From positions 14,784,001 through 14,848,000 of the forward strand of contig NC_084927.1 in the NCBI RefSeq assembly GCF_958298935.1: 64,000 nucleotides of DNA. The letters run 5' to 3'. The notes beneath the pieces were generated by a model. That model was not told the DNA's origin. It did not search any database and saw nothing but the letters and a program-made list of their open reading frames with translations. A program made the translations under genes and the position numbers. The stretch is from Phragmites australis (lineage: Eukaryota; Streptophyta; Magnoliopsida; Poales; Poaceae). This document shows, in pieces, positions 1-64,000 of this stretch. Within the stretch, counting starts at the first letter, position 1. The number at the start of each line of letters is the position of its first letter.

Positions 1-566
1 TGGGATCAGGGTTTGGTATGGTTGGTTGGGTAGCCGGGTAATGGAATTACCTGGTGAGTCTTGGTAGTCGGATGGAATCTGATGAGTCAATCCTTTTGTT
101 TCAGTTGAGTCTTCTCACCTAGTAAATAGGTTGCATGTTGTTGAAGTCATAGGTCATAGTTGCTTAGTGCAGTTAACCTGTGTCTATCCTTTCCTTGACT
201 TAAGCCTCATAGCATGTTTTCCCTTCACTTGCAGAGTACATTTTTGTACTCACATCCATTGTCCCTTCTCTTGCAATTCCCCTTTGCTGATAAGAAGCCG
301 TCAATGAAGCTGCTACTTTCGAAGAGAACAACTTCGACCCGGAGTTGTTGTTCTAGGCTTGTGTGCCCCCGGTTGATGCCTGGCGCTGAAAATCTCTTTT
401 GTTCCGCTGTGTTTTCTTTAGACCCTCGGGTCCTTTTGTAATAAGTTAATACCATTGTAATAATGGCACTTTGATGATACACTGATGATGTAGCACATGT
501 ATGAAAACTTGATCTTGGCATACATGTGTTGTGCCCAGTTTTGTTCCTTTAAAACTGGGTGTTACA
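1..566 (+). mobile_element. 3' part of a Ty3-type LTR (left end outside window)
   Basis: The stretch runs without a convincing ORF to 'ctgggtgttaca' at about 555-566. This ending, with GGGTGTTACA, is common for long LTRs of Del/Tekay-type Ty3 elements in grasses. The T-rich part at about 380-450, with a 'ttttgtaataagtt' motif, looks like the R/U5 region of such LTRs. The other LTR end lies outside the window, so whether this is a solo LTR or part of a full element cannot be told. Assignment rests on recalled family resemblance, not alignment. Confidence 0.45.
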
Positions 567-1420
567 ATCACCAAAGACCACATCGGCGACTTGGTCGATG
601 ATCTTTTTGAGATCCTCACAGCCTCCATCCTCCTCCTGCACAGCCTGTGTCGCCTGCTCCTGCGCAGCCCGCTCCGCAGCATCGATGTCGAGGAAGGATT
701 GGAGGTGCTAAGTGAAGGGTCGATGACCTCCGATGGACTTTCTTCACCCTCTCCTATGCTCCTCTCTCAACTCATCCTCATCAAAGGAGACGATGATGAC
801 TCCCGACAGAACCATGGTGAGAGGATTTGGGGAGAAAGATTCTACTTCCCCATTTTCCTGGCATTGCATGGGAGATTGCGGTGGAGTGGAGGCTATGGTT
901 TCAAGATCTAGAAGCACTACTGAGCAAAGGAAGATGGGAGGAGATGGGGTGAAAAATAGACGGCCTTGGGTCCTCCATATTTATAGTCATGGGAATAGGT
1001 CAGACTATGGAGATGGAACCGTCAAGATCCGATAATGTTGGTTGCGATTTCGAGGTCGCCTCAGTTGCACGCCAGGCGGAAGCTGAGGCATCACCGGGAA
1101 ATTATGGTGCATCCAATCCTTCTACAGCAGGATGCTATGAGATTATGGAACGTCAAATCAAGGGTTGCGGTAAAAAATGAGCACGAACAGGAGTGCTCGA
1201 GATAATCCATATACAGCATCATCCACATAGGGCATTACTCCAATCGGGGGTCCGAACTTATCTACATCGTGTGTCTTATTTCCTGCTCGATTACTAATCT
1301 CGAAGATACCCTTATTTAATTACATATATATTGTCGGACACAATCTTCGACAACCGCTCCTGCGGCAGTGAGCTTGTGGAGGCCACCATCGAGAGTATCC
1401 ATTTTTAACCTCTCACGTGT
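567..1420 (-). pseudogene. Decayed Ty3 remnant with antisense coding traces
   Basis: On the minus strand there is a TATA-like box (TATAAATAT, 985-976), a leader, an ATG at 815 and a short acidic reading frame to about 744. A second coherent frame follows in another register from about 690 to 565, reading DIDAAERAAQEQATQAVQEE then a lysine/aspartate-rich segment. This resembles the antisense accessory gene of Tat-lineage Ty3 elements, of which a better copy lies at 47085-49811. The part from about 1180 to 1420 looks like non-coding retroelement sequence. Origin is inferred; no integrase or RT is present. Confidence 0.35.
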
Positions 1421-1977
1421 AGCTATTTTTTCTTTTCTTTTTTTATGCTAGATTGGAACAATATTGATTATTATGACACTATGAGGCTCACATGGGTGCA
1501 CAGAGCCGTTTACAAGTTTGAAGGATAACATCTAAAGACCCAAGCCTGGTCCAACTTTAGAAAAGCAAAGTCCAAAAAAAATTGACATTGCTAGTGTGTA
1601 TCAAAATTCTCAGTAAGGATCCGCAAGAATGAAATTTTTGCAAGGTGCTTGGCTGTTGTTTAAAAGAACTAAGAAAAAATATGTTAGTAAGTAATGACCA
1701 ACTAATGTATTACAAAACAGAAAATACTTACCCTTCATTGATCAGATTCTAAGCCACATTATATAGTACAGTATGTGAGAGCCCTAGTTTGCACAACGTA
1801 GAGGAAAGATTCTCCCTCGTCGGCACCAGCGGCGACGGCATCTGGAAATCCACCGACATCTGCGTGCAACAGTTCATCATCTGATCAAAATGGCAAGCAA
1901 GAAACGGTCGATCAAATTAAGATGAAAAATCGATCTTTTGCTAACTACCAGCTACAGCGTGCTGTTGTAGTTGCCAG
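1421..1977. other. Unannotated AT-rich stretch
   Basis: No repeat boundary or gene is recognised. A short open stretch at about 1800-1885 reads ERFSLVGTSGDGIWKSTDIC and ends at TGA. It is coding-like but too short to identify. Confidence 0.3.
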
Positions 1978-2084
1978 CACTACTATAAAATTGCTTTCAC
2001 TGTTGGCTCCAAAACCCCCTTCACTGCTAGTTTTAGAGCCGACAGTGGGTAAAGAGCAGTAATAGTCCCCGACTATCACTGCTA
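1978..2084 (+). mobile_element. Truncated CACTA terminus
   Basis: Starts with CACTACTATAAAA, the typical CACTA (En/Spm) terminal inverted repeat. Inverted subterminal motifs follow ('actgttggctc' and 'gagccgacagtg'). No matching second end is present in correct orientation; the sequence changes abruptly near 2085 into Tat-1 LTR sequence, so only one tip is left. Confidence 0.6.
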
Positions 2085-2378
2085 GCCCAGTAATTAGGTT
2101 AGATCCCAGATAATTGTACATTGTGATAACTTGTACGCCAAGCTACGCACAGCCCTATAAATAGGAGCTCTGGTCGCCTAGGCAAGAGAGGGGAAGGAAA
2201 ACAGTGGTGAAAAAACACCAAGTCACGCTGTGATACACCCCCCGGATCGATCTATTTTTTCTACCATCAATACATTCGTGGTGTTCCTTCCTCTTAAACT
2301 TCGTCTCTAAGCTTAAGTCTCCTCTTAGAAGAAACTCTTGCCGTACTTGCTGGGGCAAGATGAATTCTTGCTCCAACA
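2085..2378 (+). repeat. Tat-1 5' LTR, left-truncated
   Basis: Matches 13032-13320 closely: same 'agataattgtacattgtgataac' type segment, same TATA box (CTATAAATA, 2155-2163; 13096-13104 in the partner), same ending in CTCCAACA. About 550 bp of the left part are missing, replaced by the CACTA tip at 1978-2084. Confidence 0.88.
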
Positions 2379-2400
2379 GTAGCACCGTTCATGGGGATTT
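2379..2400 (+). promoter_or_regulatory. Primer-binding-site-like segment of Tat-1
   Basis: Directly after the LTR end comes 'gtagcaccgttcatgggga', resembling the GCGCCGTC-GTGGGGA type of PBS used by many Tat elements. It is degenerate, so the tRNA is not assigned. Confidence 0.4.
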
Positions 2401-2429
2401 CGAACACAGAAGTGCTAAGAGAGGTAGGA

Positions 2430-3755
2430 TGCCACCCAAGAAGAAGACCACCAAGGCCGCATCGACGGTGGACGACCCCCCAGTCATGTTTGCGCGGCAG
2501 TCCAGCCATCTATACGCAGGCGGCACTGACGACGACCCCCCAGCCGGGGGGAACAGGAACCTTACGGCCACCGCTGACCCAACCATAACCATAGCTGCGG
2601 GCAGCATCGAAGGGTTCTCTACCTTGGAGACCTAGCAGCAGCAAGGCGAGGTCCCCGTTGTGCCCCTAGGGGCTGCAGCCGGCGCTGCTGCCGAAAACAC
2701 CTTTCCGCCAGAGCGGCAATCACGCTTGGCGGCACTCCTGGCCCAGATGGAGGAACTACAGACAACCCTACGGGTCGAGTAGCAAGCTGCCCACACCTTC
2801 ACCTTCGCCACCGCTCCCAGGATGGCTGGCGCGGTTCCAACCCAAGCCCCACGAACCAACGAACCCTTTGGCACAGGGGACGTGGCTTGTTCGGTCTCCG
2901 AAGCCTCAGAGCCGGCATCGTGAGGACCCCCTGCAAGACCACAACTCTCCCCTGCAGGCTGACCTGCAGGCCACGCCCTTCCCAAAGGGTTTTTGGACCC
3001 CAAAGTTGCCCAAGTTTAAAGGCGATTCGGACCCTGACGAGTTCGTCCGATCCTACACCCTAGCCATAGAGGCCAGCGGGGGCACACCGACCACCATGGC
3101 TAAATGCTCCCCCCTCGCCTTAGAAGGGATGGCCTTACGCTGGTTTCGGGCACTGGACCCTGGCACCATTCTCACCTGGTCCCAACTCTGAGACCTCTTC
3201 CGCAGCAACTTCCAGGGCACCTTCGTCAAGCTAGTAACCTCCGGCAGCCTGTTCACTATCAGGCAGGAGCCAGACGAAACCCTCCGGGACTACTTCTGAA
3301 GGTTCTCCCAAACTAAGACCCAGATTAGGGGCATATCGGACTCTTTGGTCATCGACACTGCAACCCAGGGCCTGTACGATCGGCTGAACTGACGTTCAAA
3401 ACACACAGAAGAAGTCCTCATGAGCAAATTCGAGGAGTATGTGCGGGCGGAGGAGGAAAAGCTCCACCAGAGGCGCTCACAAGCTAGCGAGGCTTCCCGT
3501 GCCAATTCCAAGAGGCCGCACTCGCAGGCCGGATTGTCACACGCCCCAGCTCCTCCAACAAAAAGGGGCTTCAAGGAGGCTCTTACCGCCGGGTCCCAAA
3601 GGGGGCGGCAGCGACAACGCCAAAACATCAGCAATATCAGCCTAGGCCGTAGGGCTCCAAACCAAAGCCACCCCAAGGGACATGGCCGGGGATGCTTCGG
3701 AGGCCTCCCGGAGCGAAGCCATGCTCCAAACCAGCATTCCGAGAACGAATCCTAG
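2430..3755 (+). pseudogene. Tat-1 gag pseudogene
   Basis: Reads as a plant Ty3 gag (Retrotrans_gag family): after an N-terminal low-complexity part comes FPKGFWTPKLPKFKGDSDPD (about 2980-3040) and then LEGMALRWFRALDPG (about 3120-3165), the core of the capsid domain. A C-terminal lysine/glutamate-rich helix (about 3420-3480) follows. The frame is broken by stops at about 2635, 2780, 3189, 3297 and 3391; several fit CAG or CGA turned into TAG or TGA. The product would have formed the particle shell of the element. It is clearly dead. Confidence 0.8.
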
Positions 3756-4099
3756 TGCACTCTACACGGAGCATGGTGAGGACATAATACCGACAACTGT
3801 CAAACCCTCACCACCTTCCGAGAGGAGTACCTCGGGAGGCAGGTAGCCTTCACCTCAACTTATGGGGCCACCAAGGGGCGGTCATAAGATCGCAGGCCAT
3901 CAGCCAACCGACGGGTCGACCATCTGGCCCTGTAGAATCCTCCGCAGCTGGCCCTAACTTCGCCACCCCAATCATCACTAGAGTGGTACAACGATGAAAG
4001 GGCGCAGGGCAGGGCCAACAGATCGTCCTCGCCATAACCTGCGAAGGGAGCTCCGGTTGCACTTTGAAACGACAGCGATGAGACTACGCATGCAGGATA

Positions 4100-4665
4100 C
4101 ACCACATCAAAGTGACTAGCACCCATCGACAGACCCACAAATGGGCCGACACCCCCGTGGCGTTCACCATCGACGACTCCATGGGGGTGAAATTTCCCCA
4201 CTCGGATGCCCTGGTCATCTCAACCAACATCGCCGAAGTCGAGGTCTGAAGAATACTGGCCGACGGAGGTAGCTCAACGGACCTCTTATTTGTGCATGCC
4301 TTCGACCAGCTCCGAATTCCATGAAGCCGACTCTCACCAAGCAGCAGACCCCTCCAGAGATTCAATGGGGGCCCCCTCGACGCCCTAGGCCAGATGGAAC
4401 TCTCGATCATCTTTGGTGAGGGCTCCGCATCATGATCCAAGGTAATCACCTTTGACGCCGTGGACATACTGTACGCCTACAATGCCATCCTGGGATGGGG
4501 AACTCTAAACAGATTCAGAGCTGTACCCCATCACAATTACCTCTGCCTGAAAATGCCCAGACCCCAGGGGCTAATAACCGTCCACGGTGACCAAGACCTG
4601 GCTAGACGCATCAAGTATGGGCACCCTGCTCCGCTCCCTAGTCGCCACATCCACGCTATGACATA
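4100..4665 (+). pseudogene. Tat-1 aspartic protease pseudogene
   Basis: Reads HSDALVISTNIAEVEV, a stop, then RILADGGSSTDLLF at about 4250-4290; DGGSS is the active-site region of Tat-type retropepsins (D-G-G-S-S instead of D-S/T-G). The downstream segment at 4460-4660 (YNAILGWGTLNRFRAV, then SYLCLKMP-like sequence) is the usual link between protease and RT. At least three stops (about 4249, 4323 and 4437) break it. Confidence 0.75.
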
Positions 4666-4899
4666 GGAGAACTCAGAGGACCCTTCGTCGGTGCATCCCA
4701 AGCACCGCTGCCCTCTGAGGCCACAACCGGAGGGGGACATAAAGCTGGTCCCCATACACCAAGACCAACCAAACCGGACCTTCTGAATAGGGGCGGACCT
4801 CACCTCCAGGCAAGAAGCCCAACTTTTGGCTGTCTTACAGGGTAACCTCGACACCTTCGTATGGTCCCCACAGGACCTCCCAGGAGTCGACCGCAGCAT

Positions 4900-5740
4900 T
4901 ATCGAGCACTCACTTTAGATCAACCCGAAGGCAAGGCCTATACGCCAGGGGCTTCGCAAGCTCTCTCTGGAGCGGGTAGAAGCCACAAAGGAAGAAGTCC
5001 AGAAGCTACTAAAAGCCGGTGTTATCCGAGAGGTCATCCACTATGATTGGCTCTCCAACCCCGTCCTGGTCAAGAAACACAGCCAAAAAATGCGTATGTG
5101 CATCGATTTCACATCACTGAACAAAGTATGCCCCTGGGATCCGTACCCCCTTCCTCGCATCGACCAGCTAGTGGATTCCACCACTGGCTGCGAACTGCTG
5201 ACCTTCCTCGACGCCTACTCCGGGTACCACCGAGTGTGGATGGCAACGAAGGATGAGAGCAAGACCAACTTCATTACCCCCTTCGGAGTGTAATGCTACG
5301 TCCGGATGCCCTTCAGTCTTCGGAATGCTGGGGCCACCTTCTCTCACCTAGTGCACAAGGTGTTGCAGTGGTAGTTGGGCCACAACATCGAGGCCTACGT
5401 AGAAGATATCGTGGTAAAAAACCAATTAGAAGCCAACCATGCTGCCGACCTGCAAGAAACGTTCAACAGCCTCTGGGCCGCAAGCGTGCAGCTGAACCCA
5501 AAGAAGTGCGTCTTTGGCGCTAGGGGTGGAAAGGTGCTGGGATATCTCATATCCCGAAGAGGCATCGAGGCCAATCTGGGCAAGATCTTTGCCATCGCAA
5601 AAATGTCGCCTCCCACCAATCCGAAAGAAGTACAACGCCTGGCTGGACTCCTTACGGCCCTCAGCCACTTCCTCGCAAAATCTGCTGAGCACAGCCTCCC
5701 CTTCTTCAAAATGCTAAGGGGCTCCGAACCATTTCGCTAG
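4900..5740 (+). pseudogene. Tat-1 reverse transcriptase pseudogene
   Basis: Starts with the conserved entry LLKAGVIREVIHYDWLSNPV (about 5005-5065), then RMCIDFTSLNKVCPWDPYPL, LLTFLDAYSGYHRVWMA and KTNFITPFGV. Stops follow at 5291-5293 and about 5373. The catalytic box reads YVEDIVVK at about 5397-5420 instead of YVDD, so one metal-binding Asp is replaced by Glu. The thumb/connection part (KKCVFGARGGKVLGYLISRR, then KEVQRLAGLLTALSHFL) is intact to a stop at 5738. The enzyme would copy element RNA into DNA; this copy cannot. Confidence 0.88.
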
Positions 5741-6247
5741 ACGCTGGGATGCCAGGTGGCATTCGAGGCCCTCAAGGCACATCTTTCCCACCTCGAAACA
5801 CTCTCGATGCCCCTCCCCAGTGAAGGACTACTACTATACTTATCCGTCTCTGCGTCTACCGTCAGCGCCACCCTGGTACGGGAGGAAACGAGTAACGGTC
5901 GCTCCACTCAAAGGGTTGTATACTACGTCTCGGAGGCCTTAGCCGGGGCCAATACACGCTACACCGAGCTCAAAAAAATAGCCTACGCCCTGTTGATGGC
6001 CTCACGCAAGCTCCGGCACTACTTCCTTGCCTGCGACATCACTGTCCCAACCTCGTACCCACTTGGTGACATGTTTCACAACCGGAAGGCGATGGGATGC
6101 ATCAGCAAGTGGGTAGTAGAGTTAGCCCCCTCTGTGTTAAGGTTTGTGGCCCGCACCACCATCAAATCCCAAATCTTAGCAGACTTCATCGACGAATGGA
6201 CTCCAGTACCCACTGAACCCACCACTACACCCTCCCAAGACATCTAG
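5741..6247 (+). pseudogene. Tat-1 RNase H pseudogene
   Basis: Continues the RT frame after a stop at 5738: a tether part (AFEALKAHLSHLETLSMPLP), then LLLYLSVSASTVSATLVREE and VVYYVSEALAGANTRYTELK, which are Ty3-type RNase H motifs. The catalytic Asp is replaced (LYLSVS, where the family has Y-L-A/S-V with D nearby), and the end reads ILADFIDEWTP, where Tat elements lead into a linker before a second RNase H. The frame then stops at 6245-6247 and no integrase follows. Confidence 0.75.
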
Positions 6248-6374
6248 ACTATCTACACAGTTAGGCAAACGCCCTAGCAAAGGCCACAGCCACGAGCAAA
6301 GACCCACCGATAGCCACCAAGCCTGCAGGACGAAAAGAAACTCCACACAAAACCCACGAAGACCCTCTGTCACT

Positions 6375-6642
6375 CTGAAGGCGTAAGTCTCCGTGCTGGA
6401 CAGGCATTTCGTCCGCCATCTTTAAGGTCTTGCTAACCTACGTGGCGAATAGGCAAAGATCGCTCTAGCATCTTGAAGGCGTAGGTCTCCGTGCTGGACA
6501 GCCATTCCGTCTGCCATCTTTAAGGTCTCGCTAACTTACGTGGCAAATAGTCAAAGACCGCTCCAGCATCTTGAAGGTGTAAGTCTCCGTGCTGGACAGG
6601 CATTCTATCCGCCTTCTTTAAGGTCTAGCTAACCTACGTGGC
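6375..6642 (+). repeat. 98-bp tandem array, left block
   Basis: About 2.7 copies of a unit containing 'ccgtgctggacaggcatt', starting at about 6391, 6489 and 6587, so the period is 98 bp. The array was continuous with 8257-8560 before the solo LTR inserted. It lies in the non-coding 3' region of Tat-1. Confidence 0.8.
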
Positions 6643-8256
6643 TGTCGGAGGGTGAACTCCTGTCGCAGGGATCCCGAGAGACCCCTTTTTAGAGATTCGG
6701 CCGGGGGGATGATCCTGGAAAAGCTTGTTTGGGAAATAAGCGGGAACGGAAACAAATGCGATGGCTGGCGGGAGATGATTGCCCTAATGCGAGGAAAAGA
6801 TGGGTGCACCGGGGTTTAGACAGGTTCGGGCCGCACGGAGGCGTAACACCCTACTCCTGTGTGAGCGCTATATTTATCCTTGAAGGGAATTCTTCAAGGA
6901 TGTATCTGGTTCTAAGGGGAGAGCCGTTTACAAAGAGCTTGAGGCTCTCGTGTTCTAGCTTGGCTTGAGCTGGTTCGAGCGTCTGCGTCCTCTTCTTCAC
7001 ACACTTTCGGTTCCTTCGGTCTTGTTCGTCGGGGGGTCCTCTCTTTTTTAGTGTTCTCCATCCTTTCCTTTTATAGGCGCGCCGACCTCAACATATCCTG
7101 AATGGGAAAGAGGGGATGCGAATGTCAAGGTGCCACGGAGAAAGGCGTAATCATTTCATCTCGACGAAGTGACAGGGGCGGTGGAGAAATGCGGCGCGCA
7201 TCCGACCACCCGCCACTGTGGAAGCCCTCGGGTGCCATAAAGGGGGCCCATCGGGCAGCCTCGGATGTGTCCGGGGCGCCCACCCTGTCTTGTTCTTCCG
7301 CCATGGCAGGGTGGCAGACGGAGCACTTCGATCTTGGTAACGTTATCCCGAGGCACCCGGATGAAATGGGACGGGACCCGTGCATTTAATGGACCCACGC
7401 CCCCCCTCCTGCCAGTGCATGGCAGGGTCTGACACTGGGGCGTGGGCAGCTGAGAATGTCAGGATGTCAGGATGTCAGGCCGCGCGTGCCTATTAAATGC
7501 GGCATTGGGCCTTTGACTGGATGACACCCTGACGACGGGACCCTTCGGGTCGTCGAATGATCTTGCGCGAACCTTCGGGGAACCGAGTCCTCGGGGGCTG
7601 CCACATGCAGCCCCGAGCACTCTCCCCCGAGTACTTGAGTGAGACCTTCGGGGAACCGAGTCCTCGGGGGCTGCCACGTGCAGCCCCGAGCACTCTCTCC
7701 CGAGCACTTCGGTGGGACCTTCGGGGCACCGAGTCCTCGGGGGCTGCCACGTGCAGCCCCGAGCACTCTCTCCCGAGCACTTCGGTGGGACCTTCGGGGC
7801 ACCGAGTCCTCGGGGGCTGCCACGTGCAGCCCCGAGCACTCTCTCCCGAGCACTTCGGTGGGACCTTCGGGGCACCGAGTCCTCGGGGACTGCCACGTGC
7901 AGCCCCGAGCACTCTCTCCCGAGCACTTCGGTGGGACCTTCGGGGCACCGAGTCCTCGGGGGCTGCCACGTGCAGCCCCGAGCACTCTCTCCCGAGCACT
8001 TCGGTGGGACCTTCGGGGCACCGAGTCCTCAGGGGCTGCCACGTGCAGCCCCGAGTACTCTCTCCCGAGCACTTCCTTCTTGGTATTTGGGCTCTGCGGA
8101 TCATCGGGGAACTAGGGTGCTCGGGAACCAGAGGCGGCGGCCCCGAGCACCTTCTCCCGGGACTTAGCTTCTTCTTACCTTGCAGGGTGGTGACATGTGG
8201 TGGATGGCCGGCCTGGTCTCGGGACTTAGGGACCCCTGGTTCTGAATACACCGACA
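6643..8256 (+). mobile_element. Solo LTR (TGTCGG...CCGACA), TSD GTGGC
   Basis: A 1614-bp unit with inverted ends TGTCGG and CCGACA, flanked on both sides by GTGGC (6638-6642 and 8257-8261), a perfect 5-bp target-site duplication. It has no internal retroviral genes, so it is a solo LTR left by LTR-LTR recombination. A TATA-like 'ttttatagg' at about 7069-7077 suggests plus orientation. It splits the 98-bp array of Tat-1, so it is younger than that array. The right part is dominated by a 73-bp array. Confidence 0.9.
7560..8082. repeat. 73-bp tandem array of GC-rich hairpin units
   Basis: Seven units begin with 'ccttcgggg' at 7572, 7645, 7718, 7791, 7864, 7937 and 8010, exactly 73 bp apart, with few differences. 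Each unit contains an inverted repeat, CTCGGGG-CTGC and GCAGCCCCGAG, around a CACG/T centre, able to form a stem of about 11 bp. A worn eighth unit lies at about 8100-8160. Because 73 is not divisible by 3, each frame recurs every three units, which produces long but meaningless reading frames on both strands. Confidence 0.93.
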
Positions 8257-8560
8257 GTGGCGGATAGGCAAAGACCGCTCCAGCATCTTGAAAGTGTAAG
8301 TCTCCATGCTGGACAGGCATTCTGTCCGCCATCTTTAAGGTCTAGCAAACCTACGTGGTGGATAGGCAAAGACCGCTCCAGCATCTTGAAGACCTAAGTC
8401 TCTGTGCTGGACAGGCATTCCGTCCGTCATCTTTTGGGCCTAGCAAACCTAAAATGGCGGATAGGCAAAGATCGCTTCGGCATCTCGAAGGTAGTGCCTT
8501 CATACCGGACAGGCATAACACCCTCCATCATTTCTAAGGCCTGGCTGACCTAACATGGCG
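8257..8560 (+). repeat. 98-bp tandem array, right block
   Basis: Three further units of the array seen at 6375-6642 (around 8303, 8402 and 8499), increasingly diverged to the right. The first unit starts directly after the solo LTR target-site duplication. Confidence 0.8.
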
Positions 8561-9559
8561 GAGGGACAACCCCCCGGCACCGGTTAGACTAAAAGTCTCC
8601 ATGCCAAAATCATCTGACCCTTCTGATATCTTGAAAACCTAAAACTTTGAGCTCCCCACTCACACCTACTGCAACGCAATGCCCTCGAATCTCGCACCCC
8701 ATGGCCGCTAAACAACCGCATGATGCGAAGGGGCTGGGATAAGGGGCATAGGTGAAGCGTCGATGTGATCAAGGATAAAAAAAGAGAGACAAAGAAACAA
8801 AACAAACAAGCTAACACAACGCAAGTTATACATACACAACATACAAAGAGTTTTTTGCATACAGCTAGCCAATGTACATCGAATCTATGCCCAACAAACT
8901 TGCTAGCCTGCTGCGCCTCCCTGTACCACTATGGGAGGATGAGGGTGCCTGACCGCCATGCCTCCTGGGAACACCACGGGACCTGGAAAGTCATCCCCGG
9001 CAACTACGCACTGGAGGCCGACGCGAGCCCCCTCTGTAAACATAGCTACTATCCCAAATGGAGAACCTTACAAAACCTCTGACAAACAAAAAACCTTACA
9101 AAACCTCCACCAAAATGGAGAGACTTCGAAAAACCTCCGTGCAATGGAGAGTTTACCAAAACCTCTGCCAAAACGGAGAGACTTTCAAAAAACCCCGCAG
9201 ATGGGGATGTTTTTCGAAAACTCCACCGGGCGGAAAGGTTCTGAAAGGACCTAACAGAAAGAGGATCCCGGCATCTTGAAGGCAAATGCCTCCATGCCGA
9301 AGGGGTATGAAACCCACTAGCCTCCAGAAAGCACAGCAAACAGATCAAAGGGGTATAAAAATCCCCCTCCCTACAAGGAAAGGTATGACCCACGTGACTC
9401 AAATATGTATGGTAAAAGGTAAAATCATTACCCCACGATCTCCTTTAAAGACACATTTCATACATCATTTTGTGAAAATTATACTGACATTTAATAAAAG
9501 CCCATGCTGCGTGGCACGGGAAATAGAGTGGAACCCTCGACTGTCCATTTCAGAGGCCG
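8561..9559 (+). other. Tat-1 non-coding 3' region with short degenerate repeats
   Basis: No credible gene. From about 9058 to 9260 a degenerate repeat of roughly 33-35 bp built on 'atggaga...caaaacctc' occurs about six times. The rest has no structure that can be named. Confidence 0.5.
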
Positions 9560-10665
9560 CAAATTCATTGCAGCGGCTAAGGGCCGAGGGGGTCGCAGAC
9601 CACTTCCCCCACCTGGCCCTCGGCTTCACCTCCAACACGCCGTCGCCAGGCTTCGGACGGAGTACCTCCGGAGCCGGGCAGCGGCTAAGGGCCGAGGGGG
9701 TCGCAGACAACTTCCCTCGCCTGGCCCTCGGCTTCACCTCCGACACACCATCGCCAGGCTCCGGACGGAGTACCGTCGGAGCCGGGTAGCGGCTAAGGGC
9801 CGAGGGGGTCGTGGACCACTTCCCCCACCTGGCCCTCGGCTTCGCCTCCAACACACCGTTGCCAGGCTTCGGACGGAGTACCTCCAGAGCCGGGCAGCGG
9901 CTAAGGGCCGAGGGGGTCACGGACAACTTCCCTCGCCTGGCCCTCGGCTTCACCTCCGACACACCATCGCCAGGCTCCGGACGGAGTACCATCGGAGCCG
10001 GGCAGCGGCTAAGGGCCGAGGGGGTCATGGACCACTTCCCCCACCTGGCCCTCGGCTTCGCCTCCGACACACCATCACCAGGCTCCAAATGGAGTACCTC
10101 AGGAGCCGGGCAGCCGGCTAAGGGCCGAGGGGGTCGCGGAGCACTTCCCCCGCCTGGCCTTCGACTTCGCCTCCCACACGCCGTCGCCAGGCCGGACGGA
10201 GTACCGTTAGAGCCAGGCAATGGCTAAGGGCTGAGGGGCTCGCATACCACTTCCCCCGCCTGGCCCTCCGTTTCACCTTCGACACGCCATCATGAGGCTC
10301 CAGACGGAGTACCACCGGAATTAGGCAGCGGCTAAGGCCCGAGGGGGTTGTGGACCACTTCCCCCACCTAGCCCTCGGCTTCGCCTCTGACACGCCGTTG
10401 CCAGGCTCCGGAGTACTCTATTCGGAGCCAAGCAGCGGCTAAGAGCCAAGGGGGTCGCGGACCACCTCTCCCGCCTAGCCTTCTGCTTCGCCTCCGACAC
10501 ACCATCGCCAGGCTCTGGACGGAGTACCTCTGGAGCCGAGCAGCGGCTAAGGGCCGAGGGGGTCGCGGACCACCTCTCCCATCTAGCCTTCGGCTTCGCC
10601 TCCAACATGTTGTCACCGGCTTTAGATGGGTCACCTCCGAAGTTGGGCAACGACTAGGAGCCCGA
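9560..10665. repeat. 108-bp tandem array
   Basis: About ten copies of a unit starting 'gcggctaagggccgag', at 9573, 9681, 9789, 9897 and 10005, then about 10113, 10220, 10328, 10435 and 10543. The period is 108 bp in the left half and 107-109 in the right half. As 108 equals 36 codons, reading frames stay open through many units on both strands (minus-strand frame 9465-10220, plus-strand frame 9504-10121). The repeat-encoded peptides have no recognisable family, so these frames are treated as a side effect of the array. Confidence 0.92.
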
Positions 10666-12473
10666 AGGGACGCAGTCCATCTCTGAGAACTTGTCCCCAA
10701 GAATCCCAACGAAGCCTCACCGGGTCGAAAGTCTGAAACAAGATTGGAAAAAGGACCAGCCAAAATCCAAACCCTGGGAGAACATGATGGTCGGGAATGG
10801 CAAAGTCACCAACACCTCGCCCGGCCATCCTTAGCTACCTTGCGTATCTACCATCACCAGAGCCCCAAGGCCACCTCTCTCCAAGAAGAAAACAAAGCCG
10901 GTTACTATCTATGCAAGGTCTCAATACCCCGGTCATCCGAAAAACCAGCCACGAAGAGGGCGAGGAAGTACGGTACGAAGGCACACATACATTCAGTCAC
11001 CCGTTCAAAAGATCCCCTTGCACTCTGATACAGAAAGAGACACGACCGTCCCCAAAGGTCCATATTATATTATTAAACAACTAGTACATCCAAAGGACAC
11101 ATACAAAGAGTGATAGTACAAAGATTGCTATGAAGGAGATAGACCCCGACAGAGCAAACTAGGGGGAGAAAGAGTACAAGGTGACTAGGTCAAGCTATGG
11201 GCCCACAGCAAGGCCATAATCGACCATGAGACACGAATGTCTCACGACTTCACCAAGATCTCCCTCCAGAAGACCGCGTTCACCTCCTACGGGTCCCGGC
11301 AGGGGCCACGCATGGGGTGGCGTATGTGCCTCATCTGCGTCCTACCGCTGCGAAGGCCGATACAGTAGCTGGCTCCCGAGCTGTCGGAGGACGAAGAAGA
11401 GTCCAAGGAGGTCGTTGGCGGGGCCTTCTCTCTCGCCTTCCTAGCCTCCTCCTTCATCGTCAAAGTCACTGTCGTCTCCGCAGACGCCTGCTTCTCCTCA
11501 TCTCTCTCCCCCCGTAGGAGACCCCAGTCCGTCTCCTCATCGCCATCGGAGATATCGATGATCCCAACGGGTGTGACCTCCCAAGCCAAGGGTCGGGCCA
11601 GAGCGGCAGGCAGCCGCCTCCCCTGCAGAGATGGAAGCAGCATGGCCACTGATGCCTCTGCCGATGACCGAAATGGTCTGACTCCCTAAGAAGCTATCAA
11701 GATCATTGACATCTCCGAAGAGGATAAGGAGGAAGACGATGCCATACTCAAGTCAAGGTTAATTGCTCACTCGTAGGGCTATGGAGAATCCAGCCAGGTG
11801 ACCCCAACTTTATACCCGGGCCAAGAAGCCACGTAAGCTCAGGAGATGAAGCAGAACCGACACAGCGGTGTCCCCCATTGAATGCCTGAGGGGACTGTGG
11901 CCATACCTTGGTCGTTCCGCCAACACGTGGCAGCGTTCCACGACGAACGCCTCATTTTCTCGCACGGGCGTCCCATCACATTAATAACCCAGACTCCATT
12001 CGGCACATGACAAGGGCGTGGGCACAAGACCCTAAACAATCCCCCGCATTGTCCAGTCAGAACGCGGCAGTGTCACGTCTCATCCTGCTAGGAAAATGCA
12101 TGGGGTTCCCCGATCCTACACGTAATCTCTACTATGGCGACCTCCAAAGGCAAGAAGAACCATTACCGAAGAAATCCGGATAGCCTGTATCGGCCTCGGC
12201 ACGAACCCCGGAGTGCACCACCTCCATCGACACCCCTCTGGCCCGGGGTCCCGACACCGTGCATGTCAGCTCCAACAGGCTTCGGAGCATATCGCCACCG
12301 CCAGTACACCATCAGCCTTGGGCCTCGCCATCGATGCCCACGGTTCTCGACGAAAAAACTTCTTAAGGACAGGGAATGGCCATCAGGCATCCTTGATACT
12401 ATACCGGGCTGAAGTTGGTTTTCCTCTACATCCTCTCTCCCCAAAACATCGGGGCCTGAGAATGAGGGGGTAC
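10666..12473 (-). other. Tat-1 3' region with antisense ORF remnant
   Basis: The clearest frame is minus 11649-11287: LAWEVTPVGIIDISDGDEET, then an acidic and serine-rich stretch. That composition resembles the middle of the antisense accessory gene of Tat elements (compare 47085-49811). The remaining DNA has only short frames. A purine-rich 'gagaatgaggggg' at about 12456-12469 just before the LTR fits a polypurine tract. Confidence 0.4.
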
Positions 12474-13320
12474 TGTTGGGGAAAAATAAACCAGCCTGAG
12501 AATAATGGTTGAAGATTACTATCCAGGTCCCTCCGGAGCCTTGATCTCCAGACGCTCAGCTAAAGGCCCGACCTCCGAAGGCATCGGGCTCCTTCATGCC
12601 ACCTCTTTGTACCTGCGAAGCCTTCCCATGACTCGGAACCATGCCTGGTCCCTCCGAAGCCTTCGACCTCCAAACTCTCAGCAGCAGGCCTGACCCCCGG
12701 AGGTTGTGGACCCCTTCAGGTCACCCCACCGGCGCCCGGGCGGCATTTCGAAGCCTAAGATACAGCAGGCCTCCGAAGACAATATCAGGGGGAAAATGTC
12801 TCTCCCTGCCACCGACCCGATGTGAAGTGACGAGCGATCAATGCCGATGCAAGTGGTGATATCCTGACACCACAGTGCATTTAAGGCCGCCCTGACACCC
12901 CTGACAGTACGGCGCCGAGCCGCAATTGGCGACCGACTCGCCCCCTTCAGGGGGAGGCACCACAATAGTTATTACGGTGGATATTTATCTCCCAGGTAGG
13001 GTAGAAAGTAGTTATCTGGGATAAGGCACAGTAATTTGGTCAGATCCTAGATATTTGTACATTGTAATAACTTGTATGGCAAGCTTCGCACGGCCCTATA
13101 AATAGGAGCCCTGGTCACATAGGCAAGAGAGGGGAAGGAAAACAGAGGTGAAAAAACACCAAGTCACGTTGTGATACTCCTTCCAGATCGATCCATTTTT
13201 TCTACCATCAATGCATTCATGGTGTTCCATCCTCTTAAACTTCGTCTCCAAGCTTGAGTCTCCTCCTTAGGAGAAACTCTCACCGTACTTGCTGGGGTAA
13301 GACGAACTCTTGCTCCAACA
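12474..13320 (+). repeat. Tat-1 3' LTR (847 bp)
   Basis: Begins TGTTGGGG at 12474 after the polypurine tract and ends CTCCAACA at 13320, giving TG...CA with inverted ends. A TATA box (CTATAAATA, 13096-13104) lies about 215 bp from the end. The last 290 bp align with 2085-2378 with scattered substitutions, mostly transitions. The target duplication cannot be tested, because the left end of the element is lost. Confidence 0.9.
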
Positions 13321-13839
13321 GCAATCTTGCTTGCTGGGTTAGTCTTTGCCACTGTTAATGGAAGACAAAGGCTTAGTCAGATTTGTTTTATATTATGATT
13401 ATAGGTTCTAGCCCCAAAAGTAAAATAAAAAATAAATGGTACCAATCTAAAATTGATCCTCACGATTCACAAGCCAAATTGTACTACAAAATCCCACAAT
13501 CTACAGTCTGGTGGGAAGTAACATCTCCACACAATCCAGGTTATGACAATCCACAACAAAAACAAACAGGGCTTCAACTTAATAAGCCTCTAATAGTCTA
13601 ATTTCATTCATTTGCATCAAGTCTACTAAAAAATGTCGAATATAACCGTTGCATATGTAGTACGATACATGTTCTTGTTTTTTTGCCTTCTCTCCCACCC
13701 TAGAATTATTTTCTCCGACCTACTAACATTTTTGAGCAACTGACATGAGCAAGTAATTATTAGGTTTGTGTTTTTAGATGTATTCAGCATTACCTTATAA
13801 TTTTGATACAAGAAAATTGTTACTGCTTATTTTTCAAGT
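13321..13839. other. Unannotated AT-rich stretch
   Basis: Nothing is recognised with confidence. Short imperfect inverted segments ('gccccaaaag' near 13413, 'caaacagggc' near 13563) could be ends of a small MITE, but no target duplication is clear. Confidence 0.25.
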
Positions 13840-15015
13840 ATAAGGCCTCTAATTTTGTCTCGCCTGGAGCCTCCAAAAGGTCAGGACCGGCCTTAGCAAC
13901 GCCATGGTGGAACACGCTGGTGCCGAAGATGCCAGCACCGGACATCAGGTGATGGAAGGATGGAAGGAGAGTGGTGGCGGATAGTGCGCGGCGGCGGCTG
14001 AGGAGAAGATGTTCGACGAGTTGGGCAGGTTGGTGGCGGGCTTGCTGATGTACTTCAGTACTTAGGGGCGATGGCGGAGATACGGTCAATCTCTTCGCGG
14101 AGGTGCACGTTCTCGAGGCGGAGGTGGTGCTCGTCGAAGGAAATCTCACCGATGACGGTCATGGCGGGGCCGCCGCAGTTGGGGCAGGCAGCATTGGCGA
14201 GCGTGTCCTTATAGCGCGTGTTCTCGGTGTGCAGCTTCTCGTTCTTGGTGCGCAGCTGCGTGTTCTCCTGCCCCTCCTACTGCGTCTGCACACACCAATC
14301 CACACAACGCAACACACTCCATTAGCTCGTAGCAACACAACGCATCACACCATGCATGCATGCATCAATCTCGATCACTACCCATCTGGGTGCGCTTGTT
14401 CTGGAACCAAAACTTGACCTGGAGCAATCCATGCATTCAATTATAACATGGCCAAAGACAAAAGAGGAAACTGCATCACAAATCGCATGTAACAAGGAAA
14501 AGGAAAAGCTTTTCATATATGATGGATCACTACTAATCATAGCTTGTTTTGCTGCATATCTGAACCGAAACAATGGATTTAATCATGCAAAACCATCATC
14601 ATCATCAAAAATTAACTTGTTTATGCTGTCACAGAGCAATCGATCAGATAATTTGTCTATAAATAGGAGACCGATGGTGGATGGAAATGGGCGTACGCTT
14701 CGAGCTCCTGGATCTAGTGCTGGGCGTGGCGGTGGTAGCTTCGAGCTCCTGGATCTAGTGCTGGGCGTGGCGGTGGTAGCGCTTCTTGCGGGCCGCTGCA
14801 GGCTGAGGTCCTCCTCCTCCTGCAGCTCCTAGCAATTGGAGCCACCCAACCCGCCGTCTCCCTCCAGGTTGTCGATGTCGGACTTGCCCTCCATCAACAA
14901 CTCGTCGTGCCACGGGCCACGCGCGTCGCTCTAGCTGGTGGCTGCTTGCTGGCCATGGTGAGCGTGAGGGGGAGGAGGAAAGATGTGCTGCTGGAGGTGC
15001 ATGTCGGATGGAGGG
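13840..15015 (-). pseudogene. HD-ZIP class IV homeobox pseudogene (ROC/PDF2-like)
   Basis: Read on the minus strand: an N-terminal exon (about 15015-14698) with QQHIFPPPPHAHHGQQ, then DELLMEGKSDIDNLEGDGG and the start of the homeodomain RPARKKRYHRHAQH-stop-IQELEA. The helix-3 piece QVKFWFQNKRTQM follows at about 14425-14385. After an intron, the zipper-loop-zipper exon (14286 to about 13880) reads [29 protein letters not shown] and [13 protein letters not shown]. The CxNCGGP loop is diagnostic for HD-ZIP IV. The START domain and most of the middle of the homeodomain are absent. Stops at Q codons (CAG to TAG), a 41-bp duplication and the truncation show it is dead. Intact relatives are epidermis-specific transcription factors. 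Confidence 0.88.
14698..14779. repeat. 41-bp perfect tandem duplication
   Basis: The 41 bases at 14698-14738 are repeated exactly at 14739-14779, inside the homeodomain start of the HD-ZIP IV pseudogene. The two copies are identical, so the duplication is recent relative to the surrounding decay. Confidence 0.95.
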
Positions 15016-15565
15016 AGGACGGAGGTGTGTGGGATGGAAGGAGGAATGAGGAGTTTATGACATATAATTAAACGGAGATTGATATTATTTAGGAATAAAA
15101 TAAGATCTAACTTTGCACGTGTATCATTAGATCAAGTTGGATGGATGTTTGAGATCATCTGAATATACTATAATTGGTGAATTATATAGGAGTATAGATA
15201 TAGATGGAGTTGGGGGACCCTGCGGATGGGGAAAACAAAGCCATCTAGACTCAATAAAAACGTGGTTGTAATCTATATCACTAGTCAACACGTAAGGAGA
15301 CTTCGACTAGCTGTAGATCCCATCTATACTAGCTATGACCCCTTTAATCTGCTTTGAAGACCAATATAAGAACACAGGATGAAGTGTTATTATCCTCCGG
15401 GAGACCTGAACTTGTATAAATCACTGTCTTTCGGTGCTTGATTCGGCAAGAGGGAGTATCCCCTACTTTCATCACGTATTCGTAAGATTAGCGATTTAGT
15501 AATTGCCGACACTTTAGTTTAAGGAATAGAATATATCGATTCATCGCTACCACATTTCTCAAAGG
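15016..15565. other. Unannotated AT-rich stretch
   Basis: No gene or repeat boundary is seen. It may be the former 5' flank of the HD-ZIP IV fragment. Confidence 0.3.
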
Positions 15566-16294
15566 TAAGGATGGCAATCGAGTACTGCGGGTACGGGTAG
15601 TGCTCACCCATACCCATACCTACCAATTTTTTACCCACCTACGGGTATAACCGCGAATGCCCGCGCGCGAAAGGCCGACCCCAAATCCGTCGCCCACGGG
15701 TAGACCCATTTACCTATGGGCCGGGGGCGGGGCGGGGCGAGGCGATGCAGCGGGGCAGCACGGCGAGGCGAGGGGTGGGGCGGGGCGACGCAGTGGGGCG
15801 TCGCAAGGCAACAACGCGACGAGGCAGTGGGGTGGGACTGCGGGGCTAGCTAGGGCGAGGTGACATGGTGAGGCGGCATGACAGGGTCGCACGGAGCGGG
15901 TCGAGGCGGGGTAGTGTGGCGTGGGCTGCTGGGGGTGGATAGGGGGTAGTCTGGGGGCGTCAGGTAGAGGCGTAAAGCAGCGCGCCAACGCTACTACTGG
16001 GTAGCTGGGGGCAGCGTACTGAGCTGCTGGGGGCGGCCGGGGGTTGAAGAGCAGAGTGATGTGGTATTTATATGATGTGCAATGTTAGGGTTTGGAGGAA
16101 TGGCTCACTTATCATAGATCTATACGGGTATACGGGTTTTGTAGGTATGGGTATGCCTTACCCATACCCGTATCCGTTGAGTAATATTTTCTACCCATGA
16201 ACGTATCCGTGGGTACCAAATGCTACTCATACCCTACTCTATTCAGGTATTTACCTGTGGGTAAATGGGTAATCAGGATCAATTGTCATCCCTA
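15566..16294. mobile_element. hAT-like non-autonomous element with TACCC-rich ends
   Basis: The left end 'taaggatggcaat' (15566-15578) and right end 'attgtcatcccta' (16282-16294) are imperfect inverted repeats of the GGATGGCAAT type found in plant hAT elements. Flanks CTCAAAGG and CTCACAAG resemble a worn 8-bp target duplication. Both subterminal regions are rich in 'acgggtatggg' motifs in inverted orientation. The centre (15720-16030) is a G-rich, low-complexity block. No transposase is present. Confidence 0.6.
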
Positions 16295-16299
16295 CTCAC

Positions 16300-17455
16300 A
16301 AGCTAAATCATAATCTCTTTACACACAAAGATATCCAATTTGATTCGAATGCTAAATCAATCTCTTTATACCAAAGATATTTGGTCGAATTTGATTTGAA
16401 TGCTAAATCTCAATCTCTTTACGCCCAAAGATATTGGGTGATTTGATTGCTAAATCTCAATCTATTTAAACCCAAATATATCGGGTTCGATTTGATTTGA
16501 ATGCTAAATCTCAATCTCTTTACACTAAAAGATATTGGGTTCGATTTGATTTGTTTGCTAAATCTCAATCTCTTTACACCCAAAGATATTGGGTCCATTT
16601 GACTCTTTTTTATAAACACCAGTACAACTTGCAGATGCACACATACACTCACATCACCACATGCACGCACTAATATAGCATCTACTAAAAACCGGATATG
16701 CGGAGCTTGAAAATTGATGAAGTCACCATAGGCACCTCGCTGTCGACAGGTACGTCTAACTACTGAAAAAAAATCCTACTTTGGTAAGACACACAAAAAA
16801 GCAAACATGTGATTTAATCTCTGGTGGGTAAGGGTTCCATTGGACTTTAATGCTAAACCAAAATATTTTTACACCCAAAGATACCAAATTTGATTCGAAT
16901 GCTAAATCTCAATTTGCACCCAAAGATACCCAATTTGATTTGAATGCTAAATCTCTCAATCTCTTTACACCCAAAGATATTTGATCCAATTTGATTTGAA
17001 TACTAAATCTCAATCTCTTTACACCCAAAGATATTTTGTGATTTTATTTTATTACTAAATATCAATCTATTTACACCCAAATATATTGGGTTTGATTTTA
17101 TTTCAATGCTAAATCTCAGTCTCTTACACCGAAAGATATTGGGATCGATTTGATTTGTTCGCTAAATCTCAATCTCTTTACGTTCAAAGATATTATGTTA
17201 TTTGATTGCTAAATCTCAAACTGTTTACACCCAATGATGTTGGGTTCGATTTGATCTGAATGATAAACGTCAGTCTCTTTACACCCAAAGATATTGAGTT
17301 TGATTTGATTTGTTCGCTAAATCTCAATCTCCTTACACTCAAAGATATTGGGTTCCATTTGACTTGAATGCTAAATCTCAATCATGATATTGGGTTTCAA
17401 TTTGAGTTAAATGCTAAATGCCAATGCCTTTACACCCAAAGAGAGAATGGATAAG
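16300..17455. repeat. Degenerate 46-58-bp tandem array
   Basis: Some twenty copies of a unit built on 'ctaaatctcaatctctttacacccaaagatattgggt' joined to 'tcgatttgatttgaatg' (split here). Units vary between about 46 and 58 bp and differ by small indels. A foreign block of about 230 bp at about 16605-16835 interrupts the array. Short minus-strand frames across the array are a by-product. The array ends about 470 bp before the first Helitron helicase match. Confidence 0.85.
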
Positions 17456-17921
17456 AGCTGAGAAGTCTTATATTATGAACTTTCAATTCTAAAATTCAAA
17501 TTCTACTACATTGAATGTATAGCTGCAACAATAATTTTGGATCAGCCTTTCTACCCCTTGTACCTACGTCGAGCAGGTACCTTTAAGTAATCACATAAGA
17601 CCTAAACTAATTTTTGATATTGATAAGAGTGCTTATTATAAAGCAATTCTTGCAGTATTTTCATAATTGATTTTTGCATTTTAAGCGATAAAATGGATTT
17701 TGTTGGTGAAGGTAAAATTTGTTGAGAGGTGTGTATGAGTTTGTTAGGGAAATCAATTCACCCTTGTTTTCTTAGTTTTCACAATATGATTTCCTCCTGA
17801 TCTCTTTATCCCATAAAAACTTGGGTTTGATTTGATCTTATCCATGGCACAGTTGTTGAGCAATTTTGTTTCAGATATTGAGCCGCATCCTGGTCCCGGG
17901 TGAGTTCTTTTTTTGGTGTAG
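17456..17921. other. Stretch between array and helicase, nothing recognised
   Basis: AT-rich, with no coding match. It may be decayed Helitron sequence upstream of the helicase segment. Confidence 0.3.
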
Positions 17922-18730
17922 TTGTGCCACCTTTTGGTTTACATATTTCACTTGGCATGCAAATGGCAATTTTTGGGCTCAACGTCGAAATAACTGCATC
18001 AAGGTTGGCCAGTAGCTAATGTTGGGCCTAACCAAGAAGAAACTTTCTATCTGTGTATGTTGTTGCATGTAGTCAAAGGAGCAAAGTATTATTTTGATAT
18101 ACAAACTATTGCTAGTTAGTGGCACCCAACATTCCATGCTACATGTGAGGCATTGGGATTACTTGGTGATGATCGTGAGTGGTCCCATGCTATGGTAGGT
18201 GTAGTACATTGGGCTCTTCCATATTAGTTGCGCTAGTTGTTTGTAACACTACGTTTATTTTGCCAAGTAACAAATCCAAACAAGCTATTTGATGAGCATG
18301 TACAAGAAATGGGAGAGATGACATAAGATACCACACCAATCAGCTAATGCCAAGTATTTCTCTGCCATCACTTGAGCAACATATTAGATCTTATGTCTTG
18401 CTTGAGTTAGACATACTGCTCAACAATGTAGGATATACCCCGGATCACTTACATTTACCGTAGCTCGAGTATCATGCTTCCCTCGTTTTAAGAACAGGCT
18501 AACAATGGAGAACTTGCTTACACTTATGATCATGCATTGAAAAAAAGCAATGGAACCGATCAGCCAATTGAATGCAAACCAAAAATCTATTTATGATGCC
18601 ATAAAGCTCTCAGTTCTAAAAATATGGTCATACCATCTTTGTTTGTGGATATAGAGGAACTGGGAAGATATTTCTATGGAATGCTTTAATCAACAATATT
18701 AGAGGTCAAGGCAAAATAGCTTTAGCAGTT
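17922..18730 (+). pseudogene. Helitron helicase pseudogene, left part
   Basis: Translation in shifting frames gives WHANGNFWAQRRNN, then EETFYLCMLLHVVKGAKYYF, then HPTFHATCEALGLLGDDREW and LFVTLRLFCQVTNPNKLF. These are hallmark motifs of the PIF1-type helicase of Helitrons. The Walker A region appears near 18640-18670 as GYRGTGKIFLWNALINNIRG (normally GTGKT). The frame reaches GKIALAV and is cut exactly at 18731 by the CACTA end. Several stops and indels make it a pseudogene. The helicase would unwind DNA during rolling-circle transposition. Confidence 0.87.
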
Positions 18731-18960
18731 CACTACTGCAGAAACCCTTAACAATGGATGTTCAAAACCTGTCATTGATGGCAATTTTGAACCGCCACTG
18801 ATTAATCGGTACTAATAGTCACTGACTATCAGTGCTGGGTATGGAACTGGTACTGAAATCACTATCAGTGCCAGTTCGTGGATCCAATCGGCACTGAGAG
18901 TACATCTATCAATGTCGTTTTGTATTACCAACCGGCACTAATAAGTGTATCCCGCCCTTT
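18731..18960. repeat. CACTA left subterminal repeats
   Basis: At least six direct and inverted copies of 'cggcactga' / 'tcagtgccggtt'-like motifs lie within 230 bp of the left end. In CACTA elements such motifs bind the element-encoded DNA-binding protein. Confidence 0.8.
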
Positions 18961-19129
18961 TTAAAATCTGGCGGTTGTCGCCAATACCGTGCCCATTTTC
19001 AAATTTTGGTCGTTGCCACCAATAGTATACAACATATTTATAGACATACACATATAAATTTAATTCATGAGATGTCAAGTTTCATCGCAGCATATATACA
19101 TAAGCACATATAAATTTAAGTCATAAAAC

Positions 19130-20990
19130 ATCATATCTCGTCACAGTATATATACACCGTATACATGTCAAGTTTCATTACAACAACGATAAAGAGTTTA
19201 AGGTTTCTTGTGAATCGAAGGGTCTGAACTCTGCCCTTTCTTATTGGATGAAGGTAAAAAAAGAGAGGAGCCAATTTCATGGAACTCGCCGGTTGGACTG
19301 ATGATTTGGTCATTGATGAACACTCTTCTTGATGTATCGTAGGTACACTTTGTATGTGTGTGATTATTACCGTAAGTAGACATAGATTCAATCAAATCAA
19401 ATATTACAAGAGCAATAATGAAATTGTCCGGTTTACCTTTGTAGCAAGTCAATGACATGTTGGTAGGTTTCTTTTGGATTATTTTGTGAGTCATAGACAA
19501 CAATCTTGCTAATATCTAGCTAGATGATAAGGAGGATCCAGTGATAACTGCACATAGGTCACCCGTAGGTTAGTTGGTCCTAATTTCTAAGGATGCATTG
19601 CAAAAAAAGAGTAGAACATTCATGGAGGGAAACACATACCCAAAGTGGTAGGGTAAAAGTATGTATTTCTTCAATTGTAGCTCCAGAATACACTTTAATG
19701 CATAGTCCTTGGTTTTTTATCGGATTTGATCATTGCCGGGTTTACATGATGTGGGTCGATGAATCCCACATGCTGGATGATGTCCATCCTGTATCTTTGT
19801 ACCTCCATTCTACACAAAGAATGAGTTAAGATATTCAATCCAATGGTATAGAAATATATATTGTGAATTATATGTATACGACACTTGCAGAGTCAATAAC
19901 TCAAGATAGACATGTCAAGAGCATCTTACTGGTATGCTCGATACATTTCCTCAAATAATATAAAAATAGTGCCGTCACCGTGGAGAAAATCTCGATCCTT
20001 GTATTTGGCCTCGAACATTTCTCTACCCTCCCTCAACTCCTTCATGTACCTCACAAGAAATTTCTGAAGTTAAATGTCAGTTCGTCCCACACATCTGGCG
20101 CGACCAACAGTTCACCCAGCTTAAATTGCCATCTCTCGACTACTTTTGGTGCCAAGGACTCATCTAGAAACTACTCTCTTATCATTTTGGCATCTTCAAG
20201 AAATCTTTCTAAATTTTGTTCTTGTAGTACCTATTCGATAGAAGACTCCTTCAAGTATTTCTTGCTTTTGATGCGCGCGTAGTCTAATTTACGCTTAGGC
20301 TCAATAGATGTGGCCATCTTCAAGAAAAACTTCTGCGTTTTTGTACGGATTGGTATTGTCTTCTTAGACTCTAGCTTTTGCATCCATTCTTGACACTATC
20401 ATTCACATCGCTCTGGTTTCCTCTTCAGTTTGTTCATAAGGCAACTTCTCAGGTGCTGCCATCTTCTTAGGTGCCATTTGCTTCTGGGATGAACTCAAAT
20501 TCTTAGATCGTGCACGTGTTGTCAACTTTGGAGGGGAGGAGTAGGCTCTCTTGGTGGTGGTGGTGCTGACTTCAAAACGGGAGGAGTTGGCTCTCTTGGT
20601 GGCAGTAGTGCTAACTTCAGAGGGGGAGGAGTTGGCTCTTTTGGTGGTAGTGGTGCTGATTTTAGAGAGGAAGGAGTTGGCTCTCTTGGTGGCGACATCC
20701 ATGAGGGAGGAGTTGGAGATCTTCTTGGTGATGGTGGCGGTGGTGGTGACCATGGAGGAGTTGGAGATCTTCTGTGTGGTAGGTCCGACTCTGCATCAAC
20801 GGAGAGGGGGGCTCGGGGGCTGGCCGTGAGGAAGAAGATGGAGGAGGTCGACGAGGAGGAGTTCACGTGGAGGAGGTTGCTGCGGAGGAGGCCGCTGGCA
20901 TCGGAATCGCATCGGGAGGAGGCGGCGGCCTGCTGCGGGGCAGCGCATCCGGCGAAGGAGCTGCGGCACGTCGAAAGGAGGGGCGGCGCG
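19130..20990 (-). pseudogene. CACTA accessory gene (tnpA / ULP1-like) pseudogene
   Basis: Reading from right to left: a proline-rich repeat segment (PPREPTPPxxKSAPPP type, 20866-20520), a lysine-rich link, then at about 20060-19930 VRYMKELREGREMFEAKYKD followed by IFILFEEMYRAYQ. Next is RMDIIQHVGFIDPHHVNPAM at about 19810-19745. The last two segments match the C48/ULP1-like protein commonly encoded next to TNP2 in grass CACTA elements. Stops and frameshifts are frequent, and the catalytic His-Asp-Cys part is not visible. Its position between TNP2 and the left end fits CACTA gene order. Confidence 0.65.
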
Positions 20991-21084
20991 TCGGGGGTCG
21001 GCGGGGCGGCGTGTTGGCAGGAGTAGCGGCAGGCTGAAATACTGAATAGAGCGAACGAGGAGAGCAGATAAGTGTTGGATATAT

Positions 21085-21265
21085 ATAAGAAGCATCAGTG
21101 TCGGTTCTTGTTGCTAACCGGCACTAAAACATGTATCAGTACCGGTTCTAGAAACCAACTAGAACTGATACATGTATCAGTGCCGTTCAATTTACCAACC
21201 GGTACAGCTATGTGTAGTATCAGTGCCGGTTGCTACTTAGAACCGGCACTAATAATTATTTTTCC
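21085..21265. repeat. Internal cluster of CACTA subterminal-type motifs
   Basis: Eight or so copies of 'tatcagtgccggtt' and its complement occur here, 5' of the accessory gene and about 2.4 kb from the left end. It may be a promoter-proximal binding cluster, or the end of a second CACTA whose terminal CACTA has been lost. Confidence 0.7.
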
Positions 21266-21865
21266 CTAGAAATATTCTTCTATTGTTAAATTCGACTGAA
21301 AACTTGAAAAAATCATAGAAAAATTATTAGAGTTGAGAAAAATATGAAACTAAATTTGTTGATTTTGTATTACTGTTGCCTAGATGATAAAAATACATGC
21401 ATGCATGAAATGTGCACAGAATTACCTTTATTTCATTAATAAGTCCATAATTTGTTAATTTCGTAATGAAATTATGAAATATCCATTAAAAAAACGTGAG
21501 AAACCAATTATGTTCTTAATTTTTCATACTCTTTACAGGAAAATCAATGTTAACCACTTATTCTTGGTTAACTTTTTAATTTTTAGCTCTTCATTTGATT
21601 TTCTCCTTTGAATTCTATTGGAATTATAACCAATTCGAAAATGCACAAATTTAATAATATAAATTTCCAACCAGAGAAAAAAGTGGTGTCACATAAGTCC
21701 GATCGCCTAGTCCAACGCTCATATCATAGCTTTCAAAAAGTTACTGTTCACCTTACATGTCCTCGATACAAATTAAAGGTTATCCTAAATTTATACAAAT
21801 TTCAGCAAATACATGAAAGCTGCTTTCATTAAACGATTAATGCTTCGTTATGGTCACGATGTATA
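21266..21865. other. CACTA interior, AT-rich, nothing recognised
   Basis: Lies between the internal motif cluster and the Sirevirus LTR. No coding match; presumably CACTA intergenic or 3' sequence. Confidence 0.35.
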
Positions 21866-23542
21866 TGAAAGTGCATCTAGGCTCCCTAAGTGGATTTTGG
21901 CTAATTGATGACAAAACGATTACATGACTAATGAGTTTATTGAATCTATGAACAGGTTTTAGTTCCATTGGTAAAGTTATACGACGTTGGCGTCCCTCAA
22001 AAAGAAAAGAGAAGTGGTTTGTAGTACTCAATAGGATTTAATTTTATTTTATTTTTGAAATTGAGTTTAGGAAAGCCGTACTATCAAGAGGGATGCAATT
22101 GATAGTTTTGATGGTGTCTCAGTGCTCAAAGTGACCTCTTAGAACCAAAAGTTGAGAGACACATTCACCCACGGATACCAGAAAATAGGCTATATTGTTC
22201 TAAGTCCGGAGTCTCCAGTATACACCGGATACTCCGGTACAGGTTGTTTTGACTGAAGTCTCCGAGTGAGATTCCGCTAGAGAGTCTCGGTTTCGATTTA
22301 TTTTTAAAATGTCCGGAGTCTCCGGTATACACCGGATACTCCGGTGCCTGGTGTTTTTGGCTGGAGTCTCCAAGTGAGACTCCGCCAGAGAGTCTCACTT
22401 CGAATTATTTTTAAAAATGTCAGAGTCTCCGAGGTTCACCGGATACTCTGGCATCTGGAGAGGCCGGAGACTCCGGCAAGTCTCCGGGTCTGTTCTGTGT
22501 AGCGTTTCTGGCATCTGGAGAGGCTAGAGACTCCAGAAAGTCTCTAGGTCTGTTCTGTGTGGCGTTTAATTGCCACCCAGAGTCTCTGGTGTACACTGGA
22601 TACTCCGGGTCAGTTCAACAGAACTATAACGACTAGTTCTGACACTGTTCTGGGCTCTATTTTGAAATGCCACCTGGAGTCTCCCGATGCACACTGGATA
22701 CTCCGGGTTAAGTCAACCAGAACAGTAACAATTAGTTTTTGAGGGAATGCCATAAATACTCACTCACCTCTTTGCATTGAATGTTTGCTGTTGTTGCTAA
22801 GCTACTTCTTGACAAAGCCTCCTAAAGCATTCAAGAGCCCCTCCAAACCTCTCTAGTGCTTAGATTATTGCAACATTTGAGAGTTAGGGTTTGGAAGAGA
22901 GATTTGAGTTGGTGAACCAAAATCCAATCTTTGAGCATTGAGTTCGTCGTCAAGCTTTCATTTGTGATCTTTTTCTCTTGGAACCTCGTGCTCCTAGATG
23001 GCAAGGTATCGCCCGTAGAGCACCCAAGGATTATGGAGTGCCACGGGAAGTTTGTAATCACCCGTTGACTTGAGTAAGAACACCTAGCTTGATCTTTGTT
23101 CTCGCTAGGAGAGGATAGGGTTGAAAGAGACCCAGCTCTTTGTGAGCTCTTCAACGGAGACGTAGGCACTTCCTAGTGAGGTGGCTGAACTTCGAGATAA
23201 ATCCTTTGTCTCCGTTACTTTCTTGCAAGTTTTACTTGTTTTTATTTTTTTGGGGGATTTTCTCAAATCATATTGTTTGTGAGTGTTCTACTACAGGGTA
23301 TTGTTGATAAGGTCCTCATACATCTATTAGAACTTGTGGTAACACTTAGACCCAAGTAGACTTGCTTAGTTTCATTTAGATTTTGCACACCTGTATAGGC
23401 CGGATAAGACCGGATACTCCAAACATCGGAGTATTCGAACTTGATCGGAGTATCCGGACTCTGTTTTAATCCGCTGCAGAGTTTTAAATTTCAGAAACGC
23501 CTATTCACCCCCCCCCCCTCTAGGCGACATCAAGTACATTCA
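21866..23542 (+). repeat. Sirevirus 5' LTR (about 1677 bp)
   Basis: Starts TGAAAGTGCATCTAGG and ends in ACATTCA just before the PBS; both match the typical Sirevirus LTR ends. The U3 part contains many CCGGAGT/ACTCCGG motifs in palindromic pairs. There is a tandem repeat of about 107 bp (22205-22420) and a 60-bp duplication (22447-22566). A TATA-like CATAAATAC lies near 22750 and a C-run at about 23507-23519. Confidence 0.82.
22447..22566. repeat. 60-bp tandem duplication in the LTR
   Basis: Unit 22447-22506 is repeated at 22507-22566. The right copy differs almost only by CpG transitions: CCGG in the left copy becomes CTAG or CCAG in the right. Confidence 0.9.
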
Positions 23543-23543
23543 A

Positions 23544-23557
23544 TTAGTATCAGAGCC
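23544..23557 (+). promoter_or_regulatory. Primer binding site (initiator tRNA-Met type)
   Basis: TTAGTATCAGAGCC sits 1 bp after the LTR and differs by one base from the TTGGTATCAGAGC complement of initiator tRNA-Met. Confidence 0.85.
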
Positions 23558-23594
23558 AACCCTCCTACAAAGCTTCTCCCTTGGAGGTTTCTCG

Positions 23595-25802
23595 ATGTCG
23601 ACATCCGGGGCAAAAGGCCTAAAAGACGACAAGAGCCCGAAGTCTCCCAAAGATGATCCGTCGAAGAACCGCAAAGGTAGTGGTAATGGTAAGGGAAATG
23701 AAATACCTTTCAATTACGATCGTTTAAATTCTTCTAACTCTTACATCTTCGTACCTTCCGGGCGTGCACCATATTTGATGGTACACATTACGCCGCTTGG
23801 AGGCACACAATGAAATTGCATCTAATATCTCTTCATCCAAATGTTTGGAAGATTGTTTGCACAGGTTTTGAGTTGTCAGATGAAGACCAAGAGCTCACTC
23901 CCGAACAAGAGCAAAATCTTCATCGCAATGCACAAGCCGCAAGTCTATTGCTTGGTGCCTTGAGCCCCGAGGAATTCAACAAGGTTGATGGTCTTGAGGA
24001 GGCCGACCAAATATGGGACACTCTCCAAGTTGCTCATGAAGGCACCACAAGTGTGAGAGAGTCCAAGATTGAATTGCTTGAAGGCAAATTGAGAAGGTTC
24101 ATCATGGAGGACGATGAGACTCCTCAAGCTATGTATGATAGGATGATGGTGCTTTTGAACAAGCTAAGAGGGCTTGGGAGTGAAGATATTGATGATCACA
24201 AGGTGGTGAAGAGATTGCTTAGAGCTTTTGCACCTAGAAATCCCACCTTGGTGACACTCCTCCGAGAAAAAAGAGATTATAAGAGGCTCACACCGAGTGA
24301 TGTGCTCGGGAGGATTCTTGTACATGAGCTCATGGAGGAGGAAGCAAATGAAGTAAAGAGTCATGCCAAGCAAAGCTCCACCTCGAAGAACAAGGAAATT
24401 GCATTCAAGGCAAGCAAAAGCAAACAAGTTCAAGAATCTAGCTCAAGTGAAGATGAGAGCTCGAAAGATGAAGAAATGGCATTCTTTGTGAAGAGGTTCA
24501 AGAAATTCATGAAGAAGAGTGGCTATGGAAAATACAAGAGGGATATGCCCAAGAGAAGAACATCCAAGAGGGCGTGCTATGAGTGTGGCGAAGTTGGCCA
24601 CTTCATTGCCGATTGCCCCAACAAGAAGAAGGGCAAAGACAAAGAAGAAAAGAAAAGCAAGCCATTCAAGAAAGACAAGTACAAGACCCACAAGAAGAAG
24701 TACTCGGGTCAAGCACACATTGGAGAGGAGTGGGATTCCAATTCCGACTCCAACTCCGATGATGAAAGGGTTGCCACAATCGCCATTCGCAAGTCTACAC
24801 CAACAAAATCATTATTTGGCGAAATGAGCGACGACGACTCCCCCAAGTGCTTCATGGCTAAAGGCTGCAAGGTAAAATCACAATCCATGCTCATAGATAG
24901 TGATAGTGATAGTGATGGTGATTGTGAGTCTTTGCTTAAAGGTTTAAATAAGAATGCCATGTCTAAGCTAAAAGAATTAATGGAAACAATAGAGAGTATT
25001 GAGGGAACCCTTGAGAGACAAGAGGACTTGCTCATCCCTGAAAAGGAGAGAAACCTTGAACTCAAGGGATTCCTTGCTAAAGAGAAGGAGAAAGAAGAGA
25101 AATTGTCCAAAGATCTTAATTTGACCCATTCCTCAATTGTCCAAAGATCTTAATTTGACCCATTCCTCAATTGCTAGTCATGAGAGTAGCAATTTCACAC
25201 TTCAAGAGAAATTGTCATGCTTGAGTGAAAATCATAAAACTTTTGAAGTGCAAATTGATACCCTCAAAAATAGCTCAGCCAACTCTAATGATACAAACTT
25301 GCTCTCTAATGCTTCCACTAGCAATGGTTGCTCTCGTTGCTTTAATGTTGATATAAATGCTTGTGCTACTAATGCTGAATCTTTGCAAGCATTACAAAAA
25401 GAGAATGAAAGGCTTAATACTCCTCTAGTTAAGTATGGGTGTATCAAGACCTACAAATCTAAAGATGCCCTATACAAAACCATTCAAGCCAAAAACAACA
25501 AGCAAAAGAGAGGGCTTAGATTTGATCAATACACAAGCAAGCCAAATGGGCATGTGATGATGAATGGAGTGGAGTGCCTCAAGTTTGTCAAGGGAGGCAA
25601 GCAAAATAACTTCATCACACAAGTCAAGCAATCAAAGGGCTATGCTTCTCAATCTAGTTTTTATGCTTCTTATATGCTTAAGAGAAACCACCATGATAAA
25701 GTGGTTACTCTATATGTTTGTCCCCGCACACAAGATAGAATTGTGAAAAGGAATGTGTGGGTACCAAAGGTGCTTATAACTAATGCTAAAGGACTCAAAT
25801 AA
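23595..25802 (+). pseudogene. Sirevirus gag pseudogene
   Basis: Starts at ATG 23595. A frameshift near 23773 moves it into the long frame 23810-25153 (447 codons). That frame has the UBN2/gag polyprotein core (DQIWDTLQVAHEGTTSVRES at about 24010-24065), the LRGLGSEDIDDHKVVKRLL segment, and a CCHC knuckle CYECGEVGHFIADC at about 24577-24618. A long Lys/Ser/Asp-rich, coiled-coil-like C-terminus follows. A 34-bp duplication at 25106-25173 shifts the frame again; the rest continues to 25802. The protein would build the virus-like particle. The two frameshifts break it, but most codons are intact. Confidence 0.9.
25106..25173. repeat. 34-bp tandem duplication causing a gag frameshift
   Basis: Bases 25106-25139 are repeated at 25140-25173. 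Being 11 codons plus one base, the extra copy shifts the frame and ends the long gag frame at 25153. Confidence 0.95.
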
Positions 25803-25842
25803 ATTTGGGTACCTAAAACAAAGGCATAAACTTGTTTTGTAG

Positions 25843-26270
25843 GATTATTCCTCCGGTGGATCAAGTTGGGTGATCGATAGCGGTTGCACAAATCACATGA
25901 CCGGAGAGAAGAGCATGTTTACCTCATTTGAATAAAATGGTGGTTCATACGAAAATATCACATTTGGAGATGATGGCAAAGAAGAGGTAATTGGTCTAGG
26001 TAAAATTGCTATTTCCAATGATAATTCTATCACAAATGTTTTGTTAGTTAAATCTCTTAGTTACAATTTATTATTTTGTGTCACAATTATGTGAGATTGG
26101 TTATAATTACCTTTTTACTAATGAGGGTCTGACCGTCTCCAGAAGGGAGGACTCCTCAATAGCTTTCACCAGCAAGTTGAAGGGTAAGCTTTATCTCGTT
26201 GATTTTTCAACGAATGAAGTGAAGCATAAAACTTGCTTGATGGCTAAGTCTAGTATGGGTTGGCTATGAT
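25843..26270 (+). pseudogene. Sirevirus protease and start of pol
   Basis: SSWVIDSGCTNHMTGEK at about 25858-25910 contains the Ty1/copia protease active site (D-S-G-C-T-N-H-M). A stop at 25933-25935 (FE-stop-NGG, normally a Lys or Gln codon) interrupts it. The downstream segment SLSYNLLF then LCEIGYNYLFTNEGLTVSRRED is the usual link to integrase. Confidence 0.85.
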
Positions 26271-27500
26271 ATCGCCGACTAGCTCATGTTGGCATGAGAA
26301 ATTTGTCCAAACTTCTAAAGGAAGAGCACATCCTAGGATTAACAAATGTATCTTTTGAGAAAGATAGAATTGAAGCAAATTGGAGCACCTCACCCCGCCA
26401 AAATGTGATGACGACCACAAGGCCATTGGAGCTTCTTCATATGGATTTATTCGGTCCAATCGCCTACATAAGCATTGGCAGTAACAAATATGGCTTTGTA
26501 ATTGTTGATGATTATTCTCATTTCACTTGGGTATTCTTTCTCTATGATAAGAGTGAAACTCAAGCCATATTCAAAAAATTTATGAAAAGAGCTCAAAATG
26601 AATTTGAAGTAAAGATCAAGAGAGTGAGAAGCGACAATGGAAGTGAATTCAAGAACACTTAAGTTGAAGATTTTCTTGATGAAGAAGGGATCAAGCATGA
26701 GTTCTCGGCACCCTACTCCCCTCAACAAAATAGGGTTGTCGAGAGCAAGAATAGAACTCTTATAGAGTCGGTAAGGACAATGCTTGATTAATACAAGGTG
26801 TCGGATCAATTTTGGGTGGAGGCAATCAACACCGCATACCATGCTATCAACCGGTTATATCTCCACAAGATCTTGAAGAAGACCGCTTATGAGCTCCTAA
26901 CTGGTAACAAACCAAATATTTCATACTTTAAAGTCTTTGGTAGCAAATACTTTATTTTGAATAAGAAAGCAAAGAGTTCTAAATTTGCTCCTAAAGTAGA
27001 TGAAAGTTTTATGCTTAGTTATGGATCAAATGCCTATGCCTATCGTGTTTTCAGCAAAATATCTGGTTGTGTTGAAATTGCACGGGACGTAACATTTGAT
27101 GAATCTAACGGCTCCCAAGTGGAGCAAGTTGATCCTAATATTTTAGGTGGTGATGAAATTCCAAACGAAGCAATCAAGAAGATGGCAATTGGTGAAATCA
27201 AGCCTCAAGAATACCAAGAGCAAAAAGTGGCTCAAAATGATCAAATTCAACCATCTCCATCAACTCTAGCGGAGCCATCAACATCAATTCAAGATCAAGG
27301 TGAAAATCAACTTCAAGACCAAGATCAAGCTCATGATGACTCCAATAAATTCTTAGATGATGATGAAGTGGAAGACATTCAACCCCAATCCCAAGTGTCA
27401 TACCCACGTGTTCATCAAAGCATCCAAAGAAATCACCCAGTGGACAACATACTTGGTGATATACAAAAGGGGGGTAACTACTCGTTCTAGAATTGCAAAT
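26271..27500 (+). pseudogene. Sirevirus integrase pseudogene
   Basis: GAG-preintegrase start (RRLAHVGMRNLSKLLKEEH), then the core: LELLHMDLFGPIAYIS, VIVDDYSHFTWVFFLYDK and RVRSDNGSEFKNT carry the first two catalytic Asp; VVESKNRTLIES holds the Glu. The two Cys of the HHCC zinc finger are gone: DRIEANWSTSPRQN stands where the family has a CxxC-containing stretch, pointing to a deletion of about 20 bp near 26372. Stops at 26660-26662 and about 26789 also break the frame. The C-terminal part ends in a Gln/Asp-rich linker (27230-27420). Confidence 0.88.
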
Positions 27501-29024
27501 TTTTGTGAATATTACTCTTTTGTTTCCTCTTTGGAACCTTTGAAGGTAGAAGATTCTCTTGGAGATCCGGATTGGGTGATGGACATGCAAGAAGAGTTGA
27601 ATAATTTCAAAAGAAATAAAGTTTGGACGTTGGTGGAAAGACCAAATCAAAACGTAATTGGCACCAAATGAGTCTTCCGCAAAAAATAAGATGAGAACTG
27701 GATCGTGACAAGAAACAAAGTAAGGTTGGTTGCTCAAGGCTTCACACAAATAGAAGGTTTGGATTTTGGTGAGACTTATGCTCCTGTAGCTAGGCTTAAA
27801 TCAATTCGTATATTATTAGCCTACGCTACTCACTATGATTTCAAGCTATATCAAATGGATGTGAAGAGCACTTTCTTAAATGGACCAATCTCCGAATTGG
27901 TATATGTGGAGCAACCACCCGGATTTGAAGATCCTAAGTATCCTTCTCATGTCTATAAACTCTATAAGGCACTCTATGGGTTTAAACAAGCACCTAGAGC
28001 ATGGTATGAATATCTTAGGGATTTTCTTGTTAAAAAGGGCTTTGAAATAGGCAAAGCCGATTCTACTCTCTTTACTAAAAATATTGATAATGATTTATTT
28101 GTTTGCCAAATATATGTTGATGACATTATATTTGGTTCTACTAATCAACTCTTTTGTGAATAAATTAGTAGGATCATAACAAACAGGTTTGAGATGTCTA
28201 TGATGGGAGATTTGAAGTTCTTTCTTGAATTTCAAATCAAACAACTCAAAGAAGAGACTTTCATTTGTCAAACCAAATATATCAAGGATATGCTCAAGAA
28301 ATTTGATATGGAGAATGCCAAACCCATCAAGACACCCATGCAAGCAAATGGTCATCTCGATCTCAATGAAGATGGCAAGGGCGTAGATCAAAAGGTATAT
28401 CGCTCCATGATTGGTTCTTTACTTTACCTTTGTGCATCTAGGCCCTATATTATGCTTAGTGTGTGCATGTGTGCAATATTTCAAACCGCTCCAAAAGAGT
28501 GTCATTTAGTGGCTGTTAAGAGAATTCTTAGATATTTGGTTCATACACCTTACCTTAGCTTATGATATCCTAAAGGATCATCCTTCGACCTTATCGGCTA
28601 TTCGGATTCTAATTATGCCAGTTGCAAAGTGGATAGGAAGTGCACCTCGGGGACTTGCCAATTCTTGGGTAGGTCCTTAGTGTCTTGGCCATCAAAGAAA
28701 CAACATTCTGTAGCCCTATCCACCGCCGAAGCCAAGTATGTTGCCACGGGAGCTTGTTGTGCTCAACTCCTATGGATGAGGCAAACCTTGAGAGATTATG
28801 GCTACAATATGACCACAGTCCCACTCTTGTGTGACAACGAGAGTGCTATCAGAATAGCCAACAATCCCGTGCAACACTCAAGAACCAAACACATAGATAT
28901 TAGGCACCATTTCTTGAGAGACCACTCAACCAAAGGGGATATCGATATTCGTCATATGAGAACCGAAAAACAACTAGCTAATATCCTCACAAAGCCACTA
29001 GACGACAAAGGTTTTACGAGTTGA
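27500..29024 (+). pseudogene. Sirevirus reverse transcriptase and RNase H pseudogene
   Basis: RT motifs in order: VRLVAQGFTQIEGLDFGETY (27720-27780), APVARLKSIRILLAYA, KLYQMDVKSTFLNG, YKALYGFKQAPRAWYE and the active site IYVDDIIFGS (about 28110-28140). The frame stays constant through 29024 but has stops at 27669-27671, 28161-28163 and 28563-28565, each one base from a sense codon. RNase H follows: GYSDSNYASCKVDRKCTSGT, LSTAEAKYVA and IRIANNPVQHSRTKHIDIRH. RT and RNase H are otherwise full length, so this is a relatively young copy. Confidence 0.93.
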
Positions 29025-29984
29025 GAAGTGAGTTAAATATCCTAGATTCTCGCAACGTGGTTTGAACTGTTGTACACATTTGATTGTTGTAGTTTTATAG
29101 CTTTGATAGCTAGAAGTTTGCAAAAATGCATTTTTTGTGCTATTTTAAAAAATATTTGATTCTTTGATCTTACGATCATAATTTGCTACTTGTGATCATA
29201 GTTACATCACAAGTGGCAAAAATGTCTTATATGTCCAACAATCCATCTCCCGAAACTTCCCATCGAATCTCAGCTCAAACTTCCAATTCTGTCAAAGTTC
29301 CAGGTACCGGAATGTCCGGACCAGGCCAGAGTATCCGGCACCTGGTACTATTTCTGAGTATGCTAAGTTCTGTCAAGTTGACAGAACCCAGACTCTCCGG
29401 GCTAGGCCGGAGTATCCGGGATCTGTCATCACCGGAGTCTCTGGACCAGACCGGAGTCTCCGGGTCTCCCAGGTCTTTAACTTTCCCCTACCCGAGCAGT
29501 TACCTTCTTTCTACCACACATTCATCCTTTCAACCCTTCTCTGCACAAAGAACTCCCTCCGGCGATTTCTAAGTTTGGCCAAGGATTTTTTGGTGTTCTT
29601 CATCGATTCACCACCAACCTAAGGCTGGAATCTCCGGACCTTATTGTGGATCAACTCTCCGTGGTTCTTTTGCCCTAAAAAGGTAAATTCTTGAAGAATC
29701 ACTAGATCTCTCAATGCTTTCATCTAGAGTCGATTCCCTTTGGTCAATATGCACCTTATCCTTCCTAGAACTCATGTCTCTAAGGGTTTTGCAATGTCTC
29801 GGCTAAATCCCTCAAACCCTAAAATTTTGTCTCGGAGTCGGGCTACCCGGAGTATCCGGGGTAGGCCAGATACTCCGACCCTGTCCAATTTTTCCAGCAG
29901 CCCTATAATCATCTATGCTAATCCTCGTGCAATCTTCTCTCAATCTCAAAGCATGTTTCTCTTGTGAATCTCAGGAGTTTTAAT
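29025..29984 (+). other. Spacer with CCGGA palindromic motifs
   Basis: Non-coding between RNase H and the env-like ORF. CCGGAGT / CCGGGCTAGGCCGG-type motifs occur in clusters at about 29310-29470 and 29620-29885, echoing those in the LTR. Clustered palindromic motifs are a known property of Sirevirus non-coding regions. Confidence 0.7.
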
Positions 29985-31570
29985 ATGGGAGGAGATAGAT
30001 ATGTACAAGGTCATGCTTTTGAAAGAAAGAAAAAGCAAAAGAGCGATCATCAAGCTCAAGGTCAAAATGCTCTGCCGCAACCAGAGGATAGTGGCAGTGG
30101 ACATGGAAGTGGTGAGCGTGTTCGCAAGGTTGTGAAGAAGGTCAAGTCACCCGAAGCAACTGGGTGTGGCATTCGGCTTGATGAGGGGATAGTTGATGAA
30201 GGGCTACCAAGTGCAAATGTGGCTCAAGGGAGAACTAAGAATCAAGTAGTGAGAGCAAGGGGATCAGGAAGAGGAAAGAGAGCAGCCCCAGTTACAGTAG
30301 GTAGAGGAACCCTGCCAACAAGAGAAGAGAGAGGCAAGGGTATAGCTATGGGCATTAGTTCAGGCACTCCCGAGGATGATATTGAGGAAGGACAAGAGGA
30401 AGAGCAAGAAGAAAATGTGGTGATAGGCCCTTTGAAGCTTCATAAGTCTATTAAGAAAACCACAGCTTTTGAGATGCCAAAGCAATCAGTCAACTATATG
30501 AAGAATGCTTCGAAGGTGAATTCTAAGAGACATGTCAACCCATATGAATATGAGAAGAATGTGACAGATAATCATTTATGAAATGACTTCCAAACGGACT
30601 TTTATGAGACAGTAATTCTTACAAAGAAGAAGCCAATCACTCATATGCAATGGATTGACTGGGACTACATGGCTCAAAAGGATGATCCAATCTTTAATGA
30701 AGTGATCGCAGCTTGTGAGCATAAGAAGGTGAAAAACATTATGGCTCTCAAGTATGATTGGAGTGAAGAGGTGGTGACTCAGTTTATGCCACTGTTTGGT
30801 ATGATTGTGCGGAGAATCCATCTATGTATTGGATGACAGAGGGAGAGAAGTACAAAGTGAGCTATCGAGCTTTTGCTCATCACTTCAAGTTTGATGCTCG
30901 TGACACTCAGAAGGATCAAATTCATAATGAGTATCAACTCTCTTTGGAAGAATTGGCCTTTATGTATATGAACCATGGAAAGGTGGAACTTGGCAAGCTT
31001 ACAGGGATGAGGCCATTTTACAAGTGTTCGAACTCTTTTTTTCGCCTTACTTTGGCACCCAAGAGTGGAGATGCCACTTCGGTGCAAAGCATTTCAAGAA
31101 ACCTTCTTGCAACAATGTCAAATGATCATGCACCGTTTAGTGTTGCTAATTTTCTTTGGGAAGAAATCCTTTTCACATCTAAATCTCCCATCAAGAGTTG
31201 TGGATATGCTCCCTACATCATGTTCCTGATTGAGAGGGTGACCAAGAAAAATTTTGTTAAAGAGATCAAGCATGAGCCTTATCGGATGAGGCCGTTGAGC
31301 ATTAAGGCTCCTTCTCCTTCACCTTCTCCACCTCATGTTGCCCTAAGTGTTAGAAAGACGGCTTCAAGGCGTGCTCCCTCACGTGGATCTTCTTTCATCA
31401 AAAGCGTTGTCAAGGCTATCTTCAACGTTTGCACTCACAATGCAACAAAAATCAAAGAGAAAAATGCAAGGTTAAAGAAGATGGAGAAGAGGCAAAAGGC
31501 TATGTATGCATCTATGAATCTTGAGCCGCCTTGTTCTCCAATTGCTTCTGAAGAAGAAGAGAGTGCGTAA
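29985..31570 (+). pseudogene. Sirevirus env-like (third) ORF pseudogene
   Basis: ATG at 29985 opens a frame starting MGGDRYVQGHAFERKKKQKS, basic then Glu-rich (EEGQEEEQEENVV). A stop lies at 30579-30581; the same frame continues (THMQWIDWDYMAQKDDP). A 1-base shift near 30782 leads into the frame ending at 31570, which has LSLEELAFMYMNHGKVELGK and a basic coiled-coil tail. Position and composition fit the env-like ORF of Sireviruses. No membrane segment or signal peptide is evident, so its function is unknown. One stop and one frameshift inactivate it. Confidence 0.7.
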
Positions 31571-31742
31571 GTTGAGTTTGAGAACCCTTGGGTATGGTAT
31601 GATGAAGCCCAAGCTGCTGTGGAGAGAGTTCACAAGCCCAACAAGTTGATGATTCATCTGAAGAGGAAGAGGTCTATGGAGTGAGTTCCTCCAATGATGA
31701 TGATGATGATGGCAACGGGGACGACGACGCTCCTCCTTGTTA
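31571..31742 (+). other. End of Sirevirus sequence at deletion junction
   Basis: Reads as a downstream continuation of the env-like region (PWVWYDEAQAAVERVHKP) and then a GAT-rich acidic repeat. The match to CACTA TNP2 starts right after 'cctccttgttaac'. No LTR is found, so the element ends at a deletion breakpoint. Confidence 0.6.
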
Positions 31743-33297
31743 ACTAGGTCTGGGTCCTTTACATAGGATACTTGTGCAACATCCTTGGCAAGCATGAATG
31801 GTTGTTCTCTGTATCCGACGAGTTCGAGGTCCACGGTAGTCATATCGTACTTGTCGACCTTGACTCCCAATAGGAGTCTGACCCATTGGCACCAAAACAG
31901 AGGGACCATCAACTCGCCATATTCAAGCTCTCAAATCTTCTCTATAAATCCATAGTAGGTCTCCCTATTACCAACACGGTCATAAACATCAATACGAACA
32001 CCGCTATTTTGGTTAGTGCTCTTGTTGTCTTATGCTCTCATATAAAATGTATAGTCGTTAATCTCATATGCTTAGAATGTGTGAATCGTAGTTGATGTGC
32101 CATTAGCCAGCAATTCCAAAAGAGCAGTGTCGATATCTTTACCCATCATGTGTTGACGTAACCAATTACCGAAATTATCTCTGTGCTCTCTTGCGATCCA
32201 ATTGTCTAACTTCGTTGGATTTGTGGAGTGTAGCATGCTCACGTGCATGTTGATATACGGGCCACTACAAGTGACTGTTGCAAAAGTACGAAGTGTGCTT
32301 GAGTGAATAAAACACGATCTTTGATATGAATTGAAGTATGACCTATCTTTCTTGCGTTGTTCAGCGTGCCATCACATCAACTCGGTATTCGCTCTGTTAG
32401 CAAACAATTGCTTCAAACAGGAGATTATAGGGAAATATAAAACCACCTTAACGGGGGTCTTTTCTCATTTCTCTTCACCCCCACACCATTGCTCTCGAAA
32501 TCATCAACGTTGTGCTTGTACCATGGTGCATTGCAAATGCGACATGCTTCCGAGTCTGCATCATCGCCGCGAAACAACAAGTAGTCATTTTCACATGCAT
32601 GTATTTTCTCTACTTCCAATCCCAACGGGCAGACAACCTGCTTAGCGTGGTACGTGTTTTCGGGCAACACGTTCCCCTTTGGAAGCAATTCCCTCAAGAA
32701 TTCTAATAATTCATTGAAGCCCTTGTCGGCCCAACCATTGCTGGCCTTCATTTGCATCAGTGTCAGCACCACATGCAACTTGTAGCACTCATATTTACAA
32801 TTCGGGAAAACTGGTGTTTTAGAGTCCTCTATCATGCGCTGATACTTTTGATTTTGTCCTTCAATGGTGAAGTCTCCCTCCCCATCACGCAACATTTGTT
32901 TTATGTCATCTTCATTGTTGCCAACAAAAGTATCCCCTCCATCATTCTCGACAAAAGTATCTTCAAATGCCGACATATCAAAGTCTTCATTAGTCGTCAT
33001 ATCATTGTCTATGTCTTCTTTGATTGTTGGTTGCCCTTCATACCCAATATCTTCAAGTTCACCATGCTCAGTCCAACGGGTATAGCCAGCCTTGAAACCC
33101 CTGCGGATCAAGTGTGCATGGATCTGCTCTATGTTTGAAAGTTGTTTCTTATTCTTACAATTGACACACGAATAACATATATAGTGATCGGCACGCTTCC
33201 TTCTTGGCTTCTTGTACGCCGCAGCAGCCCTCAAAAAAGCATCAATGCCAACAACAAACTCTGGCCCTCAATCCTTGTACATCCATAACCGGTCCAT
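31743..33297 (-). pseudogene. CACTA transposase TNP2 pseudogene, core deleted
   Basis: The minus strand starts at ATG 33297: MDRLWMYKD, stop, GPEFVVGIDAFLRAA, then ICYSCVNCKNKKQL, which is the Transpos_assoc domain (PF13963). An acidic middle and CRICNAPWYKHN follow to about 32490. After 32420 a decayed WFYISL...NCLLTERIPS stretch resembles the start of the Transposase_21 region, but the catalytic core is missing: near 32330 the sequence jumps to the C-terminal DUF4218/DUF4216 part (NFGNWLRQHMMGKDI, then MTTVDLELVGYREQPFMLAK and VSYVKDPDLVNK). TNP2 cuts and rejoins CACTA ends; this copy has lost the catalytic residues. Confidence 0.88.
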
Positions 33298-33496
33298 CTG
33301 CAAATCATTATAATTAAACAATACAACTTATAATCATTAAACATTTAAAAATCTAGAACAAATTCATTGAATTACCTCACATCTTGATTGGTCCCTATTT
33401 GAGGACTCATTTCCTTCCAGTACTTGGGTCGGGTCGAGGGACCTGCCTTCCAAAAGCTGCTGTGTCCGATTGTGACACGTGGGTGGATATGCCATC
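33298..33496 (-). other. TNP2 upstream region
   Basis: CACTA sequence between the TNP2 start and the solo LTR, read on the minus strand. A short frame (LLEGRSLDPTQVLEGNESSN) may be a decayed upstream exon. Confidence 0.4.
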
Positions 33497-34991
33497 TGTA
33501 GCGAAAATGGCCCTATTAGACTAAGATTGTGATTTTGGTGATTAATGACAACATAGTCATTGGGACTAACATGTTTATCAAGAATATATGTTAGTATGTC
33601 CCATAGATGCAATACAAGAAGAAGCCATCGGAGCTGGAATAAAGTTTGGTTGAATTGGAAAAAATCTCAGGAGAAATGACTACACCAGATGGTCCACTAC
33701 TCACCACTGTCAAAGGGGGATAGAGGCATGAAGACCTCACCGGATAGTCCGGTGATCGAGTATAGGCAACACCGGACAATACACCGGACAATGAACAGTG
33801 CAAAGATGAAAACAAAGCAGAAGACCCCACCGAATAGTCCGGTGATTGATTTGAACACACCGGAAGAAATCACCAGAGCATTGTTGATAAAGGAGAGAAT
33901 GTAGTGACATCACCGGATGGTCCGGTGATGATGTGATAAGCACCGGAGAAGGCACCAGAGCAATTTACACAGACACGATGTTGGCTCCGAAGGCTAAGGT
34001 ATACTCACCGGAAAGTCTCGTGATGAAGATAGAGTATACACTGGAGTTTTCAGTGTTCACAAAGGATTGAGTGGGGTTCCAACGGCTAGTTTATAAGATT
34101 GTACTCACCAGATGATCCGGTGTTAGTACTATTGTTCTCACCAGATCATCCGGCGTTAGCAACTTCTCAAAACCATTGGGTTAACTGCTAGTGCGCAAGT
34201 TTGAGGCTATAAATACCCCTCCACTCAGTCATTTGAGGGTGCTGGAGTCTTGAGAAGTTCATGTACACCTGAGAAGATATCCAAGCCACCAAAGTGCTTA
34301 AAGTGATCATCCAAGGCGATTAAGCACAAGATTAGTGAGTGATTAGTGCTTATAGGCCTAGAGAGTGTGTTGCTAGGTGATTGATGTCTAGAGAGTGGAT
34401 CAAGGAGTGATCCAACAGTGTACCTCTTGGTACACTAGCACCTTGAAGTCTTGCTGACTCACCAGCAAGCTTGTTACCCTCCGACTTGTTGTGGAGCGGC
34501 AGTAAGGCGATTGCGCGAGGACGCAGAAACCCTTACCTTTGTGGCTCAAGCTCCGAAGTGATCACGGTGGTGAGAAACCGAAAAGCTAGTGGTGAGACCT
34601 TACTTTGGTGGCTTGGTAGCTCATCCGGGTGGAGGCCTTATCTTTGTGACTTGGTGGCTCAAAAGCTGTGACCGGGTGCCGACCGGGAGCATATCCTTTG
34701 TGGAGCTCTAACGTGGACTAGGGGTGGCATTCATATCATCTATAACAAGGGAAAAAATCCTTGTACCGAGTTTGCTCTCTCTACCTTATTTACGTTTCTG
34801 TATTTACTTACTTGCAATTTACCTTCGTAGATAGGTTGCAAGCTTTTTGATCGGTAGAGTAGACACACTAGATAAACGTAGAGCATATTTAGATAGAAAT
34901 TAATATAGGTTTATCTTGTGTTATTTTTGGAGTCAAAATAGTTCTAAGTATCCTAATTCATCCCCCTCTTAGGACGTCACTGATCCCTATA
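33497..34991 (+). mobile_element. Solo LTR, Sirevirus-like, TSD CCATC
   Basis: Starts TGTAGCGAAAATGG and ends CTATA, one transition from the CTACA expected for the inverted end. CCATC stands on both sides (33492-33496; 34992-34996). The U3 half is full of 'caccggatagtccggtg'-type palindromes; a TATA box (CTATAAATA) lies at about 34207-34215. No internal genes: a solo LTR of a family different from, but similar to, the element at 21866. Confidence 0.88.
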
Positions 34992-34996
34992 CCATC

Positions 34997-35789
34997 CCTA
35001 CAACACAGTATTCTATTAAATGTGTTAAATTCACTAGGTTGATTAATGAATAGAGGAAATCCACTGGATTATTATTTAAATTCAAGACTTTAAAACTATA
35101 CACAATCCACGTACTAGAAAATTGGAGCTAGATTTTAGGGACATTTGCAAATACCTCCCTGATTTTTTATTTTTTGCAAGGATGCCACTCGAATGGCAGT
35201 TCTAGTGGTATTTTTGCAATTTTTTTATTGGCAATAACAGTTCAAGTAGTGACAATTTTGCAGTTGTCCCCAGATTTTAATGTACGCACCCACATCTATT
35301 TACATGTGACTTTAATCTACTCCTTAAATCATCTACAATAATAAAATTGTGATCTTTCTTGAAATTATATCGATATTGGAGCTCTTACTCATTCCAAAAT
35401 TCAACACCAAGGAACAACCACCTAAATTCAAATGTAGAGCAATCTAGCAACTAAATCCAACTAAAATGAAATGTAGATCATCTCTATACATCTAACAATG
35501 ATAAAGTTGCAAATTTTTCTTAAATTAGATCTCAATTGGATCTCAAAATCCGTAACCATGGAACAAGCACCAATCATCAACCCTAGAGCAATCTACCAAG
35601 TAAATCTATCTAAAAATAAAACATAGATCATCACACTCACCTTAGAGCAGTTAACTCCTCCAAAACTTGAATCCTCCAACCGTAAGACGGCAAAAAAATG
35701 ATGGCCAACGTTGTTTGCTTGGGCTCGCGATGGCTCTGTTCTGGTCGAGCTGGGGGAGAGGGTGGACTTTTATACTATAGCAAGTATCA
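34997..35789 (-). other. CACTA 5' non-coding region
   Basis: AT-rich, with no coding match. By position it is the long 5' leader region of the CACTA between TNP2 and the right terminus. Confidence 0.5.
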
Positions 35790-35961
35790 GTGCTGGTTGG
35801 TATGTGGAATCGGCACTAATAGTGACTATTAGTGCCGGTTCTTAGCTCCTTAGTCGTTGTTCACGCGCGGGAGTTTAAGAATCGGACTGATACATCTTCA
35901 ATAGCGGTACTATTGAACTGGCACTGATGGGGCGCTACATATGTGGTGTTTTATAGTAGTG
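35790..35961 (-). repeat. CACTA right subterminal repeats and TIR
   Basis: Copies of 'agtgccggtt' and 'ggcactaatagt' in both orientations, ending in TTTTATAGTAGTG at 35961. Same motif family as at the left end. Confidence 0.85.
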
Positions 35962-36158
35962 GTTGCATCTTCTGATATAGCAGCTCTAATACTACCTGGT
36001 GGTCCTACACCACACTCACGCTTTAGGATTTCTTTAGATATTCAAGAGCACTCCATGTCTGCCATCAAGAAAAACACCAAGCTATGTGGGCTGATTGAAC
36101 AAACATTACTAATTATATGGGATGAAGTGCTTATGAACCATAAACATTACTTTGAAGC
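35962..36158 (+). pseudogene. Helitron helicase pseudogene, right part
   Basis: Continues exactly where 18730 stopped: VASSDIAALILPGGPTPHSR, SLDIQEHSMSAIKKNTKLCG and LIIWDEVLMNHKHYFEAL, the region around helicase motifs Ia and II (IWDE, Walker B). After HYFEAL at about 36158 the match stops and CACTA-type repeats begin. The two parts belong to one gene split by the CACTA; the remaining C-terminal helicase motifs are not found in the window. Confidence 0.93.
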
Positions 36159-36161
36159 TCT

Positions 36162-37275
36162 TACTATCACAGAAACTCCAATCGGTGACCGTCTATTAGT
36201 GTCGGTCTTGCTAGCACCAACAGTGATAAGTTATCACTGCCAGTTCATAACACGAAATGATAGTAATACATCGTTGTTGGCTCATGGCTAAAACCAGCAG
36301 GGATATACAATTTATCGTTCCAGTTGATGCCATGAGCTAGCAATGCAAAATAAGATACTAAGTTTGGAAGTTGCAAAATTTAGCTTAAGAAGGTAACTAC
36401 AAAATAAGTTCATGATTGCACTGAGAAATATATGATTACACTAAGAAATAAGGTCCTAATTGATTACAAAATATATAAAGTCTCTTGATTACAAAAGAAA
36501 TCGAGATTACACAAAAACCAACATCCGGGTTGTAAAAGATCACTAAGCCTATGCTATAGCCAGCCTACTCCTATGCTAGCTTAGGCTTCTTTGTCGACGG
36601 GCCATCGCCGTTTAATGACAATGGCAATTGTGGCTCCTCCTCCTCCTCGGTGCTAGCCTCCTCCTTCTCCTCCTCGGTGGAGGAGGAGTCCTTAGAGCCG
36701 GCCGGATCCTCCTTCTTCTCCTTGTCCTCCTCCTCCTCGGAGGACATGTCGTCGTTCGCGTCGGCCTCACCCTCCTCCAAGCTCGTCGCTGGGCAGCATT
36801 GGGGCATAGTGCCCTCCATGATGTGTTCCTAGTCCTCATTGCAGGACCAGGAGGACAAATCATAGGAGTAGAAGGAGAGGTCATCATCGGAGGAGGTCAC
36901 CATTGCCTCGTCCTCCAAAGATGATGGTGGTGGCAACAGAGGAGAGGCTAGCGATGGTGGACGAGAAAGGATGGGTGATGACAATGGAGGAGGAGAGGCC
37001 ATGAAGACAATGGTGTAGCTAGCTAGGAACTTTGAAAGGTGGAGGAGGACACAGACGGTTGGTGGATGGAATGAGGAGGCCGGGGAGGGTGAGTAGTTGT
37101 AGTAAACATTCGCAGAAAATAAAGCTACGGGCACCATGCGGGGCACATGGAGGACATGAAGGGGGCAGTGAATTTTTCATTGCCGGTTGTCAACTCCAAC
37201 TGGCAATGATAGGAGGCTCAGTAATTCACACGTCTTTCTATCAATGTCGGTTGGGAACTACAACCTCTATTTAAT
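36162..37275. mobile_element. CACTA-derived block with an acidic ORF
   Basis: The left part starts 'tactatcacagaaactcc' (a worn CACTATCACAGAAA-type end) followed by 'gtgtcggtc' and 'cactgccagtt' motifs to 36290. Similar motifs recur at 37170-37275. The block cuts the helicase. A matching right terminus was not found here; one candidate is 40321 (AATAGTG), which would enclose the element at 37498-39556. Confidence 0.5.
36571..37002 (-). pseudogene. Acidic ORF carried by the CACTA block
   Basis: From ATG 37002 on the minus strand: MASPPPLSSPILSRPP, then SSDDDLSFYSYDLSSWSCNED, stop at 36831-36829, and in the same frame MEGTMPQCCPATSLEEGEAD followed by long Glu/Ser runs and a basic end (KKPKLA) that looks like a nuclear localisation signal. 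No domain is recognised. It may be a gene typical of some non-autonomous CACTA families or a captured host gene. One stop in about 144 codons. Confidence 0.5.
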
Positions 37276-38057
37276 TCATTTGCCTCTATTATTTTCTCTA
37301 TCCCACAAGTGAGAATTTACTCTGACACAAGTGAGAGCATAGTACTTTGTTCTTCCTTGCTCTAATGACTTAGATCTCTGTTCTTCCTTACTTTGCTCGT
37401 GAGAGTTATTTTAAGAAACATGGTTTCCTTTCCATCATCTAATTTTTTGTTCTTCCTTACTTATATAGATCTTTAATTTGTTCTACATGTCTTAAGTCAC
37501 TACTAGAGAAATGATTTGTACAGACGGTTCGGAAACCCCGTACATGACACTTTTCCGAACCATTTGTGGAAAACAATCTGTAAAAATTAGATTAGTACAG
37601 ATGGTTTTTGAACCGAATGTACAAATGATTAGTACATTAGAGCAGCCTGTACAAATGATTAGTACATACGGTTTAGAACAGTCTGTACAAATAATTAGTA
37701 CAGACGGTTCCAGTTTAGAACTATATATACTAAGATAAAAAAATAAAATTATGACCCATACATCGATTGCATTGATTTGCTCTCTGATTACATCAAATCC
37801 ATAATACGTAGACGATATAAATTTGGTAAACCTATCATATGTTCATGAGAAATGGACAAGTATCTTCAAAAAGCACTACGAGCTGCAAAAAAATTTGATT
37901 CATCAAAAGGTCCCTTCTCTGAACCCTTCTCTATATATACTCGATTTCAAAAGATAACAATTCATTCTGCAGGTAATGAAATGCTCATGCGTTAGGCAAA
38001 CAAAACAGTTCTTTGAAGCACAAAACTCAATGTGTGATTATAACACATGCATGGTAC

Positions 38058-38156
38058 CTTTCTTGATCTAATCTTTCCCAGGCCTTTGTCCAACCTAGCC
38101 TCCAGCTGCTTAAGGTCCATGTGGCTCATGTTTGTGATAGGATCACCTATCAAGGC
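38058..38156 (-). pseudogene. MADS-box K-domain exon (AGAMOUS clade), captured
   Basis: Read from 38156 down: ALIGDPITNMSHMDLKQLEA followed by RLDKGLGKIRSRK, bounded by AG and GT (acceptor 38158-38157, donor 38057-38056). This is the second K-box exon of an AG-clade MADS gene (OsMADS58/ZAG1-like from memory). It is 99 bp, one less than the usual 100; one G appears lost at the acceptor side, as the preceding exon ends N-S-N-(AG) and needs a base to complete R-A-L-I-G-D. Confidence 0.82.
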
Positions 38157-38253
38157 CTGAAACATCAATGGAGAGCTTAGTCACCAAACAAAAACCTTTT
38201 TGTTAAGTTGATTCGCCAAGATGTGCACAATAAGTCTTTTATAAATATTGAAG

Positions 38254-38315
38254 CTGTTGGAGTTCTACAAGTTGGTGATTAGCTGCCTCAGCTTAACAGA
38301 TTCCTGCTCGTAGTG
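38254..38315 (-). pseudogene. MADS-box K-domain exon, captured (62 bp)
   Basis: HYEQESVKLRQLITNL, stop, NSN: the first K-box exon of the same AG-clade gene. Its length is exactly the 62 bp typical for this exon, and an AG precedes it at 38317-38316. The stop is TAG where CAG (Gln) is expected. The donor GT is lost (reads CT). The 97 bases between it and 38156 represent a shortened intron. Confidence 0.82.
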
Positions 38316-38644
38316 CTGCAGCTTAAAATCAGAAGACCTTATTAGGAAGTCTGATTCATCAAATATGACTGCAACATAGGCAAACAAATAACAGTAGTCA
38401 AGAAAAATTCTAATAACTCTGGATGAAGTATGCATGCTAGTTAAACATGAATGTAGTTGTGTGTTTGCCTCTTGGGCTTCAACAAATACGAGATTCCAAT
38501 CCCCAAATACAGGCATCATTCTCAATCACACATAGAAACCAATACGGGATTCCAATCCCCAAATCCGACATCCTTCCAAGAGAATAATACAGATTGAATC
38601 GACAAAACAATGATTGAGAAAAGTAGAACCCTAGAGGTGTCGAT

Positions 38645-38802
38645 AGAGGTGAGGGAGTTCACCTTCACGTTGAGGGACTCGCTAGAGTTGTACTTGTGCG
38701 GGTAGCTCCCTGGGAGGTAGAAGTCATGGGCGCCCGACGCGCAGAGAGCGCGGTCGCCACGACAACAACGGTGATGAAGAGGAGTGCGCTAAGGCAGACC
38801 AT
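38645..38802 (-). pseudogene. TM9SF (nonaspanin) first-exon fragment, captured
   Basis: ATG at 38802 opens a signal peptide (MVCLSALLFITVVVVATALS). After one frameshift the next part reads ASGAHDFYLPGSYPHKYNSS and ESLNVKVNSLTSI, the N-terminus of plant transmembrane nine superfamily proteins (FYLPGSYPHKY and LNVKVNSLTS are family hallmarks). The rest of the gene is absent. It lies upstream of, and in the same orientation as, the MADS exons, so one transcript could in principle join them. Confidence 0.82.
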
Positions 38803-38957
38803 GGTTGGATCTGGATCGGGGGCTTCAACTTCTAGGTGGATCTGGGCGGCGATGGGCTCGGGGTGGTGACGGAGAGGAGGCCGGCGACGAGATCCTACTC
38901 CCTCCTGACGGTGATGCCGCTAGAGATGGGGAGGGAGGGGGCTGGATCTGATGTTGC

Positions 38958-39098
38958 CATGGTGTTGAACTCGACAGTGACGTTGGCGACAGAGCTGTTC
39001 CTGGTGCTGGCTACGGTGGAGGCGGAGGAGTTAAAGAGGCCCTGGTAGCCGCCGGTGGCGCCGAGCATGGCATGATCGTGGGAGACGAAGAAGGTGCT
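38958..39098 (-). pseudogene. Possible L-type lectin domain fragment, captured
   Basis: Reads STFFVSHDHAMLGATGGYQG, then LFNSSASTVASTRNSSVANV and TVEFNTM. A Gly-Gly-Tyr-x-Gly-Leu-Phe-Asn run followed by an F-D/N-T motif resembles the legume-type lectin domain (gGyLGLfN ... vaVEfDT). The match is short, so this is tentative. Confidence 0.4.
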
Positions 39099-39597
39099 CT
39101 AGATCTAAAGGCTAGATTTGAGGGCCAAATCTGAGGGAGATGGAGATGGGGAGGGAGGAGGGCAGCTCTGAGTTCGCTCTGAGCAGTTTGGAGAAGGTTT
39201 CGGTGTCATGAGCACGTGGGGCGTCGCGTGAAATGCAGTGTGGGACGCTCAGTTGAGATTAGAACCGTCTGTACCAGCGTCACTGGTTAAATGCAGTGCG
39301 GGACGCTCCAGTTGAGATTGGATCCGTCTGTACTTTGGTATTTTTAGACGGTCTCATTTGGGAGCCGTCTATATTATTAGTACAGACGGTTCCTAAATGA
39401 GAACTGTCTGTACTAAAGCATCCCACGCAGTGGAAGCTGCTCTCGTTATTTTTTCAAACGGTTCTAGTTTGGAACCGTCTGTGATACCATTTGCACATAA
39501 GGCTCCGAGTAGATGTCTGTACAATGGCGTCCCACTAAATCATTTATGTAGTAGTGAGTTATAGTTTTTTGTATTATGTTTGTGTCATTTTTTGCAG

Positions 39598-39996
39598 ATC
39601 AACTCTTCTGTGTCATTTTGATAGCACATTCTAGAAGGAGGGTTAAGGTCAGCCAGATTGTAGCTTGTTACCTAGATCTCGTTTTAGGCCCTCAGGAATA
39701 ATTGCTCATCGTCTTGGAACACTAGTTTCATGCAACCAAAAGCTGGTGGGTAACCATTGTTGCTGCTATCTAGTTCGCTCTAGGACCCAACAACACCATC
39801 TGGATTGTCTTTGATCATCTCAACAACCAGCGCAACATTCTTTGCCTGAGACCAGAAGAGGCAGGATATCTGCATCATCATGTGTACACTTTTGATGAAG
39901 TTGATGCCTTCTTCTGTCAGGAGATCCATATGGGGCTACACGATGAGGCAGAGGATCATGTGTGCAGTTTTTACATCCAGAGGCTTGATGCTTAAA
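39598..39996 (+). pseudogene. Unidentified coding-like segment
   Basis: After a possible acceptor (tttttgcag) one frame runs for about 133 codons with three in-frame stops: QLFCVILIAHSRRRVKVSQI, SWWVTIVAAI, LGPNNTIWIVFDHLNNQRNI, LCLRPEEAGYLHHHVYTFDE and VDAFFCQEIHMGLHDEAEDH, ending at TAA near 39996. Composition is protein-like but no family is recognised. It lies between two blocks of CACTA subterminal repeats, so it is probably CACTA-carried. Confidence 0.45.
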
Positions 39997-40149
39997 CTAT
40001 GTTATAATAAACTTATTATGTATTAATATTAAGTTACCTACATTCTAGTTACTTATATTCATAATTTTTAATATTAAGTTAACTTTATTCATAATTTTTA
40101 GATTGTTTTTTCTACATTCAAGTTACCAATTCACATTTTTTAGTTGTCT

Positions 40150-40321
40150 TTTATGTTGACAGTATCAGTGTCGGTTCTAGCTACTAACCGGCAATGATAG
40201 ACTTTCAACGATGCCTTGATTACCACACCTTTGACAGATACTATCACTACTGGTTTTAGCTATAAACTAATAGTGATTGTCTATCATTGTCGGGTGGTTA
40301 CTTGATTCGACAGTAATAGTG
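40150..40321. repeat. CACTA subterminal repeat cluster
   Basis: 'atcagtgtcggttctagctactaaccggcaatgatag'-like motifs (given in part) occur five or so times, ending AGTAATAGTG at 40321. The complement CACTATTACTG resembles the worn end at 36162. Confidence 0.6.
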
Positions 40322-40419
40322 TTGCTACCCTATATAACTATCCTTCTCTGCCCATCTTTAACACTTTGCTTCTCTGCCTTTCTTCCATGACACCGCCACC
40401 ACCACACCCTCCCTAACCT

Positions 40420-40815
40420 CCTTTGTCTCGAAGCCTTGGCTCCCTCCCCATGCTTCCGTGGGCCTCCACGAAACCAATGTCACCGTGCTCTCCCTGACCT
40501 CCTCTATCCTAAAGCCTCAGCTTCCGCCCCCACACTACAGTGGCCCTCCTTGGCACCACCGTCATTGTGCCCTCCTCGACCTCCTTTGTCTCGAAGCCTC
40601 AGCTTTTGCCCCATACTACTATGGACATCCACGACACTGATGGTGTCGCGGCCTCCCTGGCCTCATACGTCCCGAAGCCTTGGCTTCTATCTTACGCTGT
40701 TGTCGGCCTCCATAACACCAACGCCGCATGTCCTTCCTGGCCTCCTCCGTTCTGAAGCCTTGACTTCTGCCCTGTGCTGCTGTGGGCCTCCCCGACGCCA
40801 GCATACTCCTCCACA
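40420..40815. repeat. 81-84-bp degenerate tandem repeat, C-rich
   Basis: About five copies of a unit built on 'cgaagcctcagcttctgcc' and 'ggcctcc', starting near 40425, 40509, 40593, 40674 and 40754. Proline/serine-rich frames arise from the repeat; there is no sign of a real protein. Confidence 0.75.
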
Positions 40816-42751
40816 ACGAGGTAATGTTAGTTGAATCTTAGAGGATTTTATGTGCATAGTAAATGATTTATGCCAATTTAGATGGTTTTAGGTCAATATA
40901 GATTAATTTTAGGTGTATTTTAGGATTTTAGATATTAGTTTTCTTTTATAGAAATTGAGTTGAATTTTAGTTATGTTAATCTTCTCAATGATGAAATAGC
41001 CTAATGATATGAGGCCACATATTAGAAAATTAATGATAATATTAGATAGCTAGATGCAGTTTGTCAATGATGACAACGTGTCGAATAAGTTTGAATATGT
41101 TGTTATATGGTATCAGGGTTTAAGTCGGGTATATTATCTAAACCCTACTACCTATAACATCATATTCAAATTTTGAGACACATAACAAAGGCACAAAAAA
41201 TAATTTTTTTTGCCACTCCTTGGCATAATAGCTTGCTCTCATTTTTTACTAAAGTACACAATAGCTCGTATGGGATCCTGATTTTGTCGTTTTTATTTCT
41301 CATTGCACAAGTAATTAATTGAGCTCAACATTTTTGAAGAGGTAGATTATAGCATCCACTACACTACATAATATTTTTAGAATTTTTCATGACAATTTCG
41401 ATAGTGTTTGAATTTTAAGAGCATTGAAACGCAATATTTTTTTGATTTCCAAGCATATCACATGTTGCAAGGGCGATATGTCCTTGTCACCTTTTCAATA
41501 GGAGATAAGAGTCTAGATTTACAATTTTTCAAAATGGACGTATATATTTACAATTTTTTAATTTAAAAAATAAAAAATAAAAAAGTTCGAAATTCTGAAG
41601 GGCATGGTATTTTACCTCTTAAGAAAAAATGTTTATTGCTCCTGCCCACCACATGCTATTCATATTTTTGTAGTTTATTTTTCTTTTGTGAGGAATATTT
41701 GCGGTTTAGTTAACTTACGGTTTGAAAGTCCCACTAAAGAACAGGCCCATACCAACAGGGAGTGCAGCCTGTGCGGCTGCAATGGCCCCCATTTCGGCAC
41801 AGGTTACTTCCCTGTCCAACATAAATTAGTGAAGCTTCTGCATGCACGGGACGGTGTCAGGTCGCCATCTCCAGACTAGTTCAGACACTTGTCAAAATGA
41901 TCGATCCATGCATCCCATTCCGATCCATGCAAGATGTGCATGGGCTGTTCATGACATGCAGCTTCCGATCAAGGGCATAGAGCAGAGCAGTTGGAACATG
42001 CCAGTCTTATGCTCCTTTTGCCACAATAGGGCCCATGTTAGAGGATCAGAGAGTGTCGATGCACTACCTCAAATGACCTAATCCTATTAAGCAAATTCAA
42101 TCATGTAGATCTATCATCTATGAAATCAGTGATCCTACAAAACAAGTCTTCTTTAGATGCAACAAAATAAGTTTAGTGAACCATCGTGCAATCTGCTGGT
42201 ATATTATTGTACCCAATATTACTCTGTTGCATAGATGCCGAAATAGAACAAAAGAAACAACCTTTCAGAGAATGCTCATGGCAATTCTCCCAATTTATTT
42301 ATGTTGTGTGATAATCACCCAATAGTCCGAAAGGCTCATTTAGATTTCAAACTTAATCACATTTTCTTCTGCTGTCACCAACTTTGTTCAATCATTTTTT
42401 CTTCATTAATATCACACATAGAACAACGTATAAAAGTGATGATGGTTGTAAGTTTTTTTCTGGATTATTATGCCTCCAGACTGATAAAATACCAAATATA
42501 TATGGAAGAAAATTCCTATCAAAAAATTTCTTATATATAGGGCTTAATTTTGAATTTCGCACTGGGCCTCCAATTTCTCAATTACAGCCCTGCTAGAGAA
42601 TGATGCAAAACATATTTTTTACGGTTCAGCTCCTTAGTAGCGTCATTCATATTTTGTAGCAAAAAGTTGAGTAGAGCATAGTTTTTGTTCACGTTTCGTC
42701 GAGTTGCAGGCTGGCTAATGGGTAGAGTACTTGATAGCTAAGCTCTGCTGC
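40816..42751. other. Unannotated AT-rich stretch
   Basis: No gene or complete repeat recognised. A few short frames (for example 41604-41879) show no family resemblance. The right edge ('atagctaagctctgctgcatcacca') has a diverged relative at about 51600-51640. Confidence 0.3.
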
Positions 42752-43312
42752 ATCACCAGCAGGGTTTGAAAATTAATCGGTTACCACAATTACCGAGCTT
42801 ACCGGTCCGCACCGATTTCATAATGCGATCGGTTTTCGAATTTGAATTAAAAAATTCAAAAAATCACAAAAATCCTGAAAAAACTAGAGACAATTCTAAG
42901 ACCTTATGTGAAAAAATTTCGAAAATAATACCATTTGCATCATATTCTATAGGGAGAAAATTTAAAAAAAAAAGAAAAAAATTGAAGCGTGCAACTCATT
43001 TATTAACTTATGTTAAGAAAAAGCTTAACATGCAAACACATATTTTTTTTATATAGAACGTATCTTAAAAGAATCTTTAAAATTAGTTTCACTTCATTTA
43101 GAGTTTTATTGATTTCTCCATGATTTTTACAAAGTTCATAAGCAGAAAGTGAACATGTTAAGAAACAACACTATAATTAATTTTTTGATGTCTACAATTA
43201 TTTTTCCTACATAGAACATAGTATAAGTAAACTAATAAAAATAGTTTCACTAATTTTAGAGGTGTGATGGGTTAGTTATGAATCTGATCTAGTTGCAACA
43301 TATTTACACAAT

Positions 43313-43725
43313 CCTACATGCGAAGCGTCCAAGCATTTTCTTCTCACCGGATTGGTACATGCGAAGCGTCCAAGCATTTTCTTCTCACCGGATTGGCGCA
43401 TGCGAAGGCTGACTGATCTCGATTGTCGGGCGAAGCCTCGATTCGCGTCCCGCGTCCTTCGGACCATGCGAAGACAAGACCAGGCCTTCGCCAGGAGGCG
43501 GCGAAGGCAGCTCGTCAAGAGGTCGGACGAAGAAGGCTTCGATATCCTTCGGTTGGACGACCAGTATGACAGTGGGCCCAGTTGTCCTGCACACGGTTGT
43601 AATTATGGGATCATGCTCATTTGTACCATATTACCCCTGGATATTCCGGGAATGTAGCAGGTTAGGGGGTAATATATGTAAACCGGGCCCGTGATCGTCG
43701 GGTACGGGCTATAAATAGATCCACA
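43313..43725 (+). repeat. Tat-2 5' LTR fragment
   Basis: Matches 50328-50705 closely, including the TATA box (CTATAAATAG, 43709-43718). The left edge shows a tandem repetition of about 40 bp ('acatgcgaagcgtccaagc'). The LTR ends abruptly after 'atccaca', about 23 bp past the TATA box. Confidence 0.88.
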
Positions 43726-44010
43726 AACAATACGGCGGAATACGAAGCTGTACTCGTGGCACTTCGCAAGGCGAAGGCTTTGGGAGCTCGAAGAATACTT
43801 GTCAAAACAGACTCAAAAGTTGTAGCAAGCCAGATTGAAAAAACATTCTAGGCAAAGGAACCAGAGCTGATCAAGTACAGAGCAGCAGTGCGAAGAATGG
43901 AAAAATACTTCATCGGATTCACGGTGAAAAGTGTATCAAGGAATGATAACAGCGAAGCAGATGAGCTAGCAAAAGCGGCTTCGCAGAACATGCCCATGCC
44001 TCCAGATGTC
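43726..44010 (+). pseudogene. Tat-2 second (archaeal-type) RNase H fragment
   Basis: NTAEYEAVLVALRKAKALGA, then RILVKTDSKVVASQIEKTF, stop, AKEPELIKYRAAV and SVSRNDNSEADELAKAAS. The N-T-A-E-Y-E motif, T-D-S-K-V and the final N-x-E-A-D form the catalytic residues of the extra RNase H of Tat elements. The first strand with its Asp is lost in the deletion. One stop (TAG) lies near 43850. Confidence 0.85.
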
Positions 44011-45312
44011 TTCTATCAAAAACTAACTGAACCGGCCCTCGATGACGGTTCCAACAAAACACGCCTGGTCGCAACAATTGAGAGCGAAGACTGGTGTTTT
44101 CCGATAATGGCGTATCTGCGGGGCCAAAGGGATATCGAAGATCAGGTCGAAGAAAAGCGCATGGCTCAGAGGGTAAGAAATTATAAAGTTATAGACGAAG
44201 ATCTGTACAAAGCAGGAATCTGCGCACCATTATTGCGATGCATATCTCAGAAAGAAGGCCAACAACTGTTAAGTGAAATTCACAGCGGGTTGTGCGACTC
44301 ACATATCGAAACAAGGGCTTTGGTAGGAAAATCATACAGACAGGGCTTTTATTGGCCAACGGCTGTAAGTGATGCGGACCAGCTGGTAAGAAGTTGACAA
44401 CAATGCCAATTCTGGGCAAAGGGATCAAACAGACCGACAACGAAGACACAACTTATTCCGCCGATCTGGCCATTGCGGCGATGGGGAATCGATATTGTCG
44501 GGCAGCTGCCGCCAGCCCCAGGAATTTTGCGCTATGCGGTGGTGGCGGTAGAGTACTTTTCAAAATGGGTAGAAGCAATGCCACTTGTGAGCATAACGTC
44601 AAAAAACATACAAAAATTCCTATGGTAGAATATTGTGTGCCGCTTCGGGGTTCCAAGCGAAGTAACCGTGGACAATGGTACTCAGTTCGATAGCGCGGGA
44701 TTTAGAGATTTCTGTAATAGCCTGGGCATAAAATTAATGTTTGCATCAGTTTACCACCCACAATCTAATGGCGCAGTTGAGAGAGCAAATGGCATCATCT
44801 TCGCAGGGGTTGCGAAGCGTCTGCAAGGACTGCCAAAAGGAAAGTGGGTCGAAGAATTGCCCAAGGTACTATGGTCATTAAGAACAACGGTTGCAAGACC
44901 AACAGGATACACGCCATTTCGCCTACTGTTTGGCGAAGAGGCCATGACTCCAGAGGAATGCAAAACGAAATCATTCAGGGTCGGGAATGAACTAGAACAA
45001 TGCGAGGAATTTTCATCGAAAGATGCCCTCGAAGAAGTAAGATCGCAAGCCGCAAAAAACCTGACCACTTACCAAAAAGAGACAAGAAAATGGAGAGATA
45101 GGAATGTATCCGAAAAGACCTTCGCACCCGGAGACTTGGTGTTGCGAAGATTTGGTACAGCAGCATCGTTTGGCAAACTTCAGAGTAAATGGGATGGCCC
45201 CTTCATAGTTAAAAGATCTCTGAGACCTAATTCTTATCATCTAGCCAATATGGAAGGTGAAGAGCTTCCACACACCTGGAATGCAGACAACATTCGCAAG
45301 TTCTACCCCTGA
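44011..45312 (+). pseudogene. Tat-2 integrase pseudogene
   Basis: The zinc-finger part ends HIETRALVGKSYRQGFYWPT; the stop at 44395-44397 falls exactly on the first Cys of the CxxC pair (stop-Q-Q-C). The core keeps all three acidic residues: GIDIVGQLP, TVDNGTQFDS and GAVERANGI. A frameshift near 44400 and a stop near 44628 break it. The C-terminal part (44635-45312) is open: FAPGDLVLRRFGTAASFGKL and SYHLANMEGEELPHTWNADN. Integrase would insert the cDNA into the genome. Confidence 0.9.
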
Positions 45313-45630
45313 AGATCGGCAACTAGAGTCCGAGACTCCAATGTAATTTTTAATTTTCGTAGTAGTTCTTGTAATCGCATTGTAAGGGTACTGCACTCTT
45401 TTCCTCATAGGGGGACCCCTTCGCCAGGGGGTGAGGTTTTTAACGAGGCAGGAACCCATGTGAACAATGATAGTGCCCCCCAAAAAATATTGCTCGTCTT
45501 GAGTAGTAGTACTTTTCGTCGAAGTGCGCCAGACTAGGAGATTGGCGCACCAATCGACGACTAGAACGCGGTGCGAAGTGTAGGCAAGCAAGCATATACT
45601 TGCGACCTTCGCGGAATTATAAAAACCGCC
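45313..45630 (+). other. Tat-2 3' non-coding region
   Basis: No coding match on either strand. Contains the GC-rich 'ggggaccccttcgccagggggtgagg' type segment that precedes the repeat array. Confidence 0.5.
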
Positions 45631-46070
45631 AGGGGGCTAAGAGTGCCTGCCCCCGCACCGAAGGGAAAAACAAACCTTCGCAAAAATGAAGTATCGCCGA
45701 GCCAAAGAAAAGGCAACGAACTTCGCCGAAAGTCAGGGGCTAAGAGTGCCTGCCCCCACACCGAAGGGAAAAACAAACCTTCGCAAAAACGAAGTATCGC
45801 CGAGCCAAAGAAAAGGCAACGAACTTCGCCGAAAGTCAGGGGCTAAGAGTGCCTGCCCCCGCACCGAAGGGAAAAACAAACCTTCGCAAAAACGAAGTAT
45901 CACCGAGCCAAAGAAAAGGCAACGAACTTCGCCGAAAGTCGGGGGCTAAGAGTGCCTGCCCCCGCACCGAAGGGTAAAACAAACCTTCGGGACAAAAAAA
46001 AACGAAGTATCCCTAAGCCAACTAAAAGGCAGCGCAGTTCGTCAAGGGCAGGGGGCTAGGAGTGCCTGCC
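45631..46070 (+). repeat. 103-bp tandem array in Tat-2
   Basis: Four copies starting 'ggggctaagagtgcctgcccc' at about 45633, 45736, 45838 and 45941, plus a diverged fifth near 46050. Because 103 is not a multiple of 3 the encoded peptides change register in each copy, so the open frames here are not genes. Confidence 0.88.
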
Positions 46071-47084
46071 CAAATATCAACCGTCCAGCGAGTTGAAGCC
46101 AAAAACCTTCAAAGCTAGACGTCAGAGGCCAAGATTGCTTGCCCCCCACCAGGCCGAAGTTACCTGCGAGTAAAAGTCGGGGGGGGGGGGGACGGCGCTT
46201 CGCAAAAATAACAATGATAATAAGAAAAATATCAGCCTAGTAGAATCGCAGGAAACTACGGTGAAAATCGAGGGATGGCCTTCGTCAAGAAAGTCTAACC
46301 CGGAGAATCCAACATAGGTTCAGAGCGCATCGCACCAAAAAAAAAAAACCGCTTCGCGCGTCATGCCGATAAAGGTGTACCAAAAGAACAAATCACAACA
46401 CAAACCCAATTTATTCCGCATCAAAATCAACTTCTGGATCAACAAAATCCTTATACAAATGACTGGAAGAAAATTGATAATCGATGCCTTCGCTGGCATG
46501 GAAACGCGACGATGGGGCCGAATAGGCCCCAACTTGATTACAATATGACGGCGACATAGGAGTTTCGCCATCACTACCACTTCGCCTAGCTACTTGCGAA
46601 GAGGGACCACGCCGATAGCACAATTGGGGTCTGTGTGAAAACGGCTCCTCGTCTTGAGGTTCAATCTTCGACTCAATGAGCACCGATGTGCCGTCAACGT
46701 CCCCTCTCGCCGCACGGCACAGATTTCGTTCAGCTCGTCGACTAACTAGCATTGAAGGACTAACAGATTTTCAAAACGCTTTCGTTCTAGCATTCATATC
46801 GTCATACGATCTACACTTCGCATGCCAGTACCGCTCCAAGTCGATATTAGCATGACGTCGGTGAAATGATTCCCAGCAGGACCAGGACACATAAAAATTA
46901 TCCCTCATCATAGTCAAAGGCACAGCTTCTTCGGCTACCTGCGCAGTGTCCGAGGCAAGGACCTACGCAGGGAGCGCAAAAAGGTCATTAACACTTCAAT
47001 ATGAATATATAATGTATTACACAGCCAGTGTGTCACATCACTAATTACAAAAACAAAAGCATAAACACGACCCTTCGCGCCAAT
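46071..47084 (-). other. Tat-2 region downstream of the antisense gene
   Basis: GC-moderate, with short frames only. A G-run at about 46168-46180 and an A-run near 46337. The minus frame 46752-46411 has no recognised domain. It could hold the 3' end of the antisense transcript. Confidence 0.4.
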
Positions 47085-49811
47085 TCATCCCACCTTCCCA
47101 GTATCTTCGGCTGCCATAGTCGTTGGTTTCGACGAGGTGTCATCCCTCGCCTTGGCCTGAAAAAAAAATTTCAATAACAATAAATACATTATTGCCACAT
47201 ATAACCACTTTCATAAGCTTCGACAAGAGAAAACAAAAGTTTGGTAGCCGTACCCTCTGCCGGTTCAATTCGGCCTCTCGAAGAGCGAGCTCGCGGCCAT
47301 GCTTGCACCAGTAATTGGTGGTGAATGATCGAGTAGTGCTCTTCAATGCTTTTGTAACAGCCGAAGTTGACAGATCCGAAGGATACTGGAAGGAAGGTCA
47401 TTGGAGAGCAGTGTGATGGTCGCAACCCGTCATCTCCACAGATTGCACGAGACTCCGGGCGGCAACCATGGCGCAGAAGTCGCTGTAAAGTTGTGCAGCC
47501 GGAAGGAGGCTACTGCTGGTCTCATTGATCCAACCGATAAGCCCACCCAGTTCGACGAGTTCAAGTGATGGAGGAGTCGCCGAGGCGCCTATACCTTCGA
47601 AGGTACGGCTGATTGCTTCGCAAGCGGCAACCGCCTTCGGCTCAAGCTCCCCAATGACATTAAGGGCATCGTCATTGTAAGCCTTCGCTTCGCCTAGTTC
47701 AATCTGCAGCCGCTCAGCTTTCTCTCTCTCCGACGCGCAAAGTGATTGCAATTCGCAAACTTGCGCTTCGGAGGGCTACAGATTCTGTCGAAGGCAACTC
47801 ACTTCGCTGTCAGCGATCCCCTTCGCCGAGCGAAGGGCGTCGAGCTCCATTTCAAGCCGCTCCAATCGTAACTCTGCATCCTTTGCACGCCGCGACATCT
47901 CGCGCTTCTGGCCCTCAGCTTTTTCCGCCCGTTTTTGTAGCAAGTCAATCTGGGCCTGAGCGCTTCGGGCACGGGCTACGGACTTTCCTACTTGCTTACG
48001 TTGAGCTCGGGAGAGAAGCAAAACCTGAAATGTCAAATACAAGTTAGTAAAATACAAAGTTTTCTTTCTGTCAATGTAAGAAAATATTCGATATACCTTC
48101 GCTATAGCCACGTCGGATGCATCAATCAATTCGCTTGAAGACTTCTGAGCAAGCGGGATTTCGATCTCAGGAAGAACGAAGGTTCCAAAAATCTTCCTCG
48201 CATCGCTGACCTCCCCGACACTCAGCTCAAAGGCGGTGGGCCGCAAAGCCTCGGGCGCAAGGGCCTTCGCGTCGAGCAGCCCGCCGAGTCCCATCAAACC
48301 CTTCCCTCTGCGGCGGGCGCACTTGGCGTGGAATCTTCGCTCTTGGAAGATGAGCTCGAAGGTGAGGAGGGCGACAAGTGCGCCGCCACCTCTACGTTGT
48401 CGCCACCTTCATCTACAGGCTCCTCTGGAACACCGAGCTCAGATGCTGCGCCCATCTCCGTCAATTCTTCATCGTCGCTCAGAATCAACGTTGGAAGATC
48501 GACGCGTGAGCAAAACAGGGATTTCGACGCCTGGGTCTCCTGCGCTCCTTCGGAACTCTCCCGACGGGTCAGGTCGCGCGAAGCAGCGGAGTCCTCCGGA
48601 GACGTTTCTGCGTGAGACTCGGGCGCGGCTTCGCGTGGTTTCTTACGGAGGGCAACAACTTTTTTGGTACGGCCCGTTTTTGGCGATCGCTCTGAGAGCT
48701 TCCTTTTTGTCGGAGGGCCAGCGGCGGGTTCTTCGCTCGCTTCCGCTGCTGGGGAGCCTCCCACATTGCTTTGCAGAACAGCGGAAATCTTCGGCCGTTC
48801 ATCATACGACAGACCACGATAGTCGAAGATTCTGTTCAACCTACGGTTAAGTCCCTGGTCGGCGCACAGTTGCGCTTCGCCAGGAGTAACCTTGCCAACT
48901 AGCATCACAGCCTTCGCCTCCACTTCGGCTACTAACAAATCTAAAAAAAATAAAAAATAAAATATTAATTAACAACTGTTAGACGAGAAGATTTACATTA
49001 AGTAAGAATGCACGGTCAAGAGGGTACCTGCGAAGCCTTCCACAGTAGGATGAGGACGGCAAAGCCCCTCGGGCCCTTTCTCCCCGAAGGCCGGAATAGC
49101 CCAGCCATGGCTAAGAGGCCAGACCCCGGCCGCCAAAAACTCCTCCACCAAATCACGAGTTGAGAGATGCTTCGCACACCGGGCGAAGGCTTCAAGCGTA
49201 GTTTGCTGCGATGGTTTCAACCGCACATCTGGTGCACGGTTTCCCTTGACCCCTTCGCATTTCGATACAAGGTAATCTTTGGTTTCCACCTTGTGGTAAA
49301 ACCACCATTGAGTCCAATCGCTAGGCCACTTATTCTTGTATACAACCACGGGAGTAGACAGGCCGGCGCGGTAGGCGAAGTTTATACAACCGTAGTGTGC
49401 TTCGCTCTGGACTCCGCGGACAAAGACCGGCTTTGGTTGATGATGCAGACGGTGCGCGGCGGAGAAGGCCCTTGCGGAAGCCTTAACCCCCTCCGATCGA
49501 GCGGCCCAGGCGAAAAGACTCATTCTGACTATGGCGTTAGGCGTCAACTGATGCAAATATACCTCGAAGAGCTTTAACACCTTGATTACCATCTCGTCAC
49601 AGGGAAGCCGAAGGCCAGCCCTAAAATAATGCACAAACACGATAGCTTCATCGTCAGCGGGCTCCAGTGTCTCCTGTTTCCCGGGAAGCCGGACCTTCGA
49701 TACATCACTAATCAGCCCTTCCCTGACAAGGCCAGCTAAAACTTCGCCATCTACCTTGGACTGTCCAATCCAGTAAGTCTTCGGACGGGACGACCTGTGT
49801 TTCGGAGCCAT
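47085..49811 (-). pseudogene. Antisense accessory gene of Tat-2 (Transposase_28 type), four exons
   Basis: ATG at 49811. Exon 1 (49811-49028) carries the 'putative gypsy-type transposon' domain (PF04195): LVREGLISDVSKVRLPG, EAIVFVHYFRAGLRLPCDEM and VHQ-like LYLHQLTPNAIVRMSLFAW. Intron 49027-48941 has GT...AG ends. Exon 2 (48940 to about 48087) is basic, then acidic (LILSDDEELTEM), with a 1-base frameshift near 48300. Exon 3 (about 48024-47254) is a long coiled coil (QAQIDLLQKRAEKAEGQKRE) with TAG stops at Gln positions near 47778 and 47400. Exon 4 (47156-47085) ends MAAEDTGKVG. Such antisense genes are known in Tat elements; their role is unclear. Confidence 0.82.
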
Positions 49812-49950
49812 CTAGTTCAAGAAAATTCTCTTGCAGCGCAAAGGCAATCGGGGGCTTTGTTTAGGGCGTCCGAAGAACTGTAACTTACTTCGTACGAGAG
49901 TGACAACTTTAAACGAGGGTACGATAAAAAAAATTTTGACAGCATCTGGT

Positions 49951-49958
49951 ATTTATAG
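49951..49958 (-). promoter_or_regulatory. TATA box of the antisense gene
   Basis: CTATAAAT on the minus strand, about 140 bp upstream of the ATG at 49811. It is inside the element, separate from the LTR promoter. Confidence 0.65.
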
Positions 49959-50222
49959 GGGGAGTCGGACGCGGTTAACACTCCCAACATCGAAAATTGA
50001 GCCGACACCGGAAACCGTGCTCGGATAACTACCATGAACATTAAATGTAGGTAGTTATAAATATCGTTGCGGCGGCGCTAAACGAAAAAAAAATATATAT
50101 ATTTTTTAACAGCGTACATTGGATCCAACTAACTTCGACAGGCCGAAGGGGGAGAGTGCTTAGATATCTCGAAGACTACAGGCTCGACCTATCGAAGATA
50201 AACCTTGCCAGTAGGGGGCTAC

Positions 50223-50817
50223 TGTTGGGGATCATCTCTCGTCATCCCCGCACCCGAAGACAACTGCGAAGTTAGTTGGAGGTGTTGCGGGACAGCTGTC
50301 GCGCTGGTTGCATCTTCTTCTCAGCGGATTGGTACATGCGAAGCGTCCAAGCATTTTCTTCTCACCGGATTGGCGCATGCGAAGGCTGACTGATCTCGAT
50401 TGTCGGGTGAAGCCTCGATTCGCGTCCCGCATCCTTCGGACCATGCGAAGACAAGACCAGGCCTTCGCCAGGAGGCGGCGAAGGCAGCTCGTCAAGAGGT
50501 CGAACGAAGAGGGCTTCGATATCCTTCGGTTGGACGACCAGTTTGACAGTGGGTCCAGTTGTCCTGGGCACGGTTGTAATTATGGGATCATGCTCATTTG
50601 TACCATATTACCCCCGGATATTCCGGGAATGTAGCAGGTTAAGGGGTAATATATGTAAACCGGGCCCGTGATCGCCGGCTACGGGCTATAAATAGAGCCA
50701 CAGTGTAACCGTGAAAGGTAACCGAAAACTGTTCTACTTCCAGTACACGTCACTATAAGGGACCTTCGCCACTTCCATCCCCGAAGGCCCTCCTTGTCTG
50801 GGACTCCGATCCCAACA
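50223..50817 (+). repeat. Tat-2 3' LTR (595 bp)
   Basis: Starts TGTTGGGGATCATC after a purine-rich 'agtagggggctac' and ends GATCCCAACA. TATA box CTATAAATAG at about 50686-50695. The target duplication cannot be checked, as the 5' LTR is truncated; it is followed by AGCGG. Confidence 0.92.
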
Positions 50818-51112
50818 AGCGGTTACCGAGAAATATGCTCGATAAATCGGAAAATTCAACCAGTTATCGGTGAATGCGGTCAATACGAGAAATACGGAAA
50901 AACCGATCGATAAATCGGTCAACTCGGTCGGTTACCGTGGAATTTGACCGGTTACCACTCGGTCGATTTTGCCTCTGAATTGCAAATTTGACCGAGTGAA
51001 TTTATCCGAATTCTCACCGAATTTTGACCAAATTTCACGATAACCATGCATTTCCGTTACCGTCGGGGACCAATTTTTAGGTCTAAACGAATTTGTGAAC
51101 CTTGATCACTAG

Positions 51113-53739
51113 CGAAAAACTAGATGCTCTGTTTGCCACTTCGGTTGTGTTGTGCGATAAGAATATGAGTGGATCCATGCCCATGCTAGGGGTGTTGGGC
51201 CCATACTATTTGGCCAAATTCATGTTTTATAGGCTAAAATAATATATACATATATATTATTGAAAAATGCAATAAATTTTAAATCTAGATTTTATTAGGA
51301 GAAAAATTACACAGGATAAACTAAATGCAAACACTAGAACCAACATATCTATCATGTATTTCAAAGTTGCACACACAATTTACTCTTTGATTTGATGAAC
51401 ACGAGCTTCCTAAGTGCGATCTGGTTGATATCGTGGAAGTAGCTTCTCAGACATAGTCAAATTTGTAGTCTAAGTTAAGGACGTTGATGAAGAAGAAATC
51501 AAGGCAGGTAGTAGTGGTTGTAGTAGTTACCGAGCGGTGCCCAAGAACATGATTGCTGCCTCGTGCATGTCTCTATGCGGCACCGAGCAGGGCTCTACTG
51601 CATAGCTAAGCTTTGTTGTGTTCTGCTGCATCACCATTGGAAACTAAGATGCCCTATTTGCTAATTCAGTTGTGCTGTGTAATAAATTTACTATACTATT
51701 AGCTACGAAGCTCAGCCATCTAGCACATATATTCTCCCTGTCACATCCGGAAAACGGGGCTACACGATAGCTGCCACATAGTTATAGATTTAAAACTCAT
51801 ATAACCATGTTTTCGTAAAAAATATACATAAATAAAATCAGTGGTTTACAGAGTTATAAAAAAAACTTTATTTATATGAGAAATCATAATTTATATGGTT
51901 AAATGTCTGTTGATACAACTTATTTTGATGTAAACAAAATATTAAACATGATATTATTAGTGTCATCCAAAATTTCTCACGTATACTACCTAGTTGTCGA
52001 TGTCCTGTGTACTTGAGATTATGTGTTTAACACCCAAGATAAGTACGAATATAAAATACTCAAGAAGATAAAGACATTGCATGCAAAATTTTACTTAAAA
52101 TATTATGATATTAAAGCCTCATTATTATTTTATATCACGACGGGATCTGGGCTTTTCCTATGAACAGTCTCAAATGATACATTTAATGTATATACCGCAC
52201 CATACAGGTGAATAAAATAGTCCCGATTATATGACTAGATTTTTCACTGGGCACTTCTGGTAACTCAAAATATATTTATTATCCACATTATTATCCACTC
52301 TACCATTAATGATCGACAATAATACAAATAATTGATTGAACATATGTATTTCTACTTAGAAATACAATCATTAATTAAAATATAATATCGAGCTATAATA
52401 TTAATGAATAATAATGCGTTATAAAAGTAAATAAAATATTGAAACATAAACAAATAATAATTCTGATATAAATATGTTACTCTAAGAGGGGTGTGAACGC
52501 AACTTGTTAATAAAGTCACAATAGTAATAGAGTAAGGTGTCAACGTAACTTAAAAAAAAGTATAATGTAAAAAAGACGGGTGTCAACGCAGCTTATCTAG
52601 ATTATAACAAAATCTCAAAGAAATAGTTGGTCCACTTATAGCTCTAGCTTGATATTATCAACACTTCAATAGAGATCGATCTAATAGTTTGTTGAAAACG
52701 AGAATACCACATGTAGTAGAACTAGAAATTTGAGAATACCACTAATTATCTTGTCCTCAAAGTATCTACTAGAGCTTATGTGTAAGACTATATCTCAAGG
52801 ATGGGAAGATGAGGTATGATGAATGGAGAACTACCATGATCCTATTTATAATGTTTAATTTCTTGAGAGCCAAATTATCTTGTTCTTATCTCTATCATTT
52901 ATCTTAGACAAGAACAAATATTTTCTTAGCTATCAAGAAAGCCTTTACTTGGTTGTCAAGTTTGTTAAATTTGGCTATTAAGAAATCTTTTACTTAGACA
53001 CTAAGAAATATTTACTTAGACATTAATCTAGCCTTGGTCACTAAGAATGTTTCTTGGAGTGCAAGTCAAGACACACTCTTAGGGATAAAGTCATCATATA
53101 GGTCCCACATGTAAGTCTATATTATTAATATATTCCTATTTAATATTAATTAAATATTAAGATTAGAATAGTAATGGATTATCTTAGACTAATTACAATA
53201 CTTAAAAATTTTAGTTATTTTGATAATGCAAGTTGCTATTATTTTTAAGCATTAAACTTATTTATAGATCGATTCAATTCTTAAATTAATTAGTTAGTCA
53301 AATCTCTAATTATCTTATAATTAATTAATTGGTTTCTCAAACTCCCTTTCTTCCTCTGGTTTCCTGGGCCGTGCTGGATGGAGGCATTCGGCCAGTACAT
53401 GTCCACTCTTTTCGCCCCTCTTCTGCTGTTTGAAGCAACCCAACAAATATGTGTAATTGCAGCTCATATCGTTTTGCTCCAAACGCATATGGTTTCAAGT
53501 GACGTCGTGGTGTTTTCAAAATATTTTGATATTTTTTTACACAATATTGGTTCAACAATTTTTCCTAGGATAAACTAGAGAACTACTCACTGAATCTAAG
53601 TTAGCAATTTTTTTTCGTTTCTCGATATAGGATGCAATCGGTCACCTTTTACGTTTCTTTCATCATAGCAGTGAATTCTACTTTGATGTTCAATGTCTAA
53701 AGACGTTGCTGTTGAATTTGCGTCCAAATATTTCTGTTA
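51113..53739. other. AT-rich stretch with possible decayed LTR
   Basis: No gene. 'tgtcacatccgg' at about 51739 resembles the start of a Del/Tekay-type LTR, and 'cctatttataatg' near 52845 could be its TATA region, but no matching end or duplication was found. Three copies of 'gtgtcaacgcaactt' at about 52492, 52536 and 52582 form a small 45-bp repeat. A short duplicate ('gctaagctttgttg' area, 51600-51670) resembles sequence at 42730-42760. Confidence 0.35.
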
Positions 53740-53990
53740 CTCCTCCATCCGTAAAAAATGTAAGACATATTTTATTTAAAAAAAAACAAACTTTATATAT
53801 TTCAAATAATAATTAATTAAATTATATATTTACTATATAAAAATTATATAACTAGATTTATATTTTAAAATTTTTCACACTATATTAATTTTATAGACAT
53901 AAACTATATATTTTATAAAAAACAATGATAAAAAATCTAAGTTTGAAAATCAAATCAAAACAAAATGTATTTCTTGAACGGAGGAGAGAG
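53740..53990. mobile_element. Stowaway-like MITE, TSD TA
   Basis: Left end CTCCTCCATCCGT and right end ACGGAGGAGAGAG are inverted repeats of the CTCCCTCCGT type, flanked by TA. The interior is about 80% AT. It lies about 480 bp upstream of the MORC TATA-ATG region. Confidence 0.88.
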
Positions 53991-54466
53991 TACTAGTTTT
54001 CCATACACTTGTCATCTCACTGTAAGCCAGGTGGCCCATGCCTACCGGCCCTGCACGCCACGTGGCAATGCTGCACGTACGATGTGCCAGCCTTACCACT
54101 TTGCTTTGACGGTAACTGATTGACGCTCTATCCTTTGCTTACCAGTCAATGACATGTCTACCCTTTGCTTGGGAACGTGGCGATGTGCACGAGACAAAGG
54201 TGGAGTAGCAAAAAAAGTTTCCGCCTCCATCCTTTCCCGACTTTCAAGGCGCTTCCCAGTCTAGGCCTACAAGGACGCCACTGACAGGTGGGACCGATCA
54301 CGGTTGTGATCTGCGGGACCACATGTCCGTCACTATTCCGCATCGGGCCAGCTTCCGTTAGTGTGTGCGTGGCCCTGCCATATATAAATCCGAAGGCGTC
54401 GTCGAGAATAAAATAAAAGAGGACTAGATTTACAGATCGACCCCTCGAACCTTCTCGACATCGCCC
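53991..54466 (+). promoter_or_regulatory. MORC promoter and 5' leader
   Basis: GC content rises here. A palindromic G-box GCCACGTGGC lies at 54057-54066 and a TATA box TATATAAAT at 54381-54389, about 80 bp before the ATG. The G-box suggests bZIP or bHLH control. Transcription start is not determined. Confidence 0.6.
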
Positions 54467-57400
54467 ATGAATCCACACGAGGTGAAAACCGAGGCGGCGG
54501 AGGAGCGCTCCCCTCGCCGGCCGCCGGCGTCGGTGGCCAGGGGAGCGAGAGCGGCGGCGGCGGCAGCGGTGATTGACCTCAGTAGCAGCGACTCCGACTC
54601 CGGCGGCGAGGGCGGCAGGGGGAGCGGGAAGAGGTCGCGGGGCGCGGGAGGGGACGGCTCGGCGGGGAAGCGGGCTAGGGTTTTGGCCGCGGCGGCAGGC
54701 GTGGATGTGCCCCCGGGATTCCTCGAACCGATCCCGCCGCCGCCCCCGGCGAGGTGCGCGACGAAGCAGTTTTGGAAGGCCGGGGACTACGGCGGGAAGC
54801 CGCTCGGGGATGGAATGCCGCAGCCGTCAGGTATTCTTTGGCTAACACTCTTCTACGGTCATTATTATTTTTTGGGTGAAACTTGTTTTCCTTTGAAGAT
54901 CACTGATTAGGGAATTTGAGCTTTTCTTTTTATTTCGTTTTATTTTAGTTGTGTAGTATTGCATGAATGAATGAAAAATTTGACAGCGGTTTAGTTCTTT
55001 AGTCGGGAAAATCAAGCAATCCAATGCCATCGAATTTTGGCGCCCATTACTGCATTCTTATTTGGCTTCTGAAGAGCAATGAGGGGAAAAAAGGTCTTTG
55101 TTTGTAGGAGCTTTGCAATAGATTTATTATTATTTTTTACAGTGCAGAATGAATAATAGCCTCTCTAATCATGTGTGGGAAATTCCAGCTTGAATCATAA
55201 GTCTCAACATGCAAAGTGTAGAATGATGTTTGTTGCAGCGTTTGTTTTTCTGATATTAGATTTCCATGCTGAAATGCACAATGAATCCCTAGTGTTAGAA
55301 TGCAGAAAAAAACCTTCCAATTTTAACAGCAGAATACCAAATTTATGTGAAAAATAAAAAAGCGAAACGTGCTGTTGCATGATGGAATGCCTGAAGCAAC
55401 AGAGGCAAGGGAAAAGACTACTAGTCACTTATGTTTATAATAATTTTGTTCTGGTACTTACCTTGAAAAAAAATACTGGTATGGTTAGTATGTATAATAA
55501 AACACAATGCCCCTAATTAGATGGATTGAAAGGATTCTTTCATTGTCTTGTGTTAATTTTACTTAATTATGAGTGGCAATTTTCCAACCACTAAGGAAAG
55601 ACAGCAGCTAACAACTTGGGTATGTTAGGAAACGGGAAAGGAAGCCCTTAGGAACTTGTTACCTTTTTCCTCTTTATTGCTAAAAATGTCAACATAGATG
55701 TTCTTTATCGTTAGTGTGTGCGTGTGGGTGTGCGCTGCTTGTGTGTTTGTGTTTGTATGTGTGATGATTCTAGTTGTCTGTGAGTGAGTTATCTGTGTTC
55801 TCACCTACTTCTAATTTCAGTATCTGGAATGGATCATGTTCGCGTGCATCCTAAATTTCTGCACTCAAATGCGACAAGCCACAAGTGGGCTCTAGGGGGT
55901 ACGGTCTTGCTCTTCATCTCACCTTATTCCCACCTTATTCTTTCACATGAATTCTGAATCAGAATTCAGACACACCAATCAGCAGTGTGTTATTATTGGC
56001 TTCTGTTATGGACTAATCTTTGATCATACTATTTGGCTAACATGTGCTATGATCAATATTGTAGCCTTGGCTGAGCTGCTGGACAACTCTCTCGATGAAG
56101 TAAGCTTAACAAGAAATATTAATTGTTCTTTTTTGCACCATCAAATCCTTGCATGCTTATTGAGTATCTGTTTCGTTTTAAGGTTGTAAATGGAGCTTCC
56201 TATGTGAACATAGACATGTTAGAGATTGAGAACGATAAAGACAAATCCAGAATGCTTCTTGTTGAAGGTGCAAAGCTTTCTCTTACCTTGCATTGTTAAC
56301 AGATATTTTTCTGAACATGATTATTTTGACTGACTTGATTTATCTGACTAGAAAGATAAGAAATTTCTCCACCTATAACAAATTATCAAAATAAACATGC
56401 CCCTTTCTAAGTTTCTATTCATGTTAGAGCTGAATATCAATTATGATAAAAAAGAAATGAATATCAACTTATATGCTGAGATAAACACCGATTTAAATGT
56501 TGAGAAAAGCGCATCAGAATGCCCTGAACTTTTATGGTTGTCAGATTTTAGTTCATCTTAGCTGGGTGCCCCTGCATTGCAATGGATTTCAAATACAAGA
56601 TTATCACAAGGCTTAAACTCGACTGATCTATTCATCATACACAAATAATTATTTTGAATCCTGAAATTACATTTAGATCTCTCAAGTGATCATGAAGCTA
56701 CATAGATTCATACCATAAGCAACATTAATATGATTGTGTGTTGATGACTCCGTCCTGGGCAAAGGATCCTCCATGGCACATGCGTATGCATGCTTAAATT
56801 AATCTTCAAAATCCTCCAAGGTGAAGGTTGTAGATCCTACCGCCTCCACCACCAACTTTTTTCAGTAATAATAAAGATACAGAAACTATTATCTGACTTT
56901 GGCAGATCTCTCGACTTCCTCTTGTATTGATTTGACATGTTGTATGGTGTGAGCTAAACAAGATTTTATATGATGTCATTCTCACATGTTAGGAAGTGTG
57001 CATGGAATGCCGTTCTATTTTTATTTCTGCTTAATTAACTGGCAAATATTAAATGCATAAAAAGTTTAGGGTTCTACAGACACACTATTATAGGCATCTT
57101 CTTGAATGAACTCTTTATGCAGCAAAATGCTAATTTTTGTCCTGTATGCAATATACAACTTGACAACATAGTAAGTTTACGATACAAGTCTCAGACGATA
57201 TTATATGAGTTGAGCCACTGATAGCAATCAGGTAATCATGTTATAACTAGTGTTTTGTCTTGTTAAATTATCGTGTAGATGATGGTGGTGGAATGGACCC
57301 CGATAAAATGCGGCAGTGCATGTCCCTGGGTTATTCAGTCAAGAGCAAAATTGCTAGTACTATTGGACAATGTAAGTTTGGAAGAATAAAATATCTTAAC

Positions 57401-58358
57401 CCATAAGTTTGGTTGAAGTATGATGCATTCAAGGTCCTTAATTTGTTGCCTTGTAGATGGCAATGGTTTTAAGACAAGTACAATGAGGCTTGGTGCTGAT
57501 GTTTTAGTCTTCTCCCGTAGTCGTGGAAGAGAAGGCAAAAGGTTGTGGTCCAATTTTATCTTGACTTACAATGTAACATAAAAAATTCTTGAAGGTGTTT
57601 GTTATCAACTTATCATGGATATTATATAGCATTTTGAAACCACAAAGTTGTCTTTTGACAAGAGGAAACAAAAGCATTTTAGTTTTGTTTGGTTTATGTG
57701 ACCTTGAGAGCATAGAAAAATATCTGTTTAATTTAGATGGCCATTCAAGATTGATATTAATGAATTATATCTTTTTATTATGGACTTGTTTTTGTTTTTA
57801 CTTTGATACATTTTGAGTTACTTTCCTTGTCAAGAAACTGAGACCTTTTTACTTTTGGTTGGCATGAAGGGCTACACAAAGTATTGGCATGCTATCTTAT
57901 ACGTTTCTTAGGAGCACTGGTAAAGAGGATATCATTGTTCCAATGGTAGGATCTGTTCCTTCATGATTTTCTTAAATCTTAAATTCTTTTCATATAATAT
58001 GTTCTTAGCAATCAGTGTATTATTTGTCATTTGTACATAATGGCTATTTTTTGACAGATTTGAGTTGTTATTTGATTGTTATTTTCTGCATAGAATAATT
58101 TGCTGGAATTTCATTATGTCATGTGTCTATAGTTTATTCAAGCAGATCTTTTTTTGATGCACATAATCAGGTTTGTGATCTTTGAATAGATCAGTACATT
58201 CTGAACATGTTAATATTATGCACATTCTGCAGATTGATTTTGAATACAAACAAGGTTGGGTAAGAATGATCCGAACTACATTGGATGATTGGAACACGAA
58301 CTTACGGACTATCAATACATGGTCTCCATATTTAACTGAAGCAGAATTACTTGAACAG
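54467..58358 (+). CDS. MORC6: MORC-type GHKL ATPase (MORC6/DMS11-like), 5' part, eight exons
   Basis: Exons: 54467-54830, 55821-55898, 56065-56099, 56183-56267, 57279-57371, 57457-57541, 57869-57945, 58233-58358, all with GT...AG introns and matching phases. The N-terminus is Ser/Asp-, Arg- and Ala-rich with a basic KRSRG...KRARV patch (possible nuclear signal). Then come DHVRVHPKFLHSNATSHKWA, motif I ELLDNSLDE, motif II DDGGGMDPDKM, motif III IGQYGNGFKTSTMRLGADV and LSYTFLRSTGKEDIIVPM: the full GHKL ATP-binding site of MORC proteins. Plant MORCs compact chromatin and silence transposons with RNA-directed DNA methylation. No stop or frameshift is seen; the C-terminus lies beyond the retrotransposon and the window. 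Clade MORC6 is judged from motif wording. Confidence 0.93.
54831..55820 (+). other. MORC intron 1 (990 bp)
   Basis: Begins GTATTC and ends TTTCAG. AT-rich; no insertion recognised. If retained, the exon 1 frame continues 26 codons and stops at 54908-54910. Confidence 0.85.
56268..57278 (+). other. MORC intron 4 (1011 bp)
   Basis: Begins GTGCAAAG and ends GTGTAG, splitting motif II between Glu and Asp codons. AT-rich; no clear mobile element. Confidence 0.85.
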
Positions 58359-58944
58359 GTATAGTTTACGCTGTATTATATATACTGTTTAGTGTGGTTG
58401 TATGTATGGTTGTACTGTGCAGTTTCTCAAGGCTTCACCTTGTCACAGTGCTTGCTTTTGAATAAGAATATGTCTAACTTCGTAAGATAAACTACTACCA
58501 TTGCTTGTTGGCGCAATGACAGGTGTAATTGTCATAATTGCTGTTTCAAAATCAACATATCATCAAATAATAGGCAAACTAATATAGAAAACTATTAATG
58601 CACTTGCTGCAAGCCAAAAGCAATGGACACATGCTGGATATATGCTGTGGAATTGTATGTAGAGAAAATTATAAATACCCCTTCCGCTGGAAGTCACTTC
58701 AAGTTGCAGATACCCTTATAAGCACATTTGTTGCATTTAAATCCACAAGGGTGCTTAGGCGATGCCATGTCAGCAGATTAGTAGCGACATGGCCTTGGTG
58801 CTCCATGTTGGTTGCCAATGTGGAATGTAGGGGAGGGGGCTAAGGGTTTAACTATGCACTAGGGCCCACCAGACTTCTCACTCTGTGTTCATGGGGGGGG
58901 GGGGGGGATTGAAATGATGTCTCCGATTCGGTGGGCTCTAGTAG
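58359..58944 (+). other. Start of MORC intron 8
   Basis: Begins GTATAG after LLEQ. Holds only short frames and a run of about 15 G near 58892-58907. The Reina-like element is inserted directly after it. Confidence 0.7.
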
Positions 58945-59242
58945 TGTTGGGCGCCACTACCAACGTAGGAGGCGCACGGAGAAGACCCAGGCGACAGTAA
59001 AAAGTGGCTAAAGATAAGTTCTGGAGTTTAGTTCCAATTAGTTTGGTTGTTAGGAGAATCAGTAAGATAAGTAGGCAGCTTGTTGAGTTGGTTAAGAGAA
59101 TTTGTTAGGGTTGGCTCTATTTAATGGGCATTGGCATGATCAGACGTTTTACAGGCAATAGAAGATCAATTAGGCTCAGAGCCTCTACGGAGGGCGGGTT
59201 CTTATCTTCCTTTGCTAATTCTCTCCAATCCTAGCCATATCA
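58945..59242 (+). repeat. Reina 5' LTR
   Basis: TGTTGGGCGCCACTACC ... AGCCATATCA. Compared with the 3' LTR it lacks about 20 bp ('ttaattagttgagattgag'-like) near 59085 and differs at about a dozen positions. Confidence 0.92.
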
Positions 59243-59244
59243 TC

Positions 59245-59256
59245 TTGGTATCAGAG
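59245..59256 (+). promoter_or_regulatory. Primer binding site (initiator tRNA-Met)
   Basis: TTGGTATCAGAG two bases after the LTR; perfect match to the canonical initiator tRNA-Met PBS. Confidence 0.92.
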
Positions 59257-59331
59257 ACCTCATCGGTCCTTGCGCCTATCCACCACCCTGTCTTGCGCTG
59301 CCACCTTCTTCTTCCTAGTCATCATCCATCA

Positions 59332-60836
59332 ATGGGGGATACATGCGCCGATATGAAGTTCTTGTCCTCCAAGCTGGACAAGCTCCTCTCGGTGGTCGAG
59401 GCCAACACCGCCAAGATCCAACATGTTAAGACCCAATACGTGTCCCTGAATGTGGCCGTGAATCACCTGCAGTGCAACCATCTCGGCAATGGCAACGAGT
59501 CAGGATTGTTCGGGCGAAGGAGAACGATGACAGGCAAGAATGCATGCCATCCACGGCGTCTGGAGTTCGTGTCCAACGTTCTACGCCTATCATCCGCAAG
59601 CTTCGATTTTCGGAGTATGACAGCTCGGAGGATCCTATTACCTAGCTTCATCGTTGCGAACAGTTCTTCCGGGCGCAACAAACGCGGGAGGAGGAATGGA
59701 TATGGTTGGCCTCCTATTACATGACCGGCGTTGCGCAACAGTTGTACTACCGCTTGGAGCGCATCCGTGGCGTACCCACTTGGCCTCAGTTTGTCGAATT
59801 CAACATGCGGTTCGGTCATCCCGCTCGAAGCAACCCGTTTGGCGAGCTCACCCATCTATGTCGTGCTGGTTCGATGGCGGATTACCAGGAGAAGTTCCCG
59901 CAACTCCCGGCCCGCTGCGACGTCACTGAGCAACAACAAATAGACATCTTCACCGCTGGATTGCGCAATCCACTGCGCACAGACATAGAGCTTCACCGAC
60001 CACCTACTTTGGAGGATGCGATGGCCTTAGCGCGTGCCTTCGAACGGCGGCTCGAGCTCGAGGATGATACCCTGCGCTCCTCAACCTACTCCACCCATTC
60101 GCCATGCACCAAACCGATTGCACCGAGGGTCTCGACACCACCAGCCCTGCCCAGCATGACGACCTCACCAACAACACGGACAATTCCAGCATCGGGCACG
60201 CGCTTCTCCCGCCTTTCCCCGGTAGAGATGATCGAGCGCTGCGAAAAGGGCCTTTGCTTCAATTGTTTGGAGAAGTTCTCTTGGGACCACCTCAAACATT
60301 GCTCCATGAAAGGAATCTACCTTCTCGAGCTTGATGAAGGCTCTGTGGTGGAGGATGACTACCGCAACGACATGGTTGAGATCTCCCTCAACGCGCTCAC
60401 CGGCATTCAGACAAGCACTACGATGCAGCTCGTCGCTCACGTTGCTGGTGTACCGCTTCGTGCCCTAGTGGACTACGGTTCCACCCACTCCTTTGTCGCC
60501 AAGGACACAACACGCCGTGCCGGTCTAGTGCCCATTCCCATGCCCGGCCTCAGCGTCGGGGTGGCCAACGGTGATAGGATCGCCAGCGCCGGAATCTGCC
60601 GTGACGTAGCTGTCTCCATCGACCGTGAGGCATTCTGCGTGGATCTCTACGTGCTGCCATTGGACGAATATGACGTCCTCGGATGTCAATGGTTGCAGAC
60701 GATCGGGCCTATCCTTTGGGACTTTGAGCGACTCACCAATGTGTTCTGGCGGCACGAACACCGGGTCAAGTGGTCCGGGGTGGCCGCGGCTTCGACACCA
60801 AGTTTGCACACAACAACACCGACCAACCTCTTGTAG
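59332..60836 (+). pseudogene. Reina gag and protease pseudogene
   Basis: ATG 59332 (MGDTCADMKFLSSKLDKLL, coiled coil). The frame shifts near 59500 into KLRFSEYDSSEDPIT, a stop at 59641-59643, LHRCEQFFRAQQTREEEW. The capsid core is YRLERIRGVPTWPQFVEFNM and LTHLCRAGSMADYQEKFPQL. The zinc knuckle GLCFNCLEKFSWDHLKHC has a worn C-x2-C-x4-H-x4-C spacing. Protease: LRALVDYGSTHSFVA, where Y stands for the Ser/Thr after the catalytic Asp (D-S/T-G), so it should be inactive. The frame ends at 60836. Confidence 0.87.
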
Positions 60837-61752
60837 CTGCTTCTCGGGGAGTTCGCGGACATCTTTGAAGAACCATAGGGTCTTCCCCCAGCACGTCAGT
60901 TCGATCATCGGATCCATCGACTTCCGGACATGGCGCCCATCGCCGTGCGACCTTACCGATATCCTCGGTTGCTCAAGGATGAGATCGAGAGGTTGTGCGA
61001 TGACATGCTGCAACACGACCTCATCCAGCCGAGCACATCAGCCTTCTCATCCACAAGCATGACAACAGCTGGCGGTTCTGCGTCGACTATAGAGCCCTCA
61101 ACGCTAAGGCGGTCGAAGACAAATTCCCAATACCTGTCATCGACGAATTGCTAAATGAATTGAAGGGCACCCGATTCTTCTCCAAGCTAGACCTTCGTAG
61201 CGGCTATCACCAGGTGCTGATGCACCCAGTGGACATTGAGATGACAACATTTCGCACCCACCATGGCCACTTTGAATTCTTGGTTATGCCGTTCGGCTTG
61301 ACAAATGCGCCATCGACATTTCAGGCTTTGATGAACGACATCCTCAAGCCTTTCATTCGTCGGTTTGTCCTTGTGTTCTTTGATGACATCCTCGTGTACA
61401 ACCCCTCCTGGGCCGAGCGCCTCCAGCAGGTGCGCATGGTGTTCCAAGCGATGCGTGACAACAAGCTCTACCTCAAGCGCTCCAAATGCATCTTCGGTGA
61501 GGCCTCAATTTCGTACTTGGGCCACATTGTTTCGCATCAAGGGGTGGCCATGGACCCGACAAAGATTGAGGCAGTGCAGGCGTGGCCACAACCAACATCC
61601 GTGCGCGTACTCAGGGGCTTCCTCGGCTTAACAGGCTACTACCGCAAGTTTATCAAGAACTATGGCACCGTAGCGCGGCCCCTGGCGCAGCTTTTGAAGG
61701 AGGCTTTTGTGTGGTCACCAGAGGCCGACCATGTGTTTGAAAACCTCTAGCA
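60837..61752 (+). pseudogene. Reina reverse transcriptase pseudogene
   Basis: A stop (60834-60836) and a frameshift at about 61045 precede the core: RFCVDYRALNAKAVEDKFPI, FFSKLDLRSGYHQVLMHP, FEFLVMPFGLTNAPSTFQAL and the catalytic FFDDILVY at about 61378-61401, which is intact. Thumb: KLYLKRSKCIFGEASISYLG. The long frame ends at 61748-61750. Confidence 0.92.
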
Positions 61753-62200
61753 CGCCTTGACGGAAGGGCCCGTACTCCAGCTACCGGATTTCAACCGACG
61801 CTTCATCGTCGATTGCGACCCATCGGGCTCCGGATTCGGCGCAGCGCTTCATTAAGAGGGCGGGTCAATCGCGTTTTTCAGCCGTGCCGTCGCACCACAT
61901 CACGCCAAGCTGGCGGTGTACGAAAGAGTGCTCATTGGCTTGGTCAAGGCGGTGCGCAACTGGTAGCCATATTTGTGGCCGTGCTTGTTTCTTATTCGCA
62001 CTGATCACTTTGGCTTGAAATTCCTTCTAGATCAGCGAAGCGGCTCACGACGATTCCCCAACACACTTGGGTCAGCAAACTGTTCAGCTATGATTTTGTG
62101 GTGGAATTTCAGCCAGGCAAGCTCAACGTCGTGACGGAGGCCTTGTTGCGCCATGACGAGGACGAACTGGCGGCGCATGCTCTATCTAGCCTAGACTTCA
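61753..62200 (+). pseudogene. Reina RNase H pseudogene
   Basis: RRFIVDCDPSGSGFGAALH, a stop at 61853-61855, EGGSIAFFSRAV and KLAVYERVLIGLVKAVRNW, then a further stop and a frameshift. The first Asp (V-D-C-D) and Glu (Y-E) of the active site are present. It continues as VEFQPGKLNVVTEALLRH (usually N-x-x-A-D-A-L-S-R; Asp replaced by Glu). Confidence 0.85.
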
Positions 62201-63370
62201 CCTTGTTCGCTGAATTCCGCAAGGAAGCTGCGACGCTGCTCGAAGTGCAAACGAAGGTTGCTGCCATCCAGGCGGGGACGGCGGGCGATGGATGGTCCAT
62301 TGTCGATGGCCTTGTTCTCTACTGCAACCACATCTTCGTTCCGGCATCATCAGCGCTATGGCCGCGCATTCTAGCTGTAGCCCACGGCGCGGGACATTCC
62401 AGAAAACTCTGCATCGACTCCGGTCATCTTTTTTCTACCCACAGGCAACACGGCTAGTGCGGGAGTACATCCAAAATTGCGCCGTCTGTCAGCGCAACAA
62501 AACCGAGCATCTCCACCCAACGGGCCTCATGAAGCCACTGGACATTCCTAGCACAGTCTGGACGGACATAGCAATGGACTTCGTCGAGAGAGTTCCAAAG
62601 ATCGGCGACAAGTCGATGGTGTTAATGGTGGTCGATTGTTTCTCCAAGTACGCACATCTCATCGCACTCGGGCACCCATACACAACTGTTTCGGTGGCTC
62701 AGGCCTTCTTCGACAACGTTGTCCGGCTACACGGAGTCCCTGCTCCATCGTGAGCGACAGGGACCCAATGTTCACTAGCGCATTTTGGACACAGCTCTTC
62801 GGCCTCACAGGCGTCCAGCTGCGACTTAGCTCCGCGTTCCACCCGCGGACGGATGGCCAAGCAGAGGTGACCAACCGGATCTTTGGAGTCTACCTCTGGT
62901 GTCTTGCAGGGGATCGGCCACGCTCATGGCTTTGGTGGCTACCGTGCGCCGAATATTGCTTCAACACCTCCTACCAATCGGCTCTCAAGGCGACGCCATT
63001 CGGGGTGGTTTACGGCCGACCACCGCCGACGCTGATGTCCTATGAGCCAGGAGTCGCTCGGGTCGTGGCTGTCGATCGCCAGCTCTAGGACCGGGATACC
63101 TTCCTTGCTGACATCCGTGGTCGCCTTCTCCAAGCTCAAGACGCCATGAAGCAACACTACAACGCGCATCACTGCGCTCTGGAATTCGTTGTTAGTGAAT
63201 GGGTGTGACTTCGGCTCCAACACCATTCGGCGGCAGGCATCACTGACAAATCCGTGGGCAAACTGGCACCATGTTACTATGGACCTTTCCAAATCATTGA
63301 GCGTGTTGGCACTGTGGCATATCGTGTTCAGCTCCCACCAAAGGCTTAGATTCATGACGTCTTCCATGTG
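62201..63370 (+). pseudogene. Reina integrase pseudogene
   Basis: HHCC zinc-finger part: LHRLRSSFFYPQATRLVREY and CAVCQRNKTEHLHPTGLM (CxxC present). Core: VWTDIAMDFVERVPKIGDKS (first Asp), SIVSDRDPMFTSAFWTQLFG (second Asp) and HPRTDGQAEVTNRI (Glu). Frameshifts near 62440 and 62745, a stop at 63088 and another near 63208 break the frame. The end (APCYYGPFQIIERVGTVAYR) is the usual GPY/F module. Confidence 0.9.
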
Positions 63371-63690
63371 GTTTTTCTCAAGATGCATGTCGGCGTGCCG
63401 CCAGGTGACATTGTCCAGTTACCGCCGATACGCCATGGCAAGGTCCTGTCGACTCCCTCCAAGGTGACCCGTGCCCGACTCAATCGTGGTACTTGGGAAC
63501 TCTCGGTGCAGTGGCTTGGCTGTCATCCAGCAGATGCCACCTGGGAAACATTGACGGACTTCACCACGGTCTATTTGGAATTCCAGCTCGAGGACGAGTT
63601 GTTTCGCAACAAGGGAGGAAATGTTTTGGATGCCTTTGTTGGGTGCCACTACCAGCGCAGGAGGTGCACAGTGAAGACCTAGGCGGCAGA
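63371..63690 (+). pseudogene. Reina chromodomain-type C-terminus
   Basis: After the integrase GPY/F part: VKTRLNRGTWELSVQWLGCH-like text reads here as ARLNRGTWELSVQWLGCHPA, then DATWETLTDFTTVYLEFQLE and DELF. The W-E-L-x-V-x-W and A-T-W-E motifs match the chromodomain of Reina elements, which steers integration to marked chromatin. Overlaps the start of the 3' LTR. Confidence 0.8.
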
Positions 63691-63957
63691 AAAAAGTGGC
63701 TAAAGATAAGTTTTGGAGTTTAGTTCCAATTAGTTTGGCTGTTAGGAGAATCAATAAGATAAGTAGGCAGCTTGTTGAGTCGGTTAATTAGTTGAGATTG
63801 AGTTGGTTAAGAGAATTTGTTAGGGCCGGCTCTATTTAATGGGCATCGGCATGATCAGACGTTTTTCAGGCAATAGAAGATCAATTAGGCTCAGAGCCTC
63901 TACGGAGGATGAGTTCTTATCTTCCTTTGCTAATTCTCTCCAATCCCAGCCATATCA
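63637..63957 (+). repeat. Reina 3' LTR
   Basis: TGTTGGGTGCCACTACC ... AGCCATATCA, 321 bp. Close to the 5' LTR, so the insertion is moderately recent compared with the other elements in the window. Confidence 0.92.
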
Positions 63958-64000
63958 AGCAGTTACTCCCTCCCCTACCCCATCCCCTTCTTTCCACGTT
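63958..64000 (+). other. Presumed continuation of MORC intron 8
   Basis: 43 bp of pyrimidine-rich sequence following the target duplication. Too short to confirm. Confidence 0.5.

Follow-up and report, generated by a model that had tools for sequence, protein, structure and literature searches.

The window analysed here is a stretch of 64,000 nucleotides from Phragmites australis, placed by genome search at C7:14784001-14848000 of an 848-Mb assembly; for a published assembly of the species, the accessible text of PMC11742667 gives two subgenomes of 399.2 and 427.1 Mb and a B chromosome of 21.2 Mb. A CACTA element of 2,059 bp occupies window positions 37498-39556. As stated in the original prediction, it has matching inverted ends and is flanked by a duplication of AGT, and the captured pieces within it are all on the minus strand. 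The terminal arms, 37493-37517 and 39537-39561, are 88% complementary. The parts of the element are as follows.

37495-37497: left target-site duplication, AGT
37498-37517, plus strand: left terminal inverted repeat, CACTACTAGAGAAATGATTT
37518-37738: left subterminal repeats, GTACAGACGGTTC and variants in both directions (repeat families D1-D4 and inverted pairs)
37744-37916: internal segment common to five other copies and two sister elements, outside the C11 and C9 match
37917-38352, minus strand: captured MADS58-like piece of the C11 lineage (L016 match, 90% over 437 bp), containing exons 3-5 and their introns
37925-37966, minus strand: MADS exon 5, 42 bp, which an in-frame TAG interrupts in the window copy
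38058-38157, minus strand: MADS exon 4, 100 bp, K-box
38254-38315, minus strand: MADS exon 3, 62 bp, start of the K-box
38353-38635: internal segment with a 28-bp near-repeat, supplying the tail read after the TM9SF piece
38636-38802, minus strand: first coding part of TM9SF, from the ATG through the signal peptide into the lumenal part, with a frameshift in the window copy
38803-38874, minus strand: stretch 5' of the TM9SF start codon, co-captured (the match to L018 extends to 38874)
38883-38951: segment also found in CACTA family members without the lectin piece
38949-39098, minus strand: legume-lectin-like piece, from profile searches
39102-39274: segment common to family members, where it adjoins 38883-38951
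39281-39536: right subterminal region, found in many family members
39537-39556, minus strand: right terminal inverted repeat, the inverted partner of CACTACTAGAGAAATGATTT
39557-39559: right target-site duplication, AGT

The CACTA ends and 3-bp duplications ruled out identification of the element as a Helitron or as a Mutator element. The longest stop-to-stop frame overlapping it is 116 aa, and because no longer frame lies inside, the element is taken to lack a transposase of its own, a judgement made on frame length. For the window as a whole, 10 of the 44 frames of at least 150 aa were scanned against Pfam; four gave no domain and six gave transposon or retrotransposon domains, namely a Copia-type gag, the transposase-associated PF13963, an integrase core (below cut-off), Transposase_28, a gag/protease and a reverse transcriptase. 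A CACTA transposase-associated domain lies at 32428-33267 on the minus strand. By eye, the flanks of the element (e.g. 37160-37240 and 40160-40300) resemble the subterminal repeats of another CACTA family, and given this likeness of the flanking repeats (37100-40300) the element is probably an insertion nested inside a member of that family. A similar word around GATTCATCAAA flanks the MADS piece on both sides (37896-37906 and 38353-38363; repeat family D11), and the pair is perhaps a trace of the joining-in of this piece.

The MADS piece, 37917-38352, was aligned to a MADS gene on C11 with 90% identity over 437 bp (E 8e-171), and 37923-38320 to the partner gene on C9 with 86% over 400 columns. 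The stretch predicted to hold the AGAMOUS-clade K-box exons, 38058-38315, lies inside the C11 match. Consecutive exons of this clade with their intron are indeed present; however, transfer of the exon bounds through the C11 alignment gave three exons of 62, 100 and 42 bp instead of the predicted two of 62 and 99 bp. A Pfam K-box was found at 38058-38180 on the minus strand (E 6e-7; 29.9 bits, just short of the curated cut-off of 30), and exon 3 alone gave no Pfam match. The C11 gene has its exons in sequence from the MADS exon through to the C-terminal one, and when joined they encode a protein 100% identical over 243 residues to the Phragmites 'MADS-box transcription factor 58-like' protein P0001. 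Several other grass proteins named MADS58 by their sources are among the best 120 listed matches of the C11 protein. The proposed search for the MADS donor in the host genome thus points, on sequence similarity, to the lineage of the C11 gene, MADS58-like and of the AGAMOUS clade. All six copies of the element are nearer to C11 (K80.084-.105) than to C9 (.135-.172). Introns differ from those of C11 at 134 of 1347 positions for the copies (summed over copies) and at 43 of 209 for C9, and since the introns of the copies are closer to C11 than are those of C9, the capture is younger than the C9/C11 split. If these two genes are the two subgenome copies, the dates in the accessible text of PMC11330502 apply to them: a Ks peak of 0.2 gives about 30.9 million years, trees give 37.7-44.4, and an earlier estimate is about 17. 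The C11 protein (L027:3469-3795) has K, C and N at three positions of the MADS domain; eight other aligned proteins, including the C9 partner, show E, G and S/G there, as would fit relaxed constraint on the C11 protein.

The second piece, predicted to be a TM9SF signal peptide and N-terminus, was recognised as such by the match of 38636-38874 to a TM9SF gene on C5 (87% over 240 bp, E 1e-79), inside which the predicted stretch 38645-38802 lies. The captured sequence starts 5' of the ATG and stops near codon 56. Intact TM9SF genes readable as a single exon are present on C5 (L018) and C6 (L022), each with an EMP70 domain (E about 3e-182), and the lineage of the C5 gene was located as the donor that the prediction had proposed to look for. 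A longer TM9SF 5' piece of about 360 bp, which contains the 240 bp of the CACTA piece, was found in three Helitron-like carriers in the regions C3:24577430 (L019), C3:32147566 (L020) and C16:20908999 (L021). On the 5' side CTATACTATAAAGC or CTATACTACAAAGC is seen in L019 and L020 and less clearly in L021, and on the 3' side GCTAG followed by T is seen in L019 and L021, with no 3' end seen for L020. These side motifs resemble Helitron ends. In L021 the TM9SF start is present twice in tandem. These gene-capturing elements of the same genome share the TM9SF start with the CACTA element but, unlike it, show no inverted ends or target duplication and were recognised by end motifs.

The third piece had been described as possibly from a lectin gene, a reading favoured by the other copies and by a profile, the window copy being weak on its own. 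The window copy gave no Pfam match for this piece and seven PDB matches at E up to 10, six of them to lectins (best 0.81). Of the five other copies, three matched Lectin_legB at corresponding profile positions without reaching the curated cut-off (E 1.6e-4 to 2.6e-3), and the remaining two had no match. Searched singly, one other copy gave nine PDB matches with E no higher than 10, the best at 0.13, and each was to a lectin. A five-copy profile including the window copy retrieved 26 PDB sequences with E no higher than 1 (best value 0.0026), every one bearing a lectin name, in one case favin. In the family members L025 and L026 the segments 38883-38951 and 39102-39274 adjoin without the lectin piece, thus the piece is either an insert or has been lost from these two. 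Donors or donor lineages were found for two of the three pieces.

A count of other copies, also proposed at the outset, found at least five more, near full length and with 83-87% identity, on C5, C23, C8, C12 and C3. With the window copy there are at least six, a lower bound as 40 of 863 candidates were scored. A 3-bp duplication is present in all four copies that have both ends (AGT, AGG, GGA and ACA); the C8 copy has lost its right end and the C12 copy its left end, and the C5 copy starts with TACTA, not CACTA. Pairwise K80 among the copies from 37744 onward is.126-.157 with no clear subgroups, a flat pattern as after one burst. A sister group is formed by L014 (region C2:26887752, left end not found) and L015 (region C3:24166333), which are 82% alike over 2.1 kb. 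They share 37744-38283 with the window element at 89-90%, a stretch that includes the MADS piece as far as a point inside exon 3, and beyond this left half they carry another right half, in which a minus-strand ATG is followed by a hydrophobic stretch that by eye resembles a signal peptide. The insides of 18 elements were compared (15 of the 20 fetched right-end matches together with L014, L015 and L024, the six copies of the window element being excluded, L040, L041, L046, L047 and L049 being left out, and the left bounds of L034, L035 and L036 being arbitrary) and fell into 12 groups, defined by more than 50% shared interior. The same ends with 12 interior groups indicate that the family is a set of ends with changing cargo. 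The element has the attributes of a Pack-CACTA, i.e. terminal inverted repeats starting with CACTA, a 3-bp target-site duplication and no transposase of its own, and the genes from which its fragments come are intact elsewhere in the case of MADS (C11) and TM9SF (C5).

The captured MADS exons decay as unconstrained DNA. Changes private to one copy were counted at 40 of 1206 positions in the MADS exons and 29 of 1302 in the introns (p 0.11), so that if anything they are more exonic. By codon position the exonic changes divide 12:14:14, and they comprise 13 synonymous and 22 nonsynonymous changes and 5 stops, where chance would give 29%, 68% and 4%. Between the C9 and C11 genes themselves the corresponding comparison is 10 of 204 in exons versus 43 of 209 in introns (p 1.4e-6). 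Pointing the other way, all differences from C11, summed over copies, are somewhat rarer in exons (88 of 1220) than in introns (134 of 1347), a deficit which must partly reflect constraint on the C11 gene itself. Over the six copies, C-to-T and G-to-A change reaches.186 in CG,.135 in CHG and.049 in CHH, a mutation pattern suggesting long CG and CHG methylation. At the right end, 39102-39556, CHH (.100) is close to CHG (.111), which indicates that the methylation pattern is not uniform.

These data bear on whether the fused pieces are, or once were, a gene for a K-box peptide, secreted or targeted to membranes, with the TM9SF start spliced into the MADS exons. A start codon and signal sequence do stand upstream of the MADS exons as predicted; however, the window copy is frameshifted in the TM9SF part and its frame of 45 residues stops short of the MADS exons, exon 5 contains a TAG and the exons are unconstrained. 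Such a gene could draw on the common orientation of all the pieces, on the 93- and 106-residue frames kept from the TM9SF start in the C23 and C8 copies, on the precedent of a soybean CACTA element with captured exons that enter transcripts by splicing (PMC1947982, accessible text) and on P0121, the 82-residue translation of a 542-base public contig in which a TM9SF start resembling the L019 one is followed by the CACTA tail of the window type. Against this, the contig may come from genomic DNA as well as from a transcript, the frames from the TM9SF start are 45 (window), 45, 93, 106, 60 and 20 residues long, and in none of the six copies is a MADS exon reached unspliced. The frames and the lack of exon constraint ruled out a working chimeric protein; judged by sequence, the fused pieces give no sign of making one and no open frame appears to be under selection, and a present or former gene is scarcely credible. 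Action without a protein, in which small RNAs from the non-coding element silence or methylate the MADS58-like donor with a regulatory effect, is improbable too, if somewhat less so. It would be possible by sequence, as the window copy shares identical runs of 39, 29, 22 and 36 nt with the C11 gene (two wholly exonic, one across the edge of exon 3 and one nearly all intronic) and each of the six copies has at least two identical runs of at least 24 nt with C11 and likewise at least two with C9. Captured sequences in maize are described as siRNA reservoirs acting on donor genes in the accessible text of the review PMC13317346, and the three altered residues of the C11 MADS domain would fit a relaxed donor but prove nothing. 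The annotated C11 gene, however, is still a full MADS protein. The identical runs and P0121 are leads rather than evidence of function.

A further choice concerns the route of the TM9SF piece, which by similarity appears to belong with the C5 gene. Direct capture from that gene, independent of the Helitron-like elements, has an appreciable chance of being correct but is the weaker reading. The changes shared with those elements would then reflect a common donor allele or recurrent mutation, and in keeping with this the TM9SF tree, weakly supported at its inner nodes, shows no nesting of clades between the Helitron-like and the CACTA copies. There are also seven alignment sites with a state common to most transposon copies and found in neither gene; four of them adjoin a gap and are thus less safe, and some of the seven are C-to-T or G-to-A changes. 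On the other hand, the state at two of these seven sites is present in all nine copies, the one firm split in the tree sets the two genes against the transposon copies (SH-aLRT 85, bootstrap 84), the Helitron-like piece contains the whole of the CACTA piece, and P0121 joins an L019-like TM9SF start to a CACTA tail. Among sites that distinguish the two genes, there are 12 at which the majority of transposon copies agree with C5 and three at which the majority agree with C6. The changes shared with the Helitron-like elements suggest that the piece may have arrived via another transposon. A more elaborate relay, in which the TM9SF start was mobilised by a Helitron and then taken by a CACTA family that kept the MADS K-box half while swapping the half in front of it (twice for a signal-peptide-like start), some composites being transcribed in reed, is unlikely. 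The trees of both pieces are too weak for ordering the captures.

We are highly confident that the element is an old copy of a non-autonomous Pack-CACTA family whose halves were joined, multiplied and have since decayed as methylated, unconstrained DNA. A left half with the MADS58-like exons 3-5 would have been joined to a right half with the TM9SF start and the lectin piece, the order of the captures being conjectural. A CACTA transposase encoded elsewhere would then have amplified the composite, mobilisation in trans being presumed, and the copies would subsequently have decayed under methylation of the kind that the mutation pattern suggests. Pack-CACTA elements of Arabidopsis, rice and maize, as described in the accessible text of PMC8903248 and PMC13317346, are like the reed element in having CACTA ends, no transposase and pieces of several host loci per element, and like the reed family in combining the same ends with differing insides. 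Unlike those described there, the reed family has one left half with two right halves and a captured piece that is also found in another transposon family. An origin of Pack-CACTA elements from neighbouring insertions with complementary deletions is proposed in PMC13317346, as far as its accessible text goes, and a common left half with two right halves fits such an origin. Tgm-Express1 of soybean is likewise a CACTA element with fragments of several host genes, but its insertion site is the intron of a gene, and transcripts incorporate its fragments by splicing (PMC1947982, accessible text), whereas the reed element lies among repeats and is decayed. Capture of MADS58 or TM9SF by CACTA elements was not noted in the literature searched on CACTA gene capture, which is no proof of absence, and one literature search on nested capture by Helitron and CACTA elements found no matching paper.

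The process itself is already known and the element is a clear example of it with an unusually legible history. It provides a multi-copy record of exon shuffling by CACTA elements in a grass with a good genome, in which a MADS half is found with two partners and a TM9SF piece is common to a CACTA family and to Helitron-like elements. If a relay between transposon families is true, then counts of gene capture made family by family would overstate the number of independent captures from genes.
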